From positions 3,602,960 through 3,666,959 of the forward strand of contig NZ_CP024866.1 of the NCBI RefSeq assembly GCF_004136015.1: a stretch of DNA of 64,000 bases. Reading direction: 5' to 3'. Every line of letters starts with the position of its first letter. Positions within the stretch are counted from its first letter, which is position 1. Both the position numbers and the translations under genes were made by a program. The notes under the pieces were generated by a model that saw only the letters and a list, made by a program, of their open reading frames with translations, did no database searches and was not told the origin of the DNA. Of this stretch, positions 1 through 64,000 are shown piece after piece. Origin of the DNA: Pseudomonas sp. ACM7. GTDB taxonomy: Bacteria; Pseudomonadota; Gammaproteobacteria; Pseudomonadales; Pseudomonadaceae.

Positions 1-214
1 CTTTTACAGCGCACGCTACCCAGTTTTTTCATCACTCCCATCGACATATTTCCTAATTTTCCTATTCCCCGCCTTGGGCCAACATCGACCTCGTCAGTCA
101 GCCAAACGCTGCTCACCGAAAGGTCCATCAGAGACCTCAGGTGGCAGCTCTTCTCCATGGCCGCTGGCCGTACTGCCCATGACAAAACTAAATCAACAGC
201 TTTGGGAGTGCTCC

Positions 215-1201
215 ATGATCAAGTCCTTGCTAACCCGCTTCGCACATCCACTGGCGATCACCGCCATCGCCGCGACGGTCGCCACCAGCGCCCAGGCCGG
301 CACTCTCTCTATCGGCCACACCACGTGGGTCGGTTACGGCACGCTCTACCTGGCTCAGGATCTGGGCTATTTCAAGGAAAACGGTTTGACCGTCGAATTG
401 CCAGTCGTCGAAGAGGCTTCGATGTACATGGCCGCGCAAGCCTCGGGCGAATTGTCGGGCTCGGCGTCGACCATCGACGAAGTGCTCAAGTACCGTCCGC
501 AATTCTGCTTCAAAGCAGTGGCCGCACTGGATGACAGCCATGGTGGCGACGGTGTATTGGTCGGCAAGGACGTCAAGAGTCTGCAGGAGCTGAAAGGCAA
601 AGCCGTGGCGGTGAACGAAGGTTCGACCTCGCAGTTCTGGCTGTCGTACCTGCTGAAAAAACACGGTATGACCATGAGCGATATCACCGTGCAGAACATG
701 ACGGCTGACGATGCCGCTACCGCGTTCATCGCCGGTCGCGTGCCTGCCGCGGTGACGTGGGAACCGCACCTGTCGATGGTTCGCAGCAAGCAACAAGGCA
801 AGGTGCTGATCGACAGCAGCAGCACTCCGGGAGTGATTGTCGACGTGGTCGCGCTCAACTGCACGGTCATCGAGAAGCAGCCGGAGGACGTCAAGGCGTT
901 GGTGGCCGGTTTGTACAAGGCGGTCCAGTACACCAAGGACCATCCGCAAGAAGCCTACAAAATCATGGCCAAAGGCGTTGGCGGTTACCTCGCCGATCCG
1001 AAGGAATTGGCCGCAGCCGCGCAAGGCGTGCGTTTCTACGATCAGGCCATGAGCGAAAAACTTCTTGGCTCGCCGGGCAAACCGGGTGACAGCGAACCGC
1101 TGATCAAACTGGCCAACGAGACCGCCAGCGAATTGCAGGGCAAACCCTACAACGTCAGCAATGACGACCTGATCGACAACCGCTTCGTCAGCCCGCTCTA
1201 G
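215..1201 (+). CDS. NitT/TauT-family ABC transporter substrate-binding protein
   Basis: 328 aa periplasmic solute-binding protein of the NitT/TauT/SsuA class. The first ~26 residues form a Sec signal peptide (basic MIKSLLTRF, hydrophobic core, SAQA cleavage region). The mature protein opens with a beta strand, then the WVGYGTLYLAQDLGYFKENGL-like family block in which the organic anion or amine is gripped between two lobes, and later a KGKAVAVNEGS hinge segment. I chose the ATG at 215 because it starts the signal peptide and follows a GGGAGTG ribosome site; a longer in-frame extension to 74 has no such features. It is followed 9 nt later by its permease. The substrate cannot be deduced: nitrate, taurine, sulfonate, cyanate and urea-derivative binders all share this fold. 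Confidence 0.9.
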   Translation: MIKSLLTRFAHPLAITAIAATVATSAQAGTLSIGHTTWVGYGTLYLAQDLGYFKENGLTVELPVVEEASMYMAAQASGELSGSASTIDEVLKYRPQFCFKAVAALDDSHGGDGVLVGKDVKSLQELKGKAVAVNEGSTSQFWLSYLLKKHGMTMSDITVQNMTADDAATAFIAGRVPAAVTWEPHLSMVRSKQQGKVLIDSSSTPGVIVDVVALNCTVIEKQPEDVKALVAGLYKAVQYTKDHPQEAYKIMAKGVGGYLADPKELAAAAQGVRFYDQAMSEKLLGSPGKPGDSEPLIKLANETASELQGKPYNVSNDDLIDNRFVSPL

Positions 1202-1210
1202 GAGGTCCGT

Positions 1211-2001
1211 ATGTTCAAGCGCAATTCATGGCTGAGTCGCTGCATCACGCCCAAGACCGGACTGCCGGTGTCGGTGATTTGGAGCGCGAGCGGTTTGGCC
1301 TGGGTGTTGTTGGTCGGCCTGTGGGCCGGTTTGTCTTACGGTGGCGTGGTGCCGGGCATGTTCCTGCCGACACCGGGCGCGGTGGTCGAGGCCGCCGTGC
1401 GCCTGAGCCGCGACGGCACGCTCGGCCTGCATGTGTGGGCCAGCCTCGAAGTGGTGATGGTCGGTTTCATCGTGTCGTCGCTGGTGGCGGTGCCGTTGGG
1501 GTTGCTGATGGGCAGCTTCCGTATCGTCCAGGCGTTCCTCGAGCCGATGGTCAATTTCATCCGCTACCTGCCGGTGACGTCGTTCGTGCCGCTGTTCATT
1601 TTGTGGATTGGCATCGGTCTGGAACAGCGGGTCTCGGTGATCATCTTCGGCGTGTTTTTCCAGCAGCTGGTGATGATCGCGGACGTGTCCAAAGGCATCT
1701 CCAAGGACCTGATCAACGCGTCTTACACCTTGGGCTCGAACCGTCGCGATGCGGTGCTGCATTTGATCGCCCCGGCGTCGTTGCCGGGTGTGCTCGACAC
1801 ACTGCGCGTGACCATGGGCTGGGCCTGGACTTACCTGGTGGTCGCCGAACTGGTCGCGGCCTCCAGCGGTCTGGGTTACTTGAGCCTTAAAGCCATGCGC
1901 GGCTTTCAGGTGGATGTGATTTTCCTGGCAATCGCGATCATCGGTCTGTTGGGCCTGGTCACCGATCAACTGTTCCGTTTTCTCCGTCTGAGGATCGCCG
2001 C

Positions 2002-2014
<13 letters not shown>
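1211..2014 (+). CDS. ABC transporter permease (NitT/TauT family)
   Basis: 267 aa inner-membrane permease of the BPD_transp_1 (SsuC/TauC/NrtB) family with about six hydrophobic segments. The cytoplasmic EAA-type coupling loop is visible around residues 170-190 (ASYTLGSNRRDAVLHLIAPA followed by LPGVLDTLRV), where it would dock on the ATPase. It follows the binding protein after a GGAGG ribosome site and overlaps the ATPase start by 13 nt, so the three genes form one operon. It probably works as a homodimer because only one permease gene is present. Confidence 0.92.
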
Positions 2015-2838
<824 letters not shown>

Positions 2839-2863
2839 TACGGAAGCCAGTTATGCGCAATCT

Positions 2864-2955
2864 CTGTGGGAGCGGGCTTGCTCGCGAAGGCGATTTATCG
2901 TTCAACATTGATGTCGGCTGACCCACCGCTTTCGCGAGCAAGCCCGCTCCCACAG
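2864..2955. repeat. REP/REPIN palindrome (GTGGGAGCGGGCTTGCTCGCG family)
   Basis: Two inverted arms (TGTGGGAGCGGGCTTGCTCG on the left, its complement on the right) around a ~35-nt centre that includes CGATTTATCG. It lies between the convergent ABC operon and the phosphodiesterase-fold gene and could act as an mRNA-stabilising or terminating hairpin. Confidence 0.9.
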
Positions 2956-2966
2956 GTTTTGCATCG

Positions 2967-4043
2967 TTAGTTGGCGGGTAAAAGGAAACGGGCGACCATC
3001 GGCAAGTGATCGGAGATCCGCAAGGTATCGTCCTGTCTCACCGTCGCCTCGACCCGTTTGATCCGCGGACTGTAGAACAGGTAGTCGACAGTCCGGTCCG
3101 GGCCGTTCAAGCCCGGATCATTCGGGTAATGAGTCAGCCACCGTGCCCGGTCGATGCCGCTGGCTTCGTTGTTGGTCGGGATCATCGGGTATTTGTCCCA
3201 CAGCACATGCAGCGCGCTGTCGGCGGAGTAGGGCGTGCGTTGCTCGTCGGGCAGGCGTCGATATTGCCCCAGCGGTAACAGGTTGAAGTCCCCACCGATC
3301 AACCAAGGCGTGCCGCGGCTTTCGAGCTTGTCGAGGATTTTTGTGACCGCCGTTACCTGAGATTGCAGCGTTTCGTCAGGCTGGATGACGCGGTCCAGAT
3401 GGGTGTTGAGCACCGCTATCTGACCGCCGTCGCTCAACGGCAGGTACGTGACCAACAAGGCATTTTTCGGTTTGAACTGGCGGGTGATGAAGTTGGCCGG
3501 TCCGACCGGCAATTGCAGGCGTTCGGCATGTTCGATCTGGTAGCGGCTGAGGGTGGCCAGTTGCCGGCCGACGCTGCCGAAAATGTGCGGCTCAAGCACG
3601 AAATCAGCTTTCCAGTCGAAGGCGTGAGTGCTGCACGGATACAGGTCCGCGACTCGTTCCTGAAGCAGCTTGAACTGGTTTTGGTAATCGCTGGCCTTGG
3701 CGCCGTCATCGAGCTCCTGCAGCAGCACGACGTCCGGTTGCTCGTCGCGGATCACCCGGGCCACTTCATCGAGGCTGAAGGCCATGTCTTCGGGAGTGGG
3801 TTTTTCGTCATTGCCGGCCGCGAGGTCATTCCAGAATACGTAGCGTTTTCCCGCCAGGTACTGGACGTTCCAGGTCATCACCTTCAGCGCCTGACCGGGC
3901 ACCAGCGTCGGTGCCTTGGCGTTGCAACTGACCGGTAAGGCTTCCTTGACTTCGGGGCGCCAGGTCAGGTTGTAGATCAGCAAGGCAATCAGGCCGGTCA
4001 CGATCAACAGGCCCAGCAGGGTGTAGCGCAGTAGACGGGTCAT
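2967..4043 (-). CDS. Endonuclease/exonuclease/phosphatase family protein
   Basis: 358 aa with one N-terminal membrane anchor (LLGLLIVTGLIALLIYNL) and a DNase I/sphingomyelinase-fold domain facing the periplasm. Motifs of the fold are visible: MTWNVQ near the domain start (metal-binding Asn), VVLLQELD (catalytic Glu), LNTHLD, GGDFN and a terminal SDHLPMVARF with the catalytic Asp-His. The start at 4043 places the membrane anchor at the N terminus; in-frame ATGs upstream (4130, 4079) would add a polar leader and are less likely. The fold covers nucleases, phosphodiesterases and lipid phosphatases, so the substrate is open. Confidence 0.85.
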   Translation of the reverse strand: MTRLLRYTLLGLLIVTGLIALLIYNLTWRPEVKEALPVSCNAKAPTLVPGQALKVMTWNVQYLAGKRYVFWNDLAAGNDEKPTPEDMAFSLDEVARVIRDEQPDVVLLQELDDGAKASDYQNQFKLLQERVADLYPCSTHAFDWKADFVLEPHIFGSVGRQLATLSRYQIEHAERLQLPVGPANFITRQFKPKNALLVTYLPLSDGGQIAVLNTHLDRVIQPDETLQSQVTAVTKILDKLESRGTPWLIGGDFNLLPLGQYRRLPDEQRTPYSADSALHVLWDKYPMIPTNNEASGIDRARWLTHYPNDPGLNGPDRTVDYLFYSPRIKRVEATVRQDDTLRISDHLPMVARFLLPAN

Positions 4044-4149
4044 GGCTCGGCTTATAGCGTTACAAAAGTTGAGCCCGAGCATAACCGAGCGTCGCGCGTA
4101 ATCCCAAGAGTGAAACGGCATGCCCATCAATTAGCCGTAACGATATCCC

Positions 4150-4282
4150 TGTAGCAGCTGGCGAAGCCTGCGTTCGGCTGCGAAGCAGTCGTCAATTCGG
4201 CGCACGCGGTTTGCCTGATGCACCGTGAGCACTGATTTTACGACTGCTGCGCAGCCGAACGCAGGCTTCGCCAGCTGCTACA
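4150..4282. repeat. Large imperfect inverted repeat (third palindrome type)
   Basis: Two ~43-nt arms beginning TGTAGCAGCTGGCGAAGCCT and ending with its complement, separated by ~47 nt. It lies between two same-strand genes. The arm sequence differs from the two abundant palindrome families in this window, and this is the only copy seen here. Confidence 0.85.
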
Positions 4283-4300
4283 AGGGGGGCGCGTTGTTCT

Positions 4301-4975
4301 TCAAAGAGGTCGATCAATTTTCTCGGGCACATCGCCGATCAGCATGAACAAGCGGAACAGCACCACGCTGACGAACAGTTGCAGGAAGCTGTGGGCGCTG
4401 TCGATCAGCAGGGAAATCACCGGGTTCTGCGGTTCCGGGTAGACCGCAAGGGTTGCGCCCTTGAGCACCCACAACGGGCCCATCACACAGAGAATGCACA
4501 CCAGAATGCGCAGGAAGTTGCCGCGGGTCAGGCGCAGGCTTTCCTTCATCGCCGCCAGTGGCGCCAGGCCGCGCAGCACCAGCAGGTACTCGCCAAATGC
4601 CAGGGTCACCATCAGCCAGATGCCCGGCAGGAAATACAGCGACAGGCCGATCAGGATCAGCAGGGTGTTGAGCGCGGTGAGCAAGGCGAAGCGCGGCCAC
4701 AGGTAGGCGGCCCTCGCCAGCAGGTCGCGATTGCGCGGCGATTCGCCGCGGCTACGGGCATCGAGAAACAGAATCAGCGCGGCGGTGTAAAGCGGATAAA
4801 CCAGCAAGCCGACTATCACACTGATGCCGGGAAAGCTGTCCGGCTCTGTGGAGTGGTCGACCACTTGTTGCAACAGCGCCTCAAAGATCACCAGCGGCAG
4901 GCACAGCCGCACGATCTGGCCCAGATTGCGCTTGAAGAAATACAGAGAGTCACGCAGTACATCGAACGAATTCAT
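4301..4975 (-). CDS. YciC-family (UPF0259-like) inner-membrane protein
   Basis: 224 aa polytopic membrane protein with about five to six hydrophobic segments. The N terminus MNSFDVLRDSLYFFKRNLGQI resembles YciC-type proteins. The start at 4975 was chosen because it matches this opening; the open frame to 5062 adds a basic, non-hydrophobic extension. The family's function is poorly defined; a role in envelope homeostasis has been suggested for relatives. No partner gene is obvious nearby. Confidence 0.78.
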   Translation of the reverse strand: MNSFDVLRDSLYFFKRNLGQIVRLCLPLVIFEALLQQVVDHSTEPDSFPGISVIVGLLVYPLYTAALILFLDARSRGESPRNRDLLARAAYLWPRFALLTALNTLLILIGLSLYFLPGIWLMVTLAFGEYLLVLRGLAPLAAMKESLRLTRGNFLRILVCILCVMGPLWVLKGATLAVYPEPQNPVISLLIDSAHSFLQLFVSVVLFRLFMLIGDVPEKIDRPL

Positions 4976-5153
4976 CAGTCGGTATCGCAGGTTGGAAGCA
5001 GTGGCCCACTTTAACCGATGAAGCGCTTTGGGGCGCAAACGTAAACGTTCGGTAAAGACCATTGAAACATCCTGTATCAGCCTCCATTACGGATGAGCAC
5101 CTTATCCACAGTGGATAAGGGCGACGATATTCCCGGCAATCTACGAGGTCGCC

Positions 5154-5909
5154 ATGAACAGCGAAGAACAAACCCTGATCGATGGACTGTTTTCCCGGCT
5201 GCAACAGGCCGAAACGGACTCAGCCCCGCGCGACGCCCAGGCCGAGGCGCGGATCAAGGAACACCTGACTCGCCAGCCCGCGGCAGGCTATTTCATGACC
5301 CAGGCGATTCTGGTGCAAGAGGCTGCCATCAAGAGCCTCGACGAACAGAACAAACAACTCGCCCGGCAAGTCCAGCAATTGCAGGCCGAACTGCAACAGG
5401 CCAAAGCTCAGCCGGCTGCTGCGGCACCGACCAGCGGTGGCTTCTTGTCGAGCATCTTCGGTGGCGGTTCCCGTGATCCGCAGCCAGCGCCGACCCAAAG
5501 TCCACCCGCATCGAGCGGTGGCGGCTGGCGTGAACCGGCGCGGCCGTCGTTCAACTCGCAGCCACCTCAGCAAAACTTCGGTGCAGCGCCGCCTCAGCAG
5601 AATTACGCCCCGCAACAGCCTGCCGGCAGCAGCTTCCTCGGTGGTGCGCTGAAAACTGCCGCCGGCGTGGCCGGTGGTGTGATGCTGGCGCAAGGCATCA
5701 GCAGCCTGTTCCATCACAATCAGCAGCCGGAAGTGGTTGAAGTGATCAAGGAAGAACCGGCTCAGGTCAACGATCAGAGTGGTGATAACGGCTCGGGCGA
5801 CGATCAGCGCGTGGCTGACAACTCCTATGATCAGGGCGGTTTCACCGACGCCGACTACAGCGATGACAGCTCATCGTTCTTCGGCGGCGACGACGATTCC
5901 TTCGTCTGA
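5154..5909 (+). CDS. DUF2076 domain-containing protein
   Basis: 251 aa. Residues ~1-85 form an alpha-helical region (LIDGLFSRLQQAE, then LDEQNKQLARQVQQLQAELQQ as a coiled coil). Then comes a low-complexity Pro/Gln/Ser linker with PPQQNF/PPQQNY repeats, a short Gly/Ala-rich hydrophobic stretch (GGALKTAAGVAGGVMLAQGI) and a highly acidic Asp/Ser tail. This is the DUF2076 layout; the family has been called a periplasmic ligand-binding sensor but no function is established, and no signal peptide is visible here. Its ATG follows GAGGTCGCC. It is divergent from the YciC-like gene. Confidence 0.85.
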   Translation: MNSEEQTLIDGLFSRLQQAETDSAPRDAQAEARIKEHLTRQPAAGYFMTQAILVQEAAIKSLDEQNKQLARQVQQLQAELQQAKAQPAAAAPTSGGFLSSIFGGGSRDPQPAPTQSPPASSGGGWREPARPSFNSQPPQQNFGAAPPQQNYAPQQPAGSSFLGGALKTAAGVAGGVMLAQGISSLFHHNQQPEVVEVIKEEPAQVNDQSGDNGSGDDQRVADNSYDQGGFTDADYSDDSSSFFGGDDDSFV

Positions 5910-6046
5910 TACGCCATTCGTCCGGAGCGCTGCGGCGCTTCGGGCCGATTATTCGCGGAACAATCCTTCAGGCTGGCATACTGGGCAACTTTTCGGGCCT
6001 GGTGCCTGATCCTGCCCGCGCTCCGGCGCGCCAACGAGGATGACCG

Positions 6047-6526
6047 GTGAAAAAAATCGCAGTGTTCGCCGATGTCCAGAACCTCTATTACACCGTGCGT
6101 CAGGCCTATGGTTGCCATTTCAACTATGCCGCGCTGTGGGCTGATATCAGCAAACAGGGCGAGATCGTCGAGGCCTATGCCTACGCGATCGATCGCGGCG
6201 ACAGCAAACAACAGCAATTCCAGCAGATCCTGCGCAACCTCGGCTTCGTCGTGAAGCTCAAGCCCTACATCCAGCGCAGCGATGGCTCGGCCAAAGGCGA
6301 CTGGGACGTGGGCATCACCCTCGACATCATGGACGCCGCCGATCATGTCGACGAAGTGGTGCTGGCCTCCGGTGACGGTGATTTCGACATGTTGCTGGAG
6401 CGCATCATCACCAAGCACGGGGTGCAAGCCGTGGCCTACGGCGTGCCGGGCCTGACGGCCAACTCGCTGATCCGCGCCGCCAGCCGCTACGTGCCGATCG
6501 AAGGCGCGTTGCTGCTCAAGAACTGA
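6047..6526 (+). CDS. NYN-domain (LabA/DUF88-like) putative ribonuclease
   Basis: 159 aa PIN-like NYN domain. The acidic metal-binding residues expected of the fold are visible: FADVQNLYY at the start, KGDWDVGITLDIM in the middle and VLASGDGDFDML near residue 105. Family members are RNases acting on structured RNA; the substrate here is unknown. The ATG at 6047 follows an AGGATGACCG region. The exonuclease gene starts 23 nt downstream on the same strand, so the two may be cotranscribed, which would pair two nucleases. Confidence 0.85.
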   Translation: MKKIAVFADVQNLYYTVRQAYGCHFNYAALWADISKQGEIVEAYAYAIDRGDSKQQQFQQILRNLGFVVKLKPYIQRSDGSAKGDWDVGITLDIMDAADHVDEVVLASGDGDFDMLLERIITKHGVQAVAYGVPGLTANSLIRAASRYVPIEGALLLKN

Positions 6527-6549
6527 TTTTTTACGGAGTTGAAACAGAT

Positions 6550-7161
6550 TTGGAACGCATAGCAGTCATCGACTTTGAAACCACCGGGATCTCCCCGAGC
6601 AGCAGCTGCCGGGCCACAGAAATTGCCGTGGTGATCCTTGAACAGGGGCGCATCGTCGAGCGTTACCAAAGCCTGATGAATGCCGGCGTGCGCGTCCCGG
6701 CCTTCATCGAGCAACTCACCGGCATCAGCAACGCCATGCTGCGCACTGCGCCATCGGCCGAGCAGGTGATGAATGAGGTCAACGAATTCGTCGGCATCAC
6801 ACCGCTGCTGGCGCACAACGCCGCGTTTGACCAGAAGTTCTGGGACTTTGAGCTCGGTCGCATCAAGCGCACACGCTTGCAGAACTTTGCCTGCTCGCTG
6901 CTACTCGCCCGCCGTTTGATGCCCGCCGCGCCGAACCACAAACTCGGCACCCTCACCACGTTCGCCAACCTGCCCCACACCGGTAAAGCTCACCGGGCCA
7001 TGGCCGATGCGGAGATGGCGGCCAATCTGACGGCGCATTTGGCGCAGGAACTGCGGCAGAAGCATGGGTTGCGCGAGTTGTCCCATGATCTGCTGGTCAG
7101 CTTGCAGAAAGTGCCGGCGGCGAAGATCAATGAGCACCTGAAGCGGCATCGCGGGTTCTGA
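6550..7161 (+). CDS. 3'-5' exonuclease, DnaQ/DEDDh family
   Basis: 203 aa exonuclease related to the proofreading subunit of DNA polymerase III and to RNase T. DEDDh residues are visible: IDFETTG (Asp/Glu, motif I), LAHNAAFDQKFWDFEL (Asp, motif II) and AHRAMADAEM (His and Asp, motif III). The start is a TTG at 6550 preceded by ACGGAG at 6533-6538; no ATG is available before the catalytic motif I. It is not the polymerase-bound DnaQ because no clamp-binding or polymerase-binding tail is evident. It follows the NYN gene closely. Confidence 0.85.
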   Translation: MERIAVIDFETTGISPSSSCRATEIAVVILEQGRIVERYQSLMNAGVRVPAFIEQLTGISNAMLRTAPSAEQVMNEVNEFVGITPLLAHNAAFDQKFWDFELGRIKRTRLQNFACSLLLARRLMPAAPNHKLGTLTTFANLPHTGKAHRAMADAEMAANLTAHLAQELRQKHGLRELSHDLLVSLQKVPAAKINEHLKRHRGF

Positions 7162-7192
7162 AAACACCGCACCCCCGAACACCCTGACACCC

Positions 7193-7292
7193 GTAGGAGC
7201 TGTCGAGTGAAACGAGGCTGCGATCTTTTGATCTTGTTTCTTACAAAGCAAAGTCAAAAGATCGCAGCCTCGTTTCACTCGACAGCTCCTAC
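7193..7292. repeat. Inverted repeat, GTAGGAGCTG family (GTCGAGTGAAACGAGG subtype)
   Basis: Near-perfect palindrome with ~43-nt arms (GTAGGAGCTGTCGAGTGAAA inward to GCGATCTTTTGATC and back). It follows the exonuclease gene and could act as its terminator. Sister copies are at 8229-8327 and 59947-60032, with related ones at 16079, 21716, 24550 and 49369. Confidence 0.92.
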
Positions 7293-7449
7293 AGAAGAAC
7301 CATTTTTCCTTTCACATCCCCCGACGGCACGCGCTCGCGATGCAGGTTTATAGGGTGTTTAACGATGACTTTGATGTGACGATCTCCTACCCAATATTAG
7401 GAATTTGTCCGTCTTGCCCCGTACCTGTGGCATCGATAACCTCTCCAAC

Positions 7450-7485
7450 GTCGCTGCCAATTCAGCGACCGGGTCTGCAAGCCCG
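7450..7485. promoter_or_regulatory. Tandem hairpins upstream of the BRO-N promoter
   Basis: Two adjacent inverted repeats: GTCGCTG/CAGCGAC (7450-7456 with 7463-7469, loop of 6) and CGGG/CCCG (7470-7473 with 7482-7485, loop TCTGCAAG). They lie just 5' of the putative -35, so they are probably outside the main transcript. CGGGTCTGCAAG (7470-7481) is perfectly complementary to 7609-7620 inside the leader. They may be operator sites or part of a conserved mobile upstream module. Confidence 0.6.
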
Positions 7486-7493
7486 CCGACAGT

Positions 7494-7523
7494 TTGTTAT
7501 GAGACCACCGGCGCACCTATAAT
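7494..7523 (+). promoter_or_regulatory. Putative sigma-70 promoter of the BRO-N gene
   Basis: A perfect -10 hexamer TATAAT (7518-7523) lies 18 nt after a weaker -35, TTGTTA (7494-7499). Transcription would begin near 7530 and give a ~155-nt 5' untranslated leader. This is inference from consensus only. Confidence 0.6.
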
Positions 7524-7542
7524 CGCGTCGCTTTAATGAGCG

Positions 7543-7662
7543 ACCATCGATTTATGGTAGCTGTGTGCGGGAGACCTTCGGGTCTGCCGGGGTGGTCTCC
7601 TACTCGGTCTTGCAGACCCGCGCATAGCTGCCACCCATCATCTGCAAGTGATGCTGGCAGCT
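7543..7662 (+). ncRNA. Structured, potentially bistable 5' leader RNA of the BRO-N gene
   Basis: Stem P1 pairs 7555-7571 with 7617-7633 (17 contiguous pairs including three G-U). Inside it are P2, AGACC-TTCG-GGTCT (7572-7585, UUCG tetraloop), and a weaker hairpin around 7587-7607. Downstream, AGCTGCCA (7626-7633) pairs perfectly with TGGCAGCT (7655-7662), enclosing CATCA/TGATG (7636-7640 with 7649-7653, loop TCTGCAAG). P1 and the downstream stem use the same bases 7626-7633 and cannot both form fully. CTTGCAGA (7609-7616) is complementary to the downstream loop TCTGCAAG (7641-7648). The ribosome site AGGAG (7674-7678) lies 11 nt beyond. I do not recognise it as a named riboswitch; function is inferred. 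Confidence 0.6.
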
Positions 7663-7685
7663 CCCACTTTCTCAGGAGATTCGCC

Positions 7686-8075
7686 ATGATCAAAGTTACC
7701 CCCAATCCCCCTGAAGACTCTGCGCAATCAGTTGCGAGCGCAGCTCACTTCATCCCCAAAACATTCATCCGTCACCACATCCAGCTGCGAGCACTGTTAC
7801 TGCATGCTGAGGCGTGGTTCTGCGCCCGCGATATCGGCCGGTTAATGGGCGTGGATATAAACGGCCGGCAAGCCCTCAAGCTCGACGCCGATCAACGTCG
7901 GATGGTGTGTTTGTCCGGAAGCGACGAACCTCAAGAGACATTGATGCTGAGTGAGTCCGGTGTATACGCGATGCTGGTCTATCACTACTGCCCGGAGAAC
8001 CGGAATCTGCGGCGTTGGCTGACCCATCACGTGGTGCCGATGCTGCGGGACAGTGGCGGGGTTGCTTCGAATTAG
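7686..8075 (+). CDS. BRO-N domain (phage antirepressor-like) protein
   Basis: 129 aa. Residues ~30-125 match a BRO-N/antirepressor N-terminal domain: HIQLRALLLHAEAWFCARDI, GRLMGV, LSESGVYAMLVYHYCPENRN and RRWLTHHVVPMLRDSGG, the last being the usual helix of the domain. No second domain (KilA-C, ANT) follows, so it is a stand-alone short form. The start at 7686 has an ideal AGGAG at 7674-7678; the open frame extends 5' only because the leader lacks stops. The first ten residues MIKVTPNPPE are outside the BRO-N fold and resemble, as I recall, the N termini of small DUF6124-type Pseudomonas proteins. No other phage gene is near, so a cellular regulatory or accessory role is likely; DNA binding is inferred from the family. 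Confidence 0.72.
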   Translation: MIKVTPNPPEDSAQSVASAAHFIPKTFIRHHIQLRALLLHAEAWFCARDIGRLMGVDINGRQALKLDADQRRMVCLSGSDEPQETLMLSESGVYAMLVYHYCPENRNLRRWLTHHVVPMLRDSGGVASN

Positions 8076-8228
8076 GCGCCGAGTTTGCGCTTGATGGAAT
8101 GGGCGGGGGGAACGTTAAGCCTGCTGCATTGGCGGACGGAACCATGGGTTCGTTTAAAAGATATGCCGTGTTTGTTGGGCGCCGGATATAGCGGCGTTCG
8201 CGGATTCTGACGATACCGCTGAACTTCT

Positions 8229-8327
8229 GTAGGAGCTGTCGAGTGAAACGAGGCTGCGATCTTTTGATCTTGTTTTTAAAGAGCAAAATCAAAAGATCGC
8301 AGCCTCGTTTCACTCGACAGCTCCTAC
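8229..8327. repeat. Inverted repeat, GTAGGAGCTG family (GTCGAGTGAAACGAGG subtype)
   Basis: Nearly the same sequence as the element at 7193-7292, so two copies flank the BRO-N leader and gene. It ends only 7 nt from the stop of the convergent AsnC-type gene and probably supplies a terminator hairpin for one or both directions. Confidence 0.92.
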
Positions 8328-8334
8328 GGGATCG

Positions 8335-8787
8335 CTATTTACCATTTCCTTCCAACTGCCCCAACGGCACGCGCTTCTCTATCGCGCTCGACAGCACAAT
8401 CGACGTCTTGCTGAACCCGAACTTGGCGATCCGGTTAATCAACTCTTCCAGCTCCGGCATCGAACCCACCGCCGCCTGCATGATCACGCACGGATCGCCT
8501 GTAACCCGATGGCATTCGGTCAGTTGCGGGATTTTGATCAGGTCGTCGTAGGCCTTCTGATTACCGTGCTGGTTCAAACGCAGTTCGATCACGCACTGGA
8601 TCGGCAAGCCAAGCTTGGCCATGTCGACTTTCGCCTGGTAACCCGTGATGACCCCGCAAGCTTCGAGTTTGGCGACGCGCTCGGCCACGGCCGGAGCGGA
8701 CAGGTTCACTTTGCGCGCCAGGTCGGCGTAGGACGCACGACCGTTTTCCAACAGGGCGCTGAGGAGCATGCGGTCGTATTTGTCCAT
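8335..8787 (-). CDS. Lrp/AsnC family transcriptional regulator
   Basis: 150 aa. The N-terminal winged HTH (MDKYDRMLLSALLENGRASY, then ADLARKVNLSAPAVAERVAKLE with the recognition helix) is followed by a linker and a RAM/AsnC ligand-binding domain (CHRVTGDPCVIMQAAV). The start at 8787 has AGGAG 8 nt upstream. It is divergent from the DMT exporter gene across ~160 nt, a usual arrangement in which the Lrp-type regulator controls its neighbour in response to an amino acid. The effector is unknown. Confidence 0.88.
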   Translation of the reverse strand: MDKYDRMLLSALLENGRASYADLARKVNLSAPAVAERVAKLEACGVITGYQAKVDMAKLGLPIQCVIELRLNQHGNQKAYDDLIKIPQLTECHRVTGDPCVIMQAAVGSMPELEELINRIAKFGFSKTSIVLSSAIEKRVPLGQLEGNGK

Positions 8788-8949
8788 CGTCGTACTCCTG
8801 AAAATGACTGACTTTCGAAAACACGGTTTATGACGCAAATCTCCGTGTTTTGAAAAGTGTACTGGCGCTATAAACAGGTTTTGTAACTTATTTTACGCCG
8901 CTGGCCTTTCTAGAATAGCTGTTCACTTGTCTTGCCTACGAGCTGCCCC

Positions 8950-9876
8950 ATGCCTGGCTTACGTCGTTTTCCCTTACCGTTGATCGCTGCCTTTTTCGCG
9001 TTGTACGTGATTTGGGGCTCGACTTACCTGGTGATTCGCATCGGCGTGGAGTACTGGCCGCCGTTGCTGCTCGCCGGTATCCGCTTCGTGATCGCCGGGA
9101 CGTTGATGTATGCGTTCCTGCGTTGGCGCGGGGCGCCGGCACCGACTTGGGCGCAGTGGAAAGCCGCCGGGATCATCGGGATTTTGCTGCTGGCATGCGG
9201 TAACGGCGGGGTGAGCGTGGCCGAACACATGGGCGTCGCCTCGGGTGTGGCTGCGTTGGCGGTGGCGACGGTGCCGCTGTTTACCTTGCTCTGCGGATAT
9301 TTCTGGGGCGCGCGTAATACCCGTCTCGAATGGGCCGGGATTGTGCTCGGGCTGATCGGCATTGCCATGCTCAACCTCGGTTCCAACCTGCAATCGAGCC
9401 CGCTGGGCGCCTTATTGCTGATTTTCGCGGCAGCTTCCTGGGCCTTCGGTTCGGTGTGGAGCAAACACCTGCCGCTGCCCCAGGGCGCGATGGCCAGCGC
9501 TGTGGAAATGCTGGTGGGCGGCGTGGTCCTGTTGATCGGCAGTGCACTGAGTGGTGAGCATCTGGAAGCCATGCCGCCGATCGAAGGTTGGGCGGCCCTG
9601 GCTTATCTGACTTTCTTTGGCTCGATCATCGCTTTCAACGCTTATATGTATGTGTTGAAAAACGTGCGGCCGGCGGCGGCCACCAGTTATGCCTACGTCA
9701 ACCCGGCGGTGGCGGTGTTGCTGGGGATCGTGTTTGTCGGTGAGACCATTGGTATTGAAGAAGGACTGGCGATGCTGGTGATCATCAGTGCCGTGGTGTT
9801 GATCGGGTTGCCGCAGTGGCGTCGAACTCCCGTTCAACCTGCCGTAGCGGTGCCGACAGAATCCCGTGTGAATTAG
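8950..9876 (+). CDS. yedA: EamA/DMT-family drug/metabolite exporter, YedA-like
   Basis: 308 aa inner-membrane protein with ten predicted transmembrane segments in two EamA repeats (first from ~residue 6, second from ~residue 150). The N-terminal ALYVIWGSTYLVIRIGVE block is the EamA signature and resembles YedA. The ATG at 8950 is preferred to a TTG at 8932. It is divergent from an AsnC-type regulator, which hints at amino-acid or small-metabolite efflux. The gene name rests on overall resemblance only. Confidence 0.85.
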   Translation: MPGLRRFPLPLIAAFFALYVIWGSTYLVIRIGVEYWPPLLLAGIRFVIAGTLMYAFLRWRGAPAPTWAQWKAAGIIGILLLACGNGGVSVAEHMGVASGVAALAVATVPLFTLLCGYFWGARNTRLEWAGIVLGLIGIAMLNLGSNLQSSPLGALLLIFAAASWAFGSVWSKHLPLPQGAMASAVEMLVGGVVLLIGSALSGEHLEAMPPIEGWAALAYLTFFGSIIAFNAYMYVLKNVRPAAATSYAYVNPAVAVLLGIVFVGETIGIEEGLAMLVIISAVVLIGLPQWRRTPVQPAVAVPTESRVN

Positions 9877-9941
9877 GGTAAACTGCGCGCCATTGCACAC
9901 TCGTTTTGCACAACCGCGCTGAATTTTCCTACGGTAATCCC

Positions 9942-11276
9942 ATGACTTTCGCCACCCTTGGCCTGATCGAACCCTTGCTGCGCTCTCTCGAGACGCTCGG
10001 CTACCAGACCCCGACGCCGGTTCAGGCGCAAGCCATTCCGGCGGTGCTGGCCGGTCGCGACCTGATGGCCGCCGCCCAGACCGGGACTGGCAAGACCGCC
10101 GGCTTCGCGCTGCCGCTCCTGCAATTGCTGGCCATGGAAGGGCCGAAAGTGGCGTCTAACTCGGTGCGCGCACTGATCCTGGTGCCGACCCGCGAATTGG
10201 CCGAACAGGTTCACGAAGCCGTGCGTCAGTACGCCGAGAACCTGCCGTTGAGCACTTACGCGGTGTACGGCGGCGTCAGCATCAACCCGCAAATGATGAA
10301 GCTGCGCAAGGGTGTTGACGTGCTGGTGGCGACGCCGGGTCGTTTGCTCGACCTGTATCGCCAGAAGGCCCTCAAGTTCAATCAGCTGCAAACCCTGATT
10401 CTGGACGAAGCCGATCGCATGCTTGATCTGGGCTTCTCCGAGGAGCTGGGGAATATCTACCGCGTGCTGCCCAAGCAACGTCAGACGCTATTGTTCTCCG
10501 CGACTTTCTCCGACGCGATCCGCTTGCTGGCCGGACAAATGCTCAACGATCCACTGAGCATCGAAGTCAGCCCGCGCAACGTGGCCGCCAACACCGTCAA
10601 GCAATGGGTGGTGACGGTCGACAAGAAGCGCAAGCCGGAACTGTTCATCCATTTGCTGCGCAAGGGCAAGTGGAAGCAGGTGCTGGTGTTCGCCAAGACC
10701 CGCAACGGCGTAGACGCACTGGTGGAAAAGCTTCAGGGCCTGGGCATCAATGCCGACGGCATCCACGGCGACAAACCTCAGGCAACCCGCCAGCGTGCAC
10801 TGGACCGTTTCAAGGCCAGTGAAGTGCAGATTCTTGTGGCCACCGACGTTGCGGCCCGTGGTCTGGATATCGAAGATTTGCCATTGGTGGTCAACTTCGA
10901 CCTGCCGATCGTGGCTGAGGACTACATCCACCGGATCGGTCGTACCGGACGCGCGGGTGCATCCGGGCAGGCGATTTCGCTGGTCTGCGCCGATGAAGTG
11001 AATCTGCTGTCGGCCATCGAGACGTTGACCCGTCAGACATTGCCTCGTCAGATGGAACATGACTTCGAGCCTGAGCACCGGGTGCCGGATACCGATGCCA
11101 GCGGTCAGGTCGTCAAGAAGCCGAAAAAACCGAAGAAGCCGAAGACCTCCAGTGGCGGTAAACGCAATCTGGGCAAGTGGGTTGAGAGCGGTGATGCGTC
11201 GGCGCCGGAGCCTTCGATCAAGCCTGTGCGGAAGGTGCCGGTGTTCAATACCGGGCCGCGTAAGAAGAAGCCTTAA
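9942..11276 (+). CDS. rhlE: DEAD-box ATP-dependent RNA helicase RhlE
   Basis: 444 aa. All helicase motifs are visible in order: Q motif (GYQTPTPVQAQAIP), Walker A AQTGTGKTAGFALP, PTRELAEQ, TPGR, LDEADRMLDLGF (DEAD), SAT, then ARGLDIEDLP and HRIGRTGRAG in the second RecA domain. A basic Lys/Pro tail (KKPKKPKKPK) follows the core, as in RhlE proteins, and helps RNA binding. RhlE relatives remodel RNA in ribosome assembly and decay. The ATG at 9942 gives the usual MTFATLGL start; an upstream in-frame codon at 9906 is less likely. Confidence 0.92.
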   Translation: MTFATLGLIEPLLRSLETLGYQTPTPVQAQAIPAVLAGRDLMAAAQTGTGKTAGFALPLLQLLAMEGPKVASNSVRALILVPTRELAEQVHEAVRQYAENLPLSTYAVYGGVSINPQMMKLRKGVDVLVATPGRLLDLYRQKALKFNQLQTLILDEADRMLDLGFSEELGNIYRVLPKQRQTLLFSATFSDAIRLLAGQMLNDPLSIEVSPRNVAANTVKQWVVTVDKKRKPELFIHLLRKGKWKQVLVFAKTRNGVDALVEKLQGLGINADGIHGDKPQATRQRALDRFKASEVQILVATDVAARGLDIEDLPLVVNFDLPIVAEDYIHRIGRTGRAGASGQAISLVCADEVNLLSAIETLTRQTLPRQMEHDFEPEHRVPDTDASGQVVKKPKKPKKPKTSSGGKRNLGKWVESGDASAPEPSIKPVRKVPVFNTGPRKKKP

Positions 11277-11299
11277 TATTCGCTGCGCCGGCTAGACCG

Positions 11300-11384
11300 C
11301 TATCGCGAGCAAGCTCGCTCCCACATTTGACCGAGTTCTTTCAGAAAGAATGCAATCAGTGTGGGAGCGAGCTTGCTCGCGATG
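11300..11384. repeat. REP palindrome (GAGCGAGCTTGCTCGCG subtype)
   Basis: Arms TATCGCGAGCAAGCTCGCTC and complement around a ~35-nt centre. It lies between the convergent rhlE and flavoprotein genes, with arms in the inward GCGAGC...GCTCGC orientation. Confidence 0.9.
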
Positions 11385-11406
11385 GCCGCGCCTCAGTCCT
11401 CAGTCC

Positions 11407-12648
11407 TCAGTCCTTGCGCTTCAACCACTCCACCATCCCCAACCCCGCCGCTCGCCCACTGGCGAAACACGCGGTCAGCAGATAGCCCCCCGTCGGCGCT
11501 TCCCAATCCAGCATTTCCCCCGCGCAGAACACGCCAGGCAGTTGCTTGAGCATCGAACGTTCATCCATCGCTTCGAACATCACACCACCCGCGCTGCTGA
11601 TGGCCTCGTCCAGTGGGCGGGTTTTCACCAACGTCAGTGGCATCGCCTTGATCGCTTTGGCCAGCAGCGCCGGATCGGCGAAGCATTCGGCCGGAGTGAG
11701 TTCGCGCAGCAACGCCGCTTTCACACCATCGATCCCGAGCTGGCTGTGCAGATGTTTAGCCATGGAGCGTGAACCGCGTGGTCTGCTCAGTGCAGCCTGA
11801 ACCTTATCCACAGGCCTGCCCGGCAACAGGTCCAGGTGAATGGTTGCCGAGGCGTGCTGATTGATGGCTTCGCGGATCGGCGCCGACAAGGCGTAGATCA
11901 AACTGCCTTCAATCCCGGTTGCCGTGATCACACATTCCCCGAGCCGTGGGACATCGTCATTGAGGCCAATGGCGATGTTTTTCAGCGGTGCGCCGGCGAA
12001 TTTGCTGACCATCAACTCGCTCCAGGCCTGCACCTCGAAGCCGCAATTACTCGGTTGCAGCGGCGCGAGTCCTACGCCGCGTTGTTCCAGTGGCAGCATC
12101 CAGGCGCCGTCCGATCCGAGGCGCGACCAGCTGCCGCCGCCGAGGGCCAGCAAGGTTGCGTCAGGTTTGACGGTTTTTTCGCCCTCGGGGCTGTCGATAC
12201 GTAATCCACCGGTCTCATCCCAGCCGAGCCAGCGGTGACGGGTGTGGATAACGACGCCGCTGTCTCGCAGACGTTTGAGCCAGGCGCGCAACAGGGGGGC
12301 GGCTTTCATGTCTGTAGGAAAGACTCGCCCGGAGCTGCCGATAAAGGTTTCGATGCCCAGCTCATGAATCCATTGGCATAACGCTTCGGCCCCGAAACCT
12401 CGCAACAGCGGTGCAATCTGCGGAGCGCGTTCGGCGTAGCGTGAGAGAAACGCCGGGTAGGCTTCGGAATGGGTGATGTTCATGCCACCCACGCCGGCCA
12501 GCAGGAATTTCCGCCCTACCGAAGGCATGCCGTCGTACAGATCAACCTTGATCCCGGCCTGGCTCAGCACTTCAGCCGCAATCAACCCGGCGGGGCCGCC
12601 GCCGATGATGGCGACGTGGGGGGAGTGAGTGACGGAAGATTGGGTCAT
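11407..12648 (-). CDS. TIGR03862-type NAD(P)/FAD-dependent flavoprotein (BaiN/HI0933-like)
   Basis: 413 aa. The N-terminal dinucleotide fold is clear: VAIIGGGPAGLIAAEVLSQ (GxGxxG), followed by VDLYDGM at the second strand. A downstream GGMNITHSE motif and a terminal GVFCAGEMLDWEAPTGGYLL block (second FAD contact) are typical of the HI0933/BaiN flavoprotein family. The start at 12648 puts the FAD fold ~12 residues from the N terminus. The substrate is unknown; relatives reduce enoyl or steroid compounds, but no functional inference is safe. Confidence 0.88.
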   Translation of the reverse strand: MTQSSVTHSPHVAIIGGGPAGLIAAEVLSQAGIKVDLYDGMPSVGRKFLLAGVGGMNITHSEAYPAFLSRYAERAPQIAPLLRGFGAEALCQWIHELGIETFIGSSGRVFPTDMKAAPLLRAWLKRLRDSGVVIHTRHRWLGWDETGGLRIDSPEGEKTVKPDATLLALGGGSWSRLGSDGAWMLPLEQRGVGLAPLQPSNCGFEVQAWSELMVSKFAGAPLKNIAIGLNDDVPRLGECVITATGIEGSLIYALSAPIREAINQHASATIHLDLLPGRPVDKVQAALSRPRGSRSMAKHLHSQLGIDGVKAALLRELTPAECFADPALLAKAIKAMPLTLVKTRPLDEAISSAGGVMFEAMDERSMLKQLPGVFCAGEMLDWEAPTGGYLLTACFASGRAAGLGMVEWLKRKD

Positions 12649-12702
12649 GGGAAGCGCTGCGGTATGGCGGAATAAGCCGCGCATTCTACCAGCACAGATC
12701 TA

Positions 12703-12792
12703 TGTGGGAGCGGGCTTGCTCGCGAAAGCGATTTAACATGCAACATTGATGTCGACTGATACACCGCTTTCGCGAGCAAGCCCGCTCCCACA
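12703..12792. repeat. REP/REPIN palindrome (GTGGGAGCGGGCTTGCTCGCG family)
   Basis: Arms TGTGGGAGCGGGCTTGCTCG and complement, ~38-nt centre. It lies upstream of the flavoprotein gene and downstream of the deacetylase gene, both on the minus strand. The rest of 12793-12929 shows no gene. Confidence 0.9.
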
Positions 12793-12929
12793 TTGGAACT
12801 GTGTCGTTTCAAATGGCTGGTTAAAAAACAACCACCCCTTTACAGGCTATATGCAGCATGGCCTGTAGGACCTTTCACTCAGGTTATCCACAGGCAGTTC
12901 CACAGGCATTGTGGGTAAAGACTCACACC

Positions 12930-13850
12930 TCAATGACAACCTGATGACTGCCAGACCCGTTGCGCACTGTGATGGAGGATTCCATGACGGCGCGCCAACG
13001 CCTTGCGGTCCTTGCTGTAGCCGCCGCCGATCACTCCGACCACCGGAATATCCCGGCCCAGGCAATGACGCATCACGCTTTCATCCCTGGCGGCAACGCC
13101 TTCGTCTGTCAGTTTCAGGTAGCCGAGCGCGTCATCTTTATGCACATCGACGCCGGCGTCATACAGCACAAGGTCAGGTTGGTAGAGCGGCAGTAAATAG
13201 TTGAGCGCATCGTCCACCACCTTCAGGTAATCGGCATCGCCCAACCCCATGGGCAGTGGAATGTCCCAGTCACTTTCGGCCTTGCGTGCAGGAAAATTCT
13301 TTTCGCAGTGCAGGGAAACGGTCACCGCGTCCGGGGTGTTGTGCAGAATCCGTGCAGTCCCGTCGCCCTGATGCACGTCGCAGTCGAAGATCAGCACCCG
13401 ATTCACTCGGCCGCTTTCCAGCAGGAAATGGCTGATCACGGCCAGGTCATTGAAGATGCAGAACCCGGCAGGATGGTCGTAGTGAGCGTGATGGGTGCCT
13501 CCGGCCAAGTGACAGGCCAAACCATGTTCCAGCGCCTGCTCGGCCGCCAGCAGCGAGCCGCCAACCGCACGTACTGTGCGCCTGGCCAGAGCTTCGCTCC
13601 ACGGTAGGCCGAGGCGCCGCTGGTCTTCGCGGGACAACTCGCCGCCCATGTAGCGTTCGATATACGCAGGGTCATGTGCGAGCGCGAGAATCTCTGGCGG
13701 GCAGAGGTCGGGGCGCAGCAGGTCAGCGTCGCGGGTCAGCCCGCTGTCCACCAGGTGATCGCGCAGCAGGCGAAACTTGTCCATGGGGAAGCGATGATCC
13801 GCCGGGAACTCGGGGCTGTAGTCTTCGTGGTAGATCAGGGGCAGGGGCAT
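12930..13850 (-). CDS. Histone deacetylase-family protein (AcuC/HDAC11-like)
   Basis: 306 aa zinc-dependent amidohydrolase fold. Visible active-site blocks: GGTHHAHYDHPAGFCIFNDL (catalytic His pair and substrate pocket), IFDCDVHQGDGTARIL (zinc-binding Asp and His), YDAGVDVHKDDALG (zinc Asp) and VIGGGYSKD (catalytic Tyr). The start at 13850 gives MPLPLIYHEDYS at the N terminus as in relatives; the open frame runs on to 14219 only because it shadows the divergent GNAT gene. Relatives remove acetyl groups from proteins or polyamines; the substrate is undetermined. It is divergent from a GNAT acetyltransferase across 85 nt, an intriguing but unproven acetylation/deacetylation pairing. Confidence 0.88.
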   Translation of the reverse strand: MPLPLIYHEDYSPEFPADHRFPMDKFRLLRDHLVDSGLTRDADLLRPDLCPPEILALAHDPAYIERYMGGELSREDQRRLGLPWSEALARRTVRAVGGSLLAAEQALEHGLACHLAGGTHHAHYDHPAGFCIFNDLAVISHFLLESGRVNRVLIFDCDVHQGDGTARILHNTPDAVTVSLHCEKNFPARKAESDWDIPLPMGLGDADYLKVVDDALNYLLPLYQPDLVLYDAGVDVHKDDALGYLKLTDEGVAARDESVMRHCLGRDIPVVGVIGGGYSKDRKALARRHGILHHSAQRVWQSSGCH

Positions 13851-13935
13851 GGCTGATTTATACAGGACGGTAGGTAGGAATGAGTGAAGGATCCTACCAG
13901 CGATGTAGACTTGCGGCATGGGAACGGGGGGCACG

Positions 13936-14505
13936 ATGGAACCGATACTGGAGCTCGAGAGCGCGCGACTGCTGTTGCGGCAGTGGCGCGATGAGGATTT
14001 GCCGGAGTTTGCGGCGATGTGCGCCGATCCACAGGTGATGCGATATTTTCCGGCGCCTTTAAGTCGTCTGGAAAGTGCTTCGCTTATCGGACGGATTCGC
14101 GGCCATTTTGCCGAGCATGGCTTCGGTCTCTGGGCGCTGGAACGCAAGGACACCGGGGCATTTATCGGTTTTACCGGGCTCGCAGAGGTCGGCTTCGACA
14201 CGCGTTTTACCCCGGCCACCGAAATCGGCTGGCGCCTGGCTCGCGAGCACTGGGGCCTTGGCTACGCCAGTGAAGCGGCGTGGACCGCTCTACGCTGCGG
14301 GTTTGACCGGTTGGCGCTGAAAGAAGTCGTGTCCTTCACCACTGAAACCAACACGCCGTCGCAGAAAGTCATGCAGGCCATCGGCATGCACCATGATTCA
14401 GCCGATGATTTCGACCACCCGATGCTCGCGGCCGATCATCCCCTGCGTCACCATGCGCTGTACCGCATCACCCGTGAACAATGGCTGCAAACCTTGCATG
14501 GATAA
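13936..14505 (+). CDS. GNAT-family N-acetyltransferase (RimJ/RimL type)
   Basis: 189 aa. N-terminal strand ESARLLLRQWRDEDLPEFA, then GFGLWALERKDTGAFIGFTGL, the acetyl-CoA-binding region WRLAREHWGLGYASEAAWTAL and the typical NTPSQKVMQAIGM helix. This is the Acetyltransf_3 (RimJ/RimL-like) architecture. The ATG at 13936 sits behind a GGGGGG stretch; an ATG at 13918 would add six Gly-rich residues. The substrate is unknown. It is divergent from the deacetylase gene. Confidence 0.87.
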   Translation: MEPILELESARLLLRQWRDEDLPEFAAMCADPQVMRYFPAPLSRLESASLIGRIRGHFAEHGFGLWALERKDTGAFIGFTGLAEVGFDTRFTPATEIGWRLAREHWGLGYASEAAWTALRCGFDRLALKEVVSFTTETNTPSQKVMQAIGMHHDSADDFDHPMLAADHPLRHHALYRITREQWLQTLHG

Positions 14506-14608
14506 GCCGGCACGGACGTTTACAATGGCTCCCATGGGCCCTGGCCAGAAATTGAATCGACCGTCGCAGCCAAGACTGCGCGGCATGCGTTGTGTGAGGA
14601 GAGTCTGA

Positions 14609-15478
14609 ATGAGCCAAGTGTTGGATGATCTGGTTGACCTGCTGACCCTGGAACCGATTGAAGAAAACCTGTTTCGTGGCCGCAGCCAGGACCTGGGTTT
14701 TCGTCAGCTGTTCGGTGGTCAGGTGATCGGTCAGTCCCTGTCGGCGGCCAGTCAGACGGTCGAAGAAGCGCGCCACGTGCATTCGATGCACGGCTATTTC
14801 CTGCGTCCGGGCGACTCCGCGTTGCCTGTGGTTTATCAGGTTGATCGGGTGCGCGACGGTGGCAGTTTCAGCACGCGCCGGGTGACGGCGATCCAGAAGG
14901 GCAACCCGATTTTCACCTGCAGTGCGTCGTTCCAGTACGACGAAGAAGGCTTCCAGCATCAGTCCGAGATGCCAACCGTGGTCGGCCCGGAAAACCTGCC
15001 GTCAGAGCTGGAGCTTGCTCAGCAGCGTGCGCACCTGATTCCCGAGCACATGCGTGAAAAGTTGCTGTGCCCGAAACCGATCGAGTTCCGACCGATCACC
15101 GAGAAAGATCCCTACAACCCGCAGCCGTCCGATCCGATCAAGTACGTCTGGTTTCGCGCCGACGGTGCCTTGGCCGATTCTCCGGCGCTGCATAAATACT
15201 TGCTGGCCTACGCCTCGGATTTCGGCCTGTTGACCACGTCGATGCAGCCCCATGGCAAATCGGTCTGGCAGAAAGACATGCAGGTTGCCAGTCTCGATCA
15301 CGCGCTGTGGTTCCATCAGGATCTACGTGCCGATGATTGGTTGCTGTATGCGATGGACAGTCCTTGGGCGGGCAACTCGCGCGGTTTCTCCCGTGGCAGC
15401 GTGTTCAACCGCGCCGGGCAATTGGTGGCGTCGGTCACGCAGGAAGGCCTGATTCGCCACCGCAAGGATTGGGCATGA
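14609..15478 (+). CDS. tesB: Acyl-CoA thioesterase II
   Basis: 289 aa, the normal TesB length. A double hot-dog fold is indicated by FRGRSQDLGFRQLFGGQVIGQ (N-terminal hot dog), a central FLRPGDSALPVVYQVDRVRDG block, and the C-terminal SLDHALWFHQDLRADDWLLY and GSVFNRAGQLVASVTQEGL blocks with the Asp/Thr/Gln catalytic network. It hydrolyses medium- and long-chain acyl-CoA in the cytosol. The HAD phosphatase start overlaps its stop (ATGA), so they are cotranscribed. Confidence 0.93.
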   Translation: MSQVLDDLVDLLTLEPIEENLFRGRSQDLGFRQLFGGQVIGQSLSAASQTVEEARHVHSMHGYFLRPGDSALPVVYQVDRVRDGGSFSTRRVTAIQKGNPIFTCSASFQYDEEGFQHQSEMPTVVGPENLPSELELAQQRAHLIPEHMREKLLCPKPIEFRPITEKDPYNPQPSDPIKYVWFRADGALADSPALHKYLLAYASDFGLLTTSMQPHGKSVWQKDMQVASLDHALWFHQDLRADDWLLYAMDSPWAGNSRGFSRGSVFNRAGQLVASVTQEGLIRHRKDWA

Positions 15479-16068
15479 GCCTGGCCGAGGTGCGGCACTG
15501 GGTGTTCGACATGGACGGCACCCTGACGGTGGCCGTGCATGACTTCGCGGCGATCCGCGTGGCGTTGGCCATTCCTGCCGAAGACGACATCCTGACCCAC
15601 CTCGCCGCGCTGCCAGCCGATGAAGCCGCCGCCAAACATGCGTGGTTGCTGGAACACGAACGAGACCTGGCACTGGGTTCGAAAGCAGCACCGGGCGCAG
15701 TAGAACTGGTGCGTGAACTGGCCGGGCGCGGTTATCGCCTGGGCATTCTCACGCGCAATGCACGCGAACTGGCGCACGTCACGCTGGAGGCGATCGGCTT
15801 GGCCGACTGCTTTGCGGTGGAGGATGTGCTGGGCCGTGATGAAGCGCCACCAAAACCGCATCCCGGTGGTTTGCTAAAGTTGGCCCAGGCCTGGAATGTC
15901 CCGGCCAGTGAGATGGTGATGGTCGGTGACTACCGCTTTGATCTGGATTGCGGTCGGGCGGCAGGGGCGCGGACGGTGTTGGTGAACCTGCCCGATAATC
16001 CCTGGCCTGAGTTGGCGGACTGGCATGCGGCGGATTGTGTGGTGTTGCGGCAGATGCTTTCGGCTTGA
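15475..16068 (+). CDS. HAD-superfamily (IA) hydrolase
   Basis: 197 aa phosphatase-like protein. HAD motif I is VFDMDGTLT, motif II is GILTRNARE (Thr), Lys of motif III lies in PPKPHPG and motif IV is MVGDYRFDLDCGRAAG. The cap is small, as in phosphoglycolate-phosphatase-like enzymes. The start is the ATG overlapping the tesB stop; the longer open frame is a shadow of tesB. The substrate cannot be predicted. Confidence 0.88.
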   Translation: MSLAEVRHWVFDMDGTLTVAVHDFAAIRVALAIPAEDDILTHLAALPADEAAAKHAWLLEHERDLALGSKAAPGAVELVRELAGRGYRLGILTRNARELAHVTLEAIGLADCFAVEDVLGRDEAPPKPHPGGLLKLAQAWNVPASEMVMVGDYRFDLDCGRAAGARTVLVNLPDNPWPELADWHAADCVVLRQMLSA

Positions 16069-16078
16069 GATTCAAAAT

Positions 16079-16156
16079 CAAAAGATCGCAGCCTTCGGCA
16101 GCTCCTACAGTGGAATCGTGTACATCTGTAGGAGCTGCCGAAGGCTGCGATCTTTT
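16079..16156. repeat. Inverted repeat, GTAGGAGCTG family (inward orientation)
   Basis: CAAAAGATCGCAGCCTTCGG ... CCGAAGGCTGCGATCTTTTT with a ~22-nt centre. It sits between convergent genes, ends in a T-run on the plus strand and starts with an A-rich tract, so it can serve as a bidirectional terminator. Confidence 0.88.
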
Positions 16157-16161
16157 TGCTT

Positions 16162-17118
16162 TTATTGAAACAACGCTTTCTGCCCCTGCGGCGAGTTAAA
16201 CATCCCATCCCCATCATGCCCGACCCCGGGCACTTCAATCAGTTGCTGATTCAAACCTTGAGGATGCAGCCGCTTCAGATAAGCAAAATAATTACGCCCA
16301 CGAGCCAATCGATTGGCTCCCTGAGCTTGGGCCTCACAGCTTTTATCCAGCGCCGGCTGCTTCGGGTCGCTGTCCTGCTGCCCGAGTAGATAAACGACAT
16401 CGCGTTTGACGTAGTTTTCCTCCAACTGCTTGGCGGTTTGCCCTACGGCATAAGCGGGTAAATCCACCAGTCCATATTTCCAGCGATTGAAATTCGGGCA
16501 ACCGGCGTGTTTGAACGCCGCCGGCCGTCGCTCATCGAAATACGCATAAGACGACGGGTTGGCAATGATGTAACGCACCTGTATGTCGGCCGCCTTGAGC
16601 GCTGGCTGATCGTGGCCCAGCAACGCGTATCGCTGCACCACCTGAGCGCCACCGGAGTGACCGGCAATGACAATCTGCTTCACGTCCGGAAACTGTTTTC
16701 GATCGCCGATTCGGGCGATGATTTCGTCGAGCGCCGCGTAGGAACTCAGGGAAAACGGAGCGGTGGATAAACCGCCCGCCATCCAGTCATTGCCCTGCCA
16801 GCGCAATACGCTGTCAGCCACGGGATGGGCCGAGATGTCGGTTTCATTGAGAAATTGCGGGGCGAGCACCAAGGTGGTCGCGCTTTGCCCGGCCTGTTCG
16901 GCCGCGCGCTCGGCGCTCTGGCGATAGGTATCGGCATTGCGCAATCGACCATGGATGATGATCAGCACGCGTTCGATTTTCTTCGGCGCCGGGCCGATGC
17001 CCACCGCGATTTCACCTGCAGTCAGCAGCAGGCGTCCGGGGCTGACCTCCTTGACCGCATGCTCGGCAGCCTGGGCGCTTGCGCAGGTGATCAGTAGAGC
17101 TAACAGCCACTTATTCAT
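16162..17118 (-). CDS. Secreted alpha/beta-hydrolase-fold protein
   Basis: 318 aa. An N-terminal signal peptide (MNKWLLALLITCASAQAAE) suggests periplasmic location. The nucleophile elbow is GHSGGAQ (Ser in the G-x-S-x-G context), preceded by KQIVIAGHSG, and the terminal PGVGHDGDGM may hold the catalytic His. An early VLIIIHGRLRNAD block supplies the oxyanion region. It follows the zinc peptidase gene directly (stop and start are adjacent), so they form an operon. The substrate is unknown. Confidence 0.85.
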   Translation of the reverse strand: MNKWLLALLITCASAQAAEHAVKEVSPGRLLLTAGEIAVGIGPAPKKIERVLIIIHGRLRNADTYRQSAERAAEQAGQSATTLVLAPQFLNETDISAHPVADSVLRWQGNDWMAGGLSTAPFSLSSYAALDEIIARIGDRKQFPDVKQIVIAGHSGGAQVVQRYALLGHDQPALKAADIQVRYIIANPSSYAYFDERRPAAFKHAGCPNFNRWKYGLVDLPAYAVGQTAKQLEENYVKRDVVYLLGQQDSDPKQPALDKSCEAQAQGANRLARGRNYFAYLKRLHPQGLNQQLIEVPGVGHDGDGMFNSPQGQKALFQ

Positions 17119-18012
17119 TTATAGGTTTTTCGCTGCAAAGGTATCGCACTGGCCGACCTGGCCTTGCGCGAATCCGGTTTTGAACCAGCGCACCCTTTGC
17201 GCCGACGTACCATGAGTAAACGAGTCCGGCACCACACGACCCTGACCTTGCTGTTGCAAGCGGTCATCGCCAATGGCATTGGCGGCGTTCAAGGCTTCTT
17301 CGATGTCACCGGGCTCCAGCCAGTTCAGCCGTTTCTGCGCATTGTTGGCCCAGACTCCGGCCAGGCAATCGGCCTGCAGTTCCTGGCGTACCAGCAAACC
17401 GCCGTCGCCTTCCATCTGCCGACCCTGTTGGCGGGCGGTCTGAATTTTCGCTGAAACGCCGAGCAAGGTCTGCACATGGTGTCCGACTTCGTGAGCGATC
17501 ACGTAGGCCTGAGCGAAGTCGCCAGCAGCGGAAAAACGTTGGGACATTTCCTGGAAGAAACTCATGTCCAGGTAGACCTTCTGGTCCGCCGGGCAATAGA
17601 ACGGGCCGGTCGCCGAAGAGGCCAGGCCGCACGCCGAGTTGACGCGGCCACTGAACAGTACCAGGGTCGGGTTCTTATATTGACGACCGGCCTGCTGGAA
17701 AATCTGACCCCAAGTGTCCTCGGTATCACCGAGGATCGAGCGCACGAACTCGGCTCCTTCATCAGTGGCCGGCGGTGCCTTGCGGGTTTGAGTCGGGGCC
17801 GGTGCCGATTGCTCGCTCATTTGCCCGGTCAGTTGCCCGAGGATTTGCATCGGGTCCTGGCCGGTGATCCAGCCGATCCCGACGATCAAGATAATTGCCA
17901 TCAGGCTCAGGCCCTTGCCGCCACCGAAGCGCATCCCGCCACCACCGCCGCCAGAATCATCACCACGGGCATCGACCACGTTGTCGCTGCGTCGGCCTTT
18001 TTTCCATAGCAT
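17119..18012 (-). CDS. Neutral zinc metallopeptidase (YpfJ-like)
   Basis: 297 aa. The N terminus is cytosolic with a Gly-rich stretch, followed by one membrane segment (LSLMAIILIVGIGWITG). The catalytic domain carries HEVGHHVQTLLG (HExxH zinc motif) and an ELQADCLAGVWAN block giving the third ligand. This is the YpfJ/zinc metallopeptidase layout. The start at 18012 (MLWKKGRRSD) is the family start; the open frame reaches 18171 without support. Targets are unknown. Confidence 0.88.
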   Translation of the reverse strand: MLWKKGRRSDNVVDARGDDSGGGGGGMRFGGGKGLSLMAIILIVGIGWITGQDPMQILGQLTGQMSEQSAPAPTQTRKAPPATDEGAEFVRSILGDTEDTWGQIFQQAGRQYKNPTLVLFSGRVNSACGLASSATGPFYCPADQKVYLDMSFFQEMSQRFSAAGDFAQAYVIAHEVGHHVQTLLGVSAKIQTARQQGRQMEGDGGLLVRQELQADCLAGVWANNAQKRLNWLEPGDIEEALNAANAIGDDRLQQQGQGRVVPDSFTHGTSAQRVRWFKTGFAQGQVGQCDTFAAKNL

Positions 18013-18107
18013 GTGGGAATCCTCTGAATGTCCGTGGGGATGAGTGTTGCTGCTGAGTGGGAGCGGCGCCAGTCCGGTCGTCCATCTTTTGTTGCGCGCA
18101 GGAGCCT

Positions 18108-18136
18108 TCCCGGCAACCAGTGGTGGGTTGCCGGGA
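18108..18136. promoter_or_regulatory. Perfect hairpin in the zinc peptidase-iclR intergenic region
   Basis: TCCCGGCAACC (18108-18118) and GGTTGCCGGGA (18126-18136) form an 11-bp stem with a 7-nt loop; outer GGAG (18101-18104) and CTCC (18140-18143) could extend it. No T-run follows on either strand, so it is not an ordinary terminator. The rest of 18013-18321 has no gene. Confidence 0.55.
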
Positions 18137-18258
18137 ATACTCCAGACTCGTATTGAACACGGACAACCCATCTAATTCCTTCAGGCGACGGGTTTTTATC
18201 GGGCAGGCGACGGCCCGTATCGGAAATTATTTGTCGAGCACGGTTGCCGGACTGCGGG

Positions 18259-18301
18259 TTCCAGATTTCGCATTACTTGGTTTGTCTTTTAGAATCTGGA
18301 A
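18259..18301. promoter_or_regulatory. Inverted pair of putative IclR boxes upstream of the iclR-type gene
   Basis: TTCCAGATT (18259-18267) and AATCTGGAA (18293-18301) are exact inverse complements 25 nt apart. The sequence AATCTGGAA recurs at 19167-19175 upstream of the EamA gene, suggesting an operator for the IclR regulator on its own gene and the transporter. Inference only. Confidence 0.5.
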
Positions 18302-18321
18302 AATTCAGTGTGGACCCTCCC

Positions 18322-19098
18322 ATGGCCGGCAGTCAGATCGAACGTGTTCTCAGTGTGCTGGAAAGCCTCACCAGTGACCCCCGCGGGCTGCAGATGCAGG
18401 CATTGGCAGAGCAACTCGACATTCCAAAAAGCGCGACTCACCGCTTACTCGCCGAGCTGATTCGCCTGGGCTACGTGCGGCAGAATCCAGAGAATTTGCG
18501 CTATCACTTGTCGACCAAACTGGTGGCAATGGGGTTCCGCTATCTGTCGAGCAGCGGCGCCGATATCGTGCAGCCGGTGCTTGATCGTCTGGCCCATGAA
18601 ACCGGAGAACTGGTGCGTCTAGGCATTATCGAAGGTGAACGGCAGATCTGGATTGCCAAATCCCAGGGCGCCCGTTCGGGGTTGCGTTACGACCCGGACA
18701 TGGGCCGCGACGCGCCATTGTTTTATACCGCATCAGGCCATGCCTGGTTGGCGTGCATGAGCGATGCTGAAGCCTTGTCGCTGGTAGAGCGCCAGGGTGA
18801 TGAACGGCCCAAAGACCTCGGGCCGAAGGCTCCGCGTTCCAACATTGAATTGCTGGAACGGCTGCGGCTGGCGCGGGAGCAGGGCTATGCCTGGGTCGAG
18901 GAAAGTTCGGCTGTGGGCACTTCAGCGATTGCGGCAGTGGTGCGGCACCCAAGTGATGGGCGGGTAATCGGCGTATTGAGTATTGCTGGCCCAAGCGCGC
19001 GGATGCCGGGGGCTCGACTACATGAGTTGGCGCCACTGTTGTTGAAAGTTACCGAAGAGTTGTCAGCAGCAAGTCTGGCTTCTGAGATGTTTAACTAA
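18322..19098 (+). CDS. IclR-family transcriptional regulator (quinate/shikimate locus)
   Basis: 258 aa. The N-terminal winged HTH (IERVLSVLESLT, LQMQALAEQLDIPKSATHRLLAEL) is followed by the IclR effector domain (RDAPLFYTASGHAWLACMSD and a terminal SIAGPSARM block). It heads a locus encoding quinate/shikimate degradation and is followed by an EamA transporter. The ATG at 18322 is chosen because it gives MAGSQIERV just before the HTH; a GTG at 18310 is an alternative. IclR members of this type bind aromatic or hydroaromatic acids; the effector here is inferred from context. Confidence 0.85.
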   Translation: MAGSQIERVLSVLESLTSDPRGLQMQALAEQLDIPKSATHRLLAELIRLGYVRQNPENLRYHLSTKLVAMGFRYLSSSGADIVQPVLDRLAHETGELVRLGIIEGERQIWIAKSQGARSGLRYDPDMGRDAPLFYTASGHAWLACMSDAEALSLVERQGDERPKDLGPKAPRSNIELLERLRLAREQGYAWVEESSAVGTSAIAAVVRHPSDGRVIGVLSIAGPSARMPGARLHELAPLLLKVTEELSAASLASEMFN

Positions 19099-19166
19099 CG
19101 GCAGTAAATCCTTGCTCTGCAATTCGTGTGCGTTGTTCGCCCACTTTTACTGTGTGGCTATGTGAG

Positions 19167-19185
19167 AATCTGGAACCGGGTTCTA
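19167..19185. promoter_or_regulatory. Putative IclR box upstream of the EamA transporter
   Basis: AATCTGGAACCGGGTTCTA contains the AATCTGGAA element also found twice before the iclR gene, here followed by GGTTC so that GAACC-G-GGTTC forms a small palindrome. It lies 36 nt before the EamA start codon. Confidence 0.45.
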
Positions 19186-19220
19186 AATTATTGGAACTCG
19201 CGAAGCACAAGGAAAACCAC

Positions 19221-20099
19221 ATGACCGTCAGCACTCCGCTCTCCGGCGTAAACCAACCCTTCAAAGGGATCCTGCTGATCGTCGTTGCGACTTTCCTGTT
19301 TTCCAGCCACGACGCCTTTTCGAAATACCTCTCAGGGTTCTATCCGATCGTCATGGTGGTCTGGGCCCGATATCTGGTTCACACCTTACTCATGGCCGGG
19401 ATTTTTCTGCCGCAATCCGGGCTGGGTGTCCTGCGAACCAAACGGCCGTTACTTCAGCTGTTGCGGGCGTTGTGCCTGCTGGGCACCAGTCTGTTTTTCA
19501 CCACCGGCTTACAGTACATCCCCTTGGCCGAAGCCACGGCGGTCAACTTTCTTGCACCGGTTCTGGTGACTGCGCTGTCGGTGCCACTGCTTCGCGAGCA
19601 CGTCACGCGTGGCCAGTGGATTGCGGTGATTTGCGGCTTCATCGGCGTGTTGATCATCGTCCATCCCGGCGGAGAACTCTTTACCCCGGCGGTGTTGCTG
19701 CCGCTCTGCTCGGCGCTGTTTTTCTGCTTCTATCAGTTGCTCACCCGCAAGCTCAGCAACATCGATAGCCCAACCACCAGCAACTTCTTCGCCGGGCTGT
19801 GCAACACGCTGGTGATGAGCGCGCTGGTGCCATTCTTTTGGCAAGTACCCAGCCTGGGCCATGGATTCATGATGGTGGCGCTGGGCGCCTGCGGGATGAC
19901 GGCTCACCTGTTTCTGGCGCAAGCCTTCCGTCACGCCGCCCCTGCGTTGTTGGCGCCGTTCGGTTATTGCCAGATTGTCTTTGCTGGTTTGTTGGGTTGG
20001 TTGCTGTTTTCTCACACGCCGACGCTGACCACGGTGGTCGGGATCGCGGTAATTTGCTGCAGCGGGTTGGCAGCAGCCTGGCAGCAGAGTCGTCGGTGA
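19221..20099 (+). CDS. EamA/DMT-family transporter
   Basis: 292 aa with ten hydrophobic segments in two EamA repeats (KGILLIVVATFLFSSHDAFS at the start of the first, HPGGELFTPAVLLPLCSALF in the second). It lies between the IclR regulator and the MFS carrier of the quinate/shikimate locus and probably moves a pathway substrate or intermediate; direction is not deducible. The ATG at 19221 follows a CAAGGAAAACC site; an upstream open extension has no membrane character. Confidence 0.85.
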   Translation: MTVSTPLSGVNQPFKGILLIVVATFLFSSHDAFSKYLSGFYPIVMVVWARYLVHTLLMAGIFLPQSGLGVLRTKRPLLQLLRALCLLGTSLFFTTGLQYIPLAEATAVNFLAPVLVTALSVPLLREHVTRGQWIAVICGFIGVLIIVHPGGELFTPAVLLPLCSALFFCFYQLLTRKLSNIDSPTTSNFFAGLCNTLVMSALVPFFWQVPSLGHGFMMVALGACGMTAHLFLAQAFRHAAPALLAPFGYCQIVFAGLLGWLLFSHTPTLTTVVGIAVICCSGLAAAWQQSRR

Positions 20100-20108
20100 G
20101 AGAAGCAG

Positions 20109-20132
20109 GGCAGGCCTGGAATCAGGCCTGCC
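20109..20132. terminator. Bidirectional hairpin between convergent EamA and MFS genes
   Basis: GGCAGGCCTG-GAAT-CAGGCCTGCC, a perfect 10-bp stem with a 4-nt loop, 9 nt after the EamA stop and 12 nt before the MFS stop. The T-tract is poor (GTTTTA 18 nt downstream). Confidence 0.6.
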
Positions 20133-20144
20133 GGGGGAAGGGTT

Positions 20145-21485
20145 TTACGGGGTGACGGTAGGAATCTTGCGCGGTGCCATGAAGTACATCCAGATCAGCG
20201 CGATGAAGTACATCGCCGGAATCATGGTGAACAGCACGGTGTAGTTGTTGTTGGTGACCGTCAGAATGTGGCCGACCAACTGGGTCATGAACATCCCTCC
20301 GATAGCCGCGCACATGCCACCGAAGCCGAACACCGTGCTCATCATGTGTTTAGGCGTGTAGTCCATCACCAGGCTCCAGATGTTCGCGGTCCAGGCCTGG
20401 TGCGCACCGATGGCCAGGGAGATGGCGAACACCGCGACCCACAGACTGCTCGAGCCCGCCGCCATGATCACGCCGACGATGCAGCAGGCGAACAGGAACA
20501 TGGACATCAGCCGCGCCTTGATCGGGTTGACACCACGGCCGATCAGGAACGAGGACAGGATCCCGCCGCCGACGCTGCCGAAATCGGCAGTGAGGTAAAT
20601 GATGATCAGCGGGATACCCATCTGGGTCACGTTGATCCCCAGGTTGTATTGCTGATTGAGGAACGGCGGCAGCCAGTAGAGGTAGAACCAGAACACCGGC
20701 GCGGTGATCGCGTAAGCCAGGGCGAAGGCCCAGGTGCCACGCATGCGCAGGATTTTCGAGAACGGTACGCGGGATTGTTCCGGCTCTACTTCCTTCTGGA
20801 TGTAATCCAATTCCGATTGTTTAACGCTCGGGTGATCTTCCGGGTTGAAGTACTTCAAGCCCCAGAACAGCAACCAGATCCCGCCCAGTGACGACATGCA
20901 CAGGAACGCGGCCTGCCAGCCCCAGACGTGGAGGATCAGCGGCAACAACATGGGGGTGAACATCGCACCGACGTTGGTCCCGGCGTTGAAGATGCCGGTG
21001 GCCACGGCGCGTTCGCCGGCCGGGAACCACAACCGGGTGGTCTTCACGCACGCCGGGTAGTTGGCGGCTTCCGTCAGTCCCAGAATGAATCGGCAGACCA
21101 TGAAGCCAACGGCCGAAGTGGCCAGGCCATGGGCGCCGGTCGCCAGGCTCCAGAGCAGCACGGCGAAGAAGAACACGCGCTTGACGCCGACCCGATCAAT
21201 CAACCGGCCTTGCAGCACGAAACCGATGGCGTAGCCGACCTGGAACCAGAAGTTGATGTTGGCGTAGTCCATCGCCGTCCAGCTCATTTCCTTGGCGAGG
21301 ATAGGCTGCATCACGCCGAGGGCGGCGCGGTCGATGTAGTTCAGGGTGGTGGCGAAGAACACCAGCGCCAGCATGCCCCAACGGGTTTTGCCGACCGCCA
21401 TGGCGCCGCGGATTTTATCGCCGATGCCGCCAGTGGCAGGAGTCATGGAGGAACGCTCCACGGGAGAGCTTTGAGAAGGAGTCAT
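20145..21485 (-). CDS. MFS transporter, ACS family (putative shikimate/quinate importer)
   Basis: 446 aa with twelve hydrophobic segments. The anion:cation symporter subfamily is indicated by LNYIDRAALGVMQPILAKE in TM1, GRLIDRVGVKRVF in the 2-3 loop, FILGLTEAANYPACVKTTRLW in TM4-5 and GIFNAGTNVGAMFTPM. It is divergent from quiC and convergent with EamA, so hydroaromatic-acid uptake is the likely job. The start is uncertain: ATG 21485 follows GGTGG, GTG 21494 is upstream, and ATG 21446 has a GGAG nine nucleotides before it. An A-rich motif AAAAATAA lies 13 nt upstream of 21485. Confidence 0.85.
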   Translation of the reverse strand: MTPSQSSPVERSSMTPATGGIGDKIRGAMAVGKTRWGMLALVFFATTLNYIDRAALGVMQPILAKEMSWTAMDYANINFWFQVGYAIGFVLQGRLIDRVGVKRVFFFAVLLWSLATGAHGLATSAVGFMVCRFILGLTEAANYPACVKTTRLWFPAGERAVATGIFNAGTNVGAMFTPMLLPLILHVWGWQAAFLCMSSLGGIWLLFWGLKYFNPEDHPSVKQSELDYIQKEVEPEQSRVPFSKILRMRGTWAFALAYAITAPVFWFYLYWLPPFLNQQYNLGINVTQMGIPLIIIYLTADFGSVGGGILSSFLIGRGVNPIKARLMSMFLFACCIVGVIMAAGSSSLWVAVFAISLAIGAHQAWTANIWSLVMDYTPKHMMSTVFGFGGMCAAIGGMFMTQLVGHILTVTNNNYTVLFTMIPAMYFIALIWMYFMAPRKIPTVTP

Positions 21486-21497
21486 GTAGGCCACCGA

Positions 21498-21505
21498 TTA
21501 TTTTT
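21498..21505 (-). promoter_or_regulatory. Putative Hfq/Crc (AAnAAnAA) site before the MFS start
   Basis: On the minus strand the sequence AAAAATAA fits the catabolite-activity motif AAnAAnAA and lies just 5' of the ribosome-binding region. In pseudomonads Hfq/Crc binding at such sites blocks translation when preferred carbon sources are present. Function is inferred. Confidence 0.45.
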
Positions 21506-21583
21506 ATGTGGTGTTCTGGGTCTTTGGTAACCGGGTCCTGTTGTTTACGGCCGGACCCAATGTGGCGTTGATGTTGCGCAGTG

Positions 21584-21597
21584 GACGAAAAATCGTC
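21584..21597. promoter_or_regulatory. Palindrome in the MFS promoter region
   Basis: GACGA-AAAA-TCGTC is a perfect 5-bp inverted repeat. On the minus strand it overlaps a possible -35 (TTGACG) for the MFS gene, so it may be an operator. Confidence 0.35.
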
Positions 21598-21636
21598 AAT
21601 TCGCCGAGGGGCATTGTGTTCGATAATCGCACGCAA

Positions 21637-21656
21637 AACTAACCGGATAGTACACT
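21637..21656 (+). promoter_or_regulatory. Shared promoter/operator motif upstream of quiC
   Basis: AACTAACCGGATAGTACACT matches AATTAACCAGCTAGTACAAT of the aroQ promoter (minus strand, 25992-26011) at 16 of 20 positions. In both, the last six bases (TACACT/TACAAT) would be the -10 element of the gene being read. Likely the binding site of a locus regulator (TetR or IclR type). The remainder of 21486-21859 contains only the palindrome above and the inverted repeat at 21716-21800. Confidence 0.5.
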
Positions 21657-21715
21657 TTGAATTGCTGTGCGGGATCTTGCGTCCAATAATTCACCCCAAG
21701 ATAAACGCGATCCCT

Positions 21716-21800
21716 GTAGGAGCTGTCGAGTGAAACGAGGCTGCGATCTTTTGATCTTAAAAACCAGCATCAAAAGATCGCAGCCTTCGGCAGCTCCTAC
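21716..21800. repeat. Inverted repeat, GTAGGAGCTG family, with mixed-subtype arms
   Basis: The left arm is of the GTCGAGTGAAACGAGG subtype and the right arm of the CTTCGG subtype. Only the outer GTAGGAGCTG/CAGCTCCTAC and inner GGCTGCGATCTTTTGAT pairings match. It lies inside the predicted 5' leader of quiC, 60 nt before the start codon. Confidence 0.88.
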
Positions 21801-21859
21801 ATAAAAGCAAAGCGTGCAATGCCCCTAACAAGATTGTCTCCACCACCGGGAGTCGAAAT

Positions 21860-23761
<1,902 letters not shown>

Positions 23762-23863
23762 GAAAATCGTAAACACGGGTACAAACCGCCGCCGCGCGAC
23801 TTCCTTCACTGTGCGGCGCGGCCCATAATCGCCAACCTGTGCAGTGATGGCCGTGAGCCCGCA

Positions 23864-24541
23864 ATGACGATAACTTCAGAACTCTCCGCCGCGCCCGACG
23901 AACCGATTGTCGAGCCGCGCAAGAGTCGCAAAAACAACCCGGAAAAGACCCGCGAGAACATCCTTCAAGAAGCCATTGTCGAGTTCGTCCAGCAGGGGCT
24001 TTCCGGCGCTCGCGTCGATGCGATCGCCGAGCGCATCCACACCTCCAAACGCATGATCTATTACTACTTCGGCAGTAAGGAACAGCTCTACGTCGAGGTG
24101 CTGGAGAAGCTCTACGGCGATATCCGCAGCACCGAAAACCGTCTGCACCTGACCGAACTTGCGCCGGTGGAAGCGATTCGGCGGCTGGTGGAGTTCACTT
24201 TCGACCACCATGATCGCAACGTCGACTTTGTGCGTATCGTCAGCATCGAGAACATTCACAACGCTGAATTCGTGAAGCGCTCCGATGCGATCAAGGCGAT
24301 GAACAACACCATCCTCGATTCACTGGGCGAGATTTTGCGTCGCGGTGCTGAGGAAGGCGTATTCCGCGCGGGGCTCGAGCCGTTGGATGTGCATCTGCTG
24401 ATCAGCTCGTTCTGTTTCTATCGCGTGTCGAACCGCCATACTTTCGGTGAGATCTTTCAGGTCGACTTGCCGGACGAAAGCATCAAGCAGCGTCATCGTG
24501 AGATGATTTGCGAGTCGGTTTTGCGGTATCTGCAGGCTTGA
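23864..24541 (+). CDS. TetR/AcrR-family transcriptional regulator
   Basis: 225 aa. After a polar N-terminal tail, the TetR DNA-binding domain runs over ~residues 25-75 (TRENILQEAIVEFVQQGLSG, VDAIAERIHTSKRMIYYYFG with the recognition helix). The C-terminal ligand domain is helical. It follows quiC on the same strand after ~100 nt and is the obvious candidate for the shared motif at quiC and aroQ, although an IclR regulator is also present. The effector is probably a hydroaromatic intermediate; this is inference. Confidence 0.87.
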   Translation: MTITSELSAAPDEPIVEPRKSRKNNPEKTRENILQEAIVEFVQQGLSGARVDAIAERIHTSKRMIYYYFGSKEQLYVEVLEKLYGDIRSTENRLHLTELAPVEAIRRLVEFTFDHHDRNVDFVRIVSIENIHNAEFVKRSDAIKAMNNTILDSLGEILRRGAEEGVFRAGLEPLDVHLLISSFCFYRVSNRHTFGEIFQVDLPDESIKQRHREMICESVLRYLQA

Positions 24542-24549
24542 TTCATTTT

Positions 24550-24626
24550 AAAAGATCGCAGCCTGCGGCAGCTCCTACAGAATGTACGCCATCCAGTGTA
24601 GGAGCTGCCGCAGGCTGCGATCTTTT
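24550..24626. repeat. Inverted repeat, GTAGGAGCTG family (CTGCGGCAG subtype, inward)
   Basis: AAAAGATCGCAGCCTGCGGC ... GCCGCAGGCTGCGATCTTTT with a ~22-nt centre. It lies between the convergent tetR and shikimate dehydrogenase genes, with an A-run on one side and a T-run on the other, as in a bidirectional terminator. Confidence 0.88.
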
Positions 24627-24631
24627 GATGT

Positions 24632-25486
24632 TTAACCATTCATGCTCTGAAAATGCTCAAGCATCCGCTGCGCATCCGGCACCACGCCGCTGAACAACTC
24701 GAACGCCTTCACCGCCTGAAACACGGCCATGTTGCCGCCATCCAGCGTTCGGCAACCCAACGCGCGGGCGTTGCGCAGCAGTTCGGTTTCCAGCGGGAAG
24801 TAAACGATCTCCGCCACCCATAACTCACCTCGCAGCAGTTCCATCGGTACGGGCATGCCCGGCAGTTTTTTCATGCCCATGGGGGTGGTGTTCACCAGGC
24901 CGTCAGCCTGGGCCAGGGTGCTCGGCAAGTCATGGCCCGCCACAGCCCGGCCGACGCCGAAATGTTGATTGAGATTGTCCGCCAGGCTCTGGGCGCGGCT
25001 GATCTCCACGTCGAAAATGTTCAGCAGCCGTACGCCTTCACTCAGTAGGGCATGGGCCACTGCCGCGCCCGCGCCACCGGCGCCCATTTGCACGACGCGC
25101 TCAAGGGCAACGCCCTTCAAGCCACGACGGAAACCTTCGGCGAAGCCCAGGCAATCGGTGTTGTGGCCGATGCGTTTACCGTCCTTCAGCACGACCGTGT
25201 TCACCGCCCCAATGCCGCGGGCTTCTGGTGACAACTCGTCGAGCAGCGGGATGATCGTCTGCTTGCACGGAAAGGTGATGTTCAGGCCTGTGAAGTTCAT
25301 CCGCTCGGCGGCCATCAACAGGTCGGGCAGGGTGTCGCTGTCGAGTTTCAACTGGTCCAGATCGATCAGGCGATAGAGGTAACGCAAACCCTGGGCATCG
25401 CCTTCATGCTCGTGCAGCGCCGGGGTGCGAGAAGCCTGGATGCCGGCGCCGATCAGTCCGGCCAGTACAGCGTTGGTCTGAGTCAC
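24632..25486 (-). CDS. Shikimate/quinate dehydrogenase, NAD-type (catabolic AroE homologue)
   Basis: 284 aa AroE-fold enzyme. Substrate residues lie in GLNITFPCKQTIIPLLDEL (catalytic Lys) and NTDCLGFAEG (Asn, Asp). The dinucleotide site is MGAGGAGAAVAHAL, and the next strand ends in FDVEISRAQ. An acidic residue at this place, instead of the basic NRT/R patch of biosynthetic AroE, favours NAD over NADP, as in catabolic quinate/shikimate dehydrogenases. The GTG at 25486 gives TQTNAVLAGLIG and has AGGGG 8 nt upstream; a GTG at 25495 overlapping the aroQ stop is the alternative. It is cotranscribed after aroQ. Confidence 0.87.
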   Translation of the reverse strand: MTQTNAVLAGLIGAGIQASRTPALHEHEGDAQGLRYLYRLIDLDQLKLDSDTLPDLLMAAERMNFTGLNITFPCKQTIIPLLDELSPEARGIGAVNTVVLKDGKRIGHNTDCLGFAEGFRRGLKGVALERVVQMGAGGAGAAVAHALLSEGVRLLNIFDVEISRAQSLADNLNQHFGVGRAVAGHDLPSTLAQADGLVNTTPMGMKKLPGMPVPMELLRGELWVAEIVYFPLETELLRNARALGCRTLDGGNMAVFQAVKAFELFSGVVPDAQRMLEHFQSMNG

Positions 25487-25491
25487 GGCGT

Positions 25492-25932
25492 TCACCCCTT
25501 CAAACGTTGGCTGAAATGTTCCAGCGCCAGGCGATAGCCGTGGCTGCCGAAACCGGCCATCACCGCCGTGGCGATGGCCGACACAAAAGAGTGGTGGCGA
25601 AAGGGCTCGCGGGCATGAACGTTGGACAGGTGGACTTCGATCACCGGCAGTTCGCTGGCGACTAACGCATCGCGGATCGCGACTGAGGTGTGGGTCCAGG
25701 CAGCCGGGTTGATGACGATCCCGGCGCAACGCCCGCGCGCGGCGTGAATCCAGTCGAGTAGTTCGCCTTCATGATTGGTCTGGCGAAACTCCACCGCCAG
25801 GCCGAACTCTTCGGCGGCACGACCGCACATCGCTGAGATGTCGGCCAGGGTTTCGTGGCCGTAAGTCGCCGGCTCACGGGTGCCGAGCAGGTTCAAATTG
25901 GGGCCGTTGAGCACCAGAACGATAGGGGGCAT
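25492..25932 (-). CDS. aroQ: Type II 3-dehydroquinate dehydratase
   Basis: 146 aa, normal for the dodecameric type II enzyme. Motifs: [20 protein letters not shown] (active-site Tyr and flexible loop Arg), [31 protein letters not shown] and [17 protein letters not shown] (catalytic His). It interconverts 3-dehydroquinate and 3-dehydroshikimate. As the first gene of an operon with a catabolic-type dehydrogenase, it is probably a quinate-degradation copy, with a biosynthetic one elsewhere. The start at 25932 follows GGAG; the upstream frame to 25962 would swallow the ribosome site. Confidence 0.93.
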
Positions 25933-25946
25933 CGGAGTCTCTCCAC

Positions 25947-25957
25947 TTATTATTTTT
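25947..25957 (-). promoter_or_regulatory. Putative Hfq/Crc (AAnAAnAA) site before aroQ
   Basis: The minus strand reads AAAAATAATAA directly 5' of the GTGGAG ribosome site of aroQ. It contains AATAATAA, a full match to the catabolite-activity motif, so translation may be repressed when preferred carbon is available. Inferred. Confidence 0.5.
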
Positions 25958-25991
25958 GGCATTGGCCGAGGGTTTCAGCCTGTGGAGATAA

Positions 25992-26011
25992 ATTGTACTA
26001 GCTGGTTAATT
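25992..26011 (-). promoter_or_regulatory. aroQ promoter/operator sharing the quiC motif
   Basis: The minus strand reads AATTAACCAGCTAGTACAAT, matching the quiC upstream motif. A -35-like TTGACC lies directly upstream (26013-26018), with TACAAT as the -10; the spacing (15 nt) is short. The motif fills the spacer, where a repressor would block polymerase. Confidence 0.5.
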
Positions 26012-26073
26012 TGGTCAATTGAAGAGGCGACTCGCAGGGTTTTTGTGTGCGGTGATCGGACGGTTTCGGCTTT

Positions 26074-26985
26074 TCAGCGGGGCAGATGTTCCACTAGAAA
26101 ATCGATGAACGCCCTCAATCGCAACGGCATATGGCGGGTTTGCGGGTAGAGCAGGGTGAACGGTCGCGAGCGTCCGCCATACGGCTTGAGCACTTCCACC
26201 AGCGAACCATCTGCCAGTTCGTTTTCGACGATGAAGCGATAGGTCTGAAACAATCCCGCCCCGTGTTTGGCCAGGGTCACGCCGCCCAGCACATCGTCGG
26301 AACAACTGAGATTGCCCTCGGCCAGAATCTCCCGGTGCACGCCATTGTCGTTGAACAGCCAGGCAATCCGTCGACCGCTGCTGGGCAATTCGTACTGGAT
26401 GCACTCGTGCTGTTTAAGATCATCCAGCGTGTGTGGAATGCCCGCGTGCTTGAGGTAGTCAGGACTGGCAATCATCACCAGCGCGGCGTCTTCCAACTGT
26501 CGGGCGATCAGGCCGGAATCCGGAATCGCCCGCACGCGGATCGCCATGTCATAGCCTTCGCCGACGAAATCGATGTTGCGATTGCTGATGTGCGACTCGA
26601 CCTTCACCGCCGGAAAGCGAGCCCGAAATGCCGGCAACAACGGCAAAATCCGGTGATGGGCATAGGTGGTGGGAATGCTGATGCGCAAGGTGCCAGACGG
26701 CTGTTGCTGCTGACCCATGACCTCACGCTGGGCCTCGACCAGTTGTGCCAGCGCCTGGCGACATTCCTCGTAGTAACGTCGACCACTGTCGGTCAGTTTG
26801 ACGCTGCGGGTGGTGCGGGCGAACAACCGCACGCCCAGGCGTTCTTCCATGCGCGACACTGAGCGGCTCACGGCTGCGGGCGTCACGCCAGCCACCAGCG
26901 CGGCGGCGGTAAAACTGCCGGCTTCGGCGGCCAGACAAAACAGTTCGATGCTGCCCAGCTGAAGATCGTCGAATTGTCGCTGCAT
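26074..26985 (-). CDS. LysR-family transcriptional regulator
   Basis: 303 aa. The N-terminal winged HTH (GSIELFCLAAEAGSFTAAAL, GVTPAAVSRSVSRMEERLGVRLFARTTRSVKLT) and a periplasmic-binding-protein-like effector domain are both intact. Its sequence resembles the CrgA-like LTTR group. It is divergent from a small tautomerase gene across ~130 nt and probably regulates it; the effector is unknown. It is upstream of the aroQ operon on the same strand but separated by ~140 nt containing the aroQ promoter. Confidence 0.88.
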   Translation of the reverse strand: MQRQFDDLQLGSIELFCLAAEAGSFTAAALVAGVTPAAVSRSVSRMEERLGVRLFARTTRSVKLTDSGRRYYEECRQALAQLVEAQREVMGQQQQPSGTLRISIPTTYAHHRILPLLPAFRARFPAVKVESHISNRNIDFVGEGYDMAIRVRAIPDSGLIARQLEDAALVMIASPDYLKHAGIPHTLDDLKQHECIQYELPSSGRRIAWLFNDNGVHREILAEGNLSCSDDVLGGVTLAKHGAGLFQTYRFIVENELADGSLVEVLKPYGGRSRPFTLLYPQTRHMPLRLRAFIDFLVEHLPR

Positions 26986-27118
26986 GATTGATTACACCGG
27001 GGATCAAATGAAGTGTGTGAGTCAGTATTTATCAGATGCCTGCACACAGATACAGAGAGTTGGTGATGAGCAGCGGCAAGCACTAAGCCTTTCTTAATCA
27101 GCAAACAGGAGAACCAGC

Positions 27119-27325
27119 ATGCCTTTCGTCAGCGTACGTATTACCCGCGATGGTGTGACCCGGGAGCAGAAGGCCCAGGTCATCGCTGAAATCACCGACA
27201 CCTTGCAGCGAGTCCTCGGTAAGCCTCCGGAGCTGACCCACATTGTGATCGAGGAAGTCGACACGGATAACTGGGGGTATGCGGGCATCACCACCACCGA
27301 GTATCGAAAAAACCAGTCGGGTTGA
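27119..27325 (+). CDS. 4-oxalocrotonate tautomerase-family protein
   Basis: 68 aa. After removal of Met, Pro-1 (MPFVSVRITRDG) would be the catalytic base, as in the family. The THIVIEEVDTDNWGYAG segment is typical of small tautomerases of the PptA/YusQ kind. It probably forms a hexamer or trimer of dimers. A CAGGAGAACC site precedes the ATG. The substrate is unknown; the divergent LysR gene suggests inducible expression. Confidence 0.87.
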   Translation: MPFVSVRITRDGVTREQKAQVIAEITDTLQRVLGKPPELTHIVIEEVDTDNWGYAGITTTEYRKNQSG

Positions 27326-27344
27326 TTCCCTGACAAGCCAAGAC

Positions 27345-27367
27345 AGCCGTCCTCGGGACGGCTTTTT
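27345..27367 (+). terminator. Rho-independent terminator of the tautomerase gene
   Basis: AGCCGTCC-TCG-GGACGGCT followed by TTTT; 8-bp stem, 19 nt after the stop codon. Confidence 0.85.
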
Positions 27368-27516
27368 GTAGGCACGAGGAAAGGATTGCTTACCATTTTG
27401 CGGTGTTCTCCACCGGCTCGAGCCGAGCCTTGGCGCTAGTCTCAAAAGTCGCAGTGATGATTCAACACAGCGCCAGTTATCGGATTTTCCAGGGAATGTC
27501 GGGTCTTCGGGCTCAT

Positions 27517-27536
27517 TAACCTAACGGATGGGTTAG
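27517..27536. promoter_or_regulatory. Inverted repeat overlapping the ribosome site of the DUF4160 gene
   Basis: TAACC (27517-27521) with GGTTA (27531-27535), and overlapping it CTAAC (27521-27525) with GTTAG (27532-27536). The only ribosome-site-like sequence, GGATGGG, is in the middle. A candidate autoregulatory operator for the gene pair. Confidence 0.4.
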
Positions 27537-27537
27537 C

Positions 27538-27966
27538 ATGAGGTTATTCAGCTACAAAGGGTTTTCAATGGTGATCATGTTGCGCGATGAGCACTGCCCG
27601 CCGCATGCACATGTGGATGCCGGAACCTGGAGTGCGCGCTTCAAATTCAGCTTCTGGCACAACAGTGTCGAACTGTGGGACGTGGTTCCTCATTCTCGCA
27701 GGCCACCTGTGGCGGTGCTGGAAGGGTTGCGTCACGCGCTCGGACAACCCGCTCATTTGCGCCGCGCTCGGTGTATCTGGTGGGACAAGCTGCACACGGT
27801 CTGCCTCGATCATCAGATATGGGACTGGCAAACCAGCGAAGTCGTGGTGGTAAAAAGGGTCGCCAGTACGACCTGCATGATTGGCTCGGCTTGCTATGAG
27901 CCCGAGACGAACAAGACCCTACTGGCGCTGATGGGCGTTCCAGAGGGTGTGGAGATCGAACTATGA
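27538..27966 (+). CDS. DUF4160 domain-containing protein (toxin-antitoxin-like pair member)
   Basis: 142 aa. The N terminus matches DUF4160: FSMVIMLRDEHCPPHAHVDAG carries the conserved acidic-x-PP-H-x-H region. The C-terminal half is not recognised. DUF4160 genes often lie next to DUF2442 genes, and here the DUF2442 start overlaps this stop (ATGA), so the two are cotranscribed and translationally coupled. The pair has the form of a type II toxin-antitoxin module, but no toxicity is established to my knowledge. Confidence 0.75.
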   Translation: MRLFSYKGFSMVIMLRDEHCPPHAHVDAGTWSARFKFSFWHNSVELWDVVPHSRRPPVAVLEGLRHALGQPAHLRRARCIWWDKLHTVCLDHQIWDWQTSEVVVVKRVASTTCMIGSACYEPETNKTLLALMGVPEGVEIEL

Positions 27967-28409
27967 AAACGATAACAGCAAAAATGTTGGTGGATCGGCC
28001 CGTAACCGAAGCCGTGCTGGATGAAGCCATCCAGCGTGGCCAAGTGCGTCACAAAGGCGGTCTGCGGGCGACTTCGGTGACCTTTGTGGAACCGTGCCTG
28101 GCGGTCAATTTCATTGATGGCAGTGGCGTGCTGTTGCCCGTGCAGCACTATCCGGAGTTCGATGATTTCGACGTCGAGGATTTCGCAGACCTGAAAGTCG
28201 GCTTTTCCGGGACAGCCCTTTGCCACGAGGGCAAGGATCTGCAGGTCTCCATCGCCGGGATGGTTTCGGCCAGCAAGCCGCTGATGGATATGGCCGCGTC
28301 GGTCATCGCCTCGCGTAATGGTCGCCAAAGCAGCGCCGCCAAAGCAGAGGCTGCGCGGGCGAATGGCCGTAAGGGCGGGCGTCCGCGCAAGACAGATATC
28401 CCCCTTTAA
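27963..28409 (+). CDS. DUF2442 domain-containing protein with AT-hook-like tail
   Basis: 148 aa. The central region (RATSVTFVEPCLAVNFIDGSG, VLLPVQHYPEF) fits DUF2442, a small domain that pairs with DUF4160. The C terminus is basic and Ala-rich and ends ANGRKGGRPRKTDIPL; GGRPRK resembles an AT-hook, so it could bind DNA and autoregulate, like an antitoxin. It begins inside the stop of the DUF4160 gene. An overlap of four bases and matched orientation support a functional pair. Confidence 0.75.
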   Translation: MKTITAKMLVDRPVTEAVLDEAIQRGQVRHKGGLRATSVTFVEPCLAVNFIDGSGVLLPVQHYPEFDDFDVEDFADLKVGFSGTALCHEGKDLQVSIAGMVSASKPLMDMAASVIASRNGRQSSAAKAEAARANGRKGGRPRKTDIPL

Positions 28410-28416
28410 GCACGCA

Positions 28417-28441
28417 CAAAAAAGCCGTCGTGATGACGGCT
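28417..28441 (-). terminator. Terminator of trmA (minus strand)
   Basis: AGCCGTC-ATCAC-GACGGCT followed by TTTTTT when read on the minus strand, 22 nt after the trmA stop. It may also stop the convergent DUF2442 transcript. Confidence 0.85.
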
Positions 28442-28463
28442 GGTTTGTATCTGGCACTGGCAA

Positions 28464-29543
28464 TTACCGGCGGGTCAACAAGACCCCGGATTCCATGTGA
28501 TGGGTCCACGGGAACTGGTCGAACATTGCGCATCGGCTGATGCGATGGGTGTCGTGCAACTGGGCGATGTTGGCCGCCAGGGTTTCCGGGTTGCAGGAGA
28601 TGTAGAGGATGTTGTCGAAGCGACGGGTCAGCTCGCAGGTGTCCGGATCCATGCCGGCGCGAGGCGGATCGACGAAGACGCTACCGAACTCGTAGCTCTT
28701 CAGGTCGATACCGTGCAGGCGACGGAACGGACGAACTTCGTTCAGGGCTTCGGTCAGCTCCTCGGCGGACAAGCGCACCAGGGTGACGTTATCCACAGCG
28801 TTTTCGCTGAGATTGCTCAACGCGGCATTGACCGACGCTTTGCTGATTTCGGTGGCCAGCACTTTGCGCACGCGCGTCGCGAGCGGCAAGGTGAAGTTGC
28901 CGTTGCCGCAATACAGCTCCAGCAAATCGTCGGAGCGATCGCAGAGTGAGTCGTAAGCCCAGTTGAGCATCTTCTGGTTCACGGTGCCGTTGGGCTGGGT
29001 GAACGCGCCTTCCGGCTGGCGATAGCTGAAGGTGCGACCGCCGACGTCCATCTGCTCGACCACGTAATCGTGACCGATCACTTCGCGTTTGCCCTTGGAG
29101 CGGCCGATGACGCTGACGTTCAGGTCAGCTGCCAGTTTCGACGCTGCCGCGTGCCAGTGCTCGTCCAGCGGGCGGTGATAGCACAGCGTGATCATCGCAT
29201 CGCCGGCCAGGGTGGTCAGGAACTCCACCTGGAACAACTTGTGGCTAAGAGCCGCACTGGCTTGCCATGCCGCTTTCAGTTGCGGCATCAACTCGTTGAT
29301 GCGCAGGCTGGCGATCGGGAATTCTTCGATCAGGATCGGCGTGCGCTTGTCTTCCTGGGAAAACATCGCGTAGTGACGCTCACCGGCTTCGCGCCACAGG
29401 CGGAATTCGGCGCGCAGGCGAAAATTCTGCAGCGGCGAGTCGAACACCGCAGGTTCTGGCGCACCGAACGGGGCCAACAGATCACGCAGGCGCGTGACCT
29501 TCTCTTCGAGCTGAACGGCGTAAGCCTTGGAATCAAAAGTCAT
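28464..29543 (-). CDS. trmA: tRNA (uracil-54-C5)-methyltransferase
   Basis: 359 aa SAM-dependent enzyme that makes T54 in the tRNA T-loop. Motifs: [16 protein letters not shown] (SAM site), [11 protein letters not shown] and [15 protein letters not shown] with the catalytic Cys; the C terminus holds the general-base Glu region ([17 protein letters not shown]). The N-terminal RNA-recognition region [21 protein letters not shown] is present. The ATG at 29543 overlaps the stop of the upstream NCS2 permease gene, so they form an operon. Confidence 0.94.
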
Positions 29544-30835
29544 GCGTTGAACCAACCCAACTTGATCACGAACAGAATCGACAGAATCACCAGTGCCGGG
29601 TTCAGCTCACGGCCGCGGCCGGACAGCAACTTGATCGCGGTCCAGGAGATGAAACCGAAGGCGATGCCGTTGGCGATGGAATAAGTGAACGGCATGGCCA
29701 GAGCAGTGACCACGACCGGTGCGGCGACGGTGATGTCGTCCCAGTCTATTTCGGCCAGGCCGGATGTCATCAGTACCGCGACGAACAGCAGTGCAGGCGC
29801 GGTAGCAAAGGCTGGAATGCTGGCCGCCAATGGCGAAAAAAACAGCGCCAACAGGAACAGAATCGCCACGACAACGGCGGTCAGGCCGGTGCGGCCACCG
29901 GCACTCACGCCGGCTGCGGATTCGATGTAGCTGGTAGTGGTCGAAGTGCCCAGCAGCGAACCGGCCATGGCCGCGGTACTGTCGGCGATCAGGGCGCGAC
30001 CCATTTTCGGCATGTGGCCGTCCTTGCCCATCAGGCCCGCGCGCTTGGCGACGCCGATCAGGGTGCCGGAGTTGTCGAACAGATCGACGAACAGAAAGGC
30101 GAAAATCACGCTGACCAGCCCGATGTCCAGGGCGCCCTTGATGTCCAGTTGCAGGAAGGTCGGGGCCAGGGACGGCGGCATCGACATCACGCCGCCGAAC
30201 GGGGTGAAACCCATCAGGATCGAAACGATGGTCACCGCCAGAATGCCAATCAGTACCGCGCCGCGCACTTTAAGCGCTTCAAGCGCCACGATCAGGGCAA
30301 AGCCGAGGGTCGCAAGGATCGGGGCCGGTTGTTTCAAATCGCCGAGGCCGACCATGGTTGCCGGGTTACTCACCACGATGCCCGCGTTATGCAGGGCGAT
30401 CAGGGCCAGGAACAGACCGATACCGGCGGCAATCGCCGAACGCAGCGGCAACGGGATGCTGTTGATGATCCATTCGCGGATGCGGAAGATCGACAGCAGG
30501 AAAAACAGCACTGCCGAGATGAATACCGCACCCAGCGCCACTTGCCAGGTGTGGCCCATGTGCAGGACCACGGTGTAGGTAAAGAAGGCGTTCAGGCCCA
30601 TTCCCGGGGCGAGAGCGATCGGGTAGTTGGCGATCAGGCCCATCACCGTGGAGCCGATGGCGGCTGCCAGACACGTGGCGACGAACACCGCGCCCTTGTC
30701 CATGCCGGTCTCGCCGAGGATGCTCGGGTTGACGAACAGAATGTAGGCCATGGCCAAAAAGGTCGTGACGCCCGCCAGTATCTCGGTCCGCACGTTGGTG
30801 TTGTGTGCCTTGAGTTGAAACAGCCTTTCCAGCAT
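29540..30835 (-). CDS. NCS2-family purine permease (guanine/hypoxanthine type)
   Basis: 431 aa polytopic protein of the AzgA/PbuG branch of NCS2. Typical blocks are [20 protein letters not shown] near the N terminus, [20 protein letters not shown], and [27 protein letters not shown] in the substrate region. It imports purine bases with protons. It precedes trmA with a 4-nt overlap. Confidence 0.92.
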
Positions 30836-31050
30836 GTCTGCTCCCCGTGGCGCGCAAGGCGCCGTGAATGTATCGACCTCAACAGCAAAGCACAGACCGC
30901 TGCTGGCGCCTGGTAATTTTCTGAGGGTCGGAAAAAGCCGCGCATCATACCAGCAGCGTGGGGCTATGGCTGCTTATGGCTGCGATCGTCGTCGATGTTT
31001 TGCGGTAAAGCCAAGTGCGCCATACTGCGCGCTGATTTTGGGGGGGACTT

Positions 31051-31506
31051 ATGTATTGCATGAATAAACGTCTGATTGCCGTATTTGCAATGGCGATCGC
31101 CTTGTTCCTGGGGGCACACACCGCTTCGGCTGCATCGGCGGCGCCGCTGAGTCAGGTGAAGGTACTCAAGGTCGAGTCGCCGCGCTGCGGCTTTGAAGAC
31201 ATTGCGCAGGGGCAAGAGCAAACCCGCTGCAATCACAGCGGACCGAACATCAAGGTCTACGTGCTGGAAGTCGGTTACGGTCGTAGCGCGCATGTTGGGC
31301 TGGATGGTTTTGAGGTGAACGGCACCCGGACCCCTATCTGTGCTTTCGATAATGGCAACCTGACTGAGTGCACCATCGGGAGAAAAACCGTCGGCTATTT
31401 GTATGTCTTCGATCTGGCAGGCAAGCAGGAAGGCACGTTCACCTTCAGCAACACGTCGATCAACGCGCCCGGCAATACGCTGTCGACGCAGCTTTACATC
31501 AAGTAA
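31051..31506 (+). CDS. Secreted DUF4879 (YolA-like) protein
   Basis: 151 aa. A signal peptide covers ~residues 1-29 (NKRLIAVFAMAIALFLGAHTASA). The mature part has the pattern VKVLKVESPRCGFEDI ... VYVLEVGYG ... CTIGRKTVGYLYVFD ... NTLSTQLYIK, which I recognise as DUF4879, named from Bacillus YolA. Four cysteines could form two disulfides. The start is either ATG 31051 or ATG 31060; a run of seven G lies 5 nt before 31051. Function is unknown; it stands alone. Confidence 0.75.
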   Translation: MYCMNKRLIAVFAMAIALFLGAHTASAASAAPLSQVKVLKVESPRCGFEDIAQGQEQTRCNHSGPNIKVYVLEVGYGRSAHVGLDGFEVNGTRTPICAFDNGNLTECTIGRKTVGYLYVFDLAGKQEGTFTFSNTSINAPGNTLSTQLYIK

Positions 31507-31572
31507 CGGCCGGTTCGAACAAGGGGCAGGAAAGCTGACTACGCTTTAAAGATCATCCAGTGGACTGCGCCC

Positions 31573-32124
31573 ATGACCTTTAGAGCTCTGATTACCCTCG
31601 CCGAGGGCATCGATGACCTGCAATCAGTGACCCTGATCGATGTGCTGCGCCGTGCCAAGGTTGAAGTGGTGGTGGCCAGCATCGAGGGACGGCGCATGCT
31701 CACCTGCGCGCGCGGCACCCGAGTGACGTCCGATGCGATGCTGGTAGACGTGCTGGCCCAGCCGTTCGATCTGATCGTCCTGCCCGGCGGTGCCGTAGGG
31801 GCGCAACATCTGGCGGCGCATCAACCCCTGCAACAATTGATCAAGGATCAGGCGGCGGCCGGGCGCCTGTTCGCCGGCATCGCCGAGGCCCCGGCGCTGG
31901 CGCTGCAAGCCTTTGGCGTACTGCGTCAGCGGCGCATGACCTGCCTGCCATCGGCCAGCCATCAACTGTTGGGGTGCAACTTCGTCGATCAACCGGTGGT
32001 GGTCGATGGCAACTGCATCACTGCACAAGGTTCAGGGGCGGCGTTGCAATTCGCCCTGACGCTGGTGGAACAACTCTGCGGCAAAGCCAGGCGAGCGGCG
32101 GTGGCGGGGGAGTTGGTGGTTTAG
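31573..32124 (+). CDS. DJ-1/PfpI-family protein lacking the catalytic triad
   Basis: 183 aa with the whole DJ-1/YajL fold: ALITLAEGIDDLQSVTLIDV at the start, LIVLPGGAVGAQHL, and AQGSGAALQFALTLVE near the end. Aligned by eye with human DJ-1, the nucleophile Cys106 is Ala104 (FAGIAEAPAL), its partner Glu18 is Gln17 and His126 is Leu125. Glyoxalase, deglycase or cysteine-sensor chemistry is therefore not expected. It is a full-length, non-decayed ORF, so it may have a binding or regulatory role. The neighbouring genes are unrelated. Confidence 0.85.
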   Translation: MTFRALITLAEGIDDLQSVTLIDVLRRAKVEVVVASIEGRRMLTCARGTRVTSDAMLVDVLAQPFDLIVLPGGAVGAQHLAAHQPLQQLIKDQAAAGRLFAGIAEAPALALQAFGVLRQRRMTCLPSASHQLLGCNFVDQPVVVDGNCITAQGSGAALQFALTLVEQLCGKARRAAVAGELVV

Positions 32125-32146
32125 AGAGTGCCCCGGACAAACTGCT

Positions 32147-33385
32147 TCAGGCCTTCACTTCTTCCACCGGCACATGCATGCGGTCGCGGTTAGCCAGGGT
32201 CGGGAACAGTTTGATCCACGCCCCGGTCACCACCAACGTGCCAATACCGCCCATGACCACGGCCGGCACGGTGCCGAACCAGTGGGCGGTCAAGCCGGAT
32301 TCAAACTCGCCCAACTGGTTCGAAGCGCCGATGAACAAACCGTTCACGGCACTGACCCGGCCGCGCATTTCGTCCGGGGTTTCCAGTTGCACGAAAGAAG
32401 CGCGGATCACCATGCTGATCATGTCCGCCGCGCCCAACACCACCAACACCGCCAGGGAAAACCAGAACGAGGTCGACAGGCCGAACGCAATGGTCGCGAC
32501 GCCGAATACACCCACTGCGGTAAACATGACCCGTCCGACCTTGCGTTCCACGGCAAATCTCGCCAGGTACAGCGACATCAGCAGCGCGCCGACTGCCGGC
32601 GCTGAACGCAGCAGGCCCAAGCCCCAAGGGCCGGTCAGCAGAATGTCCTTGGCGAACACCGGCAGCAACGCCGTCGCGCCACCAAGCAGGACGGCAAACA
32701 GATCCAGAGAAATCGCCCCGAGAATGTCCGGACGACTGCGAATGAAGCGGATGCCCGCCAGCAACGAATCCAGCGTCGCCTTGCCCTTGTTCAGCGGTGT
32801 CTGCCGTGCAGGCAGGTTGAGCATCAGCAGGCAGGCGATGATGTAGAGGATCACCGTCGGGCCATAGACCCAGACGCTGCCGAAGGCGTAAAGCAACCCA
32901 CCGAGGGCCGGGGCAACGATAGTCGCCGATTGCTGTGCGGATTGGGCGGCGGCGACCGCGCGGGGGAACAGCGCGCTGGGCACGATGCTCGGCAACAAGG
33001 CCTGAGTGGTCGGCATTTCGAAGGAACGGGCGGCACCAAGCAGGAACGCGAGGATGAAGATCATCTCCCGGGTGACATTGTCGGTCGCGCTACCGATGGC
33101 CAGCGACAGGGCGATCAACGCTTGCAGGGACTGACAGATTGCCGCGACCTTGCGCCGGTCATAGCGGTCCGCGACATGCCCGGTGTGCAGCATGAACAGC
33201 ACTCGCGGGGCGAATTCCACCAGACCGACCAGGCCCAGGTCGAGCACATTGCCGGTCAGTTGGTAGAGGTTCCAGCCAATGGCCACCGTGAGCATCTGAA
33301 AGCCGCTGGCGGTAAACACCCGAGCCAGCCAGAACGCGATAAAAGGGCGGTGATGACGTAACAGCAAGGGCGCTTGGCTGGGCAT
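32147..33385 (-). CDS. MFS transporter (EntS/MFS_3-type exporter)
   Basis: 412 aa with about twelve membrane segments. N-terminal RPFIAFWLARVFTASGFQML and the GHVADRYDRRKV motif A loop place it in the MFS_3 group that includes enterobactin exporter EntS and macrolide-type efflux proteins. The start at 33385 (MPSQAPLLLRHH) is chosen because it lies just before TM1; an ATG at 33430 adds a short polar leader. The substrate is unknown and no siderophore genes adjoin. Confidence 0.84.
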   Translation of the reverse strand: MPSQAPLLLRHHRPFIAFWLARVFTASGFQMLTVAIGWNLYQLTGNVLDLGLVGLVEFAPRVLFMLHTGHVADRYDRRKVAAICQSLQALIALSLAIGSATDNVTREMIFILAFLLGAARSFEMPTTQALLPSIVPSALFPRAVAAAQSAQQSATIVAPALGGLLYAFGSVWVYGPTVILYIIACLLMLNLPARQTPLNKGKATLDSLLAGIRFIRSRPDILGAISLDLFAVLLGGATALLPVFAKDILLTGPWGLGLLRSAPAVGALLMSLYLARFAVERKVGRVMFTAVGVFGVATIAFGLSTSFWFSLAVLVVLGAADMISMVIRASFVQLETPDEMRGRVSAVNGLFIGASNQLGEFESGLTAHWFGTVPAVVMGGIGTLVVTGAWIKLFPTLANRDRMHVPVEEVKA

Positions 33386-33501
33386 CTGAGGGCAGGTCTT
33401 GAGCGAGGAGAGGGTCGAGATTATCACCAAGCTGTAACCAAAAGTTGCAGGGCTGGGAAATTTCGTTAGCTAGACACCAATCTCCAAAACGCGGAAATCC
33501 C

Positions 33502-33591
33502 CTGTGGGAGCGGGCTTGCTCGCGATGGCGGCGTATCAGTCACTCATCTGTCGCCTGACACACCGCTTCGCGAGCAAGCTCGCTCCCACAG
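33502..33591. repeat. REP/REPIN palindrome (GTGGGAGCGGGCTTGCTCGCG family)
   Basis: Arms CTGTGGGAGCGGGCTTGCTC and the complement of the GAGCGAGCTTGC variant, so the two arms are slightly unlike. It lies between divergent MFS and cioA genes. Apart from this and the Anr box, 33386-33869 shows no gene. Confidence 0.88.
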
Positions 33592-33694
33592 AGGTATGTG
33601 TTTCTGCCTATGACCGTAGCGGTGAGGCAACCTGTCACGCGGCAAAAGACCACACCGTCCATCGTCAAAAATGGGACTACTCTTTTAACGTTGC

Positions 33695-33708
33695 TTGATC
33701 CAGATCAA
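33695..33708. promoter_or_regulatory. Anr (FNR-type) box upstream of cioAB
   Basis: TTGATCCAGATCAA is a perfect TTGAT-N4-ATCAA site, 161 nt before the cioA start. In P. aeruginosa the cioAB genes are controlled by ANR, so oxygen-dependent control is likely here. Confidence 0.8.
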
Positions 33709-33869
33709 GACCGCTCGTGGAATTGATCCGGCGGCCAGATGGCCAGACTCCCTACGTTGTGATGTTTGTAGAAAAAGAACGAATTCAAATTCGCCACACT
33801 CCATATCCGTGGGGGCAGTGGGTGTAGGCCGCAAGCCTTCAGCCGGTATTACCTGACAGAGGAAGACTT

Positions 33870-35309
33870 ATGTTCGGTTTGGAGGCACTTGATCTCGCCC
33901 GGATGCAGTTTGCGTTCACCATTTCGTTTCACATTCTATTTCCCGCCATCACCATTGGCCTGGCGAGTTACCTGGCGGTGCTCGAAGGCCTGTGGCTGAA
34001 AACCCATAACGACACGTACCGCGATCTGTACCACTTCTGGTCGAAGATCTTTGCGGTCAACTTCGGCATGGGCGTGGTCTCCGGGCTCGTCATGGCCTAT
34101 CAGTTCGGCACCAACTGGAGCCGCTTCTCGGACTTCGCCGGCTCCGTGACCGGGCCACTGCTGACGTACGAAGTACTCACCGCTTTCTTCCTCGAAGCCG
34201 GTTTCCTCGGTGTCATGCTGTTCGGCTGGAACAAGGTCGGGCGCAATCTGCACTTCTTCGCCACGGTCATGGTCGCCATCGGCACACTGATATCGACCTT
34301 CTGGATTCTCGCTTCCAACAGCTGGATGCAGACGCCGCAAGGCTACGAAATCGTCAACGGCCAGGTCATTCCGGTGGACTGGCTGGCAGTAATCTTCAAC
34401 CCGTCGTTCCCGTACCGCCTGATGCACATGGCGACGGCAGCGTTCGTCGCGACTGCCTTCTTCGTCGGTTCCTCGGCGGCCTGGCATTTGCTGCGCGGCA
34501 AGGACAACCCGGCGATCCGCACCATGCTCTCGATGGCCATGTGGATGGCCTTGATCGTGGCGCCGATTCAGGCCGTCATCGGTGACTTCCACGGGCTGAA
34601 TACGCTTGAGCATCAGCCGGCGAAAATCGCCGCGATTGAAGGCCACTGGGAAAACGTCGGTGATGAACCGACTCCGCTAATCCTGTTCGGCTGGCCGGAC
34701 ATGAAAGCCGAGAAGACCAAATTCGCGGTAGAGATTCCGTACCTGGGCAGCCTGATCCTCACGCACTCGCTGGACAAACAGGTCCCGGCACTCAAGGAAT
34801 TCCCGCCTGAAGACCGGCCGAATTCGACCATTGTGTTCTGGTCGTTCCGGATCATGGTGGGTCTGGGCATGCTGATGATCTTCACCGGTCTGTGGAGCCT
34901 GTGGCTGCGTAAACGCGACAAGCTCTATACCTCGCGGCCGTTCCTGTACCTGGCGTTGTGGATGGGGCCATCCGGCCTGATCGCGATCCTCGCCGGTTGG
35001 TTCACCACTGAAATCGGCCGTCAGCCGTGGGTCGTCTATGGCCTGATGCGCACGGCGGATGCGTCCTCCAATCACAGCTTCATGCAGATGAGCATCACGT
35101 TGATCATGTTCGTCGTGGTCTATTTCGCGCTGTTCGGTGCCGGTCTGGGCTACATGATGCGCCTGGTGCGCAAAGGGCCGAAGATCGACGAAGGCAAGGA
35201 AACGCCCGAGGGCGGTCCAGGCAAGAAACGCACACCGGCCCGGCCGCTGTCCGCCGCCGATGACAACGGTGACGGCGACCACAGCCCCAGCCTGACAAAG
35301 GAGATTTGA
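33870..35309 (+). CDS. cioA: Cyanide-insensitive (bd-type) quinol oxidase subunit I
   Basis: 479 aa, short-Q-loop form of CydA. Heme ligands fit FTISFHILFPAIT (His for heme b595/d) and YRLMHMATAAF (His for b558). The quinol loop LEHQPAKIAAIEGHWE is intact. About nine membrane helices. With subunit II it oxidises ubiquinol and reduces oxygen to water, resisting cyanide. The Anr box upstream and the subunit II gene 3 nt downstream support an oxygen-controlled operon. The C-terminal ~50 residues are hydrophilic. Confidence 0.94.
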   Translation: MFGLEALDLARMQFAFTISFHILFPAITIGLASYLAVLEGLWLKTHNDTYRDLYHFWSKIFAVNFGMGVVSGLVMAYQFGTNWSRFSDFAGSVTGPLLTYEVLTAFFLEAGFLGVMLFGWNKVGRNLHFFATVMVAIGTLISTFWILASNSWMQTPQGYEIVNGQVIPVDWLAVIFNPSFPYRLMHMATAAFVATAFFVGSSAAWHLLRGKDNPAIRTMLSMAMWMALIVAPIQAVIGDFHGLNTLEHQPAKIAAIEGHWENVGDEPTPLILFGWPDMKAEKTKFAVEIPYLGSLILTHSLDKQVPALKEFPPEDRPNSTIVFWSFRIMVGLGMLMIFTGLWSLWLRKRDKLYTSRPFLYLALWMGPSGLIAILAGWFTTEIGRQPWVVYGLMRTADASSNHSFMQMSITLIMFVVVYFALFGAGLGYMMRLVRKGPKIDEGKETPEGGPGKKRTPARPLSAADDNGDGDHSPSLTKEI

Positions 35310-35312
35310 CTC

Positions 35313-36320
35313 ATGGGTATTGATCTTCCGCTGATCTGGGCCGTGATCATCATCTTCGGCATCATGATGTACGTGGTCATGGACGGTTTCGATTTGGGGA
35401 TCGGGATTCTCTTCCCGTTCATTCCGGGCAAGACCGATCGTGACGTCATGATGAACACCGTCGCGCCGGTCTGGGACGGCAACGAAACCTGGCTGGTACT
35501 GGGTGGCGCAGCGTTGTTCGGGGCCTTCCCGCTGGCCTATTCGGTGGTGCTCTCGGCGTTGTACCTGCCGCTGATTTTTATGCTGATCGGGCTGATCTTC
35601 CGCGGTGTGGCCTTCGAGTTCCGCTTCAAGGCCAGGGACGACAAGCGCCATCTCTGGGACAAGGCGTTCATCGGTGGCTCGGTCGCCGCCACCTTTTTCC
35701 AGGGCGTTGCGTTGGGTGCGTTCATTGATGGGTTGCCGGTGGTCAATCGCCAATTTGCCGGTGGCTCACTGGACTGGTTGACGCCGTTCACCCTGTTCTG
35801 CGGCGTGGCGCTAGTGGTGGCTTATGCGTTGCTCGGTTGCACCTGGCTGATCATGAAGACCGAAGGCAAGTTGCAGGAGCAGATGCATGACCTGGCTCGA
35901 CCGCTGGCTTTCGTGGTGTTGGCAGTGATCGGTATCGTCAGTATCTGGACCCCGCTGGCCCATGCCGAGATTGCCGCTCGCTGGTTCACCCTGCCAAACC
36001 TGTTCTGGTTCCTGCCGGTGCCGATTCTGGTGCTGGTGACCATGTACGGTCTGATCCGCGCGGTGGCTCGCAATGCGCACTACACGCCATTCCTGCTGAC
36101 GCTGGTGCTGATCTTCCTCGGCTACAGCGGTTTGGGCATCAGCCTGTGGCCGAACATCGTGCCGCCGTCGATCTCGATCTGGGACGCCGCCGCACCGCCG
36201 CAAAGTCAGGGCTTCATGCTGGTGGGCACGCTGTTCATCATCCCGTTCATCCTGGGTTACACCTTCTGGAGCTACTACGTGTTCCGCGGCAAGGTCACCC
36301 ACGAAGATGGCTATCACTAG
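35313..36320 (+). CDS. cioB: Cyanide-insensitive (bd-type) quinol oxidase subunit II
   Basis: 335 aa CydB-like subunit with about eight to nine helices. The N terminus YVVMDGFDLGIGILFPF carries the conserved Asp/Phe region, followed by VWDGNETWLVLGGAALFGAF. It follows cioA after 3 nt, behind AAGGAG, and completes the oxidase heterodimer in the inner membrane. The small DUF2474 gene follows. Confidence 0.94.
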   Translation: MGIDLPLIWAVIIIFGIMMYVVMDGFDLGIGILFPFIPGKTDRDVMMNTVAPVWDGNETWLVLGGAALFGAFPLAYSVVLSALYLPLIFMLIGLIFRGVAFEFRFKARDDKRHLWDKAFIGGSVAATFFQGVALGAFIDGLPVVNRQFAGGSLDWLTPFTLFCGVALVVAYALLGCTWLIMKTEGKLQEQMHDLARPLAFVVLAVIGIVSIWTPLAHAEIAARWFTLPNLFWFLPVPILVLVTMYGLIRAVARNAHYTPFLLTLVLIFLGYSGLGISLWPNIVPPSISIWDAAAPPQSQGFMLVGTLFIIPFILGYTFWSYYVFRGKVTHEDGYH

Positions 36321-36377
36321 AGCACTCGACAGTGGCGCTGGGCTGAGACCTGCGCCATTTCTTCAGAGGAGATTGCG

Positions 36378-36548
36378 ATGAAGGCGGGTAAACATTCCTT
36401 GCAGGAAATCGAAGCAGCAGAGAAAAAGCCGCTCTGGCAGCGCCTCGGCTGGCTGGCGATGATCTGGACCGGCAGCGTTGTGGCGCTGTTCATCGTGGCC
36501 AGCCTGATGCGCATGTTCATGAATGCCGCGGGCCTGACGACCCACTGA
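36378..36548 (+). CDS. DUF2474 small membrane protein (CydX-like oxidase accessory)
   Basis: 56 aa read directly from the sequence. A polar N terminus (MKAGKHSLQEIEAAEKKPLW) is followed by one membrane helix (WLAMIWTGSVVALFIVASLM) and a short tail. DUF2474 proteins accompany cioAB-type oxidases and resemble in form the CydX subunit of bd oxidases. An AGAGGAG site precedes the ATG, and the gene is 57 nt after cioB in the same direction. A role in oxidase assembly or stability is inferred from family and position. Confidence 0.82.
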   Translation: MKAGKHSLQEIEAAEKKPLWQRLGWLAMIWTGSVVALFIVASLMRMFMNAAGLTTH

Positions 36549-36559
36549 TTTTTTGCCCC

Positions 36560-37684
36560 TTATTTGCGGGCTTTAAGGATCACGAATTTAGGTGTGGCCG
36601 CCACTTGCTCGACGCCGCGGAACAGCCGCGCGAGCTTGCTGTGATACCCCAGATGACGGTTGCCGACGATGTACAACGCGCCGCCTACCACCAGAGACTC
36701 TCGGGCCTGCTGGAACATGCGCCAGGCCAGGAAGTCGCCGACGACTTGTTGTTGGTGAAACGGAGGGTTGCACAGTACGACATCCAGAGACTGAGGTTCC
36801 TGACCCGCCAAACCATCGCCGGCACGTACAACCACTTCCCGGTCACCCAGCGCCGCGCGCCAGTTTTCGGCTGCTGATTGCACGGCCATGAACGACTCGT
36901 CCACGAGGGTGTAGTGAGCCTCGGGGTTTTGCAGGGCGCTGGCGATGGCCAAAACCCCGTTGCCACAACCCAAGTCGGCTACCCGCGCCGAGCCCAGGTT
37001 CTTTGGCAGGTGCGGCAAAAACGCTCGCGTGCCGATATCCAGCCCTTCGCGGCAGAACACATTGGCGTGATTGAGCAGTTCGATATCAGGGGCGTCGAGT
37101 CGATAACGGGTCGGGTAGGGGGACACGACGGGTGCTTTGACCTCAGCGGTCGCGATCAATAGCCGAGCCTTCTTCACCGCCAACGAGGCTTGCACCGGGC
37201 CGACGTAGCGTTCCAGCAGATCGCCCGCGGCGCGGGGCAAATGCTTGATCATCGCCGCAGCAATCACCTGAGCCCCCGGCGCCAGTTGACCCTGCAAACG
37301 AATCAATTGTTCTTCCAGCAAGGAGAGGGTTTTTGGCACCCGGATCAGTACCCGGTCAAAGGGGCCTGAAAAGGCTTCACTGGCAGGTACGCTTGGCACT
37401 GCATCAAATACCTGGCCGTTACGGATCAGATTTTTTTCCAGTCCCTCAAAGGCCAGGAACGAGTCACCGCTGCTGGTCACTTGAACCTTGCCCACAAGGC
37501 TGGCGGCCAATGCGCCAAAGCTGTCGTTGAGCACCAAAACCCGAGTGTCGGCCGTGGGCTGTTGGTCAGCCAGATGGGTGAGCAGGTATTCGTCTGCGGC
37601 ATCAAACGCCTGCAACGGTTCGTTCTGCTGCTCGGGCTGGCGGATCAGGTCGAGTCGGGCGAAGGGTGTTTCGAGCAAGGGCAT
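36560..37684 (-). CDS. rlmG: 23S rRNA (guanine-1835-N2)-methyltransferase
   Basis: 374 aa with two tandem Rossmann-like domains: a degenerate N-terminal one and an active C-terminal one with VADLGCGNGVLAIAS (SAM site) and DVVLCNPPFHQ (NPPF catalytic motif). This is the RlmG/RsmC layout; length and N-terminal domain favour RlmG. The start at 37684 gives MPLLETPFARLDL; the open frame to 37738 has no support. It modifies G1835 (E. coli numbering) of 23S rRNA. Confidence 0.9.
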   Translation of the reverse strand: MPLLETPFARLDLIRQPEQQNEPLQAFDAADEYLLTHLADQQPTADTRVLVLNDSFGALAASLVGKVQVTSSGDSFLAFEGLEKNLIRNGQVFDAVPSVPASEAFSGPFDRVLIRVPKTLSLLEEQLIRLQGQLAPGAQVIAAAMIKHLPRAAGDLLERYVGPVQASLAVKKARLLIATAEVKAPVVSPYPTRYRLDAPDIELLNHANVFCREGLDIGTRAFLPHLPKNLGSARVADLGCGNGVLAIASALQNPEAHYTLVDESFMAVQSAAENWRAALGDREVVVRAGDGLAGQEPQSLDVVLCNPPFHQQQVVGDFLAWRMFQQARESLVVGGALYIVGNRHLGYHSKLARLFRGVEQVAATPKFVILKARK

Positions 37685-37859
37685 GAGGCGGGGCTCTGGG
37701 TAATCAACGGGGTCATCAACAGGTGTCCCGCGGCCCAAGGGCGTTGTAGCGGGCGAGACCGTCCGAGTGTACTGCGTCGTGAAGGTTCACACGTCATCAC
37801 TCAAGAAGGACCGCAAATGGTACGTTTTTTTCTTTTGGATTACTTGCAGGTTTTTTGGG

Positions 37860-38591
37860 TCAGCGTATCGCGCTGCTGTTGAGAATACCGTCCTTGGTTG
37901 CGGCGATGACTGCCGAAATCTTGTTATTGACCCCGAGCTTCAGAATGGCGCTTTGCACATGAAAATTGACCGTGCGTGCGCTGAGGTTAAGGATTCTGGC
38001 ACTCTCATACGCAGTCTTGCCGTCAGCCGCCAGTTTCAATACGTCGATCTCGCGGGGGGACAAATGCGGCACGGGTGGCTTCGTCGATTTCCTCGGCAGC
38101 GTTTGTGTGACCAACGCATGCAGATGGCGCCCGATGAACACTGAAAAACCGAGATTTTCATACAGTTCAAACGCAGTGATCGGGCAATGGCTTCTGGCCA
38201 GGCTCAGAATGCTGGAAACACCACTGTCCTCGTCATGGACCGATTGTGACCAGCCGTGCTGCAATCCTTGTTTCTCAAGCGCATCCCACAAGCACGGGGT
38301 CTTGGAAAAAAGTTCTTCGCTCCATAGGACAGGCAATCTGGAGTGATTGCAGTGAGCCACTACTGGGTCTATTGCGCTGAAATTTTTTTGTTCATATTCA
38401 ATGTTCCAGTCCGTAGGGTAGTTGTTGAGCTGGACTGTATTAAAGTGGTCAGTTTTTGTTGGGTATGTTGTTGAAAAGGCGAAAAATTTAAAACCTATAT
38501 TTTTCGCGAAACCCAGTGAAATCCGGTAGGCAATATCAATCTCCGTTGCCCGCGATAATTGGTTGAGTTGTGATTCCTTCCACCTCTCCAT
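37860..38591 (-). CDS. LuxR-type AHL-responsive regulator without a cognate luxI
   Basis: 243 aa. The autoinducer domain keeps the six residues typical of AHL receptors: W62, Y66 (DWNIEY), D75-P76 (AIDP), W90 (PVLWSE) and G113 (QHG). The GerE-type HTH spans ~residues 178-235 (LSPREIDVLKLAADGKTAYE, SARTVNFHVQSAILKLGV). The start at 38591 has GGAGAGAC just upstream. No synthase gene lies in the window, so this is a candidate LuxR solo sensing a distant synthase's signal or foreign AHLs. It is divergent from fpr, but a link is unproven. Confidence 0.87.
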   Translation of the reverse strand: MERWKESQLNQLSRATEIDIAYRISLGFAKNIGFKFFAFSTTYPTKTDHFNTVQLNNYPTDWNIEYEQKNFSAIDPVVAHCNHSRLPVLWSEELFSKTPCLWDALEKQGLQHGWSQSVHDEDSGVSSILSLARSHCPITAFELYENLGFSVFIGRHLHALVTQTLPRKSTKPPVPHLSPREIDVLKLAADGKTAYESARILNLSARTVNFHVQSAILKLGVNNKISAVIAATKDGILNSSAIR

Positions 38592-38802
38592 AGTGTCTCT
38601 CCATGTGTGGCGTTCCTTGGGGTGTGCCGTTTTTGGATCCAAGATCCGGCACGAACCGAGTGTAGGATGTTTCCTGTGTATGTGTTGAGAATTTTTGGCT
38701 TTGTTTACGATTTTTAAACAAGTATCTGGTTCTAACGTTTAGGGAGTACTGGCATAGATAACGAAATGTCGTGCTTACAATAATCAGCTTTGGATTTGTG
38801 TG

Positions 38803-38818
38803 TTAACTGGGTGGTTAA
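38803..38818. promoter_or_regulatory. Inverted repeat in the luxR-fpr divergent region
   Basis: TTAAC-TGGGTG-GTTAA, perfect 5-bp arms. The 347-nt interval 38592-38938 is AT-rich compared with its surroundings, has no gene, and does not show an obvious canonical lux box. The repeat is a candidate operator for either gene. Confidence 0.35.
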
Positions 38819-38938
38819 TGTTAAGTCGTACTATGAAATTAATGCGAATGAGTCCCTGGCTAAAGCCACTACAAATCACCGGTGTTTAAGCCCTCCGCTT
38901 TGCGGGACACTGTGGCTATCTGTTGAATGGAGCACCCC

Positions 38939-39715
38939 ATGACCGCCAGCGCAGAAAAATTCACTCGCCAGACCTTGCTCGACGTCCAGTCGCTGGCCCC
39001 CAGTCTGTTTACCCTGCGGACCACCCGGGATCCGGGTTTTCGTTTTCGTGCAGGGCAATTCGCCCGGCTGGGCGTTACCAAGGCTGACGGCAGCACCGTA
39101 TGGCGGGCCTATTCCATGGTGTCGTCGCCCTATGACGAGTTCCTCGAATTCTTTTCCATTGTGGTGCCTGGGGGGGAGTTCACCAGTGAGCTGAGTCGGC
39201 TGGGCGTCGGCGATAAGCTGCTGGTCGAACGTCAGGCCTTTGGTTACCTGACGCTGGATCGCTTTGTCGACGGCCGTGATCTCTGGTTGTTATCCACAGG
39301 CACCGGCCTGGCGCCGTTTCTGTCGATCCTGCAGGACTTCGAGGTCTGGGAGAAATTCGAACGAATCGTCCTGGTCTACAGCGTGCGCGAAGCCCGGGAA
39401 CTGGCTTATCAGGACCTCGTCAGCGGGTTGGCGCAGCGCGACTATTTAGCGGAGTTTGCGCACAAGTTACAGTTCATCACCACCGTCACTCGCGAGCAGC
39501 ATCATGGCGCGCTGAGTGGCCGGATCACTGCGTTGATCGAAAATGGCGAGCTGGAGCGGGCGGCAGGCGTGGCGCTGACGGCCGAGTACTCAAGGGTCAT
39601 GCTCTGCGGCAATCCGCAGATGATCGATGACACGCGCAAATTGCTCAAACAGCGCCACATGCACTTGAGCCTCAGTCGACGACCCGGGCAAGTGGCGGTG
39701 GAAAACTACTGGTAA
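38939..39715 (+). CDS. fpr: Ferredoxin--NADP+ reductase
   Basis: 258 aa, the normal size for bacterial Fpr. FAD-binding motif RAYSMVSSPYDEFLEFF, the second part LWLLSTGTGLAPFLSIL (NADP-binding GTGxAP) and RIVLVYSVREARELAY are clear, and the protein ends VAVENYW with the terminal aromatic residue that stacks on FAD. It moves electrons between NADPH and ferredoxin or flavodoxin in redox-stress responses. The start at 38939 follows TGGAG. It is divergent from the LuxR gene. Confidence 0.92.
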   Translation: MTASAEKFTRQTLLDVQSLAPSLFTLRTTRDPGFRFRAGQFARLGVTKADGSTVWRAYSMVSSPYDEFLEFFSIVVPGGEFTSELSRLGVGDKLLVERQAFGYLTLDRFVDGRDLWLLSTGTGLAPFLSILQDFEVWEKFERIVLVYSVREARELAYQDLVSGLAQRDYLAEFAHKLQFITTVTREQHHGALSGRITALIENGELERAAGVALTAEYSRVMLCGNPQMIDDTRKLLKQRHMHLSLSRRPGQVAVENYW

Positions 39716-39743
39716 AAAAAACGGCGTCTCAAGGGCGCCGTCG
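39714..39743. terminator. Bidirectional terminator between fpr and mscL
   Basis: ACGGCG-TCTCAAGGG-CGCCGT with an A-run before it (T-run for mscL on the minus strand) and CTTGTTTTAC after it for fpr. Confidence 0.8.
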
Positions 39744-39749
39744 CTTGTT

Positions 39750-40175
39750 TTACTGACCTGTTGAGGGCCGATTGTTCTGAGCCTTGAGCAGATCGCGGAT
39801 CTCTTCCAGCAGCTCTTCTTCCTTGGTCGGAACCGGCGGCAGCGTTGGCGCAACGGCCTCTTCGCGTTTCAGGCGGTTGATGGCTTTGACGCCCATGAAG
39901 ATCGCGAAGGCGACGATGATGAAGTCAATCAGGCTCTGGATGAATTTGCCGTACGCCATCACTACCGCCGGGATATCTCCGTTGGCTGCTTTGAGCGTGA
40001 CGGCCAGGTCACTGAAGTCCACCCCCCCGATCAGCAGGCCAATGGGTGGCATCACCACGTCGCCGACAAATGATGAAACGATCTTGCCGAAGGCGGCGCC
40101 GATGATAATACCGACGGCCATGTCGACCACGTTACCTTTGACCGCGAAGGCCTTGAACTCACTTATCACGCCCAT
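39750..40175 (-). CDS. mscL: Large-conductance mechanosensitive channel
   Basis: 141 aa. The N terminus [23 protein letters not shown] is the amphipathic N-helix and start of TM1, with the pore-lining [21 protein letters not shown] segment. TM2 is [12 protein letters not shown], and the charged C-terminal helix [15 protein letters not shown] follows. It forms a pentamer that opens on membrane tension to release solutes during hypo-osmotic shock. Confidence 0.95.
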
Positions 40176-40847
40176 AGGTTATTTCCTTGTTACAGATGAG
40201 GTTGGTGAGCGCAGTGTAAATCAGCATGATGCATCCTGCTCGAAACACCTGCTTACAGAGCTTGCCTGCTACCGACCTTCTCAGCGGTAGAAAGTTTGAA
40301 ATTGCCATCACTCTGCTCGGGATAGCCGCTTTGGACTAAGGCCTTCAGCGCGCCCGCTGAACATTTTATCCGTCGATCACTCGCCTCTGCCGAGTGGAGG
40401 GAGGTGCAGGATAAAACTATAGAGAGTAGGGGTATTCGCATCACTGGATTGATGCAAGGCAATATGCAGTACATGAAGTTTTTATATGATTGGTTTGCAG
40501 GGTATAAAGACTCGCTCCTCAAACAAATTACCTGTGCTAAATTTCAGAAGGCCATTATATTGCCATTGGCTTGGCTGTTCATATTATAAGGTTGGCTTAA
40601 TAGTTGGGTTGTACGTTCGGGTTTTAAATGGCTAAGACTTGTACAGGTTTCGATTTTTGTTTTACTAGGCAAGACTAGTATTTGGTTGGATATGTCGGGG
40701 TGGAAGTTGTACAAGTTTTTATGATTAGTAATGCGGTGAATATATTCCAGGGGCTAAACAAGTTGCTACCGAAGATCCGCTGGGTAACTTCAGCCGCGCT
40801 GATCCGCACCAGCTGAGCTATCATCGCGGTTTTTGCCGGGAGTTCAG
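40176..40847. other. Gene-poor, AT-rich interval between mscL and radA
   Basis: Of 672 nt, the stretch 40380-40800 is clearly richer in A and T than the genes on either side. The longest open frames (40253-40522 minus, 89 codons, and 40404-40589 plus, 61 codons with a GTG start behind GGAGG) have no recognisable domain. Nothing in it is a supported gene; it may be a remnant of inserted DNA plus the radA and mscL promoters. Confidence 0.5.
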
Positions 40848-42215
40848 ATGGCCAAGGCCAAGCGCATGTATGGCTGCACCGAGTGCGGCTCAACCTTCCC
40901 CAAGTGGGCTGGCCAGTGCGGTGAGTGCGGGGCCTGGAACACCCTGACCGAAACCATGGTGGAGAGCGGTGGCGCCGCAGCCCCCAGCGGTCGCACCGGC
41001 TGGACCGGCCAACAGGCACAGATCAAAACCCTGGCCGAAGTCAGCGTCGAAGAAATCCCGCGTTTTTCCACAGCGTCCAGCGAGCTCGATCGGGTGTTGG
41101 GCGGTGGTCTGGTAGACGGCTCGGTGGTGCTGATCGGCGGTGATCCGGGCATCGGCAAATCGACCATTCTGCTGCAAACCTTGTGCAACCTCGCCAAAGT
41201 CATGCCGGCGCTGTACGTCACCGGCGAAGAATCCCAGCAGCAAGTCGCCATGCGCGCCCGCCGTCTCGGCTTGCCTCAGGATCAACTGCGGGTGATGACC
41301 GAAACCTGCATCGAAACCATCATCGCCACCGCCCGGCAGGAAAAACCCAAGGTGATGGTGATCGACTCGATTCAGACGATCTTCACCGAGCAACTGCAAT
41401 CGGCACCGGGCGGCGTGTCCCAGGTCAGGGAAAGCGCTGCATTGCTGGTGCGCTATGCCAAGCAGAGCGGCACGGCCATTTTCCTGGTCGGTCACGTGAC
41501 GAAAGAAGGTGCATTGGCGGGGCCGCGTGTGCTGGAGCACATGGTCGACACGGTGCTGTATTTCGAAGGCGAATCCGATGGGCGCTTGCGTTTGCTGCGG
41601 GCGGTGAAGAATCGTTTCGGCGCCGTCAACGAACTGGGCGTATTCGGTATGACCGACAAGGGGCTGAAAGAAGTCTCCAACCCTTCGGCGATTTTTCTCA
41701 CCCGTGCGCAAGAAGAAGTGCCGGGCAGTGTTGTCATGGCGACGTGGGAAGGGACGCGGCCGATGCTGGTGGAAGTCCAGGCGCTGGTGGACGACAGTCA
41801 CCTGGCCAATCCACGTCGGGTAACGCTGGGTCTGGACCAGAATCGTCTGGCGATGTTGCTGGCGGTGCTGCACCGTCACGGCGGCATTCCGACCCACGAT
41901 CAGGATGTGTTTCTCAACGTGGTTGGCGGGGTGAAGGTGCTGGAAACAGCCTCCGATCTGGCGCTGATGGCGGCGGTCATGTCAAGTTTGCGCAACCGGC
42001 CACTGCCTCATGATCTGCTGGTATTCGGCGAAGTCGGGCTTTCCGGCGAAGTACGCCCGGTGCCGAGTGGCCAGGAACGCTTGAAAGAAGCTGCCAAGCA
42101 CGGCTTCAAACGCGCCATCGTGCCCAAGGGCAATGCGCCTAAAGAAGCGCCGCCGGGGTTGCAGATTATTGCCGTAACACGTCTGGAACAGGCGCTGGAC
42201 GCGTTGTTCGAATAG
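40848..42215 (+). CDS. radA: DNA repair protein RadA
   Basis: 455 aa. N-terminal C4 zinc finger (YGCTECGSTFPKWAGQCGEC), RecA-like core with Walker A IGGDPGIGKSTILLQ, the RadA-specific KNRFGAVNELGVF motif, and a C-terminal LonP-like domain (LLVFGEVGLSGEVRPVP). RadA drives branch migration of recombination intermediates. The ATG at 40848 is preceded by a GGGAGTTCAG site. It is divergent from mscL. Confidence 0.94.
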   Translation: MAKAKRMYGCTECGSTFPKWAGQCGECGAWNTLTETMVESGGAAAPSGRTGWTGQQAQIKTLAEVSVEEIPRFSTASSELDRVLGGGLVDGSVVLIGGDPGIGKSTILLQTLCNLAKVMPALYVTGEESQQQVAMRARRLGLPQDQLRVMTETCIETIIATARQEKPKVMVIDSIQTIFTEQLQSAPGGVSQVRESAALLVRYAKQSGTAIFLVGHVTKEGALAGPRVLEHMVDTVLYFEGESDGRLRLLRAVKNRFGAVNELGVFGMTDKGLKEVSNPSAIFLTRAQEEVPGSVVMATWEGTRPMLVEVQALVDDSHLANPRRVTLGLDQNRLAMLLAVLHRHGGIPTHDQDVFLNVVGGVKVLETASDLALMAAVMSSLRNRPLPHDLLVFGEVGLSGEVRPVPSGQERLKEAAKHGFKRAIVPKGNAPKEAPPGLQIIAVTRLEQALDALFE

Positions 42216-42237
42216 CAACAGGGTGAAATGCATTCCT

Positions 42238-42328
42238 TGTGGGAGCGGGTTTGCTCGCGAAGTCGGACTGACATTCAGTAATGATGTTGTCTGACACACC
42301 GCCTTCGCGAGCAAGCCCGCTCCCACAT
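42238..42328. repeat. REP/REPIN palindrome (GTGGGAGCGGGCTTGCTCGCG family)
   Basis: TTGTGGGAGCGGGTTTGCTC (one base unlike the consensus) with complement, ~37-nt centre. It lies between the convergent radA and PilZ genes. Confidence 0.9.
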
Positions 42329-42345
42329 TGAGATGGTGCCAGTCA

Positions 42346-42714
42346 TCAGACTTCGATCAGCGCTCCCAGCTCGCGCTCCAGTTCCTCGGGGTCGCCCAGG
42401 TTGAGTTCGATCAACCGCCGCAAACGCTCGATGGATTCCAGGCTGATGTGTTTGCAGACAAAACCGAGCTGGCCATGGTCATCGTGGGTCAACATCACAT
42501 CCATCTTGATCTCGACGTCCTCGTTGAGATGAATATCGACCAGGAAATGCCACTCCCGATTCCCCAGCCACGGTTCGGGCTTTTCGATCAACAGGCCCTT
42601 CAGTGACAGGTCGATCAACTTCACCGGCCAGACGAATTCACCTTGGCTCAGCTCAGTTCGGGTATCGAACGCAATACGTTTGAAGCGGCGGCGATCGGCA
42701 GGGTGCTCGCTCAT
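42346..42714 (-). CDS. PilZ-domain c-di-GMP receptor (PA4608/MapZ-like)
   Basis: 122 aa single PilZ domain. The N-terminal arginine motif RRRFKR and the DLSLKGLLIE (D/N-x-S-x-x-G) motif that bind c-di-GMP are intact. Length and position next to radA and cstA match P. aeruginosa PA4608 (MapZ), which binds a chemotaxis methyltransferase and alters flagellar switching. The partner interaction is inferred from homology. A dual GGDEF/EAL protein (MorA) is encoded ~9 kb away. Confidence 0.87.
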   Translation of the reverse strand: MSEHPADRRRFKRIAFDTRTELSQGEFVWPVKLIDLSLKGLLIEKPEPWLGNREWHFLVDIHLNEDVEIKMDVMLTHDDHGQLGFVCKHISLESIERLRRLIELNLGDPEELERELGALIEV

Positions 42715-42872
42715 GGCGCAATCCTCGTAAATGTTCGCTGACTATAGACCCGCATTGTCAAAGGCTGCCAGCAAAGTGATGGCTCAACCCATGTCGGGGG
42801 ATGGCCTTTGCGGCCGTTAGCGCTAAACTCGAGATGGCTGTCTTTCTTGTCCACCCTGGCTGGAATCATAAA

Positions 42873-44939
42873 ATGAAAAATAATAATAGCCTGCTACGCC
42901 ACCTACCCTGGCTGCTGCTGGCAATCCTGGGGGCGTGCGCCCTAGGTGTAGTGGCATTGCGCCGTGGCGAGGCGATCAACGCCTTGTGGATTGTGGTCGC
43001 CGCCGTGGCCATCTATCTGGTTGCGTATCGTTACTACAGTCTGTTCATCGCTAACAATGTGATGCAGCTCGACCCACGACGGGCCACCCCCGCCGTGCTC
43101 AACAATGATGGTCTGGACTACGTGCCGACCAACAAACATATCCTCTTCGGCCACCACTTCGCGGCCATCGCTGGCGCGGGGCCGCTGGTCGGTCCGGTCC
43201 TGGCGGCGCAGATGGGTTACCTGCCCGGTACGCTGTGGCTGATTGCCGGCGTGGTGCTGGCCGGTGCCGTTCAGGACTTCATGGTTCTGTTCATGTCCAC
43301 CCGCCGCAACGGTCGTTCCCTGGGCGACATGGTCCGTGAAGAAATGGGCCGCATCCCCGGGACCATCGCGCTGTTTGGCTGCTTCCTGATCATGATCATC
43401 ATCCTCGCGGTGCTGGCGCTGATCGTGGTCAAGGCCCTGGCTGAAAGCCCGTGGGGTATTTTCACGGTGATGGCGACCATCCCGATCGCGATGTTCATGG
43501 GCATCTACATGCGCTACATCCGCCCGGGCCGCATCGGTGAAATCTCCGTGGTCGGTGTGTTGCTGCTGCTCGGTTCGATCTGGCTGGGCGGGCAGATTGC
43601 CGCTGATCCGGTCTGGGCCAAGGCGTTCAGCTTCACTGGCGTGCAGATTACGTGGATGCTGGTCGGTTACGGTTTCGTGGCCGCCTCGTTACCGGTCTGG
43701 CTGATTCTGGCGCCGCGTGACTACCTGTCGACGTTCCTGAAAATCGGCACCATCGTGGCGTTGGCGATCGGCATCCTGATCACCATGCCTGAGCTGAAAA
43801 TGCCGGCGCTGACCCAGTTCATCGACGGCACTGGCCCGGTGTGGAAGGGCGGTCTGTTCCCGTTCCTGTTCATCACCATTGCCTGTGGCGCGGTCTCAGG
43901 TTTCCATGCGCTGATCGCTTCCGGGACCACACCGAAACTGTTGGCCAGCGAAAGCCATGCCCGTTACATCGGTTACGGCGGCATGCTGATGGAATCCTTC
44001 GTGGCCATCATGGCCATGGTTGCTGCTTCGGTGATCGAGCCAGGCGTGTATTTCGCCATGAACAGCCCGGCGGCGATCGTCGGCGGTGACGTAGTGGCCG
44101 TGGCACAAACCGTCAGCAGCTGGGGCTTTGCAATCACCCCGGAAGCCCTGCAAGCGGTGGCCAAGGACATCGGTGAAACCACTGTGCTGGCCCGTGCGGG
44201 CGGTGCGCCGACCCTGGCGGTTGGTATCGCGCAGATCCTGCACAGTGTCCTGCCGGGTGAAAACACCATGGCGTTCTGGTACCACTTCGCGATCCTGTTC
44301 GAAGCGCTGTTCATCCTGACGGCTGTGGACGCCGGTACCCGTGCCGGCCGTTTCATGCTGCAGGACTTGCTCGGTTCCTTCGTGCCAGCGCTGAAACGCA
44401 CTGAATCCTGGACCGCCAACCTGATCGCAACCGCCGGTTGCGTGGCGATGTGGGGTTGGTTGCTGTACCAGGGCGTGATCGATCCGCTGGGTGGCATCAA
44501 CACCTTGTGGCCGTTGTTCGGTATCTCCAACCAGATGCTCGCCGGTATCGCACTGATGCTTGGCACCGTTGTGCTGATCAAAATGAAACGCCAGCGCTAC
44601 GTCTGGGTCACCATGCTGCCCGCCGTGTGGCTGCTGATCTGCACCACCACCGCCGGCTTCATCAAGCTGTTCGATGCCAACCCGGCGATCGGCTTCCTGT
44701 CGCTGGCCAAGAAGTACAGCGATGCGCTGGCCAACGGTCAGATCCTCGCGCCGGCCAAGGACATTACGCAGATGCAGCACGTGATCTTCAACGCCTACAC
44801 CAACGCAACGCTGACCGCGCTGTTCCTGTTCGTGGTATTCAGTATCCTGTTCTATGCGCTCAAGGTCGGTATTTCCGCCTGGGGCAGCAAAGAACGTACG
44901 GATAAAGAAGCGCCATTCCAGGCTCTGCCGGATGCGTAA
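42873..44939 (+). CDS. cstA: CstA-family (BtsT-like) peptide/pyruvate transporter
   Basis: 688 aa with about 16-18 membrane segments. Family blocks include [40 protein letters not shown] and [20 protein letters not shown]. Relatives (CstA, BtsT) take up peptides or pyruvate at carbon limitation. The ATG at 42873 gives [15 protein letters not shown] just before TM1; the upstream open frame has no support. The YbdD-type gene follows after 14 nt, a conserved pair. The first codons contain an AATAATAA site. Confidence 0.92.
42879..42886 (+). promoter_or_regulatory. Putative Hfq/Crc (AAnAAnAA) site at the cstA start
   Basis: AATAATAA within codons 3-5 of cstA, just after the start codon, in a very A-rich stretch from 42870. 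Hfq/Crc could occlude the ribosome there, consistent with a carbon-starvation gene. Confidence 0.5.
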
Positions 44940-44953
44940 TCGAGGATTGCAGC

Positions 44954-45151
44954 ATGTTCAATGACCTGAGTCGCCTCGGTAAATACCTCGGTCAGGCCGC
45001 GCGCCTGATGGTCGGGATGCCCGACTACGACAATTACGTCGAGCATATGCAGACCAAACACCCGGACAAACCGGTGATGACCTACGAGATGTTCTTCCGC
45101 GAACGCCAAGAGGCTCGTTACGGTGGCAAGGGTGGGCCGAAGTGCTGTTGA
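44954..45151 (+). CDS. YbdD/YjiX-family small protein
   Basis: 65 aa. [20 protein letters not shown] and [20 protein letters not shown], then [13 protein letters not shown] and a terminal Cys-Cys, match the YbdD/YjiX (DUF466) family that follows cstA/btsT genes. It may help the transporter; function is unresolved. Starts 14 nt after the cstA stop, in the same operon. Confidence 0.9.
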
Positions 45152-45177
45152 TGCAACAGCCTGGCTGATGCAATCCC

Positions 45178-45268
45178 TGTGGGAGCGGGCTTGCTCGCGA
45201 AGAGGTCGTGTCAGTCGACATTAACGTTGAATGACACACCGCTTTCGCGAGCAAGCCCGCTCCCACAT
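45178..45268. repeat. REP/REPIN palindrome (GTGGGAGCGGGCTTGCTCGCG family)
   Basis: CTGTGGGAGCGGGCTTGCTC with complement and a ~38-nt centre, between ybdD and yjiA on the same strand, so it interrupts the likely cstA-ybdD-yjiA mRNA. Confidence 0.9.
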
Positions 45269-45312
45269 TTGTTTTGTGTTGCTTTCTAATTTTGTGAAAC
45301 AGGAGACTCCAG

Positions 45313-46284
45313 TTGTCCTCTCCCATCCCAGTCACGATCCTCAGTGGCTTTCTCGGCGCTGGAAAAACCACGCTGTTGCGCTACCTGCTCAAAGCCGAAC
45401 ACGGCCTGAAAATCGCCGTGATCGAGAACGAATTCAGCGACGCCGGTATCGACACCCAACTGTTGGGCGACGAACCGGTGCAAGTGATGACGCTGTCCAA
45501 CGGCTGCGTTTGCTGCACCATTCACACCGACCTGACCAAGGCTTTGTACTTGCTGCTCGAGCGCCTGGACAGCGGCGAAATCGCCTTCGATCGTCTGGTG
45601 ATCGAATGCACTGGCCTGGCCGATCCGGCACCGGTGGCGCAAACGTTCTTCATCGATGAAGAGCTGCGCGAGCGCTACATCCTCGACGGCATCATCACCC
45701 TGGTCGATGCGGCGCACGCTGACACTCACCTGACTCAGACCATCGCCCAGGCGCAGATCGGTTTCGCCGACCGCTTGCTGGTGAGCAAGCGCGATCTGGT
45801 GGACGAGGCGACCTTTACTGCGCTGAGCGAGCGCCTGACCCGGATCAACCGTCGCGCACCGATCCGCGTGGTCGAGCACGGCAAGATCGATCTGGCCGAA
45901 TTGCTCGACGTGCGCGGTTTCAATCTCAATGCCGACCTTGGCGGCGGCGTCAGCCTGCGCCCGGTGAGCAAAGCGCCGTCCATCGACCGCATTTCCAGCC
46001 TGGTGCTGCGCACCGACAAGCCGCTGGATATCGACAAACTCAGCGAGTTCATGAACGAACTGCTGGAGGACCATGGCAAGCAATTGCTGCGCTACAAAGG
46101 CGTGTTGAACATCCTTGGCGAGCCGCGGCGCATGGTGTTTCAGGGCGTATTGAAGCTGTACGGATTCGATTGGGACACGGAGTGGGCCGACGATGAAACG
46201 CGCGAAAGCGTGATCGTGTTCATTGCCGATGATTTGCCGGAAGAGAAGATCCGTGAGGGGTTTGCCCGAGTGGCGGCTGAATAA
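45313..46284 (+). CDS. yjiA: COG0523/CobW-family GTPase (YjiA-like)
   Basis: 323 aa. Walker A is SGFLGAGKTTLL, the zinc/metal-binding CxCC motif is SNGCVCCTIHTDL, Walker B is ECTGLADPAP and the guanine motif is SKRDLV. The CobW C-terminal domain follows (~residue 210 on). The start is a TTG at 45313 with AGGAG 7 nt upstream. The family distributes metals to proteins; YjiA of E. coli binds zinc and other metals. Conserved linkage to cstA-ybdD. Confidence 0.89.
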   Translation: MSSPIPVTILSGFLGAGKTTLLRYLLKAEHGLKIAVIENEFSDAGIDTQLLGDEPVQVMTLSNGCVCCTIHTDLTKALYLLLERLDSGEIAFDRLVIECTGLADPAPVAQTFFIDEELRERYILDGIITLVDAAHADTHLTQTIAQAQIGFADRLLVSKRDLVDEATFTALSERLTRINRRAPIRVVEHGKIDLAELLDVRGFNLNADLGGGVSLRPVSKAPSIDRISSLVLRTDKPLDIDKLSEFMNELLEDHGKQLLRYKGVLNILGEPRRMVFQGVLKLYGFDWDTEWADDETRESVIVFIADDLPEEKIREGFARVAAE

Positions 46285-46311
46285 AGTCAGAGATTATCAG
46301 TGCACTTGAGT

Positions 46312-46385
46312 GCGCCTTCGCGAGCAAGCCCGCTCCCACATTTGAAATGCATTTCCCTGTGGGAGCGGGCTTGCTCGCGAAGGCG
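46312..46385. repeat. REP palindrome, inward orientation
   Basis: CCTTCGCGAGCAAGCCCGCT, then a short centre (ACATTTGAAATGCATTTCCC) and the complement. Nearly identical, including the centre, to the element at 50924-51001. Between convergent yjiA and GntR genes. Confidence 0.9.
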
Positions 46386-46387
46386 AT

Positions 46388-47077
46388 CTAAACGGCAGCA
46401 CGATTCTGGCTCAGAACCGGTCCTGCGTTCAGTAAAGTCTCTTCAAGAAAATCCAGGTGCTGGTTTAGCAATGTCTCGGCCTTTTTGGCATCCCCACGCT
46501 CCACAGCCTCCAGAATTCCTTGGTGCACCTGCCACACGCAATAACCCTCCACCAGCGCATCAAACTGCGCAATCGCTAACGATATCAGCGGTACCAAACT
46601 GCCAAGAAAATGCGCCATCGGGGCATTCCCCGCCATTTCAGCCAAGTGCAAGTGGAAATCCCCCGATAACCGAATCGCCGGGCCACGCTCTGCACGCAGG
46701 CGCTCGCTGTCGATCAAGGCACGCAGGTGTTTCAAGTCTTGCGGACATGGTCGCTGACAGGCCAACCGCACCAAGGTGATTTCGGTCAGCCGCCGTGCAT
46801 GCAGTGTTTGCCGGGTCTGTTCGCTATCGAGCGCGGCGACGCGCGGACGATGGTTGACCCGAAGGACGATGATCTGCTGATGGGACAGTCGCGTCAGTAC
46901 GCCGCGAACGTCACTCCGTCGAGCGTTGAACATCTGCGCCAGGCTTTCTTCAGTAAAGCGACTGGCCGCATCAATGCGCTGTTCGAGAATAGCGTCGAAG
47001 ATCTGCGAATAGAGATCATCCTCCCGGTGCGGGAAGGGCAGGGCAGTGAGTGTTTGCGGTGAGGCGAAGCTGTTCAT
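46388..47077 (-). CDS. GntR-family (FCD/FadR-type) regulator 1
   Basis: 229 aa. Winged HTH (EDDLYSQIFDAILEQRIDAA, FTEESLAQMFNARRSDVRGVLTRLS) and the helical FCD effector domain with metal-binding His/Asp (SGDFHLHLAEMAGNA). It is the last gene of a minus-strand set: DctA-type transporter, GntR regulator 2, GntR regulator 1, with 25 nt between the two regulators. Ligand likely a carboxylate, inferred from the FCD domain and the transporter. Confidence 0.87.
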   Translation of the reverse strand: MNSFASPQTLTALPFPHREDDLYSQIFDAILEQRIDAASRFTEESLAQMFNARRSDVRGVLTRLSHQQIIVLRVNHRPRVAALDSEQTRQTLHARRLTEITLVRLACQRPCPQDLKHLRALIDSERLRAERGPAIRLSGDFHLHLAEMAGNAPMAHFLGSLVPLISLAIAQFDALVEGYCVWQVHQGILEAVERGDAKKAETLLNQHLDFLEETLLNAGPVLSQNRAAV

Positions 47078-47102
47078 GGCTTGTCTCCAGTTCGAAGCGG
47101 AC

Positions 47103-47819
47103 TCAACTGACGAGGTTGTCGTCCGGAATATTCAATTCGATGCCCATCCGCTGGCCTTCCCGAAGGATGTGCCGACGCATCTCGGCGCTGGCCTGGGCGC
47201 TGTTTTTGCTGCGAATAGCGCGCACCACGGCTTCGTTCTCCTCAAGGCGCTCAGCCAAATGCTCCGGGGAGTTGCGCAGCACGTCGGCGCTTTGCTTGAG
47301 GGCGTTGCTGGTCTGTTGCACCACACTCTGGAAAATCGGGTTCGACGTCAGCGTGAACAGTTCTTCGTGGAAGGCGATGTAGGCGTTCACGCCGGCTTCA
47401 CTGTCGTTGGCTTCCAGTGCTTCGCGCATGTCCATCAGGGTCAGGCGCAGTTGCCCGACTTCCTTGCTGCTGATCGACTGCGCCACCAGGCCGACAATGA
47501 ACGGCTCGAGGGTGTAGCGCAGTTGCAACACGTCTTCCAGGCTCGCACCGGCGACTGCGCTGTCGTGGCTTTGGCTGTCGCTGAGATTGGCCTCCAGCAC
47601 CACCACGCCTTTACCCGGCATGGAGCGCACCAGGCCGAGAGTTTCCAGCACGATGACCGCTTCACGCAGGCTCGGGCGGCTGATGCCCAGTTGTTCGGCC
47701 AGCTCACGCTGCCCCGGCAGCATCTCGCCGGAGCGCCACTGACCACGGGCCAAAGCGGCCCGAAGTTTCTCTACGACTGAATTGACGACGGTTGACGAGG
47801 TGATCACTGTTCGCTCCAT
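47103..47819 (-). CDS. GntR-family (FCD/FadR-type) regulator 2
   Basis: 238 aa. HTH (VVEKLRAALARGQWRSGEML, LAEQLGISRPSLREAVIVLE), FCD domain with FIVGLVAQSIS and AYIAFHEELFTLTSNP (metal His). It follows the DctA-type transporter after ~50 nt and is clearly a different branch from regulator 1 (little identity outside the HTH). ATGs at 47819 and 47825 are both possible; neither has a strong ribosome site. Confidence 0.86.
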   Translation of the reverse strand: MERTVITSSTVVNSVVEKLRAALARGQWRSGEMLPGQRELAEQLGISRPSLREAVIVLETLGLVRSMPGKGVVVLEANLSDSQSHDSAVAGASLEDVLQLRYTLEPFIVGLVAQSISSKEVGQLRLTLMDMREALEANDSEAGVNAYIAFHEELFTLTSNPIFQSVVQQTSNALKQSADVLRNSPEHLAERLEENEAVVRAIRSKNSAQASAEMRRHILREGQRMGIELNIPDDNLVS

Positions 47820-47874
47820 GAGCATCCAAAATGATTGATGACCGTGCCTGCCCGTGGGCAGGCACGGCGATTAT

Positions 47875-49188
47875 TCAGAATTCCTGCTGATGCGCCGGGC
47901 CGACAGGTTTTCTCGGCTGGAAGGTATAACCCACCTGGCCAGAAAGTACTTTGTTCGCCCGTTGGATATCGATGTCCTTTTCCCAGCGCGCGATGGCCAC
48001 GGTGGCGACGCAGTTGCCGATCAGGTTGGTCAGCGCTCGGCCGATGCCCATGAACCAGTCCACTGCCAACACCAGCACCAGGCCAACAACCGGAATCGCC
48101 GGGATCGCCGTCAGTGTTGCCGCTAGAATCACCAGCGCCGAGCCGGGAATCCCGTGGGCGCCTTTAGAGGTGATCAACGACACCAGCAGAATCGTCAGCA
48201 GGTCGGTCATGGCCAGCGGCGTGCCGGTGGCATTGGCGATGAACACGATGGCGAGGGTCAGGTAGATCGAGAAACCGTCCAGGTTGAACGAGTAACCGGT
48301 AGGAATGACCAACCCGACCGTCGAACTGCCAATGCCCAGATGCTCAAGCTTGCGCATGATTTGTGGCAGCACGGCGTCGGAGGAGGCGGTGCCCATGACG
48401 ATCAGCAGTTCTTCGCGCAGGTACTTGAGCAACGGCCACATCTTCAGGCCCGAAAGGCGCATCACCAGGCCGAGAATCAATGTCACAAACGCCACGCAGG
48501 TCAGGTAAAACAGGCCGACCAGGCTGCCCAGGTGCTGCAGCGAATCCAGGCCATATTTGCTGGTGGTGAAAGCGATGGCGCCGAACACGCCGATCGGCGC
48601 CAGGCGCACGATCATGCCCATGATGCGGAAGATCACGTGGCTCAGCTCATTGATCAGCCGGGAAATACCCGACGCTGCTTCGCCCACCAGGTTCAGCGCA
48701 CTGCCGAACAGCACCGAAAACAGCAGGACTTGCAGAATGTTGTTCTCCGCGAAGGCGCCGATTACCGAGGTCGGGATCAGGTTCATCAGGAACTGGGAGG
48801 TGGTTTGCATGTGCTGACCGCGCTGAGCGATGTCGCCCATGTCGGCAGCGGAAAGCTGATCCAGATGAATGTTCGCGCCGCTGCCGATGCCGGTGCTGAA
48901 GGCGAACACCAGACCAATCACCAGGGCGATGGTGGTCAGGATTTCGAAGTAGATCACCGATTTCAGGCCGATGCGTCCGACCTTCTTCAGGTCGCCGGCA
49001 CCGCTGATGCCGCTGACCACTACGCAGAACACGATCAGACCGATGAGCATCTTGATCAGTTTGATGAAGCCATCGCCGAGCGGTTTGAGCTGGGCGGAGT
49101 ATTCAGGAAGGGCCAGCCCACAGACGATGCCGAGCACCAGTCCGAGAACCACTTGGAGGAAGATTGAGCGCGAGCACCATCTGAGCAT
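47875..49188 (-). CDS. Dicarboxylate:cation symporter, DctA/DAACS family
   Basis: 437 aa. The fold is indicated by the signature GTASSDAVLPQIMRKLE (serine-rich re-entrant hairpin 1), IPTGYSFNLDGFSIYLTLA (NMDGT-like motif, here NLDGF), LVSLITSKGAHGIPGSALVIL and the terminal VDWFMGIGRALTNLIGNCVA. DctA proteins import succinate, fumarate or malate with protons or sodium. The NLDGF variant and the downstream pair of FCD regulators suggest a more specialised carboxylate. It heads a three-gene minus-strand operon. Confidence 0.9.
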   Translation of the reverse strand: MLRWCSRSIFLQVVLGLVLGIVCGLALPEYSAQLKPLGDGFIKLIKMLIGLIVFCVVVSGISGAGDLKKVGRIGLKSVIYFEILTTIALVIGLVFAFSTGIGSGANIHLDQLSAADMGDIAQRGQHMQTTSQFLMNLIPTSVIGAFAENNILQVLLFSVLFGSALNLVGEAASGISRLINELSHVIFRIMGMIVRLAPIGVFGAIAFTTSKYGLDSLQHLGSLVGLFYLTCVAFVTLILGLVMRLSGLKMWPLLKYLREELLIVMGTASSDAVLPQIMRKLEHLGIGSSTVGLVIPTGYSFNLDGFSIYLTLAIVFIANATGTPLAMTDLLTILLVSLITSKGAHGIPGSALVILAATLTAIPAIPVVGLVLVLAVDWFMGIGRALTNLIGNCVATVAIARWEKDIDIQRANKVLSGQVGYTFQPRKPVGPAHQQEF

Positions 49189-49368
49189 GGGAGGAATCCT
49201 GGTCGGTGTCCTGGCTGCCGTGCGCTTCGCGCATCAGATTCAGGACTTAATTATTGTGGTCTTACCGGTATGTCCAGTGCAGGCGCAGTCTACGCTGGGT
49301 TTTTTCAGGATGACAAGTAAAAATAGCAAAATTGGCATGACCGGTCTGACCAGTGGTGCGGGTCCCCC

Positions 49369-49462
49369 AAGGAGCTGCCGAAGGCTGCGATCTTTTGATC
49401 TTGCTCTTCATCGGTCTGTCGGACGCTAAAATCAAAAGATCGCAGCCTTCGGCAGCACCTAC
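49369..49462. repeat. Inverted repeat, GTAGGAGCTG family (CTTCGGCAG subtype)
   Basis: AAGGAGCTGCCGAAGGCTGC ... GCAGCCTTCGGCAGCACCTA around a ~26-nt centre; the outer arm ends have diverged (AAGGAG against CACCTAC). The rest of 49189-49543 holds the dctA promoter side and the glyA terminator; no gene is seen. Confidence 0.88.
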
Positions 49463-49489
49463 ACCGGTCGTCATGAACGTTCAGGCATA

Positions 49490-49519
49490 AAAAAACCGGC
49501 CATCACTGACCGGTTTTTT
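49490..49519 (-). terminator. Terminator of glyA
   Basis: ACCGGTCAGTGATGGCCGGT followed by TTTTTTT on the minus strand, 24 nt after the glyA stop; the plus strand also carries a T-run. Confidence 0.85.
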
Positions 49520-49543
49520 CATTGCTGCGGTTTAGCGGGCTGA

Positions 49544-50797
49544 TTAGGCGCCGTATACCGGCAGCTTCTTGCAGATGGCCTTGACCTTCTCACGAACGGC
49601 GTCGATCACCGCTTCGTTGTTCAGGTCCGCCAGTATGTCGCAGATCCAGCCGGCCAGCTCTTTGCACTCTGCTTCCTTGAAGCCACGAGTGGTCACAGCC
49701 GGAGTACCGAAGCGCAGACCGGAGGTGACGAACGGGGAGCGTGGATCGTTTGGCACGGAGTTCTTGTTCACAGTGATGAACGCTTTGCCCAGAGCGGCGT
49801 CGGCGTCTTTACCGGAGATTTCCTGCTTGATCAGCGACAGCAGGAACAGGTGGTTTTCAGTACCGCCCGAGACCACGTCGAAACCGCGCTCGATGAACAC
49901 GCCGGCCATGGCCTTGGCGTTCTTCACCACTTGTTGCTGGTAAGTCTTGAACTCAGGCTGCAGTGCTTCCTTGAAGCAGATCGCTTTGGCGGCGATCACG
50001 TGCTCCAGCGGGCCACCCTGGGCGCCCGGGAATACCGCGGAGTTGAGCTTCTTCTCGATGTCGGCGTTGGCGCGAGCCAGGATCAGGCCGCCACGGGGAC
50101 CGCGCAGGGTCTTGTGCGTGGTGGTGGTCACGACGTCAGCGAAAGGCACCGGGTTCGGGTAGACGCCAGCGGCGACCAGACCGGCCACGTGGGCCATGTC
50201 GACGAACAGGTAAGCGCCAACCTTGTCAGCGATTTCGCGGAAACGCGGGAAGTCGAGGATCTGCGAGTAGGCAGAGAAACCGGCCACGATCATTTTCGGT
50301 TTGTGTTCAACAGCCAGACGCTCGACTTCGTCGTAGTCGATCAGGCCGTTGCCGTCGATACCGTACTGAACGGCGTTGTACAGCTTGCCGGAGGAGGAAA
50401 CGCTGGCACCGTGGGTCAGGTGACCGCCGTGCGCCAGGCTCATGCCCAAGATGGTGTCGCCCGCTTGCAGCAGAGCCAGGTAAACGGCGCTGTTGGCTTG
50501 CGAACCGGCGTGCGGCTGAACGTTGGCGTAATCGGCGCCAAACAGTTCTTTTGCACGGTCGATGGCCAGTTGCTCGACCACGTCGACGAACTCGCAACCA
50601 CCGTAGTAGCGCTTGCCCGGGTAGCCTTCGGCGTACTTGTTGGTCAGTACCGAGCCTTGAGCTTCCATCACCGCAGGGCTGGTGTAGTTTTCCGAAGCGA
50701 TCAGCTCAATGTGCTCTTCCTGGCGCTGAGCTTCTTGCTCCATGGCGGCAAAGAGATCGGCGTCGTACTTGGCAATAGTCAAATCACGGCTGAACAT
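49544..50797 (-). CDS. glyA: Serine hydroxymethyltransferase
   Basis: 417 aa, standard length. Motifs are [20 protein letters not shown] near the N terminus, [20 protein letters not shown] and the PLP-lysine segment [16 protein letters not shown]. It interconverts serine and glycine with tetrahydrofolate in the cytosol. The ATG at 50797 is preceded by GGACCGCC; an ATG at 50809 adds four residues. Pseudomonads usually have more than one glyA. Confidence 0.95.
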
Positions 50798-50923
50798 GGC
50801 GGTCCTCAAGGATCGGGGGCAGAAAAGGGGGGCATTCTAACCCATCGGGTTTTGGAAGGCATATGAAAGGACATCATGTCGCAGACAAGTGGGCTTCATG
50901 ACCAGATATGTGGCGCCTGGAAG

Positions 50924-51001
50924 GGCCTCTTCGCGAGCAAGCCCGCTCCCACATTTGAAATGCGTTCCCCTGTGGGAGCGGGCTTGCTCGCGAAGAGGCC
51001 G
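50924..51001. repeat. REP palindrome, inward orientation
   Basis: GGCCTCTTCGCGAGCAAGCC ... GGCTTGCTCGCGAAGAGGCC, perfect arms of ~32 nt around a short centre. Same centre as the copy at 46312-46385 but for two or three bases. Located between glyA and morA on the minus strand. Confidence 0.9.
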
Positions 51002-51020
51002 CCTGCATCACTACAAAGTC

Positions 51021-54000
51021 TCAGTCGAACATGAACAACGCATCATTGCTGAACTGCGCCTCAAACCGGTTCGCCGGCATCGGCCGGCCGAACAGATACC
51101 CCTGAACCTCATCGCAACCATGCTCACGCAGGAAGTCGAGTTGCTCGTGTGTTTCCACGCCCTCGGCGATCACCGCCAGATTGAGGCTGTGGGCCATGGC
51201 AATGATCGCGCGGGCAATCTGCGCATCCTGCTCACCCGACGGCAGGCCGTCGACGAAGGTGCGGTCGATTTTCAGCACGTCGATGGGGAACTGCTTGAGG
51301 TAGTTGAGCGATGAGTAACCGGTGCCGAAGTCGTCGACCGCAATGCTCAGGCCGAGATTTTTCAGCCCGGCGAGAATCTGCATCGCTTCGCTGACTTCGC
51401 GCATCAGGATACTTTCGGTCAGTTCCAGCTCCAGGCACGCCGGCGGTAGGCCGGTTTCCTTGAGGATGGTGGCGATTCGCGTCCCGAGTTGGCCGTCGGA
51501 GAATTGCCGGGCCGAAATGTTCACCGACACCTTCGGCACCCGGACCTTGGCTTGATGCCAGGTCTTGAGTTGACGGCAGGCCTCGCTGATCACCCAGTCG
51601 CCGACATCCACCACCAGACCGAGCTCTTCGAGCACCGGTATGAAGTCTCCCGGCGGCACCAGACCGCGTCGCGGATGGCGCCAGCGCAGCAAGGCTTCGG
51701 CGCCGGTCAGGCGTTTGCCATCGCCGCTGAACTGCGGTTGGTAGTACAACACGAACTCGTCCTGCTCCAGGGCGTGTCGTAAGTCGCTTTCCAGCTCCAG
51801 ACGCTCCAGGGCGCTGGCGTTCATATCGGCCTGATAGAACTGGAAGTTGTTCTTGCCACGCTCCTTGGCGTGATACATCGCGGTGTCGGCGTTTTTCATC
51901 AGCTGGCTGAGTTCGTTACCGTCCTGAGGGCTCAGGGCGATGCCGATACTGGCCGTGACGAAGAACTCGCGGCCTTCAAGCACGAACGGTTTCACCAGGC
52001 TGGCGAGAATCTGTTCGGCCACATGAATCGCCCGGTTCAAGGCAATTTCACGGTTGGCCCGCGGTTGCAGCAGCAAGGTGAATTCATCGCCGCCCATGCG
52101 CGCCACGGTGTCGTCATCATCGACACAGCCGAGCAGGCGCGTGGCCATTTCCTTGAGCATGCGATCGCCGGCGGCGTGGCCCAGGGAGTCGTTGATCGGT
52201 TTGAAGCGGTCCAGGTCGAGGAACATCAGCACGACCCAGGACTTCTGCCGTTCGGCCGATTGCAGCGCCGTGTGCAGGCGATCCTGGAACAGCGTGCGGT
52301 TGGGCAGGTGGGTCAGGGCGTCGTAATAGGCGAGGCGGTGAATCCGCTGCTCACTGGCCTTGCGTTCGCTGATGTCGCTGAAGAAGCACACGTAGCTGGC
52401 CAGGTCGCCTTCGTCATCCAGCACCGCCGTAATCCCGACCCAGGCCGGGTAATGCTCGCCATTGCGGCGCTTGAGCCAGACTTCGCCTTCCCACGTGCTG
52501 TGCTGATGCAATTGCTTGAGCACATAACGCAGATGGGCTTCCTGCTGTTCGTCGACGGTCAGCATGTTCGGCAACTGGTCGAGCACCTGCTCCACCGCAT
52601 AACCGCTGACACGGCTGAAGGCTTCGTTGGCCTGGACGATGTAGCCGGCCGGGTCGGTAATCAGGATCGCAGAAGTCGAGTGCTCAAATACGGTTGCGGC
52701 CATGCGCAGGTCTTTTTCGGCCCGGCGTTGCTGGCTGATGTCACGACCGACGCCCAGCACGCCTTCGAATGCACCGTGTTCGTCCCAGACCAGCACCAGC
52801 CGCAGTTCAATAGGAATCTTGCGCCCGTCGGCCCGCAGACAGTCGAACAAAAACAGTTGGGTCTGCACCTGACTGCGCAACAGCGCCAGTTGGTCGGGTT
52901 TATTCAGCGCTTTGCTGACCCGGTCCATCAGGTGGTAAATGCCGGTCAGCTGTTGCGGGTTGGCGATGGTCGATTGCCAGCCGTTCTGGAAAATCCAGTC
53001 GGCGTCGTAGCCCAGCACGGCTTGCACCGACGGGCTGACGTAGTTGAGCGCCATCTTGCTGTCGGTCGAGAAAATCACGTCGCTGATGCTTTCGGCGAGC
53101 ATCCGGTAACGCTGCTCGCTGTCGCGCAGGGACTCACTGGCCTCGATCTGATCGGTGATGTCCTTGGCCACGCCGATGATCCGCGTGACCTGATCATGCT
53201 TGTCCCGCGCCAGTGCCTGTTCGCGGATGTCGAAACGCCGCCATTTGCCGTCCCGGTGGCGGAAGCGCAGCTGGCATTGCATCAATTGTCTGTAACCGGC
53301 CTGGCGCTGGGTTTGGCGCGAGCGGTGGTAGAAGTCCGCATCTTCGGGGTGCAGCAGAATTTCCCAGAAATACTCGCCCATCTGGTGCAGTTCGGTGCGG
53401 TTGTAACCGAGCGTCTGGCCCAGGTGGTGGTTGCTGAAAATCATTCGCTGGCTGATCACGTCCTGCACGTACAGATGATCCGGCACGGTGCGTACCACGT
53501 CGGACCAGAATCCTTCGCGCTCCAACAGCGACAGTTCGACGAGCTTGCGGCTCGTGATGTCGGTGATGCTCAGGATCACCGCTTTATAGTCGTCCTGGTC
53601 TTCCGGCAGACGCAGGACCAGCCACAAGTGCTGGTCGCGGCCATTGGCGTCTTGCAGTTTGATTTCCAGTTCAAGCTGTTTCTGCTGGTTGAGCACCGCG
53701 TCGAGCACTTGATCGCCGATGGCGGTGCCGTCCTGCGGGTTGCCGTCGATCAGCAGTTTCCAGGCTTGATCGCAAGCGTTGACGTTGAGCAGTTGCAGGG
53801 CGACCAGGTTGACCTCGGTGATGCGCAGTTCCTGCAGAAGTTGCTGGCGTTGTTCCGGTGTATCGAGCCAGGCCTTCAGGTGCTCGCTGCTGTGCAGCTG
53901 AGCCTTGTCGAAGACGCTTTTGAGCCCGGACACGTCGAGTACACACAAGGCAACGCCGGTGCCTTCGAAAATATCCTGGTAGCGTCGACGGCCTTCGTGC

Positions 54001-54869
54001 ACCTGGCGTTGGCGGCGGCGCATGTTCAACAGGGCGATGAACGGCAGGAGCGAGAACGCCAGGCCCAGAAGGCATTTGCCGATGAACGCCGGCAGCAGCT
54101 GTTCGATCACCCGTTGCCGGTCGAACAACCCGCGCAGTTGCCAGTCGCTGTTGCTCAGGGGCACTGTCAACACGCTGTTGGCAACATCGTCCTCGGTCAG
54201 TTCACCCGACTTGGCCAAGGGTAGTGACTCTTCGCGACTGATGACTTGGTGATTGAAGCGGTTTTCTACCAGCCACAGCGGGCGGATACCCGCTTCGTTT
54301 GGTTTGGTCAGCGACGAGAAAAATGTCGGCGTCAGGCGCAGAACCCAGTAGCCGCGGGTGCTACCGCTGGCTTGATGCAGCAGCAGATGCACCACCGAAC
54401 CGTCATTGGCATTGCTGAAATAATGGGCCTGGGCGTGACTGCGCCGGACCAGTTCGCTCAGGTACTCGGCGTCGTCGCTGTCGTCGGCACTGTCGTTGAG
54501 GACTTTGCCGGAGGGGCTGAGTAACGCGAGGCTGCGCAGGTCGGGCAAGGATTTTTGCAGTTTGCGCAACAGCGCCTGCTGTTCGTCGGCGCTTTGCGGT
54601 TGTTCGACGATCGGTAGCAGGTTGAGGGCGATCTGGGCGTTGAGCGCCATGTTCAGGCTGACTTGCGAGGCCAGATCAGCGGTGTAGTCGATGGTGTACT
54701 GACGCTGGTTTTTCTGGGTTTCGCGAAGCTGATCCAGCAACTGCCAGAACAGCAGCGCGAGCAGCAACAGAACGAGCGCCGCCAGCGCGCCCTTCAAGGA
54801 GCCACGCAGGGGTGAGCCGGTCGCAGGATTGAGTGCGCTCACGGAAGAAGGTGGGGAGACATTAGACAA
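51021..54869 (-). CDS. morA: Membrane GGDEF/EAL protein MorA
   Basis: 1282 aa. An N-terminal membrane segment (~residues 25-46), a periplasmic sensor region, a second segment (~265-285), then about four PAS/PAC modules (~295-840), a GGDEF domain (~845-1010) and an EAL domain (~1020-1275). The GGDEF signature is intact ([11 protein letters not shown]) and the EAL signature is [11 protein letters not shown] with later NFHVSVNVS-like [10 protein letters not shown] and [13 protein letters not shown], so both cyclase and phosphodiesterase activity are possible. In P. aeruginosa and P. putida MorA controls the timing of flagellar formation, motility and biofilm. Adjacent to glyA as in PAO1. Confidence 0.93.
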
Positions 54870-55154
54870 ACTGTAATCCTGCGGTTTGGCTGGACTGGCG
54901 CGACGTGCACTATAAGCCGGACGCCCGGAGGGCGGCTAGCATGCCCTGAGTTGTGGCAAAGTGCCAGTCCCGCTCGGCTGGACTGCCTTCCGTCAATCAG
55001 GTAGCTTTGCCGGTTACGCGGGAGCGTTCCAGCTCCTAGAATTTGGCTTTTTCAGCGCGCACGCATTGATACCCATCAATCGGACGACGCGCACGGCCTG
55101 GCCGGGCATCGCCCGCGCCCCAATCATTCATCGTTCACTGACCCTAGGTTCTCC

Positions 55155-56819
55155 ATGGCTCAATACGTATTCACCATGCATCGGCTGGGTAAAGTTGTTC
55201 CGCCGAAGCGGGAAATCCTGAAAAACATTTCGCTGTCGTTCTTCCCGGGCGCCAAGATTGGCGTACTCGGCCTTAACGGTTCGGGTAAATCCACGCTGTT
55301 GAAAATCATGGCGGGCGTCGACACCGAGTTCGACGGCGAAGCCCGTCCGATGCCGGACCTGAACATCGGCTACCTGCCGCAAGAACCGATCCTGGACCCG
55401 ACCAAGACCGTGCGTGAAGTGGTTGAGGAAGCGGTCAGCGTGATCAAGAACGCCCAGGCTCGCCTGGACGAGGTCTACGCGGCTTACGCTGATGAAGATG
55501 CCGACTTCGACAAACTGGCCGCTGAACAAGCCAAGCTCGAAGCCATCCTGCAAGCCAGTGACGGCCACAACCTGGATCGCCAACTGGAAGTCGCCGCCGA
55601 TGCGCTGCGTCTGCCGGCCTGGGATGCCAAGGTCGAATTCCTGTCCGGTGGTGAGAAGCGTCGTGTGGCCCTGTGCCGCCTGCTGCTGTCCGCACCCGAC
55701 ATGCTGCTGCTCGACGAACCAACCAACCACCTGGACGCCGATTCCGTCGCCTGGCTGGAGCACTTCCTGCACGATTTCCCGGGCACCGTGGTCGCGATCA
55801 CGCACGACCGTTACTTCCTGGACAACGTTGCCGGCTGGATCCTCGAACTCGACCGTGGCGCCGGTATCCCGTACGAGGGCAACTATTCGGGTTGGCTCGA
55901 AGCCAAGTCCGATCGTCTGGCTGCCGAATCCAAGCAGCAGTCGGCCCACGAAAAAGCCATGAAGGAAGAACTGGAGTGGGTGCGCAAAGGCGCCAAGGCC
56001 CGCCAGTCCAAATCCAAGGCTCGTCTGCAACGCTTCGAAGAAATGCAATCGCAGGAATTCCAGAAGCGCAGCGAAACCAACGAGATCTACATCCCGGCCG
56101 GTCCACGCCTGGGCGACAAGGTCATCGAATTCAAGAACGTTTCCAAGGGTTATGGCGATCGCGTGCTGATCGACAACCTGTCGTTCTCCATGCCTAAAGG
56201 CGCCATCGTTGGCGTGATCGGCGGTAACGGTGCCGGTAAATCGACCCTGTTCCGCATGCTGATGGGCAAGGAAACGCCGGATTCGGGCAGCATCGAAGTC
56301 GGCGAAACCGTGCAACTGGCGTGCGTCGATCAGAGCCGCGAAGACCTGGACGGCAGCAAGACTGTGTTCCAGCAAATCTCCGACGGCTCGGATCAGATCC
56401 GTATCGGCAACTACGAGATTCCGTCGCGTACTTACGTCGGTCGCTTCAACTTCAAGGGCGGCGATCAGCAGAAGTTCGTCAAGGACCTGTCCGGTGGTGA
56501 GCGCGGTCGCTTGCACCTGGCCCTGACCCTGAAAGAGGGCGGCAACGTCCTGCTGCTCGACGAACCGTCCAACGACCTCGACGTTGAAACCCTGCGTTCC
56601 CTGGAAGAAGCCCTGCTGGACTTCCCGGGCGCTGCCATTGTGATCTCTCACGATCGGTGGTTCCTTGACCGCGTCGCGACTCACATCCTGGCGTACGAAG
56701 ACGACTCGCAAGCGGTGTTCTTCGAAGGTAACTACACCGAGTACGAAGCCGATCGCCGCAAACGCCTGGGCGAAGCCGCGACTCAGCCGCATCGTGTACG
56801 GCACAAGAAACTGGCCTGA
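55155..56819 (+). CDS. ettA: Energy-dependent translational throttle protein EttA (ABC-F)
   Basis: 554 aa, soluble ABC-F protein with two ATPase domains: the first has GLNGSGKSTLLK, LSGGEKRRVAL and LLLDEPTNHLD; the second has GGNGAGKSTLFR, LSGGERGRLHLA and LLLDEPSNDLD. The Arm insertion and charged P-site-tRNA-interaction linker (KAMKEELEWVRKGAKARQSK) lie between. It binds the ribosomal E site and slows translation when ADP is high. A long antisense open frame covers the gene but is a shadow. Confidence 0.95.
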   Translation: MAQYVFTMHRLGKVVPPKREILKNISLSFFPGAKIGVLGLNGSGKSTLLKIMAGVDTEFDGEARPMPDLNIGYLPQEPILDPTKTVREVVEEAVSVIKNAQARLDEVYAAYADEDADFDKLAAEQAKLEAILQASDGHNLDRQLEVAADALRLPAWDAKVEFLSGGEKRRVALCRLLLSAPDMLLLDEPTNHLDADSVAWLEHFLHDFPGTVVAITHDRYFLDNVAGWILELDRGAGIPYEGNYSGWLEAKSDRLAAESKQQSAHEKAMKEELEWVRKGAKARQSKSKARLQRFEEMQSQEFQKRSETNEIYIPAGPRLGDKVIEFKNVSKGYGDRVLIDNLSFSMPKGAIVGVIGGNGAGKSTLFRMLMGKETPDSGSIEVGETVQLACVDQSREDLDGSKTVFQQISDGSDQIRIGNYEIPSRTYVGRFNFKGGDQQKFVKDLSGGERGRLHLALTLKEGGNVLLLDEPSNDLDVETLRSLEEALLDFPGAAIVISHDRWFLDRVATHILAYEDDSQAVFFEGNYTEYEADRRKRLGEAATQPHRVRHKKLA

Positions 56820-56842
56820 TTTCAGGTTGGTTGCATGAAAGA

Positions 56843-56868
56843 ACGGAGCCTTCGGGCTCCGTTTTTTT
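56843..56868 (+). terminator. Terminator of ettA
   Basis: ACGGAGCC-TTCG-GGCTCCGT and a T-run; 8-bp stem with a UUCG loop, 23 nt after the stop. Confidence 0.92.
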
Positions 56869-56894
56869 ATGGGGTTTCAGATAGGCCACAGCGC

Positions 56895-57023
56895 GGCCAT
56901 CGTCGGAACGCCGCCTGAAGCAAGCTCGCTCCCACATGGATTTATGTAGGCCGAAAATCTTCAATCCAATGGAGATCTACTGTGGGAGCGAGCTTGCTCC
57001 GGGCGGCGTTCCGACGATGGCGC
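56895..57023. repeat. Inverted repeat, REP with GGCGTTCCGACGATGGC outer arms
   Basis: Outer arms GCCATCGTCGGAACGCCGCC and complement, inner arms AGCAAGCTCGCTCCCACA and complement, with a ~45-nt centre. The outer part also appears in one arm of the element at 63340-63443. Between convergent ettA and Gre-like genes. Confidence 0.88.
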
Positions 57024-57031
57024 CTTCAAGC

Positions 57032-57526
57032 TCACCCAATTTCTATGCCCAAAACCTCAATCACCAAATCCCCCGCCGGCCGCTTCCACAGCACTTCATC
57101 CCCGACCTGCGCCCCGAGTAACGCCCGACCCAAAGGCGAACCCCAGTTGATCAACCCACTGGCAGCATCCGCCTGATCCTCGCCGACCAACTGCACACGC
57201 TGCTCGTTGCCCTGTTCATCGGCAAACGTCACCCAGGCGCCAATCTGTACTTTGTCAGACGAAGAGGCCGGGACGACTAACTGAGCGCTTTGCAGTCGTT
57301 GATTGAAATACCGCCAGTCACGCTCAAGGTCGGCCTGGCGCTGTTTGTCGGCCAGTTCACCTTTGGCACTCTGTTCATTGAGCAGGTTTTGCACGTCGGC
57401 AAGTTTCGCCTGAAGTTGGGCGAGTCCGGCTGGGGTGACGTAATTGGGCTGCGCACTGACTTGCCGTTCGACGGGCTGATCGGCTTGCGCGGCGGCGTTA
57501 TCTTCATTGACGAAGGCGCGACTCAT
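57032..57526 (-). CDS. Gre-family (GreB-like) transcription factor with a short coiled coil
   Basis: 164 aa. After an unstructured ~27-residue head, a coiled-coil region (VTPAGLAQLQAKLADVQNLL ... LERDWRYFNQRLQSAQLVVP) and the FKBP-like Gre C-terminal domain (VQIGAWVTFADEQGNEQRVQ, INWGSPLGRALLGAQVGDEV) are seen. Compared with E. coli GreA the two helices are ~7-8 residues shorter on each side of the tip, and the tip GDLKEN is replaced by GELADK, conserving acidic character at both catalytic positions. It may reach less far into the RNA polymerase secondary channel and act as a regulator instead of a full cleavage factor. Inference. Confidence 0.82.
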   Translation of the reverse strand: MSRAFVNEDNAAAQADQPVERQVSAQPNYVTPAGLAQLQAKLADVQNLLNEQSAKGELADKQRQADLERDWRYFNQRLQSAQLVVPASSSDKVQIGAWVTFADEQGNEQRVQLVGEDQADAASGLINWGSPLGRALLGAQVGDEVLWKRPAGDLVIEVLGIEIG

Positions 57527-57596
57527 GGTTTTCTCCCGTTATAGGGTTTGGGCCATGGTCGCAGGCTTTTAGTTTCGGCAGATGTCTGCGGGCGAC

Positions 57597-57953
57597 TTAT
57601 TGCGAGCGAAAAGCACGAGCGGCGTCCTGATCCTTCTGCTGCTGCCAGGCCTTTTCGCGCTCGTCCCAATGGTGGCTGCGATAATCCTCACGGTCCTCGC
57701 TTTCGCGCATCGCCTGACACTGACGGAAGCCATCGCTCCAGCCCTCGGCGTACTGCTTGTCCTTGAGGTAACGCGGAACGTTTTTACGAAATTCTCCGGT
57801 GATTGCCCCCGCCGCTTGCCGGCCACTGCTGCAACCGTCATCGAAGCCATCGGCGAATGCCGGTGGATAACCCTTGGCGATCAAATCCTCGTGGGTTGTC
57901 TGGCAACCAGCGATCAACATCAGCAACCCCGCCACGCCCACGCAACGCCACAT
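57597..57953 (-). CDS. Putative lipoprotein of unknown function
   Basis: 118 aa. N-terminal signal with a lipobox LMLIAGC (Cys-17), giving a lipidated mature protein beginning CQTTHEDLIAKGYPP. A GFDDGCSSGRQAAG motif and a C-terminal, highly charged, Gln/Arg-rich helix (HHWDEREKAWQQQKDQDAAR) follow. I do not recognise a family. The start at 57953 fits the signal; an ATG at 57974 would lengthen it. It lies upstream of the Gre-like gene on the same strand with 70 nt between. Confidence 0.72.
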   Translation of the reverse strand: MWRCVGVAGLLMLIAGCQTTHEDLIAKGYPPAFADGFDDGCSSGRQAAGAITGEFRKNVPRYLKDKQYAEGWSDGFRQCQAMRESEDREDYRSHHWDEREKAWQQQKDQDAARAFRSQ

Positions 57954-58036
57954 CTCAGACTCCCAGACCGTCAACGGCCTATAGGAGAAGTCTAGGAGTG
58001 GATTCGTGAGCGGGATGTGAAAGAAAGATCAAAAGA

Positions 58037-59890
58037 TCAATAGTGATACCACTTCACCTCAAGCATCACTTCATTCTCGGGCGAAGCCAGGTGGCTGAAC
58101 TCGCGCTGGGCACTCAGGCGCAAACCCAGGTTGCGCGACAATTCCCACTGTTGATTCAGACTCACGCTACGGCGCACTTCGCCATTGGTGAAGAAGTCGC
58201 CCTTGGCCTCCAGGCTGAAGTTGCCCAGCGGGTTTTTCCACAGCACGCCGCTGTTGAAACCTGCCGCCGGCGCGATGAAACCGGCAAAGTCGTTGTTGTG
58301 CTCAACGCGCACGGTGCCCAAAGCAAAGCCAAGCATGTCGTCGCCCAGTTTCCAGGTCCCGCCGCCACCGCCATTGACGTGGCTGACCAGGGTTTCGTCG
58401 TCATGCTTGCCCGGCACACGCTCCAGGCCGCCGGTGACTTGCCACGAGAGTGGTTGCAGCAATTCATTGCGCGGGGTCAGGGAACGGATGGTCGCCAGGT
58501 CCAATTGCTGCAACTGCCAGTGATTGCCTTCGTACTGGCGCAGTTTCATTTGCAGGATTTCAATCTGCGCGCCGAGGGGGAAGCTCTCGGCGTTGTCGTT
58601 GAGGTCGTGATAAGCCATGCGCAAGCCATACTCGCCAAAGGCCTTGTCGCCCCGAGTGCCGATGCCGGCCTGCCAGGTGCGCGATTCATGGCCATCCTCA
58701 GGCAGGCCGGGTTGCGGGATGTCCAGTTCCGGTGCCGGATTCTGGTTGATCGCCCGCAGCAATTCGAAACTGCGCTGCGCCCGTTGCGGATCGCGTTCCT
58801 GGCCGTTGGCGCGGTAGCGCTCCAGGCGATAGGCGGCGTCGATGATCAACGCCTGACGATCCTTGGGTTGAGCCTTGAACGCCGGTTCCTGTAACTGCTT
58901 CTGGTCGGCGCTGACTTTCAGCACCCACTCCTGTTCTTCATTGGTCAACGGCTCGGCGCGGCTCAACAGTTCACGTTCGCGAGACGGTCGATACTGAATG
59001 GATTCCACCAGTCCGGCTTCTTTTACCGCTTTGACGGTGTCCGTAGGAATCGCGGTCAGCGGGAACTGTTCGGTCAATCGCAGGCTCGGGCGGGCGACTT
59101 GCAGCAGTTCCAGCAGACGATAGGAGCAGTTTTCGTCGAAGAAGAAATAGTCGAACTGGATCTGCTTGAGCTCCCAGACGTGCTCGACCATGCGCTCGGT
59201 TTCTTCCTGGGTCAGATTAAGGCGGTACTCCCACAGATCACGGTTCTCGAGACTGCGGTACTCCGAAAGTTTTTCCTGATAAGGCACCAGGGCAAACAGA
59301 CCAGGATAGCCGCCCATCAAGCCTTTCCAGGCATACAGGATGCTGTTGTCCGAGCCTTCGATGTATGCGCCGAAGTTGATCGCATAACTGAGCAGGGCGG
59401 TTTGATCGCTCTGTACATTGGCCTGGTCGATGCGCAGCAATGTGTGGCCGAACATCGATGACGGACTGTTCAGATACGCTGCCGGGAAAATCATCACCGC
59501 ACTGTGGGGCGAAACATCCTTGAACCATTGCTTGAATTCAGTGCAGGGAAGCGTCGGCAGATCGGTCAGGTTGAGCTTTGCCTTGAGCCAGCGGGTGCGG
59601 GCCGGGTAGACGCATTGCGCATGTTTTTCGCCAGCACTGGCCGGGGCGTAGAGCGCTTGCACGGTCGCCGCCAGCTCGCGGTCAGGATGTTCATTGCCGT
59701 CGGCGGCGAGGAAGAATTTCTTGTCGCTGACATAGCTGCGCCAGCCGCCGAGTTTGGCGGTTTCGTAGTGACCCAGGGAAATCCAGAAGGGGTCATTGGC
59801 CAATTGCTGCAAACGTTGATTGTCGATTTTGGGCGTGGCAGACAGCGGGGCGCAGACACAGAGCGCCAGCCAGGCAAGGCGTTTGAGCAT
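58037..59890 (-). CDS. DUF4105 (Lnb N-terminal-like) periplasmic/outer-membrane protein
   Basis: 617 aa. A signal peptide is visible (MLKRLAWLALCVCAPLSA). The mature region has LANDPFWISLGHYE early and the DUF4105 block ~residues 120-290 (MFGHTLLRIDQ, LSYAINFGAYIEG, YFFFDENCSYRLLELL), which resembles the papain-like/NlpC fold, with Cys and His candidates in FDENCSYR and SMFGHTLL. The C-terminal ~250 residues look like beta strands with alternating hydrophobics and end EVMLEVKWYHY, so an outer-membrane barrel is possible. Function unknown. Confidence 0.82.
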   Translation of the reverse strand: MLKRLAWLALCVCAPLSATPKIDNQRLQQLANDPFWISLGHYETAKLGGWRSYVSDKKFFLAADGNEHPDRELAATVQALYAPASAGEKHAQCVYPARTRWLKAKLNLTDLPTLPCTEFKQWFKDVSPHSAVMIFPAAYLNSPSSMFGHTLLRIDQANVQSDQTALLSYAINFGAYIEGSDNSILYAWKGLMGGYPGLFALVPYQEKLSEYRSLENRDLWEYRLNLTQEETERMVEHVWELKQIQFDYFFFDENCSYRLLELLQVARPSLRLTEQFPLTAIPTDTVKAVKEAGLVESIQYRPSRERELLSRAEPLTNEEQEWVLKVSADQKQLQEPAFKAQPKDRQALIIDAAYRLERYRANGQERDPQRAQRSFELLRAINQNPAPELDIPQPGLPEDGHESRTWQAGIGTRGDKAFGEYGLRMAYHDLNDNAESFPLGAQIEILQMKLRQYEGNHWQLQQLDLATIRSLTPRNELLQPLSWQVTGGLERVPGKHDDETLVSHVNGGGGGTWKLGDDMLGFALGTVRVEHNNDFAGFIAPAAGFNSGVLWKNPLGNFSLEAKGDFFTNGEVRRSVSLNQQWELSRNLGLRLSAQREFSHLASPENEVMLEVKWYHY

Positions 59891-59946
59891 AGTGGGCAAC
59901 TTAATCGAAAGAAACAAAGACCCAGCGCGGTTGATGCCATTTGTCT

Positions 59947-60032
59947 GTAGGAGCTGTCGAGTGAAACGAGGCTGCGATCCTTTGATCTTTAAAAGCAAAG
60001 ATCGCAGCCTCGTTTCACTCGACAGCTCCTAC
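59947..60032. repeat. Inverted repeat, GTAGGAGCTG family (GTCGAGTGAAACGAGG subtype)
   Basis: GTAGGAGCTGTCGAGTGAAA inward with complement around a short centre (CCTTTGATCTTTAAAAGC). One arm has a base change from the elements at 7193 and 8229 (GATCCTTTG). Located upstream of the DUF4105 gene. Confidence 0.9.
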
Positions 60033-60066
60033 AGTTGAATGACATTACCCAAAGAGGGGCAGGTCC

Positions 60067-60100
60067 AAAAAATAAAGCCCGCCCCCCGAAAGGCGCGGGC
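60067..60100 (-). terminator. Terminator of the DUF3015 gene
   Basis: GCGGGC paired with GCCCGC (60095-60100 and 60077-60082) and a T-rich tail on the minus strand (complement of 60067-60076), ~10 nt after the stop. Confidence 0.75.
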
Positions 60101-60109
60101 GGATCGAGC

Positions 60110-60598
60110 TTAAGCTTGAGTGGCGTACTTGGCCAGACGCGGATCGCTCTTCAGAACGGCCAGGGTGTTGGTATGCACGTCGTCAGCGGTCACGTCAGCC
60201 TTGCTGAAGATCTGCTGGAAGTGCTCATGAGTGACGGCGGCGAAATGCGCACGGTCTTCCGGCGCCACGCCCAGTACCACGGCGTAAGTGGTCAGCGCTT
60301 CGCCCTGACCTTTAGCCATGTCTTCGGACAGCTCGTTCATCATGCCATTCATGGCAATCCAGGATTTGCCGCCATAGGTCAGCGACGCATTAGTCGCGCA
60401 ACCGTTGGTACCGGAGGTCATACCGAAGGTTGCGTTGCCGGAAGTGCCGTTGGTGGTGGATGCCAGGAAGTGAGCCGGGGTGCCACGCTGACCTTCGAAC
60501 AGCATGTTGCCCCAACCGCAATCCGGGCCGCCTGGCGCCTGAGCCATGGCATTGAGGGATACAGCGGTGAAGAGAGTACCGAGAAGAATCCGTTTCAT
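60110..60598 (-). CDS. DUF3015 periplasmic protein
   Basis: 162 aa. A signal peptide (MKRILLGTLFTAVSLNAMAQ) is followed by the DUF3015 pattern PDCGWGNMLFEGQRGTPAHF, LASTTNGTSGNATFGMTSGT, NGC and a C-terminal helical part. Two conserved cysteines (CGWG and NGC) probably form a disulfide. Function is unknown in the family. It stands alone between the DUF4105 gene and the divergent Lon-like gene. Confidence 0.86.
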   Translation of the reverse strand: MKRILLGTLFTAVSLNAMAQAPGGPDCGWGNMLFEGQRGTPAHFLASTTNGTSGNATFGMTSGTNGCATNASLTYGGKSWIAMNGMMNELSEDMAKGQGEALTTYAVVLGVAPEDRAHFAAVTHEHFQQIFSKADVTADDVHTNTLAVLKSDPRLAKYATQA

Positions 60599-60873
60599 AG
60601 CTTTGTTCTCTTTATGTGCATACCAATGGACAAGGGGTCTGGCCCAATCCGGCGCCAGTGGGCCAGTTATTAATCCAGCCGCGCAGTTTGGAGTTTAGGC
60701 ACGATCCCGGGGTTCCGTGATTTTTTGCAAAACATTATTGAAAACATTGATTTGGCCCCGTCCCGCTTGGGGATGCCGCTTTGTCTATGCTTTGGCTAGA
60801 GGCGCGCCTTGCAAGTGAGGTATGGGCAGCGCCAGAATGCCGCTATCTGCCCCGCCTGATGTAAGGAAGCCCG

Positions 60874-63312
60874 ATGCCTGATCCTGTTGCTGCCAGCTTG
60901 CGTCTAGCGCCCGAAGCGCTGACCCGTCCGTTTTCCGCTGAACAGTTCAGCTTCTCTACCACCAATGATTTGGAGCCCTTCCGCGGAGTGCTTGGCCAGG
61001 AACGTGCGGTCGAAGCCTTGCAATTCGGTGTGGCAATGCCACGCCCCGGTTACAACGTATTCGTCATGGGCGAGCCCGGCACCGGCCGGTTTTCGTTCGT
61101 CAAACGCTACCTGAAAGCCGAAGGCAAACGCCTGCAGACCCCGGCGGACTGGGTCTACGTCAACAATTTCGATGACCCTCGCGAGCCTCGCGCACTGGAG
61201 TTGCCGTCGGGCACCGCCGGTGCCTTTATCGATGACATCAACGGCTTGATCGACAACCTGCTGGCGACTTTTCCGGCCGTGTTCGAGCACCCGTCCTACC
61301 AGCAGAAGAAAAGCGCCATCGACCGCGCCTTCAACCAGCGTTACGACAAGGCGCTGGATGTGATCGAGCGCCTGGCGCTGGAGAAGGACGTTGCGCTGTA
61401 CCGCGACAGCACCAATATCGCGTTCACGCCGATGAGCGAAGGCAAGGCCGTGGACGAGGCCGAATTTGCCCAGTTGCCGGAAGCCGATCGCGAGCGTTTT
61501 CACGACGACATTTCATGGCTGGAAGAGCGGCTGAACGAAGAACTCGCCAGCCTGCCGCAGTGGAAGCGTGAGTCGAGCAATCTACTGCGCCAGCTCAACG
61601 AAGAAACCATCACCCTGGCCTTGCAACCCTTGCTCGCGCCGCTGTCGGAAAAGTACGCGGAAAACGCCGGCGTTTGCGGTTACCTGCAAGCGATTCAGGT
61701 GTATCTGCTCAAAACCGTGGTCGAGCAACTGGTAGACGACAGCAAGACGGACGCCATCGCCCGCAAGCTGCTGGAAGAGCAATACGCGCCGAGCCTGGTG
61801 GTCGGTCATCCGTTCAGCGGCGGTGCGCCAGTGGTCTTTGAGCCGCACCCGACTTACGAAAACCTGTTCGGTCGCATCGAGTACACCACCGATCAGGGCG
61901 CGCTCTACACCACGTATCGACAGTTGCGTCCGGGTGCGCTGCACCGCGCCAACGGCGGCTTCTTGATTCTTGAAGCGGAAAAAATGCTCAGCGAGCCATT
62001 CGTGTGGGATGCGCTCAAACGCGCGCTGCAATCGCGCAAACTGAAAATGGAATCGCCGCTGGGCGAGATGGGCCGTTTCGCCACCGTGACCCTGACACCG
62101 CAACACATTCCGCTGCAGGTCAAAGTCGTCATCATTGGCGCCCGACAGCTCTACTACACGCTGCAGGACCTCGATCCGGACTTCCAGGAGATGTTCCGCG
62201 TCCTGGTGGACTTCGACGAAGACATCCCGATGGTCGACGAAAGCCTGGAACAGTTCGCCCAGTTACTCAAAACCCGCACCTCCGAAGAAGGCATGGCGCC
62301 GCTGACCGCCGATGCGGTGGCGCGTCTGGCGACTTACAGTGCTCGCCTGGCTGAGCACCAGGGGCGTTTGTCGGCGCGGATCGGTGATCTGTTCCAACTG
62401 GTCAGCGAGGCGGATTTCATTCGCCAACTGGCCAGTGACGAAATGACCGACGCCGGGCACATCGAACGTGCGCTCAAGGCCAAGGCCACGCGGACCGGGC
62501 GCGTCTCGGCGCGGATTCTCGATGACATGCTGGCCGGGATCATCCTGATCGACACCGCAGGTGCGGCGGTCGGCAAGTGCAACGGGCTGACAGTGCTGGA
62601 GGTCGGTGACTCGGCCTTCGGTATACCGGCGCGGATCTCCGCCACGGTCTACCCGGGTGGCAGCGGCATCGTCGATATCGAGCGTGAGGTCAACCTCGGC
62701 CAGCCGATTCACTCCAAGGGCGTGATGATCCTCACCGGGTATCTGGGCAGCCGATACGCCCAGGAATTCCCGCTGGCGATTTCCGCGAGTATCGCCCTGG
62801 AGCAGTCCTACGGTTACGTCGATGGTGATAGTGCATCGCTGGGCGAGGCTTGCACCTTGATTTCGGCACTGTCGAAAACCCCGCTCAAGCAGTGTTTTGC
62901 GATCACCGGTTCGATCAACCAGTTCGGTGAAGTGCAGGCGGTGGGTGGGGTCAACGAGAAGATCGAAGGCTTCTTCCGACTCTGCGAAGCCCGCGGGTTG
63001 ACCGGTGAACAGGGAGCAATCATTCCCCACGCCAACGTTGCCACGCTGATGCTCGACGAAAAAGTGCTGACGGCGGTGCGCGCGGGGCAGTTCCACGTCT
63101 ACGCCGTGCGCCAGGCTGATGAAGCCTTGAGCCTGTTGGTCGGCGAGCCGGCCGGTGCGCCGGACGCCGATGGCCAGTTCCCTGAAGGCAGTGTTAACGC
63201 GCGAGTGGTGGAACGCTTGCGGGTCATCGCAGAAATGATCAGCGAAGAAGACCTCAAGGAAGCCGAGAAAGAAGCTGCGCAGGAAGCACTGGTCGAGGCC
63301 AAACCGGCTTGA
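60874..63312 (+). CDS. Lon-like ATP-dependent protease (AAA_32/Lon C type)
   Basis: 812 aa. An N-terminal ATPase region with an unusual P-loop (GEPGTGRFSF, Arg for the usual Lys at position 72) followed by a long helical insertion and a second segment GGFLILEAEKMLSEPFVW (Walker B-like). The C-terminal Lon protease domain (~residues 555-780) has the Ser-Lys dyad in VDGDSASLGEA and GGVNEKIEGFF. It resembles P. aeruginosa PA4576 and the AsrA protease, as I recall. Likely a stress-related quality-control protease. It is divergent from the DUF3015 gene. Confidence 0.88.
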   Translation: MPDPVAASLRLAPEALTRPFSAEQFSFSTTNDLEPFRGVLGQERAVEALQFGVAMPRPGYNVFVMGEPGTGRFSFVKRYLKAEGKRLQTPADWVYVNNFDDPREPRALELPSGTAGAFIDDINGLIDNLLATFPAVFEHPSYQQKKSAIDRAFNQRYDKALDVIERLALEKDVALYRDSTNIAFTPMSEGKAVDEAEFAQLPEADRERFHDDISWLEERLNEELASLPQWKRESSNLLRQLNEETITLALQPLLAPLSEKYAENAGVCGYLQAIQVYLLKTVVEQLVDDSKTDAIARKLLEEQYAPSLVVGHPFSGGAPVVFEPHPTYENLFGRIEYTTDQGALYTTYRQLRPGALHRANGGFLILEAEKMLSEPFVWDALKRALQSRKLKMESPLGEMGRFATVTLTPQHIPLQVKVVIIGARQLYYTLQDLDPDFQEMFRVLVDFDEDIPMVDESLEQFAQLLKTRTSEEGMAPLTADAVARLATYSARLAEHQGRLSARIGDLFQLVSEADFIRQLASDEMTDAGHIERALKAKATRTGRVSARILDDMLAGIILIDTAGAAVGKCNGLTVLEVGDSAFGIPARISATVYPGGSGIVDIEREVNLGQPIHSKGVMILTGYLGSRYAQEFPLAISASIALEQSYGYVDGDSASLGEACTLISALSKTPLKQCFAITGSINQFGEVQAVGGVNEKIEGFFRLCEARGLTGEQGAIIPHANVATLMLDEKVLTAVRAGQFHVYAVRQADEALSLLVGEPAGAPDADGQFPEGSVNARVVERLRVIAEMISEEDLKEAEKEAAQEALVEAKPA

Positions 63313-63339
63313 TACAAACCTGAGGTCACCTCAATCCCC

Positions 63340-63443
63340 TGTGGGAGCAAGCTCGCTCCGGGCGGCGTTCCGACGATGAGGCACTGACATTCAACATCTC
63401 TGTTGGCTGACAGTGCGCTATCGCGAGCAAGCTCGCTCCCACA
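63340..63443. repeat. REP palindrome with unlike arms
   Basis: Left arm TGTGGGAGCAAGCTCGCTCC followed by the GGGCGGCGTTCCGACGATG segment found at 56895-57023; right arm TCGCGAGCAAGCTCGCTCCC of the common type. The arms pair only near the outer ends, and the centre GAGCAAGCTCGCTC is itself inverted relative to its partner. The remaining 63444-63644 shows no supported gene. Confidence 0.85.
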
Positions 63444-63527
63444 TTTGACTTGGGTGAATCATGAAAAGTGCCATCAGTCTGGCGTCAATATTCACACGAA
63501 TGACCATTCGGCGCCTTTCGGTCTCAC

Positions 63528-63557
63528 TTGACGTGCTAGTCAGACTTTTCCTCTATT
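63528..63557 (+). promoter_or_regulatory. Putative sigma-70 promoter of the last gene
   Basis: TTGACG (63528-63533), 18 nt, then TCTATT (63552-63557), ~88 nt before the start codon. Consensus match only. Confidence 0.4.
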
Positions 63558-63644
63558 CTCAGGTCAAGGATATCGACAGTAATCACTGGATCGAGACAGT
63601 CCTCCCGTGGGGGCTGAATACCGGATCTACCGAGGGTCGCCGCC

Positions 63645-63986
63645 ATGTCGCGCAACCTCTGCCTCACCCGTCAATGCCTGGGCCTTGTGACCCGTATCGA
63701 GTGTGCCATCCGCCCATTGGCGGGGGATACGGGCATGTGGACCTTACTCTTCGCCGCCGGAATGGAAGGTGAACAACCTTCTGCCATCAAAGCCCAGGGC
63801 CCGTTTCATGGCCCCTTTGTGGCTGAGTCGATCCTCGACACCATCGTTGAAAGTCTCACCCTGCACGGCTATGAGCTGGCCGATGATCCGCAAATCTGGT
63901 GCCTGCACCTGCAAGCTCAGTTGCGGGAAATCAATGGTGGCCGCTGCCGTAACCCTGGAGGTTTCGAGTTTCGGCCCGAGCACTGA
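63645..63986 (+). CDS. Conserved hypothetical protein (PA4575-like)
   Basis: 113 aa. No domain recognised. It has MSRNLCLTRQCLGLVTRIEC, then GMWTLLFAAGMEGEQPSAIK, and a C-terminal part ESLTLHGYELADDPQIWCLH, LQAQLREINGGRCRNPGG. Four cysteines are scattered, and there is no signal peptide or membrane segment. I recall a small unknown gene next to the Lon-like protease gene in P. aeruginosa as well, which supports it as a real gene. The ATG at 63645 follows a GAGGGTCGCCGCC stretch. Confidence 0.7.
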   Translation: MSRNLCLTRQCLGLVTRIECAIRPLAGDTGMWTLLFAAGMEGEQPSAIKAQGPFHGPFVAESILDTIVESLTLHGYELADDPQIWCLHLQAQLREINGGRCRNPGGFEFRPEH

Positions 63987-64000
63987 ACAGGCTATTGAGC

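Follow-up and report, generated by a model that had tools for sequence, protein, structure and literature searches.

A C4-type antisense RNA locus with mutually exclusive helices upstream of a Bro-N gene on the chromosome of Pseudomonas sp. ACM7

We analysed a 64,000-nt stretch of the Pseudomonas sp. ACM7 chromosome (the window) and found that the leader of a small Bro-N gene within it contains a C4 antisense RNA. The Rfam family RF01695 matched positions 7550–7638 of the forward strand over its full model (1–87 of 87) with 65.9 bits against a cut-off of 45, and was the sole family at gathering level across the whole window. We read the locus, with a probability of roughly 85%, as a C4-type antisense locus, akin to those of phage P1 and Gifsy-1 and residing on a bacterial chromosome, whose own C4 would silence the Bro-N gene with the help of mutually exclusive helices. 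It adds a member to a known class, and the two stems described in it by the initial annotation are real and exclude each other. The features of the locus, all on the forward strand, are as follows.

7437..7489, +: leader resembling c4-a1b1, a hairpin followed by a hairpin with a1 in its loop (RF03163, 39.7 bits, short of the gathering score of 46.7; E 8e-9)
7474..7481, +: a1 site TCTGCAAG, complementary to C4 arm a
7501..7509, +: b1 site GAGACCACC, complementary to C4 arm b
7550..7638, +: C4 antisense RNA (RF01695); mature RNA putatively ~7556–7635, by analogy with the annotated P1 C4
7555..7571, +: stem P1, 5′ strand of the 17-bp stem (pairing and consensus structure)
7572..7585, +: P2 hairpin with UUCG loop, AGACC-TTCG-GGTCT (consensus structure)
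7591..7603, +: arm b, in the loop of P3, whose stem is 7586–7590 with 7604–7608 (consensus structure)
7609..7616, +: arm a, CTTGCAGA, between P3 and the P1 3′ strand (consensus structure)
7617..7633, +: stem P1, 3′ strand, its final 8 bases able to pair with the mimic instead (pairing and covariation)
7641..7648, +: a2 site TCTGCAAG, complementary to arm a
7655..7662, +: mimic of the P1 5′ strand, TGGCAGCT, which forms the second stem (exact complement; covariation)
7674..7681 (about), +: Shine–Dalgarno (SD) and b2 site AGGAGATT, pairing with arm b including G–U
7686..8075, +: antirepressor-like Bro-N gene, 129 aa, start at 7686 (PF02498, 39.8 bits against a cut-off of 25.6; PHROG Ant families)

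The 17-bp stem proposed in the initial annotation consists of 17 contiguous pairs (14 Watson–Crick and three G–U) between 7555–7571 and 7617–7633 and is stem P1 of C4; the internal UUCG hairpin at 7572–7585 is likewise present and is P2. The proposed second stem also holds, AGCTGCCA at 7626–7633 being the exact complement of the mimic, and because 7626–7633 is common to both stems they cannot coexist. Folding of 7530–7690, as had been suggested, gave −65.9 kcal/mol compared with a mean of −53.9 kcal/mol for 200 dinucleotide shuffles (z = −2.99), none of which was as low, and of 1000 mononucleotide shuffles one contained an uninterrupted stem of 17 pairs. The statement that the element belonged to no named riboswitch or Rfam class was wrong, as the RF01695 score lies well over the cut-off.

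Four further pairings accompany the two stems. Arm a is complementary to 7474–7481 and 7641–7648, and arm b to 7501–7509 and the SD region at ~7674–7681, so that both arms have a site upstream of C4 (11 paired bases for a1, 9 for b1) and another downstream, at a2 and at b2 on the SD of the Bro-N gene. This a1-b1-C4-a2-b2/SD-gene layout is that of phage P1, and a dedicated antisense RNA rather than a ligand riboswitch thus most likely controls the Bro-N gene; the earlier proposal that the leader regulates this antirepressor-like gene is very likely correct. We would expect everything from a1-b1 through C4, a2, the mimic and the SD to the Bro-N gene to be carried on a single transcript. C4 would fold into P1, P2 and P3 and presumably be trimmed by RNase P, the only sequence sign for putative processing there being the GGU at 7556, at the 5′ end of P1. 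Binding of a2 by arm a and of the SD (b2) by arm b would then stop translation, as in phage P1, and the a1-b1 leader, as a second pair of sites, may compete for C4, be it as part of the same transcript or as an RNA of its own. The P1 3′ strand may give up its partner in C4 and pair with the mimic, and the sequence that surrounds and follows the mimic may pair with the SD; these exclusive helices would help to set C4 formation and SD openness. A sigma-70-like site lies at 7494–7523, the number of such sites being about that expected by chance, and a second transcript start near 7530 is possible. By analogy, such a start would not be required for the C4 reading, because both annotated c4 promoters of phage P1 lie upstream of a1 and the window resembles RF03163 from 7437 onward.

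The window's genome contains 30 C4 matches, 29 of them over the cut-off, and each C4 is apparently matched to its own gene. When the fit of arms a and b was scored over all four sites, the own locus came first for 29 of the 30 C4s and second for the remaining one (L016); the window locus (L032) ranked its own four sites first of 30. Single target sites were less discriminating, placing the own locus first for 6 to 15 of 30, and energy-based scoring of the raw duplexes placed the own locus first for just 14 of 30. The run-based four-site score was picked after energy scoring had done poorly; used without modification on a fresh set of 40 loci from other genera, it placed the own locus first for 34 and second for six. 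Since some foreign loci reached at least 85% of the own score, we do not claim strict orthogonality. With partners shuffled within genomes, the arms matched a1, b1, a2 and b2 with z-scores of 12.3 to 13.8, compared with 0.0 for arm b against the ORF as a control.

The initial annotation had anticipated compensatory changes in the alternative stems across genomes, and the second pairing does covary across 149 related loci. This set, in which high scorers are over-represented, consists of our own 30 loci, 79 from the best-scoring matches listed for relatives (78 from the genus and one other) and 40 from other genera. A complement of the P1 3′ strand scoring at least 6 was found within 8–38 nt past C4 in 117 of the 149 loci, representing 81 distinct sequence pairings. 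Own partners exceeded shuffled ones globally (z = 12.2), within genomes (z = 5.2; 114 loci, 27 genomes) and within protein families (z = 7.5; 123 loci, 11 families), the corresponding values for the P1 3′ strand against the ORF being 0.1, −0.4 and −0.6; in our own 30 loci alone the excess was modest (z = 2.3, p = 0.015). Covariation with the SD region was seen as well for the segment that starts at the mimic (z = 7.0 globally, 3.6 within genomes and 4.1 within families). The mimic is located outside the RF01695 match, which stops at 7638. It was present in an Acinetobacter locus (AGCTTTGCCA with TGGTAAAGCT), in Gifsy-1 (TCACCACC with GGTGGTGA) and, with one mismatch, in phage P1. As the mimic pairs with the P1 3′ strand and the mimic segment with the SD, three helices have strands in common, namely P1, the P1 3′ strand with the mimic, and the mimic segment with the SD. 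From this recurrence and covariation, exclusive helices look like a property of the C4 class.

Whether these helices amount to a switch bears on the strongest alternative, in which C4 acts purely in trans as in the classical P1 model and the second stem just displays a2 in its loop, without any conformational change. In fold calculations, the own leader opened P1 (fraction <0.5) in 52 of 109 loci, compared with three when the leader was omitted and eight with the leaders of other loci, and the number of mimic pairs rose from 2.2 to 4.8 with the own leader (2.5 with other leaders). For the window, the P1 fraction dropped from 0.84 to ∼0 in the presence of the leader. These effects argue against a purely trans-acting C4, as do the strands that the mimic has in common with both P1 and the SD, both alternatives covarying, and the alternative structures of Gifsy-1, which are visible in native gels and backed by mutations whose effects were partly restored by matching ones (PMC4825925). 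Conversely, a2 does sit in the loop of the second stem, the leader of phage P1 is not predicted to open its C4, and SD unpairedness was not consistently raised by the leader (0.31 versus 0.34 in our own 30 loci; 0.27 versus 0.25 in the other 78). The energy needed to open the ribosome binding site was lower with the leader across the 149 loci (7.29 versus 8.89 kcal/mol, p = 5e-11; >0.5 lower in 92, higher in 28) and came to 8.12 kcal/mol with one foreign leader each (p = 5e-4); the fall was insignificant in our own 30 (p = 0.21), and in the window the energy was not lowered (6.26 versus 5.84 kcal/mol, and 8.76 with another leader). With fold predictions this mixed, a conformational switch as a class property is plausible, and a C4 working in trans only retains a substantial, if less than even, chance.

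We regard it as unlikely that the leader is mainly a cis-acting or IsrK-like activator, its a1-b1 RNA freeing the mRNA by binding the C4 arms while free C4 matters little. The window leader does resemble isrK (RF01394 at 7450–7535, 32.8 bits, below the cut-off of 50), and IsrK of Gifsy-1, a terminated leader RNA, acts in trans to boost translation from its own read-through mRNA by a factor of more than 100 (PMC4825925). However, our own loose scan detected no terminator-like site in the window leader, so that no obvious short leader RNA would arise, and C4 is conserved as a unit with its a2 and b2 sites.

The gene controlled by this antisense arrangement, as we read it, encodes a protein that resembles phage antirepressors, a designation that reflects family resemblance alone (PHROG Ant families); similar proteins occur in 478 phage records, every one below 60% identity. 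Its neighbours encode NYN, exonuclease and AsnC-type domains. The Bro-N frame stays open in the 5′ direction through C4 to an ATG at 7536 (7536–8075); the reported orf45 start of Gifsy-1 (nt 107) likewise falls inside the C4 stretch by our own count (PMC4825925). An in-frame TAG at 8073–8075 ends the gene at 129 aa, earlier than in its relatives. Past this stop the coding resemblance to a 171-aa relative continues, and Bro-N-domain relatives are often 164–182 aa long, as would be expected if a formerly working unit were decaying and its gene dying. The unit of a neighbouring relative (L165), at the same chromosomal place, points the same way, having a C4 and no Bro-N match. Against decay, the Bro-N domain is complete up to the end of its profile, all RNA elements are intact and another relative (P0009) stops at 143 aa, which makes a dying copy improbable. 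A ligand- or temperature-sensing riboswitch, to which the initial annotation had compared the mutually exclusive helices near the ribosome site, can be dismissed almost entirely, as no riboswitch family reached its gathering score in the window, where C4 alone did, and the anatomy is that of an antisense RNA whose variable arms track their own target sites rather than form an invariant pocket.

By comparison with relatives, the C4/Bro-N unit of the window is an accessory insertion at a conserved chromosomal site, being absent from some and present in others next to the asnC-type gene. The matched asnC-type gene was found in 22 of 40 genomes of the genus, and in 13 of the 22 compared stretches the exonuclease gene lies ≤290 bp from asnC, leaving no room for the unit. 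An Rfam scan detected C4 in 5 of 20 relatives' stretches around the asnC-type gene: in L163, L165 and L169 at the window's place and orientation (with a Bro-N match in L163 and L169), in L176 reversed and in L175 farther off. Compared with the window, arm b and the SD region of L165 are altered together (CCTAACGA with TCGTTAGG). Direct repeats in three blocks bracket the window's unit (7193–7335 and 8229–8375) and include a long palindrome (7193–7292 and 8229–8327) as well as a degenerate copy of the terminal part of the AsnC-type gene. As a general mark of mobility of C4 units such repeats were rejected, being clear solely at the window's unit among the 30 loci; less clear ones were present at L021 (26 and 17 bases) and at L015 and L029 (14–17 bases).

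C4 RNAs are best known from phage immunity, and ∼30 C4 units on one chromosome, mostly before genes of unknown function (DUF6124, DUF3077 and unnamed), are unusual. A small ORF follows all 30 matches, its ATG 45–58 nt past C4 in 26 of them; in the other four (L009, L011, L017 and L023) the first frame is broken, coupled or differently started. In L011 and L017 the stop of a short ORF overlaps the ATG of the small gene, resembling a coupled leader ORF, and in L009, a DUF6124 unit, the first frame is broken soon after its start relative to the close copy L027. Small genes of DUF3077 units often start 128–160 nt past C4, behind a short ORF. By Pfam, the 30 downstream ORFs comprise 15 DUF6124, three DUF3077, three Bro-N and nine without a match. 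Genome-wide, 20 DUF6124, five DUF3077 and four Bro-N hits fall at 28 places (one matched by both DUF families), of which 21 are behind a C4 match and seven are not.

Beyond this genome, C4 was detected in 36 of 57 related genomes including our own (32 of 36 within the genus, with up to 42 matches per genome, and 4 of 21 outside it) and in 38 of 245 genomes sampled from the order, where 17 candidates per genome were scored and copy numbers are lower bounds. Under our own ORF rule, a small ORF was present in 144 of the 149 loci, starting 38–66 nt after C4 in 126, and the 144 proteins form 24 single-linkage clusters. Proteins of different domain families behind C4 have a common N-terminal motif like MFKVTPNPP, and in 49 of 144 an NPP or DPP falls among the first 15 residues. 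A terminator-like site upstream of C4 was found by the loose scan in 36 of 109 loci, and the leaders of L011, L015, L017 and L022 contain a terminator-like hairpin with a T-run between b1 and C4, whose 5′ arm, by eye, can pair with bases beside b1 in L011, L017 and L022. The predicted structure of DUF6124 was helical (mean pLDDT 82.5), and a PDB search with it returned nothing at E ≤ 0.001; when the DUF6124 and DUF3077 proteins were compared by profile, as one group, with the unnamed proteins, the resemblance was weak (probability 10%, E 0.003). Ten of the 30 small proteins were tried against NCBIfam and PADLOC for defence systems, which came back empty, and phage or plasmid cargo was rejected as well, the DUF6124 protein of L026 matching 1 of 50,697 phage records (at one record end) and no plasmid record.

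Titles and abstract starts, in a search mostly outside subscription journals, yielded no report of C4 with DUF6124 or DUF3077 genes; DUF6124 itself was not found there and DUF3077 was named in passing in one paper. Both families being nearly absent from the papers searched, C4 as their regulator is a concrete lead, and the wider set of dozens of C4 units, each paired with a small gene, merits follow-up. Many species of the genus might carry dozens of C4 switches, each for one small gene (DUF6124, DUF3077, Bro-N or unnamed), in which the P1 3′ strand would be handed between the C4 stem and the mimic, the mimic segment would grip the SD, and the leader, IsrK-like or within the transcript, would compete for C4. 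Since a single transcript would supply both C4 and its antagonist, two self-sustaining states per unit are conceivable, and such a unit would be an RNA-only memory switch present ∼30 times per cell. This picture is speculative and, taken as a whole, rather doubtful.

Among known systems, the C4 of phages P1 and P7 (RF01695, with targets in RF03163) is like the window's in fold, in the order and spacing of its elements and in the antirepressor-like gene downstream. The phage P1 record annotates the order a1, b1, C4, a2, b2, icd, so that icd is the first gene and ant1 follows, whereas in the window Bro-N comes directly; moreover, the P1/P7 C4 is phage-borne, whereas that of the window is chromosomal and one of 30. 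Both c4 and c4-a1b1 are listed by Weinberg et al. 2010 (PMC2864571). The CI RNA of phage P4, with seqA and seqC, is described as a processed antisense RNA that acts by premature transcription termination and, like the window's C4, has one complementary site on either side (PMC4825925).

The IsrK/STnc1160/anrP region of Gifsy-1 shares with the window the order leader, C4 stretch, a2, mimic, b2 and antirepressor; it differs in its short leader RNA and in the terminator of IsrK (PMC4825925), neither of which we saw in the window leader. We found a C4 (69 bits) 25 nt after isrK, so that, by position in the sequence, IsrK corresponds to the a1-b1 leader, and STnc1160, a stable processed RNA downstream of IsrK (PMC4825925), is most likely the C4 RNA. 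The text of that paper, which calls IsrK unique, mentions neither C4 RNA or C4-like elements nor phage P1; it gives mutational support for leader-C4 pairing in the control of antirepressor translation. The C4 located 25 nt downstream of isrK joins the two lines of research, and the IsrK mutants may thus have probed part of how C4 works. Acinetobacter baumannii AB5075, like the window's genome, has many C4-like RNAs in one genome, namely 21 similar C4-homologous sRNAs, most with signs of processing at GGW (PMC5320573). No proven targets are named for them there, whereas in the window's genome the target would be just downstream of each C4, and one other Acinetobacter genome has a single C4 with a1, b1, a2, b2 and the mimic; we suggest the region 40–60 nt downstream as the place to look for the targets of the AB5075 sRNAs.
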